Positions 1 to 32,495 of a stretch of DNA of 32,495 nt are shown piece by piece. The stretch covers positions 4,661-37,155 of the forward strand of contig JAAXWL010000016.1 of the NCBI GenBank assembly GCA_013334975.1, in the 5' to 3' direction. The DNA comes from Chlorobiaceae bacterium. Lineage in GTDB: Bacteria; Bacteroidota; Chlorobiia; Chlorobiales; Chlorobiaceae. Below the pieces are notes generated by a model that made no database searches, had not been told where the DNA came from, and worked only from the letters and a program-made list of their open reading frames with translations. The first letter of the stretch is position 1, and each line of letters starts with the position of its first letter. The translations under genes and the position numbers were made by a program.

Positions 1-399
1 TTCCGGAGCGATGACCTTGGTAACCGGCGCATCGCTCCAGAGCGATTCGAGGTCATAGAACCGGCGCTCGTCGGGATGGAAAACATGCACAACCACATCG
101 AAGTAATCGATGAGCACCCAGTGCAGCGAGTCGAGCCCTTCGATATGCATCGGACGCTCATCCTCCATCCTGAGTTCATCAACGATATGCTCGGTTATGG
201 CCTTCGCTTTACGCTCCGAGTCGGCTGTGATAATAACAAAAAAATCGGTGACGCTGGACAGGCCCCGCAAATCCAGAATCTTGACATTTTCACCCTTCTT
301 TTCAAGCGACAATTCCGCAACTCTCCTGGCAAGCAGCTCACTCATCGCCACTTCGCGGGCTTCTCGACCTGAAGTGGCTAAAGGTTCCGTAAGGGACAT
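1..399 (-). CDS. rsfS: Ribosomal silencing factor RsfS (YbeB/Iojap family), 3' end outside the window
   Basis: RsfS binds ribosomal protein uL14 on the large subunit and blocks subunit joining, lowering translation when nutrients are short. I read 133 codons on the minus strand without a stop, so the C-terminus lies beyond the left edge. The core is typical of the family: a strand reading [17 protein letters not shown], then [23 protein letters not shown], then the FYDLESLW segment near the end. The ATG at 399 has no clear ribosome binding site. An internal ATG 18 codons later (MSELLARR) is a possible alternative start. The gene follows tsaB on the same strand after a 150-base gap holding a short inverted repeat. 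The family call is secure; the exact start is not. Confidence 0.88.
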
Positions 400-431
400 A
401 GGTATCCGTTTTGATAATGAATAATCCTTCA

Positions 432-450
432 CGCGGGATGCATTCCCGCG
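432..450. repeat. Short inverted repeat between tsaB and rsfS
   Basis: A 7-bp stem (CGCGGGA / TCCCGCG) encloses a five-base loop, TGCAT. It lies in the 150-base gap between the end of tsaB and the start of rsfS. No T-run follows on either strand, so it does not look like a normal intrinsic terminator. It could be an attenuating or processing hairpin ahead of rsfS, or an operator. Nothing in the sequence decides between these. Confidence 0.45.
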
Positions 451-549
451 CCTCAATATAGTAATAATGATCTCTTGAGCACCGTTATTTATCGATGGAA
501 TACCTCTGAGCGAACACACACCAGCCTTATGCGAAGCCACCTCGAACGA

Positions 550-1221
550 TCACGAACGCCCTCCCGGAACGAATGCCTGGCGGTAATCCGGAACCACCCC
601 GGCCAGAGTCTCGCCAAAGCCTCCTGTAAGCGTCTGTCGAGCAGGCTCAATCAGAGATGAAGCGCTGAACCATGAGGCTTCGATGCAGCAGGGTGCAAGC
701 TGAAGCTCCGCGGCTGCAAGTTCAGCGATCGAGCGCCCTGCAATAACCAGAGGAGCGCCAAAGGAGAGCAAGCGAGAGACAAGGGAGGCAACCAGAGCGC
801 GGGAGCTTTCGATTTCAGTCAGACAATCTCCCTCTCGCTTGCAGATTAAATAGAAATATTCGCCGACCCTCGAAGGAATTACCGTAACGATCCGGGAAGC
901 TCCGTGATGCTCCATCGCCATCCGTGCCATGACCTGCAAGGTTGGCAACGGAACGAGCGGGCAGCCGGCGCCATACGCAATACCTTTGGCTACCGACATG
1001 CCGATACGCAGAGCCGTAAAAGAGCCTGGTCCTGATGAAACCGCGATCCCGTCGAGTCCGGAGGGCTGCACCCCTGCCTCATCCATGACCTTGCTAACCA
1101 GAGGCACCATCGCCTCGGCGGTTTTTTGCCACTCCTCAAGACGTCGCTCGAACACTCCCTCTGCCGTACTGACCGCGACGCTGGCAAAACCGTGGGTACA
1201 CTCAATGGCAAGAATCTTCAT
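550..1221 (-). CDS. tsaB: tRNA threonylcarbamoyladenosine (t6A) biosynthesis protein TsaB
   Basis: TsaB is the non-catalytic ASKHA-fold partner of TsaD. With TsaE it helps transfer threonylcarbamoyl to A37 of ANN-reading tRNAs in the cytoplasm. The 223-residue product opens with MKILAIECTHG, the family's first beta hairpin, and has the signature SSGPGSFTALRIGMSVAKG near residues 62-80. The length matches the family (about 220-235), and the long C-terminal metal-binding part of TsaD is absent, which separates it from that paralogue. It starts 9 bases after the tsaE stop, so the two are almost certainly co-transcribed and probably co-translated. TsaB and TsaE act in one complex, which fits this arrangement. 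Confidence 0.93.
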   Translation of the reverse strand: MKILAIECTHGFASVAVSTAEGVFERRLEEWQKTAEAMVPLVSKVMDEAGVQPSGLDGIAVSSGPGSFTALRIGMSVAKGIAYGAGCPLVPLPTLQVMARMAMEHHGASRIVTVIPSRVGEYFYLICKREGDCLTEIESSRALVASLVSRLLSFGAPLVIAGRSIAELAAAELQLAPCCIEASWFSASSLIEPARQTLTGGFGETLAGVVPDYRQAFVPGGRS

Positions 1222-1230
1222 GAAAGCGGT

Positions 1231-1659
1231 TCAGTTAATAACGATTTTTCGGACTCCTTCGCCTGCGATGACCAGATCGACCCTGCGGGTATAGCGCAGG
1301 GCAAGCGAGTCAAATCGCTCACCCCACTCGACAACCGACAGAAAAGGCCCCGAAAGATAGTCGTCGAATCCCGCCGCGTTAAGCTCCTTTTCGGTCTTGA
1401 GACGATACAGATCGAAATGATGCACTTCAAACGGCTGACCCCGCAACCACCCCTCATAAATATTCATGAGAGAAAAAGTGGGGCTTGAAAGCTGCTCCTC
1501 ACAACTGAACACCTCGGCAATCCCCCGCATGAATTCGGTCTTGCCAGCCCCGAGCTGACCGCTCATGCAGACCACATCCCCCGGCCCCAGCCCGGAGGCG
1601 AACCTCCGGGCATAGTCGCGGGTCTGTTCGGCAGATGCCGAAAGGAACTCTCCCCTCAT
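1231..1659 (-). CDS. tsaE: tRNA t6A biosynthesis ATPase TsaE
   Basis: TsaE is the P-loop ATPase that regulates and recycles the TsaB-TsaD complex in t6A synthesis. The 142-residue protein carries a Walker A motif, GQLGAGKT, at residues 34-41. It also has the family's downstream pieces: [20 protein letters not shown] and VVEWGERF. The length is normal for the family. Its ATG overlaps the stop of the DUF1015 gene by four bases (ATGA), indicating translational coupling, and tsaB follows after 9 bases. No disruption is visible. Confidence 0.94.
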
Positions 1660-2939
1660 GAATCAGCCTCCAGCGAGCGAAAAACCATACCGGTCATGAC
1701 CTTCGGGTAGAACCATGTCGATTTCTGTGGCATAACCTCTCCGGACGCAGCAACCGCAACCACCTGGCCCACCTCGGTCGGCTTCATCACAATCCCCAGT
1801 TGGGCGCTACCGCTGGCAACGGCATCGAACACCTCTTTCTCGTTCTTCACGTAGACCAGATTGCTCTCCTTCCGGGTCGCCTCGTCGGTGATACCAAGAA
1901 TCTGGCTGAACACAAGGTCGTGCAGCAGTACGACCCCGAGCTGTTGCATGACCTCAGGCACCGGCCTGGAAAGGGCTTCTGCAGGCTTACAGTCGAGCGT
2001 CATGGCAAAGGTCTTGCCTGGCAGAACGATCCCGTAAGCAAGACACTTCGAACATCCCGCAAGAAACTCATCGAGCGCTTTGCGACCCGGCAGCTCCCAG
2101 ACGGTAAAGTGCCGGTCAAGCTTCGTTATGAAACACTCAGGATCGAATGACGGCAGCTTGTGCACCAGCCGGTGAATCGGCTGCACAAGCAGGCCTTCAT
2201 CGTGGATGTTGGTCAGATAGGCCAGGATGAAATTGAAGGCTTCATTTCCCGTATGCTCTGGATGTGCAGCGGCACACTCGTTCCGGTAAGCAACACCGGT
2301 CTCGTACCGGTGGTGACCATCGGCGATGTAGACCTTGCGCTCCGCCAGCACCGACTGGACAAGGTTCACAAGGGAGGGCTCGGTGATGCGCCACAACCTG
2401 TTCTGCACCCCCTGGAACGTGGCCTCGATCAAAGGCTCGTTCGAGCGGCAGAATTCGCTGATCGCCGCATCGGCCATCATTGATTCATCGGCGTAAAGAC
2501 CAAAAATGCTGCTGAGATTCGCAGCGGTTTTTCTGAACATATTCAATCGGTCAGCTTTCGGCCCCGAAAGGGTTCGCTCGTGAGGAAGCACCTGCTGTTC
2601 TGCGAAATCGTAGAGCCGAAGCGCTGCAAAAAAACCGTTTCTGGTATGCTCTTTGCCCGTTTCATCCGTAAACGTCTGAGAGCAGGGATAGAGCGCCGGA
2701 GTGCTCTCTTCCGTCAGAACTCCGGAAGCAAGCCAATCGTGAAGTCTCCCTGCCGCTGCCGAATAGGGATCAGCCTCTGTGGGCAGCTCCATCCTGACAG
2801 CATTGTACGGAGAAAGATCATAGAGCTCCTGCTGCAGTGCCGGAGAAATGGCATCATAAGGTGGACAAATCAGCTTTGCGGCATCCCCTGCAACAGCGGA
2901 AGTATAGACAATGCCCTTGAAAGGCGCAATTTGAGGCAT
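1656..2939 (-). CDS. DUF1015 family protein, function unproven
   Basis: This 427-residue protein belongs to the DUF1015 family, recognised from the N-terminal [20 protein letters not shown], the CPPYDAISP segment, and the central [12 protein letters not shown] motif. The polar, conserved HHR motif suggests an active or ligand-binding site. Members are cytoplasmic and widespread; structural relationship to the ParB/sulfiredoxin/serine-kinase superfamily has been proposed, but I would not assign a reaction from sequence alone. There is no signal peptide or membrane segment. It starts 4 bases after the scpA stop, and its own stop overlaps the tsaE start, so it sits in the middle of a translationally coupled minus-strand operon scpA-DUF1015-tsaE-tsaB. 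Confidence 0.85.
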
Positions 2940-2943
2940 AAAC

Positions 2944-3690
2944 TTATGAAATTAAAAGGTTAATCGGCATGGGATCCCTTTGTGAAATCCAGAAATCGTT
3001 GACACCCTCCTTGACGATGACGGAGATTTTACTGTTACGGCAAAGTTCGAGAACGGCCAGAAACGTCACCACAAGCACGATCGACTCGCGGATCTCATCA
3101 AACAGGGAGGTGAAGGAGATCTGCACCCGCTCACCAAGCCGCGCCATGATCATGGCGCTCTGCTCTTCGACGGTTACCGGAGCATCGGTCACGTTCTGGG
3201 TGCGAACCCTGGGTATATGCTCGATCACCGATTGCCAGGCAAGCATGAGATGATAAAGAGTCGGTCGGTTAACCGGCTCGTCCATTTCGTCGATGACCGC
3301 AGCCTCCAGCTCCTCGAAAAGCCCACGGGGAAACATCCTCTCCCGGGAAAGCGACAACGCTGCAAGCTCAGAGGAGCCCTCCTTGATTCTTTTATACTCA
3401 AGCAAGCGCTGAACCAACTCGGTTCTCGGATCAAATTCCCCCTCTTCGCCCGACTCGCCATCCTGACGGGGAAGAAGCATCCTTGCCTTGATACTCATGA
3501 GCATGGAAGCCATGTAGATGAATTCGGCGGCAACTTCGAGATTCATTCGCTGCATTGCTCTGAGAGAGGCGATGAAATCTCCGGTGATTTTCGAAACGGG
3601 AATATTGAAGATATCAAGCTCATCACGCTTGATAAAAAAAAGCAGAAGGTCAAGGGGGCCTTCGAATTCTTCAAGACTTATGCGAAACAT
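2944..3690 (-). CDS. scpA: Segregation and condensation protein A (ScpA)
   Basis: ScpA is the kleisin subunit that bridges SMC heads and, with ScpB, forms the chromosome-condensing complex. The 248-residue sequence begins with the diagnostic FEGPLDLLLFFIKRDELDIFNIPVSKIT. It continues with the YMASMLMSIKARMLLPR helix (residues about 58-75) and ends in a winged-helix-like C-terminal region (TSLFDEIRESIVLVVTFLAVLEL) that contacts the SMC head. No scpB is in this window. It is the first gene of the tightly packed minus-strand group ending with tsaB, and is divergent from the TPR gene. The ATG at 3690 is preceded by a modest AGGG-type ribosome binding site. Confidence 0.93.
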   Translation of the reverse strand: MFRISLEEFEGPLDLLLFFIKRDELDIFNIPVSKITGDFIASLRAMQRMNLEVAAEFIYMASMLMSIKARMLLPRQDGESGEEGEFDPRTELVQRLLEYKRIKEGSSELAALSLSRERMFPRGLFEELEAAVIDEMDEPVNRPTLYHLMLAWQSVIEHIPRVRTQNVTDAPVTVEEQSAMIMARLGERVQISFTSLFDEIRESIVLVVTFLAVLELCRNSKISVIVKEGVNDFWISQRDPMPINLLIS

Positions 3691-3893
3691 GCAAGCCCTG
3701 TTGATTTCGGTTTGATCGCGGTGAAAAAAAAATCAACCCCGCTTTTGCCCGGCAAAACCGCAGGTTCTTGATTTCATCTTTCAAGGTAGTGACTTTCTGT
3801 TTAATTTTCCGGTTCACGATCGCTATTTTTCTGCTGAAACGTTCAGTTCGCAGCAATACCGCAGCAATCCATTCACCTCCCGTCCCTCATCTC

Positions 3894-4439
3894 ATGAAGC
3901 GTCTTGCGATCACCCTCGTGCTTGCCGTCATGGCGCTTCTCCTGCCGGTCTTACGCTGTCCGGCACAAACCGCCAATGACTCTTTCACTGAAGCCCTGTC
4001 AAAGCACCATTCCGGCGATCTCCGGGAAGCGATCCGCCTGTACAGCAAATCCATTGATCACGACTCGCTCCATGTCATGGCCTACCTGATGCGCGGCGCC
4101 GCCTGGCACAAGCTTCGCCAGTTCGAAAACGCTATCGCCGATTATACGAAGGTGATCGACCTCGGAGATCCCTTGTTCCAGGCCGTCGGCTATTTCAATC
4201 GGGGAGTCGTCAGAAATCTTTCCGGGCAATACCAGGAGGCCATACCCGATTTTTCACTGGCCATCAGCCTTGACAAAAAAATGAGCGCAGCATTCTTTCA
4301 TCGCGGCATTGCGCGTGTCAGGATCGGTGACCAAACCGGAACATTCGATGACCTGAACGAGGCTGCCAGACTTGGCGACCCGGATGCCGAATGCTGGCTC
4401 GACACCACAACCCCCGGTTGGAGAGTGATGAACCGATAA
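3894..4439 (+). CDS. Exported tetratricopeptide repeat protein
   Basis: I chose the ATG at 3894 because it opens a clear Sec signal peptide (MKRLAITLVLAVMALLLPVL) with likely cleavage near residues 24-26. An in-frame ATG at 3768 would bury that signal behind 42 unlikely residues. The 181-residue product then holds about four TPR units. Examples are the FTEALSKHHSGDLREAIRLY unit, the unit with AWHKLRQFENAIADYTKVI, the one with GQYQEAIPDFSLAISLD, and a C-terminal one with DLNEAARLGDPDAECWL. Such repeats mediate protein-protein contacts, here probably in the periplasm or at the outer membrane. The partner is unknown. The gene stands alone, divergent from scpA and convergent with glnB. The cysteine near the cleavage site is not in a good lipobox, so I do not call it a lipoprotein. 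Confidence 0.8.
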   Translation: MKRLAITLVLAVMALLLPVLRCPAQTANDSFTEALSKHHSGDLREAIRLYSKSIDHDSLHVMAYLMRGAAWHKLRQFENAIADYTKVIDLGDPLFQAVGYFNRGVVRNLSGQYQEAIPDFSLAISLDKKMSAAFFHRGIARVRIGDQTGTFDDLNEAARLGDPDAECWLDTTTPGWRVMNR

Positions 4440-4529
4440 AGCGCCTTCCCTTGTCATCACTCCGGATGTACACCACCCGCAGCAACAGAAATCGAGGTCG
4501 GTATGGAACTCAATCGAGATTTCAACTGA

Positions 4530-4635
4530 AATCCGATTTGGATACCGATTTGGATACCGATGGAAGAAAGAAACGAACAGATAAATTGTCCAAATTGGTA
4601 TCGGTATCGGTATCGGTATCGGTATCGAAATCGAG
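4530..4635. repeat. GGTATC hexamer repeat with inverted arm (dispersed family, copy 1)
   Basis: This stretch lies between the convergent TPR and glnB genes. The left arm holds two CGATTTGGATACCGAT-like units (about 4534-4561). The right arm (4590-4629) begins CCAAATTGG and runs through five exact tandem GGTATC hexamers at 4597-4626, then GAAATCGAG. The arms are inverted relative to each other and could fold into a long imperfect hairpin. Two related copies occur in the window, at 13849-13921 and at 32458-32495, both with the same CCAAAT(C/T)GGTATCGGTATCG core. No coding function is apparent. Confidence 0.8.
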
Positions 4636-4644
4636 AAGCTCCGA

Positions 4645-4686
4645 TAAAAAACAGAGCCGCAGGGTTATCACTCCTCTGCGGCTCTT
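4645..4686 (-). terminator. Rho-independent terminator of the amtB-glnB operon
   Basis: A 10-bp perfect stem, AGAGCCGCAG (4653-4662) with CTGCGGCTCT (4676-4685), is followed on the minus strand by GTTTTTTAT. It begins about 38 bases after the glnB stop. The U-tract lies only on the minus-strand side, so it terminates the ammonium operon rather than the TPR gene. Confidence 0.88.
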
Positions 4687-4723
4687 CTGTTGCTTGTGCA
4701 AGACTCCTCTTCAGCAGGCAGGC

Positions 4724-5065
4724 TCAGATGGCGCTGCCTCCGCGTTCGTTGGTTCTGATCCTCACACACTCTTCAAGGGGAGTGATGAAAATCTTGCCGT
4801 CACCGATCTCGCCACTGTCATGCCTTGCGGCCTTGGCAATGGTATCGACCGTTATATTGACGAACTGGTCGTTGACTGCAATATCGAGACGGACTTTCGG
4901 AAGCAGGTTCGGCGCGATTTTCTGTCCGCGGTAGAACTCGATATCTTCCTGACGTCCATGCCCGGCAACCCTCGTCACGGTAATCCTTGTAATATCAGCC
5001 TGGATCAGCGCTTCGCGAACGTGGTCGAGCCGATCTGGCTGTATGATGGCGGTTATCAGTTTCAT
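4724..5065 (-). CDS. glnB: P-II family nitrogen regulatory protein
   Basis: A 113-residue PII signalling protein, expected to be trimeric, to bind ATP/ADP and 2-oxoglutarate, and to control targets such as the adjacent ammonium channel. It starts MKLITAIIQPDRLDHVREAL, has the T-loop region GRQEDIEFYRGQKIAPNLLPKV, and the nucleotide-binding B-loop IGDGKIFI followed by RIRTNERG. The T-loop is one residue shorter than in E. coli GlnB/GlnK. The tyrosine uridylylated there (Tyr51) aligns with Ile50, although the other loop tyrosine (YRG) is kept. Control by GlnD-type uridylylation at the usual site is therefore unlikely. The gene begins 9 bases after amtB and shares its promoter and terminator, the classic GlnK arrangement, so the name glnK would fit equally well. 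Confidence 0.93.
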   Translation of the reverse strand: MKLITAIIQPDRLDHVREALIQADITRITVTRVAGHGRQEDIEFYRGQKIAPNLLPKVRLDIAVNDQFVNITVDTIAKAARHDSGEIGDGKIFITPLEECVRIRTNERGGSAI

Positions 5066-5074
5066 GCTTGATTA

Positions 5075-6406
5075 TTAGTTAGGGTTGATAAGGCCGTATC
5101 CCTGCTCGCCGTGCATGCTGTGGTCGAGACCAGACATCTCATCGTTATCCTTGGCACGAAGACCGATGGTTTTATCGACGATAAAGAGAATAACCAGAGA
5201 AACAGCTGCTGCATAGGCAATGGTAATGCCGACCGCTGTTGCCTGAACGCCAAACTGCTGCCAGACCGTCCAGGTACCGCCAACCTTGGCAGCCGCATCG
5301 GCCATCCAGGATGGACGAATGAAGAACGTGAGGGCCAGCGCCCCGACAATTCCTCCGACACCGTGTATGCCAAAAGCATCGAGGCTGTCGTCGTAACCGA
5401 GTTTGCTCTTCAGCATAATGGCAAGATAGCAAAAAACGGCGGCTATGGCGCCGAGGGCAAACGCACCCGTTGGAGGCACCACACCGGCAGCAGGTGTAAT
5501 TGCCACCAGACCGGCAAGAATACCCGAAGCCAGACCGAGACTGGTCGCCTTTCCGTGCTGCACAAGCTCGATGACCAGCCAGGTGAAGGCGCCTGCAGCA
5601 GCAGCCATCTGGGTAACCGTAAGGGCACGCGCCGTGGCAAGATTACTGGCGATAGCGCTGCCAGCGTTGAACCCAAACCATCCAACCCAGAGCAGACCTG
5701 CGCCCATAAGCGTCATGACCAGATTGTTCGGCGACATGACGTTTCTGGGGTAACCCCTGCGAGCGCCAAGGTACAGCGCTGCAACAAGACCGGTCACACC
5801 CGAAGAGATATGAACCACCGTACCTCCGGCGAAATCGATAGCACCCATAGCGCCCAGGTTGAACAGGAAGCCGTCACCAGCCCACACCCAATGGCAGATC
5901 GGGCTGTAGACCAGAATGCTCCAGAGAGCGATAAAGGCGAGATAGCCCTTGAAATTCACCCTTTCAGCAAAGGCGCCCGCGATCAGGGCTGGAGTGATGA
6001 TAGCGAACTTGCCCTGAAACATGGCAAAAACATATTCGGGAATCTGTGTAGACATGATCGTATCATCAATGCCCTGAAGCATGAAATATTTCGAATCCCA
6101 TCCCACAAATCCACCGAGAATGCCGGGCCCGAAACTGAGTGCATAACCGACCATCGGCCAAAGAACACCAATAACGACCATTGCACCAAAACTGTGCATC
6201 ATGGTGCCAATGACGTTTTTGGTCCTTACCAGACCACCATAGAACATTCCCAAACCGGGCACCATCAGCAGAACAAGCGCTGTCGAGGTCAGCATCCACG
6301 AGGTGGTGCCGGTATCGGTAACTACCGGCTCAGCCGTCCACCCGGTAGTGTGGGCCATCATCACTGCAAAAAAAAGCAGCAATGCCGCACTGATTTTTTT
6401 CCCCAT
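5075..6406 (-). CDS. amtB: Ammonium transporter AmtB
   Basis: AmtB is the trimeric inner-membrane channel for ammonium uptake. The 443-residue product has a signal peptide (about 1-25, ending TGWTA) and eleven predicted membrane helices. The structural aspartate is at 191 in DFAGGTVVH. The twin histidines of the pore are H199 in that motif and H348 in FGIHGVGG. Length and motifs are normal for the family. The ATG at 6406 has an AAAGG ribosome binding site only two bases upstream, which is unusually close, but no better start keeps the signal peptide. It heads the operon with the PII gene and is transcribed from a good sigma-70-type promoter at 6461-6489. I found no sigma-54 site there. Confidence 0.96.
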   Translation of the reverse strand: MGKKISAALLLFFAVMMAHTTGWTAEPVVTDTGTTSWMLTSTALVLLMVPGLGMFYGGLVRTKNVIGTMMHSFGAMVVIGVLWPMVGYALSFGPGILGGFVGWDSKYFMLQGIDDTIMSTQIPEYVFAMFQGKFAIITPALIAGAFAERVNFKGYLAFIALWSILVYSPICHWVWAGDGFLFNLGAMGAIDFAGGTVVHISSGVTGLVAALYLGARRGYPRNVMSPNNLVMTLMGAGLLWVGWFGFNAGSAIASNLATARALTVTQMAAAAGAFTWLVIELVQHGKATSLGLASGILAGLVAITPAAGVVPPTGAFALGAIAAVFCYLAIMLKSKLGYDDSLDAFGIHGVGGIVGALALTFFIRPSWMADAAAKVGGTWTVWQQFGVQATAVGITIAYAAAVSLVILFIVDKTIGLRAKDNDEMSGLDHSMHGEQGYGLINPN

Positions 6407-6460
6407 AACCTTTCTGTTTAATTGTTGTTGCGTTCCTTAATTATTTATGATCACACCCTT

Positions 6461-6489
6461 ATTATAGTTAAAATTTTAAGCACAAACAA
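6461..6489 (-). promoter_or_regulatory. Predicted sigma-70 promoter of amtB-glnB
   Basis: On the minus strand, TTGTTT (6489-6484) and a perfect TATAAT (6466-6461) are separated by 17 bases. This would start transcription near 6454 and give a leader of about 48 nt. It is a pattern-based call without experimental support. Confidence 0.6.
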
Positions 6490-6591
6490 GCTTTATAGCC
6501 TTTTTTCTTACGAAACAGTAGAATCCTGACAGAATAAAAATGACATACAGGAAACTTTTGTACTCAAAAAAGAGCGCAAAGGGAGGGAAAG

Positions 6592-6717
6592 ATGGCCGAA
6601 AGTATTGAATTAGCAGCAAGAAACCGTTCATCAGAAAACGACCATCAAAGGCAAAATCATCATGCCCTTCTTCTGACTTTCAGTGCGTTTTTCTTTTTGA
6701 AAACAACTGTTTATTAA
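6592..6717 (+). CDS. Possible 41-residue small protein with a strong ribosome binding site
   Basis: The ATG at 6592 is preceded by GGGAGGG with five-base spacing, one of the better Shine-Dalgarno sequences in the window. The 41-residue reading frame starts MAESIELAARNRSSEN. It has a polar, His/Gln-rich first half (DHQRQNHH) and a short hydrophobic C-terminal stretch rich in Leu and Phe, ending TTVY. I do not recognise it. The hydrophobic part is only about 12 residues, too short for a firm membrane call. It lies in the 430-base gap between the divergent amtB and RRM genes and overlaps the -35 region of the predicted RRM promoter, so it may be chance. Confidence 0.25.
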   Translation: MAESIELAARNRSSENDHQRQNHHALLLTFSAFFFLKTTVY

Positions 6718-6726
6718 GGTAAATTG
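6697..6726 (+). promoter_or_regulatory. Predicted promoter of the RRM protein gene
   Basis: TTGAAA (6697-6702) is followed after 18 bases by TAAATT (6721-6726), a plausible sigma-70 pair. It would give a leader of roughly 105 nt ahead of the RRM gene. Confidence 0.4.
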
Positions 6727-6759
6727 CACATTAATTAATTAGCCAGTGGTTGGCTGATC

Positions 6760-6797
6760 GCTATCGGTGTGATGGGTGCTTTGGTTATACCGTAGCG
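6760..6797 (+). promoter_or_regulatory. Hairpin in the 5' leader of the RRM protein gene
   Basis: CGCTATCGGT (6760-6769) pairs with ACCGTAGCG (6789-6797) through nine base pairs with one bulged T. It lies about 40 bases before the RRM start codon, which has no recognisable Shine-Dalgarno sequence. A structured leader fits post-transcriptional or temperature-dependent control, but this is inference. Confidence 0.4.
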
Positions 6798-6837
6798 GTT
6801 CTTCTCTATCGAAGCACATGTTCACTACCGTCCTACA

Positions 6838-7110
6838 ATGAATATTTACATTGGCAATCTGCCGTACAGCGTTACGGAAGAAGATTTACGCAATGCGTTC
6901 TCTCAGTTTGGTCAGGTGCACAGCGCCAACATCATTTCCGATAAATTTTCAAGCCGTTCCAAAGGTTTCGGATTTGTCGATATGCCAATCGACGACGAGG
7001 CTCGCAAAGCTATCGATGCCATGAACGACCAGCCCTTCAAAGGTCGTACCATAAAAGTCAACGAAGCAAGACCCCGCGAAGAAAGACCCATGAGAAGGGA
7101 GCGCTACTGA
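6838..7110 (+). CDS. Single-RRM RNA-binding protein
   Basis: A 90-residue protein that is almost entirely one RNA recognition motif. RNP2 is IYIGNL at residues 3-8 and RNP1 is KGFGFVDM at 42-49, with the aromatic residues that stack on RNA in place. A short basic tail (ARPREERPMRRERY) follows. It resembles the small cold- or stress-responsive Rbp proteins of cyanobacteria and other bacteria, which bind single-stranded RNA in the cytoplasm. Its targets here are unknown. The start has no clear ribosome binding site and follows a leader with a hairpin. It is monocistronic, ending at a strong bidirectional terminator. Confidence 0.92.
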   Translation: MNIYIGNLPYSVTEEDLRNAFSQFGQVHSANIISDKFSSRSKGFGFVDMPIDDEARKAIDAMNDQPFKGRTIKVNEARPREERPMRRERY

Positions 7111-7141
7111 AACAACAGGCTGCTCCTGCCGCGAGATAAGG

Positions 7142-7187
7142 AAAAAAAAGGTGGGCAGGTTTATGAAACCTGACCCGCTTTTTTTTT
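7142..7187. terminator. Bidirectional Rho-independent terminator
   Basis: A 10-bp stem with one bulged A (arms 7153-7162 and 7166-7176, three-base loop) is flanked by eight A's on the left (7142-7149) and nine T's on the right (7179-7187). Each strand therefore has a proper U-tract. It serves both the RRM gene (plus) and the SDR epimerase gene (minus), which converge here. Confidence 0.92.
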
Positions 7188-7232
7188 CATGGAAACGGCG
7201 TGATGGTTCACCGTGCCGAGTGGAAAAACTGC

Positions 7233-8174
7233 TCACCGACCACTGGCGATCAGATCGGCCAGAGCGTGGCTCAATTTCGGCCAGGCAAACGGGAAGAGGT
7301 GCTCCTGAAGATATGATGGCATGACCTTCTGGCCCTTCACGGCATAGTCGGCCCCTTCACCCATGAGGAGCTGAACCACGAACTTCGGAACAGCCAGCAA
7401 AGCCGGACGGTTCATCACCTTGCCCAGTTCCGCCGCAAAAGTATTCATGCTGACCGGTTCCGGTGCGACCGCATTGACCGCTCCGGTGTAAGCGGTATTA
7501 TCAAGGGCCTCGAGGATGATCGACACCTCGTCATCGAGATGAATCCATGAAAGACACTGTTTGCCAGAACCAACGGGACCTCCTGCAAAAAAAGAGAACG
7601 GCGTCATCATTTTCTGCAACATGCCGCCCTGGGTGGAGAGCACGATACCTGTTCGAAGACGCACGACCCGTATACCGTACTTTTCTGCAGGAAGAGCTTC
7701 CTGCTCCCAGTCATGGCAGATTTTTGCAAGAAAATCATTGCCTGCCGGTGCACTCTCCTTCAATAATGCACTATCCTCACATCTCTCGAACGAGCCATAG
7801 TAACCGATGGCCGATGATGAAACGAATACCTCCGGTTTTTTCTTCGCCACCGACATTGCCTGAACCAGTGCACGGGTGCTCATGATACGGGAATCATAGC
7901 AGGCGGTCTTGTGCTCTTCGTTCCATCGGGCTTCAAGCAGCGGACGACCTGCAAGATGAATGATGCCATAAGCGCCGTCGATCCAATCACTCCAGTCACC
8001 CGACAACCTGTCGGCATCCCAGTGTACATAACCGGCAGCACCGGGAACCTTGGCCTCTGCTGCCTTTGGTGAGCGGGCAAAAACGATCACTTTTTTGCCC
8101 GATGCAACCAGTCGGCGAGCGACTTCGCTGCCTATGACGCCCGTAGCGCCCGTAATGATGATATGGCCTTCCAT
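7233..8174 (-). CDS. TIGR01777 / SDR39U1-type epimerase (NAD-dependent epimerase with DUF1731)
   Basis: An extended short-chain dehydrogenase/reductase-like protein of 313 residues. The N-terminal nucleotide-binding motif is TGATGVIG (residues 8-15). Then come IIHLAGRPL, the SSSAIGYYG segment, and a C-terminal DUF1731 domain (PALLAVPKFVVQLLMGEGAD and onward). The family is widespread (E. coli YfcH) and its substrate is not established. I set the start at the ATG at 8174, directly before the Rossmann motif. An in-frame ATG at 8321 would add 49 residues with no family resemblance. The gene converges on the RRM gene and shares its terminator. glmS ends upstream on the same strand, separated by about 180 bases. 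Confidence 0.87.
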   Translation of the reverse strand: MEGHIIITGATGVIGSEVARRLVASGKKVIVFARSPKAAEAKVPGAAGYVHWDADRLSGDWSDWIDGAYGIIHLAGRPLLEARWNEEHKTACYDSRIMSTRALVQAMSVAKKKPEVFVSSSAIGYYGSFERCEDSALLKESAPAGNDFLAKICHDWEQEALPAEKYGIRVVRLRTGIVLSTQGGMLQKMMTPFSFFAGGPVGSGKQCLSWIHLDDEVSIILEALDNTAYTGAVNAVAPEPVSMNTFAAELGKVMNRPALLAVPKFVVQLLMGEGADYAVKGQKVMPSYLQEHLFPFAWPKLSHALADLIASGR

Positions 8175-8304
8175 GATGCTGCCGTTTGGATAGAGGGATT
8201 GATAATAACAATTGTTGATCTGTCCGTCCGATAACAGGAAAAGCCATGGAAATAATTCCCGGACGAAAGAAAACGGAAAGATGAGTGGCTGTCGGGCTGG
8301 ATTT

Positions 8305-8334
8305 CCGGAAGCCGCAACCACCTGCGGCTTCCGG
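8305..8334. terminator. GC-rich hairpin after glmS
   Basis: A perfect 12-bp stem (CCGGAAGCCGCA with TGCGGCTTCCGG) encloses a six-base loop, 23 bases beyond the glmS stop. No U-tract follows on the minus strand, where AAAT comes next. It may terminate inefficiently, act with Rho, or protect the 3' end of the glmS transcript. Confidence 0.5.
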
Positions 8335-8356
8335 ATGCCGGACGAACGGCGCGCCG

Positions 8357-10201
8357 TTACTCCACGGTCACCGACTTGGCGAGATTACGGGGACGATCGA
8401 CGTTGCAGCCGCGAAGCATAGCAACGTGATAGGCAAGCAGTTGCAGAGGGATAACCGTCAGCAGAGGAAGTACCGCTGATGATGCCTGCGGAATATAGAT
8501 GACATCCTCAGCCAACCGCTCAATCTCCCGGTCTCCTTCACTGGCGATCGCAATAACCCGGCCTTTGCGGCTTCGCACCTCTTCGATGTTGCTCAGAATT
8601 TTTGTATAGGTGTTGTCCCTCGTCGCAATAAAGACCACAGGCATGTCTTCATCGATAAGGGCAATGGGGCCGTGCTTCATCTCTGCTGCCGGATACCCCT
8701 CTGCATGGATGTAGGATATCTCCTTGATCTTCAGGGCGCCTTCAAGTGCAACCGGAAAATTGTACCCCCTTCCGAGATAGAGCACATTGCGCGCATCCTT
8801 CAGCTTGAGAGCAATCTCCCGGATACGGTCATTCAGCTCGAGTATCCTGGCAACCTTATCGGGTACATCCAGGAGATCCCTCAGGTTAAGGCGGATTTCG
8901 TCCTGTGAAATGGTGCGTCCTTTGCTCAGAGCCATCGCCAGCATGAACAGCACAATCACCTGGGCTGTGAAGGCCTTGGTCGAAGCCACTCCCACCTCAG
9001 GCCCTGCGTGTGTATACATACCGCAAAGTGTTTCACGGGCGATGGTCGATCCGACCACATTGCAGATACCCAGAACCAGAGCCCCTTTCTCTTTGGCCAG
9101 CCGTAGCGCTGCCAGGGTATCGGCGGTCTCTCCCGATTGAGAGATCACGAGCACCACATCGTCCGAACCAACGATCGGATTACGGTATCTGAATTCAGAG
9201 GCGTAATCGACCTCTACCGGAATACGGGCAAACTCCTCGATCAGATACTCTCCGATAAGACCGGCATGCCAGCTCGTACCGCAGGCGCAGATAACAATCC
9301 GCCTTGCCTGTTTCAGGCGGTCGAGATAGTCCTCGATACCGCCAAGCTGCACCCGCCCCTCCTCCAGACGCACCCGACCGCGCATGACATCGCGCATCAC
9401 CTCCGGCTGCTCGAAAATCTCCTTGAGCATGAAGTGCTCGTACCCGCCCTTCTCTATTTTTTCAAGACTGAAATCCAGCTCGGTGACCCTCTTTTCCTGC
9501 TCGACATTTTCAATAGTCTTGACCGTATAATTGTCTCTGGTCACAATAGCCATCTCTCCATCCGAAAGATAGACGACCTTGTTGGTATGCTCGACGATCG
9601 GAGCCGCATCGGAAGCAATGAAGAACTCCCCGTTACCGAGTCCGATGACCAGCGGACTGCCCTTGCGGGCCACCACGATCTTGTCGGGCTCTCGCGAAGA
9701 GACAACACAGATACCGTACGCCCCCTCGACATGCCTGAGCGCCTGGCGAACAGCACATTCGAGACCCATCGACGCATCGCTCTTCCAGATGCGGTCGATC
9801 AGATGCACCAGCACCTCGGAATCGGTATCGCTGAGAAACTCATAGCCCTCCGAAACAAGCTCCTGCTTCAGGCTCGAATAGTTCTCGATGATACCATTGT
9901 GAATCAGGGCGATATCGTCGGTCACATTCATGTGAGGATGAGCGTTCCGGTCACTTGGGTCACCATGCGTAGCCCAACGGGTATGGGCTATGCCGATGGT
10001 CGCCCCGATCATGACGGTACCCGAGACATTCAGAAGCTCCTCGAGATTGCTGACGCTCCCTTTCTTCTTGAGCACCTGCATCGAGTCATTCATCACCGCC
10101 ATGCCCGCAGAATCGTAACCCCTGTACTCCAGACGCTTCAATCCCTGAAGAAGCAGAGGTGCCGCTTCACGCTTGCCGATATAGCCGATAATACCACACA
10201 T
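8357..10201 (-). CDS. glmS: Glutamine--fructose-6-phosphate aminotransferase (isomerizing)
   Basis: GlmS makes glucosamine-6-phosphate from fructose-6-phosphate and glutamine, the first step toward UDP-GlcNAc for peptidoglycan and lipopolysaccharide. The 614-residue protein starts MCGIIGYIG, giving the Cys2 nucleophile of the Ntn-type glutaminase domain after Met removal. RWATHGDPSDRNAHPH belongs to the same domain. Two SIS domains follow, with CGTSWHAG and SQSGETADTLAAL in the first, and the protein ends LAKSVTVE, the family's C-terminal tail that contacts the sugar site. Length is normal. A ribosome binding site (AAGGGG) lies about eight bases before the ATG. A loose promoter (TTGGTG/TAGAAT, spacing 15) can be drawn at 10288-10314. 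I see no glmS ribozyme-like leader; the leader is short and AT-rich. Confidence 0.97.
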   Translation of the reverse strand: MCGIIGYIGKREAAPLLLQGLKRLEYRGYDSAGMAVMNDSMQVLKKKGSVSNLEELLNVSGTVMIGATIGIAHTRWATHGDPSDRNAHPHMNVTDDIALIHNGIIENYSSLKQELVSEGYEFLSDTDSEVLVHLIDRIWKSDASMGLECAVRQALRHVEGAYGICVVSSREPDKIVVARKGSPLVIGLGNGEFFIASDAAPIVEHTNKVVYLSDGEMAIVTRDNYTVKTIENVEQEKRVTELDFSLEKIEKGGYEHFMLKEIFEQPEVMRDVMRGRVRLEEGRVQLGGIEDYLDRLKQARRIVICACGTSWHAGLIGEYLIEEFARIPVEVDYASEFRYRNPIVGSDDVVLVISQSGETADTLAALRLAKEKGALVLGICNVVGSTIARETLCGMYTHAGPEVGVASTKAFTAQVIVLFMLAMALSKGRTISQDEIRLNLRDLLDVPDKVARILELNDRIREIALKLKDARNVLYLGRGYNFPVALEGALKIKEISYIHAEGYPAAEMKHGPIALIDEDMPVVFIATRDNTYTKILSNIEEVRSRKGRVIAIASEGDREIERLAEDVIYIPQASSAVLPLLTVIPLQLLAYHVAMLRGCNVDRPRNLAKSVTVE

Positions 10202-10315
10202 ATCCGAAATCCCCTTGTTGCGTTTTCATTCTGCCGATACTTCCGGCTCTCATGCACAGAATCCCGGAAAACCAGTAAATTAAAATTATTCTAAAAAAAA
10301 TATATATACACCAAA

Positions 10316-11140
10316 TTACAGCATCTCCCTCATCTCGTCATGTAACCGTCCGGCTTCCATGGCAACGGCCTCCTCAAAAAAGGCAATACTTCGGAAATCG
10401 CCTTCAGGAAAAATAAGGGATCTGCTCACATTAACCATGGCGCTTCTGCGTTCCGGATCAGCCCCCTGACCGACCGCCTCCTGCAAGGAACCGCCCTGTG
10501 CACCAACACCGGGAATCAGAAAAAAAAGATCGGGGGCCTCCTGTCGAAGCTCCTGCAGTAATCCGGTTTTGGTGGCGCCCACCACTACACCGGCATTGCC
10601 CTTTCGTTGCCATGCCCTGACCCGGTCAAGCACGACACGGTAGAGCGTGCGTCCATCATCGAGGAGCCGCTCCTCGAAATCTGCAGAACCCGGATTGGAG
10701 GTAAGACAGAGCACAAAAACCATTTTCTCCTCATACTCGAAAAACGGTTCAAGCGAATCGAATCCCATGTAGGGAGCCACAGTGATCGAATCAAAAGCCC
10801 ATGCCTCGAAAAAAGCTCTGGCGTACTGCCGGCTGGTATTGCCAATATCGGCCCTCTTGGCATCGGCAATACTCAGGCACTCCGGAGGAAGCTCCAGAAG
10901 CGTCTCTTCGAGATCACGCATTCCCGACATCCCCCGCGCTTCATAAAAAGCCGTATTGACCTTGTAGGCTGCGGCATGACTTCGTGTCGCCCTGATGATG
11001 GCTCTGTTGAATTCCAGCACCGGGCGATCCATGGCATTGAAAAAAGCGGGTATTTTCGACGGATCGCTGTCCAGACCAACACAGAGCATCGAACGAAGCG
11101 ATGCAATCCTTTCGTTTGCCTTGTCCCTTGCTGCACTCAT
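10316..11140 (-). CDS. pyrF: Orotidine 5'-phosphate decarboxylase (type 2 subfamily)
   Basis: PyrF decarboxylates OMP to UMP, the last step of de novo pyrimidine synthesis. I place the start at the ATG at 11140 (MSAARDKANERIASLRSMLCVGLDSD), giving 274 residues, the usual size of the long bacterial subfamily (TIGR02127). An in-frame ATG at 11257 would add 39 residues unlike the family. The catalytic tetrad region DAKRADIGNT is at residues 93-102, and a second lysine is in AYKVN at 60. The phosphate-binding IPGVGAQGG motif is present. The gene lies 114 bases upstream of glmS on the same strand and may be co-transcribed with it. It is divergent from ftsH. Confidence 0.95.
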   Translation of the reverse strand: MSAARDKANERIASLRSMLCVGLDSDPSKIPAFFNAMDRPVLEFNRAIIRATRSHAAAYKVNTAFYEARGMSGMRDLEETLLELPPECLSIADAKRADIGNTSRQYARAFFEAWAFDSITVAPYMGFDSLEPFFEYEEKMVFVLCLTSNPGSADFEERLLDDGRTLYRVVLDRVRAWQRKGNAGVVVGATKTGLLQELRQEAPDLFFLIPGVGAQGGSLQEAVGQGADPERRSAMVNVSRSLIFPEGDFRSIAFFEEAVAMEAGRLHDEMREML

Positions 11141-11446
11141 GAGTGATGGTAATGCATAAATAAAAAATCCGTACAAGTGCTCTGAACCATGAACACAACC
11201 CTTAATATACGCATAAAGATCGACCAATGAACATTCGGGACATGTTCCATGCAGCACCTTCGTCAGATTTCAACAGAAACTATTAACCGGAAAAATACAT
11301 TTATCGTTGACAGTTATGTATATTGAAATGCCAAAGCACACTATTTCAGTATTCCCGGGAGCCCGCAACCTCAAGCCGTCAGGACAGAGCGATGAACACT
11401 GCGGTTAAACCCGGCGAACGATGGGTATGAATTTCTTCAATCATGA
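11141..11446. other. Divergent intergenic region between pyrF and ftsH
   Basis: This 306-base spacer must carry promoters for both flanking genes. I see a consensus TTGACA at 11307-11312 and a TATATT at 11319-11324 on the plus strand, but they are not properly spaced with each other. A 12-codon frame with a fair ribosome binding site (11392-11430, MNTAVKPGERWV) could be a leader peptide or chance. No longer gene or RNA is evident. Confidence 0.4.
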
Positions 11447-13564
11447 ATGTTCTCGATGGCAAACAATCCTTTCAAACTGAACAATCCTTACAAAAACGAT
11501 CCCGAAAACGGGCCTGCCAGGCCTCGTGTTCCGATAGTTTACTACATGGCGGTCATTCTCCTGATCATCGGGCTCCAGTTCGCCTTTTTCTGGTCCGGCA
11601 CGACTCATGAGATTCCCTACAGTCAGTTCAAGCGCATGATCGTCGACAACAAGGTCGAATCGATAAAAATAGCCCCTGAGAAAATCTACGTCCAGCTCCG
11701 CAAAGATCCGAACGCTCCGGTTCCACCGGCAGAGAAGGCCAGGGAAAAGCAGAAGCTCTTCATGCCAGGAGCCCCTTCAGGATCGCAGGATCTGATGGTC
11801 AATCCTATCCGTGACGAAGGGCTGATTCCGCTTCTGGAATCGAAAGGCATCCGCTATGAAGCCATTGCCGGCAACTCGTGGATCGGTGAACTCCTGCAAT
11901 GGATTCTTCCCTTCGGTCTTCTCATCGCCCTCTATTTCTTCATGTTCCGCAGAATGGGTGGCCCCGGTTCACAATTCATGAACATAGGCAAAAACAAGGC
12001 AGCTCTGTATGAAAACCTTGACGAACATACCAGAATCACCTTCAAGGATGTGGCTGGCCTCGACGAAGCAAAAGCTGAAGTGATGGAGGTGGTCGATTTC
12101 CTCAAGGATCCTAAAAAATACACCAAGCTGGGCGGAAAACTCCCCAAAGGGGTACTTCTGGTCGGCCCTCCCGGCACCGGAAAAACCCTTCTGGCCAAGG
12201 CCGTCGCCGGTGAAGCCGATGTACCGTTTTTCAGCATCAGCGGGTCTGATTTTGTCGAGATGTTTGTCGGAGTTGGCGCAGCCAGGGTGCGCGACCTGTT
12301 CAAGCAGGCAAAGGAGAAGGCTCCGTGCATCATCTTCATTGACGAGATCGATGCCGTTGGACGCAGCAGGGGCAAAGGGTTCATGATGGGAGCCAACGAC
12401 GAGCGGGAAAACACCCTGAACCAGCTTCTGGTCGAGATGGATGGCTTCGCCACCGATAAAGGGGTCATTCTCATGGCCGCCACCAACAGGGCCGACGTGC
12501 TCGATACGGCGCTGCTGCGCCCGGGCCGATTCGATCGTCAGATCGTCGTTGACAAGCCCGACCTGAAAGGGCGTATCGACATCTTCAAGGTACACACCAA
12601 AGCCCTCTCGCTCTCCGACAACGTCAACCTCAAGACGCTTGCTTCGCAGACTCCCGGTTTTGCCGGTGCTGAAATCGCCAATGCGGCCAACGAAGCTGCT
12701 CTTCTTGCCTCCCGTCGCGGCCAGCTGAGCATCGAAATGAAAGATTTCGAGGATGCCATCGAACGGGTCATCGCCGGTCTCGAAAAGAAAAACAAGGTGA
12801 TCAACCCACGTGAAAAGGAGATTGTCGCCTATCACGAGTCAGGACACGCCATCGTGAGCTGGATGATGCCCGAAAACGATCCTGTCCAGAAAATATCGAT
12901 CGTCCCGAGAGGGGTCAGTGCGCTCGGCTACACCCTGAACATACCTCTCGAAGATCGCTATCTCATGACCAGAAGTGAACTGGTCGCAAGGATTTGCGGT
13001 CTGCTCGGCGGTCGCATCGCCGAAGAGATCATTTTCGGAGAGATATCGACCGGAGCCCAGAACGACCTTGAGAGGGTTACCGAAATTGCCTACAACATGG
13101 TGGTGGTCTATGGCATGAGTGAGAAAATCGGGTACCTCTCGTTCCTCGAAAGCAATAATCCCTATACCGGAGGCCCCGGCATCGACAAAAAATATGGCGA
13201 TGAAACAGCCAGGATGATCGACAACGAAGTCAAAGTGATCGTTGAAGACGCCCGTCGACAGGTTCATGAACTGCTGACAGAAAATCGCGACAACCTCGAA
13301 ATCCTCGCAAGGGAGCTGCTTTCGAAAGAGATCGTTCAGTACAACCGTATCGAGGAGATTCTGGGTAAACGTCCGTCCGACAAGTTTTCCGAACACCTTG
13401 CCCTCAACGGCATCAATGGTGCCGATCTCATGACCACTGAAGAGCGTGATGACACAACGGAGACGACCGGCTCCCATACCGTAGCTGATGAAGACCCGGA
13501 ACAAAAGCACCTCGAGAAAGCCGTAGAAAATATCCGCAAATCAAGGAACTTCCCCTCGAACTGA
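11447..13564 (+). CDS. ftsH: ATP-dependent zinc metalloprotease FtsH
   Basis: FtsH is the membrane-anchored hexameric AAA+ protease that degrades misfolded membrane proteins and short-lived regulators. The 705-residue protein has a first membrane helix at about 28-49, a periplasmic domain to about 145, and a second helix at 148-168. The AAA+ module has Walker A GPPGTGKT at 240-247, Walker B IIFIDE at 295-300, and an intact second region of homology ([19 protein letters not shown]). The zinc site is HESGH at 463-467 with the third ligand D540. The C-terminal tail is acidic and probably disordered. The start could also be the ATG three codons later (MANNPF). acyP follows with an 8-base offset, so the two are likely co-transcribed. 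Confidence 0.97.
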
Positions 13565-13571
13565 CTGCCCG

Positions 13572-13847
13572 GTGAACCAGAAACGGATTCATATCATCGT
13601 ACGCGGTCTGGTACAGGGGGTGGGCTACCGCATGTTTGTGTTGCGCGAAGCATCCTCCCGAGGTCTTTCAGGATGGATCCGAAACCTGCCTGACGATACG
13701 GTTGAAATCGAGGCACAGGGGGAGCCGGAGATGCTGGAAACCCTGCTCTGCAAACTCCGGCAGGGTCCGTCGCGGTCGCGCGTCACCAGGGTAAATGTCC
13801 GGGAAACGGACTTGGATGCCGATGCGGAAGGGTTCCTTGTCCGGTAG
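13572..13847 (+). CDS. acyP: Acylphosphatase
   Basis: A 91-residue acylphosphatase, a small cytoplasmic enzyme that hydrolyses carboxyl-phosphate bonds such as in acetyl- or carbamoyl-phosphate. The phosphate-binding loop is VRGLVQGVGYR with the essential R20, and the catalytic asparagine is N38 in GWIRN. Length and both key residues match the family. The start codon is GTG, seven bases after the ftsH stop, and no strong ribosome binding site is seen, so translation probably depends on ftsH. The gene ends just before a dispersed repeat copy and the oppositely oriented tRNA-Val. Confidence 0.93.
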   Translation: MNQKRIHIIVRGLVQGVGYRMFVLREASSRGLSGWIRNLPDDTVEIEAQGEPEMLETLLCKLRQGPSRSRVTRVNVRETDLDADAEGFLVR

Positions 13848-13848
13848 T

Positions 13849-13921
13849 AGTTCGTGTTCGTGTCGAAATCGAAATTGATAACCCGTTGGAAGATTCGATC
13901 GCGATACCGATACCGATTTGG
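13849..13921. repeat. Dispersed GATACC repeat (copy 2)
   Basis: Between acyP and tRNA-Val, this stretch contains TTCGTG doublets, TCGAAATCGAAATT, and a 20-mer at 13902-13921 (CGATACCGATACCGATTTGG). That 20-mer is the exact reverse complement of positions 32458-32477. It belongs to the same family as the hexamer array at 4530-4635. A short T-run on the minus strand next to it (13924-13928) may help end the tRNA transcript. Confidence 0.8.
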
Positions 13922-13942
13922 ACAAAAAGAGGGGAGATTGTG

Positions 13943-14016
13943 TGGGTCCCGAGGGATTCGAACCCCCGACCTACTGGGTGTAAACCAGTCGCTCTAACCA
14001 GCTGAGCTAGAGACCC
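13943..14016 (-). tRNA. tRNA-Val (anticodon TAC)
   Basis: The minus strand folds into a complete 74-nt cloverleaf. It has a seven-pair acceptor stem (GGGTCTC with GGGACCC, one G-T pair) and a D arm with GCTC/GAGC. The anticodon stem ACTGG/CCAGT encloses TTTACAC, giving anticodon TAC. The TTCGAAT T-loop sits on a five-pair stem, and the discriminator base is A. CCA is not encoded. It reads GTA and, with U34 modification, other valine codons. A good promoter lies just upstream. Confidence 0.97.
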
Positions 14017-14032
14017 GTGAGAAAGGGACATT

Positions 14033-14061
14033 AGTATAACACACTTTTTACAGGATAACAA
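14033..14061 (-). promoter_or_regulatory. Predicted promoter of tRNA-Val
   Basis: On the minus strand TTGTTA (14061-14056) and TATACT (14038-14033) are spaced by 17 bases, and the mature tRNA begins 16 bases downstream of the -10 box. Position and spacing fit a strong stable-RNA promoter. Confidence 0.65.
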
Positions 14062-14172
14062 ACGAATTCAACCGTTTGTACACTCCAGAGCGGTGCTTTG
14101 TTTGTACGGCGTGCCGAAAAAGCATAAATTCAGGCCATCAGATTTATTCCTCATCACGCCAATGACATTACC

Positions 14173-15321
14173 ATGAAATCTTTATCCATTCTCGGCAGTA
14201 CAGGTTCCATTGGACTCAGCACCCTCGACGTCGTCAGGCGACATCCCGACAGGTTCTCAATTGTGGCACTCGCCGAAGGCCACGATGTCGATCTTCTCTG
14301 CCAGCAGATCGACGAATTCCGGCCATCAGTGGTCTCGGTGCGTGACGAGGCTTCTCGCGAACGCCTGAAGGGAATCCTCGCGGATCACAAACCCGAAATC
14401 CTCTGCGGCATTGAAGGTGCGGCTCTCGTTGCAGCCGTCGATGGAGCCGACATGGTGGTTTCGGCCATCGTCGGTGCGGCAGGACTGGTTCCTACCGTCA
14501 GCGCCATCAAGGCCGGAAAACATATCGCCCTGGCCAACAAGGAGACCCTCGTGGTTGCAGGCCAGCTCGTCTCCGATCTGGTCAAAAAGCATAACGTCAC
14601 CCTGCTGCCGGTGGACAGCGAACACTCGGCCATTTTCCAGTCGATCACCGGACACCGCAGCGAAGATATTGAACGCATCATCCTCACCGCCTCAGGAGGC
14701 CCTTTCCGCAAGACGCCGGCAGAAGAGCTGAAACAGGTCAAACCGGAACAGGCCCTCAAGCATCCCCAGTGGTCGATGGGCGCCAAGATAACCATCGACT
14801 CGGCAACCCTCATGAACAAAGGACTCGAAGTAATCGAGGCTCACTGGCTTTTCGACATGCCTGCTGAAAAGATCGGCGTCGTCGTACACCCGCAGAGCAT
14901 CATTCACTCGATGGTTGAATATATCGATGGTTGTGTCATCGCCCAGCTCGGCGTCCCCGACATGCGAGCCCCCATCGCTTATGCGCTGGCCTGGCCCGAG
15001 CGTTGCGAAACCGGCATCGGCAAGCTCGATCTGGCCAAAATCGCCACGCTCACCTTCGAAGAGCCCGATATGGATCGGTTCCCGGCGCTTCGCCTCGCCT
15101 TCGACGCCCTCAAAGCCGGAAAGACCTACCCTGCAGTACTGAACGCTGCAAACGAAATTGCCGTCGCCGCCTTCCTCAACAGAAAAATCGGCTTTACCGA
15201 CATCGCCGATACGGTGGATAAAACCATGCAGGCGCACGAGGCCTGGAATCCGGTCGAACTGGACGAGTACATCCAGGCTGACCGCTGGGCGCGCCGAACC
15301 GCTGAAGCGCTTATCGGATAA
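14173..15321 (+). CDS. dxr: 1-deoxy-D-xylulose 5-phosphate reductoisomerase
   Basis: Dxr converts DXP to 2-C-methyl-D-erythritol 4-phosphate with NADPH, the committed step of the MEP isoprenoid pathway. In a phototroph this pathway feeds carotenoids, quinones and the alcohol tails of (bacterio)chlorophylls. The 382-residue protein has the NADPH motif GSTGSIG at 8-14 and LANKETLV near 118. The metal-binding D148-S149-E150 lies in [11 protein letters not shown], followed by TASGGPF, the [20 protein letters not shown] block and [14 protein letters not shown]. Length is slightly under E. coli's 398. rseP follows after 45 bases, a common dxr-rseP pairing. Confidence 0.97.
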
Positions 15322-15366
15322 TTCCGAACAAACCATAACCAAACCGGTCTACCCGTACAGATACCC

Positions 15367-16728
15367 ATGGAGCTACTGAACACGATACTCTTTTTTGTCA
15401 TCGCCATTTTCATCCTCGTCACGGCCCATGAGTTCGGCCACTTCATTACGGCGAGAATCTTTGGTATGCGCGTAGACCGGTTTTTCATCGGATTTGACTT
15501 CTGGGGCATCAAACTCTGGCAGAAAAAAATCGGAGAGACTGAGTACGGAATCGGGGCTTTCCCGATTGGAGGCTATGTCAAGATCGCCGGCATGATCGAC
15601 GAGAGCATGGACACGGAGTACGTGAACCATGAGGTGAACCCCTGGGAGTTCAGGGGCAAACCGGTCTGGCAACGACTCATCGTGCTTGCCGGTGGCGTCG
15701 GCATGAACATGGTGCTGGCTGCGACCATTTTTGTCGGCATCACGGCCATTTTCGGCGAATCACACACCCCGATCACCACCCCGGCCTTTATCGAACAGAA
15801 CTCTCCGTTCGCCTCCATTGGGCTCAGAAGCGGTGACCGCCTGCTTGCCATCAACGGCCATACGGTGCGCTACTGGGAAGAGGCCCTCGACCCCGAGCAC
15901 CTCGGATCAGGCATGTTACAGTATACCGTCGAGCGAAACGGAGCGGTGCTCACCCTCAAAGCACCGAAAGACATCCTGAGCAGACTCAACGAGAGCAAAT
16001 CGATCGGCATCCGTCCAACCATGCCACCGGTTATCGACCAGGTACTGTCAGGTGATCCGGCATCAAAAGCCGGTCTCCTTCCAGGCGCGCTCATCACCTC
16101 CATCAATGGCATTCCGGTGACCGACTGGACCGAGGTGGTCGGCATCATCTCCAAAAGTGCCGGCAGGAAGCTCTCCATCAAGTGGATGCATCTGAAAACA
16201 GCGCCGGAAGGTTCGCTGAACGCAGCCATGATCCTCAAAAACGGCCAGAGCTTTACCACTGAGGTAGTACCAAACCAGACGGGTAAAATAGGTATCTCGC
16301 TCCGACAGACCGTCGAAACCGACCGAATCATGCTCCCGTTTCCCCAGGCAGTAAGGAGCGGCCTGCAACAGACATGGAAAACCACCGCACTGACCGTTCA
16401 GGGGTTTGCAAAAATCTTCACGGGACAGGAGGACTTCCGCAAATCGGTCGGCGGACCCATCAAGATCGCCCGTATCGCCAACCAGAGTGCAGAACAGGGA
16501 CCGGTCAGCTTCATGTACTTCGTCGCGGTTCTTTCCATATCGCTGGCCGTCATCAACATGCTGCCGGTTCCGGCTCTTGATGGAGGGCAGTTCGTGCTCA
16601 ACGCCATCGAGGGGATCCTCCGCCATGAGATACCGTTCGAGGTCAAAATGCGCATCCAGCAAGTCGGCATGGCCATACTGCTCTCACTGTTCGCCTGGTT
16701 CATGATCAACGATCTTCTGAATCTCTGA
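15367..16728 (+). CDS. rseP: Site-2 intramembrane zinc metalloprotease RseP
   Basis: RseP-type proteases cut transmembrane segments of anti-sigma factors or leftover signal peptides within the inner membrane. The 453-residue protein has the zinc motif HEFGH at 21-25 inside the first helix and the second catalytic segment PVPALDGG with D405 near the C-terminus. Two PDZ domains sit between, at about 125-205 (containing [15 protein letters not shown]) and 215-300 (containing [17 protein letters not shown]). Length and topology match the family. It lies between dxr and prfA on one strand. No anti-sigma or sigma gene is in this window, so its substrate cannot be named. Confidence 0.95.
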
Positions 16729-16749
16729 GCCTGGCAGCAACGATCAACC

Positions 16750-17823
16750 ATGTTTGACAAACTCCAGTCCATCAAGGACAAGTACCTCACGATCGAGCAG
16801 CAGCTCTCGGATCCGGAGGTCATCACCGACCAGAACCGGTTCCGGAGGCTGAACAAGGAGTACAGTTCCCTCAGAGAGATCGTGCAGGCTTACGACACCT
16901 GGCTCGACGCCAGACATCAGCTCAAAGAAATGCTGCTCATGCAGAAAAACGAGCAGGATCCCGACATGCGCTCGCTTGCCGAAAACGAAGCCGATGAACT
17001 CCAGGCACTCCTGCCCTCACTCGAACAGAAGCTCAGGCTCCTGCTTCTGCCAAAAGAGGAAGCCGATACACGCAACGCCATCCTTGAAATCAGGGCCGGC
17101 ACCGGAGGAGACGAAGCCGGACTGTTCGCCGCTGACCTCATGCGCATGTACCAGCGCTATGCCGAACGGCAGGGGTGGAGTTGCCAGCTCCTCGATGCCA
17201 ACGAAGGCTCTGCGCCCGGCAGCCTCAAGGAAGTTGTGCTTGAGATCGGAGGAGCTGACGTCTACGGCATCCTGAAGTTCGAAAGCGGTGTGCACCGGGT
17301 ACAGCGGGTGCCGGACACCGAAACCCAGGGACGAATCCATACCTCGGCGGCCAGTGTGGCCGTCCTGCCCGAAGCCGAAGAGGTGGACGTGGAGATACGG
17401 AAGGATGATCTTCAGGTCGATACCTTCCGGAGCGGCGGCAAGGGGGGCCAGAACGTCAACAAGGTTGAAACCGCTGTTCGCATCACCCATGTACCGAGCG
17501 GCATCGTCGTCGCCTGCCAGGAGGAGCGCTCACAGCTCCAGAACCGTGAACGCGCCATGAAGATGCTGCGCTCACGGCTCTATGACATTCAAATCACCGA
17601 ACAGCAGAAAAGCCGGGCAGACCTTCGTCGTTCGATGGTCACCACCGGTGACCGGAGCGCCAAGATCAGGACCTACAACTTTCCCCAGTCCAGAGTCACC
17701 GATCACCGCATCGGCTTCACCAGCCACGCTCTTCCGCAGATCATGCAGGGAGAACTTGAACCGCTTATCGAAGCGTTGAGGCTGCACGACCAGACCGAAC
17801 GATTGCAGGCCCAGACTGACTGA
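16750..17823 (+). CDS. prfA: Peptide chain release factor 1
   Basis: RF1 recognises UAA and UAG stop codons and triggers peptide release. The 357-residue protein carries the GGQ motif at 232-234 in [19 protein letters not shown]. The stop-codon-reading tripeptide appears as P-D-T in [11 protein letters not shown], the PxT form of RF1 rather than the SPF of RF2. Residues before GGQ contain the expected [15 protein letters not shown] block. Length is normal. It begins 21 bases after the rseP stop. No prmC methyltransferase gene is adjacent. Confidence 0.97.
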
Positions 17824-17999
17824 CCGGCAGCCGTGCCTTGTTTTACTCATTTTGCCGCAAAGTCGCTATATTTTCCGGTACCGCACCGTATGCGGCCCAA
17901 AGGAGTGATCACACTCTTGTCGATGACGCTACCGAAATAACTAACAAAAAGACAGAAGAGTGCTCAGGCGTCGAACACGTATGAGCCGGAGGAAACAGT

Positions 18000-18614
18000 A
18001 TGCTGGAAATGAACGCAACAGGCAAAAGCAAAGGTCAGTGGATTTTTCATGGCTCTTTCGACAGAACCGTGGACTACCTCTCCAACCACTCCAGAATTCT
18101 CCGGTACAATCCGTTCTGTCATAAAATCGAGCCACTCGACCATGACGATGCCTGGCGCTGGCACTTCAGGGTAACCGATCCGCAACAGAACCCCTTTGAC
18201 GTGATCTTCAATATCCGCCAGGAAGCCGAAATCCTCATCGATATCCCTGACGAGATGTCATCGATCCCGCCCGAAGAGATGACCGACGAGATGATCCGCC
18301 AGTACACCGTTGGACGGAAAATCCACTGGCGCCACATGCCCGCCAGCCAGACGATCGCCATGCCTGAAAAATACCTCTTCGAAGGCAAGGTCAACGCTGA
18401 CCTCCTGATTCTGCCCGTTAAAAAAGAGAGGACAAAAGTGGATTTCGATCTGCGGGTCGATGTGAGTTTTCTGCTCTATCCGGCCTTCCGCATCGTACCC
18501 GAAAAAGTTGTCCGGACCATGGTCAGCACCGGTATGTCGCTCATCATGCAGACAGCGACCAACAGCATGTTCCAGAAAATCTCGAAAGACTTCGGCACGA
18601 TTCGCAAACTCTGA
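18000..18614 (+). CDS. DUF1997-like protein of unknown function
   Basis: A 204-residue soluble protein with no signal peptide or membrane helix. The N-terminal part (GSFDRTVDYLSNHSRILRYN and following strands) resembles DUF1997, a family known mainly from cyanobacteria and plastids and thought to have an SRPBCC-like lipid- or pigment-binding fold. The assignment is from recalled similarity only. The C-terminal part contains VDFDLRVDVSFLLYP and a basic helix ending FGTIRKL. The start is well set: GGAGG (17988-17992) lies seven bases before the ATG. It is the first gene of a group with the potassium channel, nitroreductase and hydrolase. A phototrophy link is possible but not shown. Confidence 0.55.
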   Translation: MLEMNATGKSKGQWIFHGSFDRTVDYLSNHSRILRYNPFCHKIEPLDHDDAWRWHFRVTDPQQNPFDVIFNIRQEAEILIDIPDEMSSIPPEEMTDEMIRQYTVGRKIHWRHMPASQTIAMPEKYLFEGKVNADLLILPVKKERTKVDFDLRVDVSFLLYPAFRIVPEKVVRTMVSTGMSLIMQTATNSMFQKISKDFGTIRKL

Positions 18615-18649
18615 CACGGCAAGTTAACCTTCATGACGTTCATCGCCCA

Positions 18650-19684
18650 TTGATCAAGGACGCACAACAGTTGTCCGCCATTCGCCGGTTTTCGGTCTCC
18701 ATAATCAGCGTCGCCCTGCTGATTATGGGGGGCGCGCTCGGTTACGTGTACCTCGAACACATGAGCCCGCTCGACGCCCTCTACATGACGGTCATCACGC
18801 TGGCGACCGTTGGGTTCCACGAAGTACAACCGCTGACCGACACCGGCAAGATATTCACCATAGGGCTGATCATCAGCGGTACGGGTCTTTTTTTCTTCAC
18901 TCTGACCAATGTCGCCGTCTTTCTCCTGTCGGGTGAATGGCGGACCCACTGGGAACATCAACGCATCGAACGCATGCTTCGGAAACTCAATGATCATTTC
19001 ATCGTCTGCGGGTATGGGCGACTCGGCAGCAACGTTGCCGAAGAACTTCGGCTCAAAGCCATCCCCTTCGTCATCATCGACAACACGATCGACCAGGTAC
19101 TCCGTGCACGAGACAACGGCTACCTCGCCCTCAAAGGCAACGCGGCCGACGAAAGCGTGCTGGTCGATGCCGGCCTGCATCGCGCCAAGGGGCTGATCGC
19201 CGCAGCCGGTAACGATGCCGAAAACGTCTTTATCGTGCTGACGGCACGAAACCTCAAACCACACCTGCACATCGTCGCCAGGGCCGACTGCGAAGAGTCC
19301 GAAAGCAAGCTGCTCCGGGCCGGTGCTGAAAAGGTGGTCATGCTCTATCGCTCCGCCGGCAAACGCATGGCAAACCTCCTGATAGAACCGGAACTCGAAG
19401 AGTACCTTGACGAACTCAGCAACGCCAGCAACCTGAACCTCAGAATCGCCCAGTTTTTGGTGAACGAACACTCCTCACTGGTCGGCAAAACCTTTCAGGA
19501 GATCGATTTCTACAAAAACCACCGGATCAACGTCGTCGGCTACAAGCTTCCGGGAGGAGAGCTGCACACCTCACCACGGCCAGCGGAGATCATCCAGAAA
19601 AACGGCGCCATCATCGCCATTGGCCAGGGCGGTGACCTTGAAATGCTCAACCATCTCGCGCAGGGAGAAAAAAAACAATCATGA
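18650..19684 (+). CDS. Two-TM potassium channel with RCK (TrkA-N/TrkA-C) domains
   Basis: A 344-residue ion channel subunit, presumably tetrameric in the inner membrane. Helix 1 is at about 14-36, the pore loop at 45-60, helix 2 at 68-94. A cytoplasmic RCK domain follows, with the Rossmann motif GYGRLG at 121-126 and an acidic D144 at the end of the second strand, suggesting NAD(H) or another nucleotide. A TrkA-C domain covers about 255-335. The selectivity filter reads TVGFHEV rather than TVGYGD, with His57 where the second glycine normally is. The reading frame lacks an ATG near its start. TTG at 18650 is the best candidate, with no clear ribosome binding site. Its stop overlaps the nitroreductase ATG by four bases, so the two are translationally coupled. 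Confidence 0.87.
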   Translation: MIKDAQQLSAIRRFSVSIISVALLIMGGALGYVYLEHMSPLDALYMTVITLATVGFHEVQPLTDTGKIFTIGLIISGTGLFFFTLTNVAVFLLSGEWRTHWEHQRIERMLRKLNDHFIVCGYGRLGSNVAEELRLKAIPFVIIDNTIDQVLRARDNGYLALKGNAADESVLVDAGLHRAKGLIAAAGNDAENVFIVLTARNLKPHLHIVARADCEESESKLLRAGAEKVVMLYRSAGKRMANLLIEPELEEYLDELSNASNLNLRIAQFLVNEHSSLVGKTFQEIDFYKNHRINVVGYKLPGGELHTSPRPAEIIQKNGAIIAIGQGGDLEMLNHLAQGEKKQS

Positions 19685-20196
19685 ACTTCCACGATCTTGT
19701 TGCATCGAGAAAAAGTGTGCGCGGCTATGACTCCTCCCATCCGGTGCCCGGTGAAGTGCTCGACCGGATACTCGACGCCGGTCGGCTGGCCCCCTCGGCC
19801 AAAAACCTCCAGCCCTGGAAATTTCTGCTGGTCAGTTCACCGGAAAAGCTTGAGGAGATCAGGCCATGCTACAACCGTGAGTGGTTCGGCCAGGCGCAGC
19901 ACCTCCTCATCGTCACCGGCGACCACGAAGCTGCCTGGGTGCGCCCTTCCGACGGATGGAACTCCCTTGAAACCGACCTTGCCATCGCCATGGATCATCT
20001 GGTACTTGCCGCCCATGCCGAAGGAGTCAGCACCTGCTGGATATCGGCATTCAACCCCGCCATGCTGCGAGAGTCACTCAGGCTGAAGCCCTCCGAAGCG
20101 GTTTTTGCCATCACGCCGCTCGGCTACGGCTCCCCGGACGCCGAAACCCGCCCGAAAACCCGCAAACCACTCGATGAAGTCGTCATCCATCTCTAA
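19681..20196 (+). CDS. Nitroreductase family protein (FMN-dependent)
   Basis: A 171-residue nitroreductase-fold flavoprotein. It begins MNFHDLVASRKSVRGYD, with the Arg-Lys-Ser-x-Arg residues that bind the FMN phosphate, followed by AGRLAPSAKNLQPWKF. The segment AIAMDHLVLAAHAEGVSTCWI forms the dimer and flavin helix, and ITPLGYG comes near the end. Members reduce quinones, nitro compounds, flavins or enones with NAD(P)H. The physiological substrate cannot be inferred here. The short length is typical of the compact subgroup seen in anaerobes. It overlaps the channel gene by ATGA, and the hydrolase begins 16 bases after its stop. Confidence 0.93.
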   Translation: MNFHDLVASRKSVRGYDSSHPVPGEVLDRILDAGRLAPSAKNLQPWKFLLVSSPEKLEEIRPCYNREWFGQAQHLLIVTGDHEAAWVRPSDGWNSLETDLAIAMDHLVLAAHAEGVSTCWISAFNPAMLRESLRLKPSEAVFAITPLGYGSPDAETRPKTRKPLDEVVIHL

Positions 20197-20212
20197 CCCC
20201 GGAGAGATCGCC

Positions 20213-21241
20213 ATGTTGAACAACCGCCCTGCAGCACTCACGCTTGCCTTGCTGCTCACCCTGCCGCTATCAGCGCCTCTTTCGGCCCGTTCCGCTGATC
20301 CGCTCATCGACGTATCGGCAGGGAACGTCGATACCGACCATCTTCCCCAGGCAGCAGTCCGCCTCGGAAACGTTACCGTTACCCCCGATATCACCTACTC
20401 GATCGCCTCCGGCTACCGCCCGATGCTGCTCGATCTCTACCGATCCGAGGGCAAAGCTCTTCGCCCACTTGTCATTTTCCTCCACGGAGGAAGCTGGAGC
20501 AGCGGCTCCAAACGCACAACGGCAAACTTCACCAATTTCCCGGAGGTGCTCGCCTCACTGGCCCGACGCGGCTTTGTGGTCGCCTCGGTGGACTACCGGC
20601 TGAGCGGGGAAGCCCAATGGACTGCGGCACTTGACGACATCAAATCATCGATACGCTTCCTGCGCGCCCATGCGAAACAATACGGCATCGATCCAGAGCA
20701 CGTAGCGATATGGGGGGCCTCCTCCGGCGCCCATCTTGCCGCGCTTGCCGCATTCACCGGCGATGACCTCGACTTCGAAAAACCCGGAATGGAACATGCC
20801 GGCCAGTCCGACCGTGTACAAGCTCTGGTCGGCTGGTACGGCCCCTATGAACTGGGTGACCTCTTCAGCCAAAACCTCACCTCCACGGCTCAGCCGCCTG
20901 CCACCACGACCTCCGGACCACTCGCCTTCTTCGGCTGTACCGTGCAGGGATGTCCGCCTGGCGTTATCGGGCAGGCCAGCCCCGTAACCCACGTTGACGC
21001 CGGAGATCCACCGACCCTGCTCATTCACGGCACCGCCGACACCACCGTACCGGCAACACACTCCCGTAAACTCCAGGAACGCCTGAAAGCCGCCGGGGTA
21101 AACTCGAAACTCATCCTCATCGACGGCGTCAGCCACGACTGGATTGGCAAAGAGCCGCAGAGCACACAAAAAGCCTACCGTCAAGCCGTCACAGCCACCT
21201 TCGACTGGCTCGAACAGACATTCTGCAAAAAAGGTGACTGA
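20213..21241 (+). CDS. Exported alpha/beta hydrolase (esterase/lipase-like)
   Basis: A 342-residue serine hydrolase with a signal peptide of about 24 residues (MLNNRPAALTLALLLTLPLS onward), so it acts in the periplasm or outside. The oxyanion loop is HGGSW, the nucleophile elbow is GASSGAH, the acid is Asp in IHGTADTTVP, and the base is His in GVSHDW. All three catalytic residues are thus present. It resembles BD-FAE/carboxylesterase-type enzymes acting on acyl or feruloyl esters, but the substrate is unknown. I chose the ATG at 20213 because it has GGAGAG upstream and opens the signal peptide. A longer in-frame start at 20105 lies inside the nitroreductase gene. A purine-rich, apparently empty stretch follows the stop. 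Confidence 0.88.
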   Translation: MLNNRPAALTLALLLTLPLSAPLSARSADPLIDVSAGNVDTDHLPQAAVRLGNVTVTPDITYSIASGYRPMLLDLYRSEGKALRPLVIFLHGGSWSSGSKRTTANFTNFPEVLASLARRGFVVASVDYRLSGEAQWTAALDDIKSSIRFLRAHAKQYGIDPEHVAIWGASSGAHLAALAAFTGDDLDFEKPGMEHAGQSDRVQALVGWYGPYELGDLFSQNLTSTAQPPATTTSGPLAFFGCTVQGCPPGVIGQASPVTHVDAGDPPTLLIHGTADTTVPATHSRKLQERLKAAGVNSKLILIDGVSHDWIGKEPQSTQKAYRQAVTATFDWLEQTFCKKGD

Positions 21242-21302
21242 AAGAATAAGAGACGAAAAGGAGCATAGGAACTGAAAGGACAGAAAAGGAGACAGGGCGC
21301 TC

Positions 21303-21387
21303 TCACCGTAGAGAACTGGATCGACGGGAACGACTGAGCCCAATCCAGATCACGTCACAGAGCACAATACTAAGGGCCAGGTGGCTG
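21303..21387 (-). pseudogene. 3' stub of a CPBP-family protease gene
   Basis: Positions 21321-21363 match 25736-25778, the 3' end of the intact CPBP gene, at 42 of 43 bases, with weaker similarity to 21374. Read on the minus strand in the same frame, the stub encodes LALSIVLCDVIWIGLSRSRR against SALSIALCVVIWIGLSRSRR in the intact protein. It then runs five different codons to a stop at 21303. The rest of the protease (helices, EExxxR and both histidine motifs) is missing. The frame is open upstream to an ATG at 21461, but that part does not resemble the protease. It lies directly upstream of the first kinase, as the intact gene lies upstream of the second. Confidence 0.8.
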
Positions 21388-21491
21388 ATCGGTGTTATAT
21401 TATTGCTATCCCGAAACGCCTGTAAAAAAAGTAAATTCTTCGCAGTAATGGCTTGCAGCATTTAAGGTAACAACAATCCATACAATCCGAT

Positions 21492-24400
21492 ATGAACACC
21501 GACCTTCAGGTCATGACCGATGAAACGGCTGACGCGACGATTGCCCGCCTGAAGCAGGAGATCAGCGAACTGAAAAAAGAGCTGAACAGGCGCCCCATGT
21601 TTTTCGAGGGTACAACCGCCGGAAACTGGGACTGGGAGGTACAGACAGGAAACGTTACCATCAACAATGCCTGGGCCGAAATGATCGGCTACACTGCCGA
21701 AGAGCTCGCGCCGCTCACCCTGTCCAAATGGAAAAGCTTCTGCCAGCCAGATGACCTCCATGAAGCGACGGCGCGTCTCGAAAGTCATTTCCGGGGTGAA
21801 ACCGCCCACTATGAGGCGGAAATCCGGATGCGGCACAAAAAGGGACACTGGGTCTGGATTCTCGACCGTGGCAAGGTTTACGAGCGTGACCGTGAGGGCA
21901 AACCGATCCGGATGGCCGGTTCGCATCAGGAGATCACCGGGCGCAAGCACGCCGATGAGGCGTTGCAGCAGGAGAGGAACCTCTTTCTGGAAGGCCCGGT
22001 CACGGTGTTCCGGTGGCAGAAAACAGAGGGATTCCCGATCAGGTATGTCTCCCCGAATGTTACCCGCCTGACGGGCTACTCGCCGGAGGAGTTCACTTCG
22101 GGAATCGTAGCATATACCGATCTTGTCCACCCGGATGATCTCGAGCAGATTGTGACGGAAATGGCGAGCTACGCCTCCGAGGCAGGGCGCACCTCTTTCG
22201 AACAGGAGTACCGGATTTTCCGCAAGGACGGCACCATCTTATGGCTCTACGAATTCACGACGATCATACGTGACGATGACGGCCTTATCACCAGCTTTGA
22301 AACCTATGCGCTCGACAACTCGATACGGAAACAGTCTGAAGAAACCATTGCCTTCAACCGGCGGTTTGAACACCTCATTTCAACACTCGCCAGCCAGTTC
22401 ATCAATATCTCTGCGGAGCACATTGATGAGATGATCAACCATGCATTACAGGCAATCGGAGCGTTCCTCGAGGCCGACCGGAGCTGTATTTTCCAGTACT
22501 ACAACAATCAGAAAATCATGGAGAAGACCCATGAGTGGTGTGCCGAGAGTATCACGCCATATAACCATATTCTGAAGCAACTGCCCTCCGACAATTTCGA
22601 GTGGTTGAATGCGAAACTCGCCCGGAACGAGATGATCATCGTGCCGAAGGTCTCCGAACTGCCGGATGAGACCGATTCGGGAAAAGAGTTTCTCGAAAAA
22701 ATGGAGATCAAATCCCTGATTTCCATTCCACTCATATCGGGTAGCACCCTATCAGGTTTCATAGGATTCGACGCCGTAAGACAGGAGCGGCAATGGTCAT
22801 CGAGCATGGTATCGAGCCTCTTGATGGCGGGAGGCATCATCACCAACGCCCTGCAACGCAAGCAGGTCAAGCACCTGATTCAGAGCGAACTTGACTTGGC
22901 GCTGAAACTCTCCGCTTCACAATCATTTGAAGAGACCATCCAGCTCTGCCTCCAGACCGCCATAGAGCTGTCGCGCATGGATTGCGGCGGAGTCTATCTG
23001 GTGAACGAGGCTGAAAACTGCCTCAAGCTTGTCTACACTCAGGGGGTCAGTGACGGGTTTATAACGGATGTTCACTTAGTCTCGCAGAGCACTCCTGAAT
23101 TTCTGCTCATGACCTCCGGAGCGCCACTCTATAACGACCAGGAAGCTCCGGTTCAGGAGGGCATCTATAAGGCCATGCGGGAAGAAGGGCTGAAATCATC
23201 CGCTATTCTGCCCGTTATCAGCAAAAACCAGCTCGTTGCCGTCTTCACTGTCGCCTCACACTCATTCGGTGAAGTGCCGGATTTTGCCCGCAAAGCCCTC
23301 GAAACCGTGGCCTCACATATCGGCGCAGCAATCATACAGGCGCGGCAAGAAGAAGAGGTGCGCTCAGTCAACCGCAACCTCGAAACACTTTTCGGATCGG
23401 TCGATGATATGCTCTTCGTCGTCGGTGAAAATGGCAAAATAAAGCACGCCAATTCGGCAACAATAGCCACCCTTGGCTATCAGCTCGATGAGCTGCGGAC
23501 GATGACGGTACTCGACGTTCATCCACCGGAGCTTCGCGAACAGGCGCAAAAAAGGGTCGCTGAGATGCTTTCCGGCACTGAAACCATCTGCAATATCCCC
23601 CTCTTCAGGAAATCAGGCGACAGGCTCCCTGCGGAAACAAAGATAACGCACGGTATATGGAATGGGCAACCGGTGATCTTCGGCATCTCACGGGATATTT
23701 CCGAGCGTCTGAAAAACCAGTCCAGACTGGTCGAAAGCGAGAGGAAGTTCAGGGAGCTGACCGAGTTCCTGCCACTGCCGCTCGTCGAGACCAACCGGCA
23801 GGGAATCGTTACCTATATCAACAACTCGGGTCTGGAGTTTTTCGATCTCTCTCACGAGGAGCTGCAGCAAGGGATTTCGGCATTCAGTTTCTGCTCTCCG
23901 GAAGAGTTCGAGATGGCGCTGGCGAGCCAGACAAAGATGCTCGTTCCGGGTTATATCCCGAAAGGCAACGAGTACACCGTCATGATGAAAGATGGGCGCC
24001 GCCTCCCATTGATGCTCTACAGTACGCCCATCAGACAGGGAAATGGTCAGGTTTCTGGCATTCGAACCACGGTGGTCGATCTGACCGAACTGAAACGGGC
24101 CGAGGAAGCCCTGCGTGAAAACGCCCTGCAGAAACGGGTCAGCGAAGAGTTCAGGTCGATCATCGACAACATTCCCGGCGTAGTCTACCACACTTCGGAC
24201 GATGGCGTCATCAAGTTTCTTTCTCAGCCTGCGGATGCGGCCTCCTGCGATCTCTTGTCGCTGCTTTCCGGTACGAATGACATCGCGATGTCATTGGTCT
24301 GCCCGGATGACCGCCAGCTCGTGGTCGATACCTACAGGGAACTTCGCGAAGCGCCAGCCTCAAAAGTCGTCCTCTTCAAGATCGTCATGCCCGACGGAAG

Positions 24401-25685
24401 CATCCGCTGGATCGAAGACCGCCGAACATCACTTTTTTCAGAACACGGCAAATTTTCAGGTATTGACGGAATCCTGTTCGACATTACCGACAGGGTCAAG
24501 GCTCAGAAAGAAAAGCAGCAGCTTGAGCAAAACCTGAAAAAAACCCAGCGCATCGAAACCATCGGCACGCTTGCTGGCGGTATCGCTCATGATTTCAACA
24601 ACATTCTCTCCCCGATTCTTGGCTATGCAGAAATGGGCGTGGTATCACTCTCGAAAGACACCAAACAGCACGGCTATTTCAACGAGATCATGATGGCTGC
24701 CGAGAGAGCGCAGCATCTGGTGGCGCAGATACTGGCCTTCAGCAGGGCCGAAGAGCGCGAGCCAGTGGTGGTCAACGTGAAGGAGATCGTCAGCGAGGCG
24801 TTGAAGCTTCTGCGGCCATCGATTCCGGTCACCATCACCATAAAGAAAACCATCGACGAGAAGTGCGGCAACGTGCTCGCGGATCCGTCACAGATTCATC
24901 AGGTCATCGTCAACCTTTGCACCAACGCCTTTCAGGCCATGGCCGAATCGGGAGGCGAGATGACCATCGATCTCCGGGAGATCAAGCCAGACGAGGCGCT
25001 GCTCAAGCGAATGCCGTCGTTGCTGGCGGAAGGGTACATTCAACTCAGCATCGCCGATACAGGGCACGGCATGGATGAGATCACGATGGAAAGAATTTTC
25101 GAACCATTCTTCACAACCAAACCAGTGAACAAAGGCACAGGCCTCGGTTTGTCGGTAGTTCACGGCATTGTCACCAGCTATAAAGGCGAGATTACTGTGG
25201 AAAGCGCCCCCGGAAAGGGCTGCACCTTCAGGATATACCTTCCTGTAATCGAAAGCGGCGTTGCCTCACCGAAGCATGTCAGTGAGCTTTCGAGAGGCGA
25301 GCAGAGCACCCGCATTCTCTTTGTCGACGACGAAGAGGCGACCGTGGCTCTCATGAACGTGATGCTGGAGTATCTCGGCTTCAGCGTGCTGACGGTGAAT
25401 TCTCCCGTTAAGGCGCTTGACGAGTTCCGCAAGGAGCCCGCGGCCTTCGATATGGTCATCACCGATCTCACCATGCCGGAGATGACCGGCATCGAGCTCG
25501 CAGGAGAACTGCATGAGATCAGCCCGAGTCTGCCGGTAGCGCTCATGACCGGATATGGCAGGGATATAGAGAACACCGTGCCGCTCAGTCAGTACGGCAT
25601 CTGTAAATTTCTGAAAAAGCCGGTCAGCCTCTCAAATCTTTCACAGGTAATCACGGAGGTGATGGCATCGGCCGCTCACACCTGA
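21492..25685 (+). CDS. Soluble hybrid histidine kinase with five PAS and two GAF domains (paralogue 1)
   Basis: A 1,397-residue sensor kinase without membrane helices, so a cytoplasmic sensor. Domain order by residue: short coiled coil 15-34; PAS1 about 35-155; PAS2 165-283; GAF1 290-455; GAF2 470-618; PAS3 627-742; PAS4 748-872; PAS5 885-1005; HisKA with phospho-acceptor H1033 in GGIAHDFNN; HATPase with [18 protein letters not shown] and [12 protein letters not shown]-terminal receiver about 1272-1390 with D1325 in [12 protein letters not shown] and the KKP lysine. There is no output or HPt domain, so a separate phosphotransfer partner is needed. No LOV-type cysteine motif or bilin site is evident, so the signal is unknown. 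It is collinear with the kinase at 26861-31051. The start has only a weak ribosome binding site. Confidence 0.92.
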
Positions 25686-25720
25686 TTTCCGCGTGAAGTG
25701 CCGAGCGTCCTGCGAGGCGA

Positions 25721-26674
25721 TCATTCGGCATCTGTTCGACGGGAACGACTGAGCCCAATCCAGATCACGACACAGAGCGCTATGCTCAGTGCTGACCCAG
25801 GCAGGGGAGACACCCAGAGATCGGCCATCGGAGCCATCCAGAAAGTACCGTTCAGGAACAACGTTCCAGTGACCGCGTTGCTGACCGTATGCAGCACCAC
25901 CAGCGGCCATACCGACCCGGTAAGAAGACGCAACTCGCCATAGACGAACGCCAGCGAAACGACACCAGCAACCATCATCACAAAAAAGAGCATCAGACCG
26001 TGCGGAGCTATAGCTGCAAAAGTCGCTCTGTCGAGAAAAAAGAGGTAGTAGGGCACATGCCAGGCGGCCCACACCATTCCGGTCAATGCATGATTGGCCA
26101 TATCCGGCACACCGGCAGCCGCAAGCCGCGGAGTCAGATAGCCGCGCCAGGCAAACTCTTCAAAGAGGTTCTTGATCAACGCAGGAAAAAAAGCAATGAC
26201 AACCTGACGAAAAAGAGTATCAGCATCACCCACCCTGATCTGCATGAGCCCCGCCCCCATGCCGACAAGCACAGACATGAAGGTACAAACCGGATAGAAG
26301 AGCAGCGAGAACAGATACCAGCGCCCGTTGCCGGCAAACAGCAGCCTTACGCCGCTATCCCGCCATCCATCTCCGGCAAGGCCGCGCAGCAACAACCCGA
26401 CCATCACCGGCAACACGATCCAGAGGAGTTGCTCCGGCCCTTCGTTTGTCGGGCTGCCGGTCACCATCTCCACGGTTCTGCCAATCCACCCCGCTGAAAC
26501 CGCCACAACAGCGAAAACCGCCACATGACGCCACGAAGCAGCGCGATCTTCACTCCGCCCTGTACGCTCCGGGAAAGTTTTTTCTGAATCGCCGTTCATC
26601 TGATGTACATTTGTGATCAGGGGACTATCAGGTAAATAACGAATCGAACCGTTCATCTCCGCAATATTCGACAC
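25721..26674 (-). CDS. CPBP family intramembrane metalloprotease (CAAX/Abi type)
   Basis: A 317-residue multi-pass membrane protein of the CPBP (Rce1-like) family. Motif 1 is FEEFAWRGYL with E172, E173 and R177. Motif 2 is WAAWH with H206. Motif 3 is HTVSN with H262 and N266. All catalytic residues are present, so it should be an active glutamate-type intramembrane protease. The first 45 residues are polar and unlike the family, so a later start (for example Met26, 26599) is possible. The gene lies between the two giant kinases, converging on the first with a 35-base gap and diverging from the second. A stub of a second copy sits before the first kinase. In other bacteria such proteins act in membrane-protein processing or bacteriocin immunity. 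The role here is unknown. Confidence 0.88.
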   Translation of the reverse strand: MSNIAEMNGSIRYLPDSPLITNVHQMNGDSEKTFPERTGRSEDRAASWRHVAVFAVVAVSAGWIGRTVEMVTGSPTNEGPEQLLWIVLPVMVGLLLRGLAGDGWRDSGVRLLFAGNGRWYLFSLLFYPVCTFMSVLVGMGAGLMQIRVGDADTLFRQVVIAFFPALIKNLFEEFAWRGYLTPRLAAAGVPDMANHALTGMVWAAWHVPYYLFFLDRATFAAIAPHGLMLFFVMMVAGVVSLAFVYGELRLLTGSVWPLVVLHTVSNAVTGTLFLNGTFWMAPMADLWVSPLPGSALSIALCVVIWIGLSRSRRTDAE

Positions 26675-26860
26675 CGTTTCCCTCTCTGGGCCTCATATTC
26701 CCTCGTTTACAACAGAAACAAGGAACGAAAGAACACAACTTGCCGGTAGTAAAAGAAATACTGTAAGGAGTACGGCATTTGCCAAAAGCAGGATCCGCAG
26801 AGAAGACTCTCCCTGCGACCCATGATTGCCCCATTTTTCAACGCGGTTAACTCATCGATA

Positions 26861-29800
26861 ATGAACGACGATTCCAGAATCTTTGCAAAAGAAAAGGATA
26901 ACTCGACGCTCACCCGACTGAAGCATGAGAATACAGAACTTAAAAAAGAGCTGCACCGGCTTTCCATGCTGGTCGAGAGCAGCAACGCCGGATACTGGGA
27001 CTGGGATATTCAAACCGGAAACATTGCCATCAGTGGCGCCTGGGCCGGTATGACCGGCTACACCCCCGAGGAGATCGCTCCGGTGACCCTGGCAACCTGG
27101 AAAAGCTTCTGTCATGCTGACGACCTCCGGGAAGCAACCGTTCGACTCGAAAGTCATCTGCGAGATGAAACCGATTACTATGAAGCAGAAGTCCGGATGA
27201 GGCACAAAAAAGGCCACTGGGTCTGGATTCTCGACCGCGGAAAGGTTTTCGAACGTGACCATGAGGGAAAAGCGCTCCGGATGGTCGGTTCACATCAGGA
27301 GATCACCGAGCGCAAACATGCCGAAGAGACGATTCGGCAGGAAAGAACCCTCTTTCTTGAGGGACCGGTAACGGTTTTTCGGTGGCTGGTTGCCGAAGGC
27401 TACCCGACCGAATATGTCTCCCCGAATGTCACCAGGCTGACCGGTTATCAGCCCATTGACTTCACCTCCGGAATCATAGCGTTTACCGATGTGATCCACC
27501 CCGACGATCTTGAACGGATCCTTGACGAGATGGTTCACTACTCATCCGATAGCCAGCGAAGCTCCTTCGAACAGGAGTACCGTATTATCCGCAAAGATGG
27601 CAAGATTGCCTGGATTTATGAATTCACGACCATCATACGGGACGAAAACGGGCTCATCACCTGCTATGAAACCTACCTGCTCGACAACACGATACGAAAA
27701 CAGTCCGAAGCGTCACTGGCTTACAACCGGCAGTTCGAACACCTGCTTTCGGCACTGGCCAACCAGTTCATCAATGCCTCCTCAGAGCGCATCGATGCAA
27801 TAATCGATAAAGCCTTGCAGGCCATAGGAGAGCTCGTCAAGGCCGACCGGAGTTATATTTTCCAGTACCGTGACAACCTGCGCTTCATGACCAACACCCA
27901 CGAGTGGTGCACCGAGGGTATCGAACCACAAATTGATTTCCTGCAAAAGCTTTCAACCGATGAGTTCCCGTGGCTGACCGGAAAAATGATCAGCAACGAA
28001 CTCCTTATCGTGCCGAGTGTCTGTGGAATGCCTGATGAAGCCGCTTCAGAAAAGGTGATTCTTGAACAGCAGGATATAAAATCCCTGATTCTCATTCCTC
28101 TCTTTTCGGGCAGCGTTCCATTCGGCTACATCGGCTTCGACGCCGTAAGGCAGGAGCGGCAATGGACTTCCGATTCTGCTTCGATTCTCGCACTGGCCGG
28201 AGGTTTTATCACCAACGCCTTGCAGCGCATACAGACCGAACAGCTTACCCGCAAAGAACTTGAGCTTGCGCTGAAGCTCAGTGCCTCGCAATCATTTGCC
28301 GAGACCCTGCACCACTGCCTCCAGACCGCAATGGAGATATCGGAGATGGATTGTGGCGGAATCTATCTGCTCAACGAAAACGATGCCAGCCTGGATCTTG
28401 CCCACAGTCAGGGAGTTTCGGAATCATTTGTTCAGCAGGTCATGACCTTCAAACAGGACTATCCGGATTACCGGCTGATGACCTCCGATACCGTCCTGTA
28501 CAGTGACCAGATGCCCATGATCAGCGAAAGTCTGAGTAAAGTCTTGCTGGAGGAGTCGATGAAAGCTTTTGCGATGGTGCCGGTTATCAGCAAAAACCGC
28601 GTCATCGCCCTCCTCAACGTAGCCTCCCATACCATCGATCAGGTTCCGGAGTTTTCGAGAAAAGCGCTCGAAACTGTTGCATCGCATATCGGCGCGGCCA
28701 TCATGCAGGCCCGTCACGAAGAGCGGGTCAGCTCCGTAAACCTCAATCTTGAGACCCTTTTCAACTCCATCGATGACATGCTGTTCGTTATCGGCGGCAA
28801 CCTCGCCATTGTGCACGCCAACGCAGCCAGCATTGATGCGCTGGGCTATTCCCTCGATGAATTACGGCAGATGAACCTGCGCGACCTGCATCCTCCCGAG
28901 TTCCAGGAAAAGGCTCTGGAAACGGCAAAACAGAGAAATGCCAGCACCAGATCGGTTTGCCAGATGCCCATGCTCATGAAATCGGGTAAAACGATCCCCG
29001 TGGAAACGAAGATAACTCCCGGAATCTGGGACGAAAAACCGGTGCACTTCGAGATCACCCGCAATATTTCAGAGCGTCTGAACAGCCAGTCCGCCCTCAT
29101 CGAAAGTGAGAGAAAATTCCGGGAACTCACCGAATACCTGCCGCTCCCGCTTTTCGAAACCGACCTTCGGGGAATCGTAAACTATATCAACCTCTCTGGA
29201 ATGGAGTTTTTCGATCTCACTCCAGAGGATATCGAGCGGGGAGTTTCAACATTCAGCTTCTGCCTGCCGGAAAATATTGAACTTGCCGTAGCGAACCAGC
29301 AGAAAATCCTCGATCCTGGCTATATCCCCAAGGGCAACGAGTACACCATTGTCATGAAAGATGGGCGACGTTTGCCCTTACTGCTCTACAGCACGCCCAT
29401 CAGAAAAGAGGGCAAATTTGCCGGGGTACGCACCACCGTGGTTGATCTTTCCGAACTGAAACGCGCTGAAACCGCACTCCGGGAAAACGCACTGCAAAAA
29501 CGGGTCAGCGAAGAGTTCCGATCCATTATCGATAACATCCCCGGCTTGGTCTATCACCTCTCGTCTGACAACACCATCAGGTTTCTGTCGGAAACCAGTC
29601 AGGCGTGGCTGACAGAAGCACTGTTGCCCGATGGTTCAGGTTCGCTCGACAAGGTACTATCGTTGATCCATCCCGAAGATCGTCAGGCTGTTGTCACTAA
29701 CGGTAAAAAAATTCGCCGTAAACAGACATCGATGGTGAGCGTGTTCAGACTTTCGATTCCCGACAAAGGGATGCGATGGATTGAAAACCGGAGCACCTCC

Positions 29801-31051
29801 ACCTTTTCGGATAACGGCCATTACCTGGGCGTTGACGGCATCCTCTTCGACATTACCGACCGGGTGACGGCACAGGAGGAAAAACGGCAACTTGAAGCGA
29901 ATCTGAACAAAACCCAGCGCCTTGAAACCATCGGGACACTGGCCGGTGGTATTGCGCACGATTTCAACAATATTCTTTCTCCGATCCTCGGTTACGCAGA
30001 AATGGGCGTCACCCAGCTTCCGGAAAGCAATCCGCTTCGGGAGTACTTCACCCAGATCATGCTGGCCGCCGAACGAGCACAGCATCTCGTTTCGCAGATT
30101 CTGACGTTCAGCCGTGCTGAGGGCTACAAACCCGTGGCCGTCAGCACCCAATCGGTCATTGATGAGGCACTGAAACTACTGCGCCCCGCCATACCGGCAA
30201 CCATCTCCATCAACATCATCAAGAGCGACTGCGGTAACGTGCTCGCCGACCCCTCACAGCTTCATCAGGTCATCGTCAACCTCTGCACCAATGCATTCCA
30301 GGCCATGGCAACTTCCGGAGGCGAGATGACCATCGACCTTCGGGAGGTCGAGCCGGACAGCGAGTTTCGCAAAATGCACCCAACCCTGAAAGAAGAGCGC
30401 TACGTCCAGATCAGCGTCACCGATACCGGCCGCGGCATGGATGAGGCCACCATGGAAAGAATATTCGAACCTTTTTTTACAACCAAACCCGTCAACAAAG
30501 GCACCGGACTCGGACTTTCGGTGGTTCACGGCATCGTCTCAAGCTTCCACGGCACCATAGTCGTCGAGAGCACCCCCGGCAAAGGGAGCGCCTTCCGGGT
30601 TTATCTCCCCGTCATCAGTGACGACTTGCAGCATCAGCACAATGAAAACACAAAAACCGAGAACCAGCAAGGCAAACGGGTACTTTTTGTCGATGATGAA
30701 CTGGCCGCCATAGAGGTCATGCGGGTCATGATGAGCCATCTCGGCTTCAAAATCCATGCATTGAACTCGCCGGTCGAGGCGCTTGCCGAATTGCGCAAAG
30801 ATCCTGAGGCCTTCGACCTGGTCATCACTGACCTCACCATGCCCGAAATGACCGGCATTGAACTTGCACGCACCCTGCACGAACTCAACCCGCAACTGCC
30901 AATGATACTGATGACCGGATATGGCAAGGAAATTGAAAGTATCGCTTCGCTCAACCGCTTCGGTATCCGGAAACTGGTCAAGAAACCGGTGCGACTCTCC
31001 CTGCTCGCACTGGCCGTCCGGGAGGTACTGGGCGACGGTACGCATCCATAA
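26861..31051 (+). CDS. Soluble hybrid histidine kinase with five PAS and two GAF domains (paralogue 2)
   Basis: Paralogue of the kinase at 21492-25685, with the same order: coiled coil, PAS-PAS-GAF-GAF-PAS-PAS-PAS, HisKA, HATPase, receiver. From the ATG at 26861 it has 1,396 residues. The phospho-acceptor is then H1033, exactly as in paralogue 1, and the receiver aspartate is D1324 against D1325. That agreement is why I prefer this start over the in-frame ATG at 26822. Catalytic motifs are intact ([43 protein letters not shown]). The two proteins differ most in GAF2, in the middle of PAS5, and just before the receiver. They may sense related but distinct signals. No ribosome binding site is obvious. 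A downstream partner regulator is not present. Confidence 0.92.
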   Translation: MNDDSRIFAKEKDNSTLTRLKHENTELKKELHRLSMLVESSNAGYWDWDIQTGNIAISGAWAGMTGYTPEEIAPVTLATWKSFCHADDLREATVRLESHLRDETDYYEAEVRMRHKKGHWVWILDRGKVFERDHEGKALRMVGSHQEITERKHAEETIRQERTLFLEGPVTVFRWLVAEGYPTEYVSPNVTRLTGYQPIDFTSGIIAFTDVIHPDDLERILDEMVHYSSDSQRSSFEQEYRIIRKDGKIAWIYEFTTIIRDENGLITCYETYLLDNTIRKQSEASLAYNRQFEHLLSALANQFINASSERIDAIIDKALQAIGELVKADRSYIFQYRDNLRFMTNTHEWCTEGIEPQIDFLQKLSTDEFPWLTGKMISNELLIVPSVCGMPDEAASEKVILEQQDIKSLILIPLFSGSVPFGYIGFDAVRQERQWTSDSASILALAGGFITNALQRIQTEQLTRKELELALKLSASQSFAETLHHCLQTAMEISEMDCGGIYLLNENDASLDLAHSQGVSESFVQQVMTFKQDYPDYRLMTSDTVLYSDQMPMISESLSKVLLEESMKAFAMVPVISKNRVIALLNVASHTIDQVPEFSRKALETVASHIGAAIMQARHEERVSSVNLNLETLFNSIDDMLFVIGGNLAIVHANAASIDALGYSLDELRQMNLRDLHPPEFQEKALETAKQRNASTRSVCQMPMLMKSGKTIPVETKITPGIWDEKPVHFEITRNISERLNSQSALIESERKFRELTEYLPLPLFETDLRGIVNYINLSGMEFFDLTPEDIERGVSTFSFCLPENIELAVANQQKILDPGYIPKGNEYTIVMKDGRRLPLLLYSTPIRKEGKFAGVRTTVVDLSELKRAETALRENALQKRVSEEFRSIIDNIPGLVYHLSSDNTIRFLSETSQAWLTEALLPDGSGSLDKVLSLIHPEDRQAVVTNGKKIRRKQTSMVSVFRLSIPDKGMRWIENRSTSTFSDNGHYLGVDGILFDITDRVTAQEEKRQLEANLNKTQRLETIGTLAGGIAHDFNNILSPILGYAEMGVTQLPESNPLREYFTQIMLAAERAQHLVSQILTFSRAEGYKPVAVSTQSVIDEALKLLRPAIPATISINIIKSDCGNVLADPSQLHQVIVNLCTNAFQAMATSGGEMTIDLREVEPDSEFRKMHPTLKEERYVQISVTDTGRGMDEATMERIFEPFFTTKPVNKGTGLGLSVVHGIVSSFHGTIVVESTPGKGSAFRVYLPVISDDLQHQHNENTKTENQQGKRVLFVDDELAAIEVMRVMMSHLGFKIHALNSPVEALAELRKDPEAFDLVITDLTMPEMTGIELARTLHELNPQLPMILMTGYGKEIESIASLNRFGIRKLVKKPVRLSLLALAVREVLGDGTHP

Positions 31052-31216
31052 CATCAGTGCGATACCGTTCCTGAATCGGCACAACCTCCGTTGCACGAAG
31101 AAAAGAAATGACAAAACGACTAAAAAAGGAGGGACATTCAATCACTCGATACAGTCAGGCGACCTTTACCATAAGGGTACTGCCGCTTTTTTCCCAACAA
31201 TCATCAGGAGAACATC

Positions 31217-31489
31217 ATGGATGACGGATACCTCACCCAGATCATGCTTTTCGCAGGCAACTTCGCACCGCGGAATTGGGCATTCTGTGCTGGCCAGATT
31301 TTGCCGATAAACCAGAACACGGCTCTTTTCTCCCTTGTCGGCACCATGTACGGCGGTGACGGCAGAAGCACCTTTGCGCTTCCCGACCTGCGCGAAAAAG
31401 ACGAGCAGGGCAATCCGCATATCGGTTATGAACTGGGCAAGCCCTCCTGGATCATCTGCACACAGGGCATGTACCCGACACGCGAATGA
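31217..31489 (+). CDS. Short phage tail-collar domain protein
   Basis: A 90-residue protein with the tail-collar (microcystin-dependent protein-like) domain. It shows the MDDGYLTQIMLFAGNFAPRN start, WAFCAGQILPINQNTALFSL, then MYGGDGRSTFALPDLR. The usual proteins are about 170-190 residues. Here the middle is missing, and the sequence passes from ALPDLR through a short linker to the standard ending WIICTQGMYPTRE, so it is an internally shortened form that keeps both ends. An AGGAGA ribosome binding site precedes the ATG, so it appears expressed. Such domains occur in phage tail fibres and in tail-like particles. No other tail genes are here, and its role is unknown. Confidence 0.85.
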   Translation: MDDGYLTQIMLFAGNFAPRNWAFCAGQILPINQNTALFSLVGTMYGGDGRSTFALPDLREKDEQGNPHIGYELGKPSWIICTQGMYPTRE

Positions 31490-31509
31490 ACAGGCTTTTC
31501 TGAATCGAA

Positions 31510-31541
31510 GGGGCGGCATTTCTGATGGCGCCCCGCTCTTT
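31510..31541 (+). terminator. Weak terminator-like hairpin after the tail-collar gene
   Basis: GGGGCGGCAT (31510-31519) pairs with ATGGCGCCCC (31525-31534) except for one internal mismatch, with a five-base loop. GCTCTTT follows. The short U-tract makes it a modest terminator for the collar gene, in the gap before the convergent lysozyme gene. Confidence 0.45.
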
Positions 31542-31556
31542 CACCAGTACCGGCCC

Positions 31557-32009
31557 TTACGCCACAGGCGTTTCGAACAGCTTTCGCTCGCTTGCCCGGC
31601 GGCGAACCAGACCTTCGAGTTTTTCGCCACCGCCATAGATCCATTTTCCGAATTGGTTGGCTGCATCGGTATAATTCTTCTGATTGAGCAGCTTGAGCAA
31701 AGTACTGGTACGAAGGTTCTGTGCTCCTGCGTTGTAGGCGAAATCAACAAGAGCGTCAAACTGGTGCTGGTTGAGTGGCACAGTCACATAACGATTTACC
31801 GCTGCTTCATACTGGCCGAGTGTGGCGCGCATGATCTCCTCTGCCTTCGCCTCGGTGATTGGCGGGTCGGTGAGTTTTACAGGCGTCCCATTTTCATACC
31901 GGGTCGAACCGTAGCCAATGGTAAGCACCCCTGCGGGGCAGCGATAAGGCTTTGCGCTGAATCCTTCGAATTCCCTGATAATCTTCAGACAGTTGCCGGA
32001 TACCTGCAT
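31557..32009 (-). CDS. Phage-type lysozyme (glycoside hydrolase family 24)
   Basis: A 150-residue endolysin-type muramidase that cleaves the MurNAc-GlcNAc bond of peptidoglycan. The catalytic glutamate is E15 in REFEGF. The aligned second and third positions are C24 in YRCPAGV and T30 in LTIGYGS, giving an E-C-T arrangement instead of the E-D-T of T4 lysozyme. The C form is common in prophage-derived members and is expected to be active. FDALVDFAYNAGA and the C-terminal VRRRASERKLF are typical. There is no signal peptide or signal-anchor, and no holin gene nearby, so export is unexplained. AGGAG lies six bases before the ATG and a good promoter upstream. It converges on the tail-collar gene; both look phage-derived. 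Confidence 0.93.
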   Translation of the reverse strand: MQVSGNCLKIIREFEGFSAKPYRCPAGVLTIGYGSTRYENGTPVKLTDPPITEAKAEEIMRATLGQYEAAVNRYVTVPLNQHQFDALVDFAYNAGAQNLRTSTLLKLLNQKNYTDAANQFGKWIYGGGEKLEGLVRRRASERKLFETPVA

Positions 32010-32093
32010 GGTTGCTCCTGTTTATGTGGGAAATAGAATAATCGGTGGCATCGCCCGAAAAACTTTGGCGCATCGGGTCGTCCTATATGAGCT

Positions 32094-32122
32094 ATAATAT
32101 ACGTAATACATTCTATATTCAA
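32094..32122 (-). promoter_or_regulatory. Predicted promoter of the lysozyme gene
   Basis: On the minus strand TTGAAT (32122-32117) and TATTAT (32099-32094) are separated by 17 bases. Transcription would start near 32087, giving a leader of about 78 nt before the ATG at 32009. Confidence 0.55.
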
Positions 32123-32177
32123 AAAAACCGAATGGAACCAGATTCCCTGCTCTCATCCCTCGCACCCTTCTGAAAAC

Positions 32178-32223
32178 AAAAAAAGCCCTGAACACTCAGC
32201 GGGGAGAGCTGAGCACCCAGGAC
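32178..32223 (-). terminator. Strong Rho-independent terminator of the 52-residue gene
   Basis: A 16-bp stem with several G-T pairs (arms 32208-32223 and 32185-32200, seven-base loop) is followed on the minus strand by seven T's (32184-32178). It begins 35 bases after the stop of the small gene and isolates it from the lysozyme gene's promoter. Confidence 0.85.
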
Positions 32224-32258
32224 TTTAACCAATCTTCCGCTGAACTACTTCCTGAAGC

Positions 32259-32417
32259 TCAGGAGTGGCCACCTGCGACGATGCGGATCATCTTGATGTT
32301 GAGGATAATGAACCTGAACAGTTGCCACGGCACAAACTTGCGCCAGAAAAGGGTTGTCTTGTCCGGCACCGGAGGATACGCCTCGTCGTAATAAGCCTTG
32401 AATTTATAATTTCCCAT
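32259..32417 (-). CDS. Small basic amphipathic protein, 52 residues, unknown function
   Basis: The minus-strand frame starts MGNYKFKAYYDEAYPPVPDK and ends RIVAGGHS. It has a Tyr/Pro-rich polar N-terminal half. A Trp-containing, basic-hydrophobic C-terminal stretch follows (residues about 24-47, with FWRKFVPWQLFRFIILNIK), which looks like a membrane-surface or short membrane helix. A GGGGA ribosome binding site lies four bases before the ATG, and a strong terminator follows the stop, both arguing that it is a real, separately expressed gene. It has the feel of a conserved lineage-specific small protein of green sulfur bacteria, perhaps membrane- or chlorosome-associated, but I cannot assign a function. 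A dispersed repeat copy lies just upstream. Confidence 0.65.
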   Translation of the reverse strand: MGNYKFKAYYDEAYPPVPDKTTLFWRKFVPWQLFRFIILNIKMIRIVAGGHS

Positions 32418-32457
32418 GATTCCCCAGTGTTATTGTTTCAACAGTTCCCGTCCCCAT

Positions 32458-32495
32458 CCAAATCGGTATCGGTATCGTATTTATCCGATTTCGAT
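32458..32495. repeat. Dispersed GGTATC repeat (copy 3), running to the window edge
   Basis: Starts CCAAATCGGTATCGGTATCG (32458-32477), exactly the reverse complement of 13902-13921, and continues through ATCCGATTTCGAT to the end of the window. It lies 41 bases upstream of the 52-residue gene, so it may overlap that gene's promoter region. The copy may continue beyond the edge. Confidence 0.8.

Follow-up and report, generated by a model that had tools for sequence, protein, structure and literature searches.

What does a frame of 52 codons at the very edge of a green sulfur bacterial contig encode, and with which cellular system does its product belong? The stretch of DNA analysed here (the window; 32,495 nucleotides of a Chlorobiaceae genome) ends where its contig, C145, ends, and the frame lies close to this end, at 32259..32417 on the minus strand, exactly where an original prediction made from the letters of the window had placed a 52-residue ORF. 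Its product, MGNYKFKAYYDEAYPPVPDKTTLFWRKFVPWQLFRFIILNIKMIRIVAGGHS, is referred to here as the SQR-associated small protein (SQR, sulfide:quinone oxidoreductase, a sulfide-oxidising enzyme) on the grounds of conservation, selection and linkage. The original prediction had staked the gene on a frame conserved in green sulfur bacteria and on unequal rates of synonymous and non-synonymous change, and both are seen. Homologues at E < 1e-15 are present in 69 of the 86 genomes of the family and in 71 of the 98 genomes of the class, so the ORF is not a product of chance. The ratio pN/pS is 0.086 for 17 close sequences and 0.160 for 26 sequences, 4 of the 29 relatives' loci being omitted from the set for indels or shifted ends, and variable columns at codon positions 1, 2 and 3 number 19, 12 and 47 of 52, respectively. 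The small gene is coding and under strong purifying selection.

The same prediction had described a gene with its own ribosome binding site and a strong terminator. The terminator is borne out: a stem at 32226-32182 on the minus strand (feature 32182..32226) comprises 19 pairs, wobbles included, with a 16-bp core and three outer A-U pairs around a loop of 7, and is followed by a T tail. The 93-nt stretch that holds it folds at -37.4 kcal/mol (z = -3.58), and 1 of 200 shuffles was equally good. Among relatives, a strict ungapped scan places a terminator-like stem (8 bp or more) 3' of the gene in only 8 of 78 cases, against a shuffled mean of 0.8, and a search of 31000-32495 against Rfam returned no match. 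The possible ribosome binding site, GGGGA (32421..32425, minus strand), does stand 3 nt before the ATG, but it is not common to relatives, which carry tgaatc, tgacca, agaacc or similar sequences at this position. To call the site the gene's "own" is misleading: the ORF is real, but it is a second gene behind an SQR gene, and in each of 75 loci the interval between them is free of a terminator-like stem.

In the window's genome, this SQR gene lies across a break in the assembly. The window's terminal 127 nt (32369..32495, no strand), in which codons 1-16 of the ORF fall, recur without change as the opening 127 nt of another contig of this genome, C120, and C120 carries, 5' of the ORF and likewise on the minus strand, a gene for an SQR of 485 aa (L032:331-1785, stop codon at 328-330). 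About 280 nt of repeat-like sequence separate the two genes here; most relatives have 35-60 nt at this point. The spacer (32418-32495 and L032:1-330) holds runs of GATACC/TTTCGA and, twice, a TTGCGGGACACGATAACTGCGTTG element, and it is there that the assembly breaks; short runs like those of GATACC/TTTCGA show up in the translated ORFs around 4391-5071 and 13783-14061 as well.

The 485-aa protein is homologous to solved SQR structures (3hyv, 3sz0 and others; E 1e-33 with the single sequence and 3e-41 with a profile). Three cysteines that are invariant in the SQR alignment A4, C141, C179 and C413, align with the SICT, SCFG and ICI cysteines of 3hyv, which we take to be the redox cysteines of SQR, the third falling in a weak second stretch of the match. 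The protein is 92% identical to an SQR located in genome G019 at 112 kb of 2,154,946 bp, presumably the position expected for CT0117 of Chlorobaculum tepidum, and the neighbour is thus probably a type IV SQR (SqrD, the CT0117 type). A passage of PMC4584964 describes CT0117 as a type IV SQR, and SqrD is said, in an excerpt of PMC3368242, to account for the greater part of SQR activity in C. tepidum.

The association of the small gene with SQR extends far beyond this genome. SQR is present in all 29 class loci (L003-L031). Moreover, a scan of GTDB genomes gave 142 places encoding relatives of the small protein, and among the best 80 of these 142, SQR lies directly upstream on the same strand in 77, the remaining three being truncated by contig ends that leave only 4-6 nt upstream; the GTDB loci with the partner include records named Lentimicrobium, Bacteroidales, Saprospiraceae, Prolixibacteraceae and Chloroherpetonaceae. 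A profile built with diverged forms of the small protein as well was run on 394 Bacteroidota genomes and, on its own, singled out 18 genomes outside the class, in which all 18 matches lie 20-111 nt behind an SQR gene; one of these loci (in G386) belongs to a paralogous SQR clade, and in another (in G356) the SQR and the small gene are both broken by frameshifts. Gene content follows suit. With SQR scored at at least 75% identity, 71 of the 98 class genomes have both the 52-aa gene and SQR, 27 have neither and none has one alone, and across the 394 Bacteroidota genomes there are 96 with both, 297 with neither and a single one, G356, with the partner and only broken pieces of SQR. No genome among these 394 holds an intact SQR of the partnered clade without the partner. 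Such co-occurrence is partly automatic since the genes are linked, and Fisher values overstate it since the genomes are related and the two genes adjacent. Linkage is thus invariable and co-occurrence with the enzyme is of the kind expected of a micro-subunit, and the small gene is inseparable from one SQR clade, both in where it lies and in which genomes hold it. Extra copies of the 52-aa partner, with broken frames and with no SQR detectable nearby, were also encountered at L142 (G070) and L143 (G039); like the pair in G356, they show SQR and partner decaying jointly.

On its other side, the SQR pair adjoins a gene for a phage-type lysozyme (31557-32009, minus strand; Pfam Phage_lysozyme, E 1e-45), and a 90-aa protein with a tail-collar domain is encoded at 31217-31489 on the plus strand. 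The small gene, which precedes the lysozyme gene by 249 nt on the same strand, could be read as a phage holin in front of its lysozyme, the more so as PHROGs labels the latter an endolysin. Yet lysozyme matches occur within flanks of ~1.5 kb at only 7 of the 29 class loci, where SQR is constant, and two of the seven are pieces of 36-41 residues; in addition, the small protein has no match in Pfam, and its best PHROG match is at E = 0.08. A holin is therefore vanishingly improbable at this locus, and as a function of the whole family it is refuted by linkage. The lysozyme itself, as seen across L003-L031, is intact in some relatives, fragmentary in two and, in most, not to be seen close to the small gene. 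Further along the window, two adjacent and similar ORFs of ~1400 aa (21492-25685 and 26822-31051) look, from their translations by eye, like multi-sensor hybrid histidine kinases with receiver domains.

The partnership of the small protein and SQR is also found in other phyla. The three closest plasmid SQRs, those of Thiodictyon (59.5% identity), Sulfurovum (58.4%) and Marivivens (53.5%), each have a 52-53-aa 'hypothetical protein' encoded directly behind them, and the core of these plasmid partners is the same as that of the Chlorobiaceae form, namely P-T followed by Q..RF..[LI]N.K. Across phyla, P18, Q32, R35, N40 and K42 are invariant. Such invariant Q, R, N and K residues, along with the position behind SQR, might be expected of a regulatory or sulfide-sensing peptide that controls SQR at the level of protein or message and takes no part in catalysis, yet neither a cysteine nor any other residue obviously suited to binding sulfide or metal is conserved, and a regulator should have been lost in some lineages, yet in the 394 genomes the clade offers no intact SQR that lacks its partner. 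Regulation as the role of the small protein is therefore very unlikely. A further SqrD-like gene with a partner was noticed on plasmid pTs485 of Thiodictyon syntrophicum (L184:2501-4231); the excerpted text of the genome paper of this organism names only THSYN_04215 and THSYN_09305, as SqrD and SqrF (PMC5944118).

Within the class, a second form of the pair exists. Paralogous SQRs, at 41-43% identity, carry in 12 of 12 cases a 38-aa partner of the MRPTSFDKFLMRCRIYQLWRFVVLNIKILKAVHHEKTS type with the core Q..RF..LN.K, encoded directly behind the paralogous SQR in all 12 Chlorobiaceae genomes having that SQR (L137-L141, L146, L147 and L179-L183). Four genomes (G024, G025, G028 and G029) hold both SQRs, each SQR with its own form of the partner, and the small gene has thus been duplicated along with SQR, the 38-aa form accompanying the paralogue. 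The weak matches of the profile could be sorted accordingly: chance was rejected as their explanation at L137-L141, L146 and L147, where the loci show the 38-aa paralogue, those at L142 and L143 are decayed 52-aa copies, and those at L136 (a transporter) and L148 are chance matches.

The partner motif is not a general feature of SQR-like genes. It was absent from the short frames on the gene's strand, in the stretch fetched, at 10 of 10 other SQR-like loci, comprising eight plasmid genes at no more than 31% identity (8 of 30 such matches) and two distant homologues from G019. A tree of 38 SQRs sets all 28 partnered ones apart by a branch supported at 100/99, the two outgroup rows from G019 forming very long branches. 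For annotators, P-T followed by Q..RF..LN.K within a protein of ~50 residues encoded behind SQR may serve as a simple marker of this SQR clade.

As for the small protein itself, no family was found in Pfam for the window's protein or five relatives, nor in NCBIfam, where two relatives match at E 0.15-0.17, far below the cut-off, and PHROGs gave two chance-level matches only (E 0.08 and 0.21). Among PDB sequences no chain matches (best E 0.32 with the single sequence and 0.79 with the profile), and a Foldseek search of the PDB with the 52-aa model returned no match. AlphaFold2 predicts, for the small protein alone, helices at residues 20-27 and 29-49 behind an N-terminus of low confidence, with block pLDDT values of 82-92 over residues 21-50. 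The net charge is +5 in the window's protein and +5 to +8 in seven members. The hydrophobic moment of the window's protein is not above that of shuffles (P = 0.066), its best 18-mer lies outside the long helix, and the moments are within shuffles for 6 of 7 members tested; 'basic and hydrophobic' therefore describes the sequence, and the case for 'amphipathic' is weak. The protein and its relatives form an as yet unnamed family whose members are very small, basic and helical, and the original prediction of a real, conserved and probably membrane-surface small protein has stood up. In a joint fold of the L056 SQR, a read-through linker and the partner, the C-terminal domain of SQR stays below pLDDT 50 over 406-526, and the partner reaches 44-58 versus 82-92 alone; all folds were made as single chains with alignments of at most 36 rows.

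The original prediction had also raised a link to the photosynthetic complexes of this lineage, and a small, hydrophobic protein that most green sulfur bacteria possess (69 of 86 family genomes) may indeed bring to mind a subunit of the photosystem or chlorosome. The distribution speaks otherwise, as the protein is missing from 17 of the 86 family genomes and is found in Bacteroidota MAGs of other classes (Lentimicrobium, Bacteroidales and Saprospiraceae), in Sulfurovum and in Marivivens, always together with SQR. Nor did the PDB searches lend support, the matches to photosystem-related chains being at chance level (PsaO, E = 0.89; a 16-kDa membrane protein, E = 0.32) with the single sequence and none appearing with the profile. 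On distribution, linkage and PDB searches, a photosynthetic subunit is rejected as highly improbable. PscE and PscF, described in part of PMC9529944 as extra reaction-centre subunits with 59 residues modelled and four membrane helices, are likewise small accessory subunits of the same lineage; they differ from the small protein in accession and in anatomy, as far as that description goes, and no PDB sequence matches the small protein.

What, then, may the small protein do for SQR? A functional partnership of the two is very likely. We infer binding, and it is quite likely that the small protein is a physical subunit or an assembly partner of SQR; a reading as micro-subunit or obligate partner of one SQR clade, most plausibly type IV SqrD, is likely. 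A role at the membrane or the quinone site is put forward more tentatively, at a little under even confidence. In the mechanism that could be envisaged, the most certain step would be that SQR and the small protein are made from one message, a step that is less secure in the window's own genome, where the ~280 nt of repeats part the two genes. Second in certainty, the small protein would bind SQR or serve its assembly. The least certain steps concern geometry: the disordered, Tyr/Pro-rich N-terminal half may dock on SQR, helices 20-27 and 29-49 may lie in the membrane surface beside the C-terminal domain of SQR, and it could be hypothesized that the small protein thereby helps to hold SQR on the membrane and shapes the quinone entrance. 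The partner is tentatively placed at the membrane face of SQR because most SQRs bind the membrane by C-terminal helices, which a passage of PMC9666304 describes along with a quinone channel.

A bolder proposal, which we consider evenly poised between right and wrong, is that type IV SQR is a two-subunit enzyme in which an obligate subunit of ~50 aa completes the membrane-facing, quinone-reducing surface in trans, and that this subunit arose once at the base of the clade and then followed the enzyme in its duplication and its spread through Bacteroidota, Campylobacterota and proteobacteria. If so, the enzyme made in foreign hosts without the small protein would be incomplete. Active SQRs are reported, in the portion of PMC9666304 concerned, to be hard to express in other hosts, which would suit an assembly or targeting factor that binds new SQR, for FAD loading or membrane delivery, and is absent from the finished enzyme. 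The same linkage and co-occurrence data and the basic hydrophobic helix are compatible with such a factor, yet the lockstep duplication, with each SQR keeping its own form, suits a stoichiometric partner at least equally well, and a role confined to assembly is judged rather unlikely.

A lasting partner of SQR, the preferred reading, has parallels elsewhere. The CydX-type micro-subunits of respiratory complexes are very short and membrane-associated, and their genes adjoin the catalytic gene, all of which holds, or in the case of membrane association probably holds, for the small protein as well; they differ in having no sequence relation to it in Pfam or NCBIfam, and the enzyme here is a monotopic flavoprotein rather than an integral oxidase. 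Through SQR, electrons from sulfide enter the quinone pool, and a conserved second component, annotated as 'hypothetical' or missed altogether, would alter the expression, purification, assay and classification of type IV SQR. The small protein probably represents a family of micro-partners that is new, while the enzyme served is a known one, and this SQR clade probably has a small partner that has been overlooked. SQRs are described as single-subunit flavoproteins in the excerpted text of PMC10892978, whereas the SQR at the position expected for CT0117 (type IV, SqrD) has the partner gene directly behind it, and no report of a small subunit or partner of type IV SQR was found in the open-licence literature searched. 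A similar position is occupied by Alvin_1196 and Alvin_1197, genes behind the SqrF gene of Allochromatium vinosum for which a passage of PMC10892978 suggests a part in the membrane attachment of SqrF. As described there, however, these two go with type VI SqrF and are absent from Thiocapsa bogorovii, and this description sets them apart from the present family, which goes with a type IV-like clade. Small membrane proteins of the DUF2892 kind are also annotated beside SQR-like genes, at 6 of the 8 plasmid loci whose SQRs are at no more than 31% identity, but they differ from the family described here in sequence, in conserved positions and in SQR clade. A DUF2892-like partner was accordingly rejected, the window's protein and five relatives having no Pfam match and the conserved positions being different. 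The six loci in question (L187, L221, L222, L224, L225 and L226), with DUF2892 proteins beside SQR-like genes of another clade, form an independent case.
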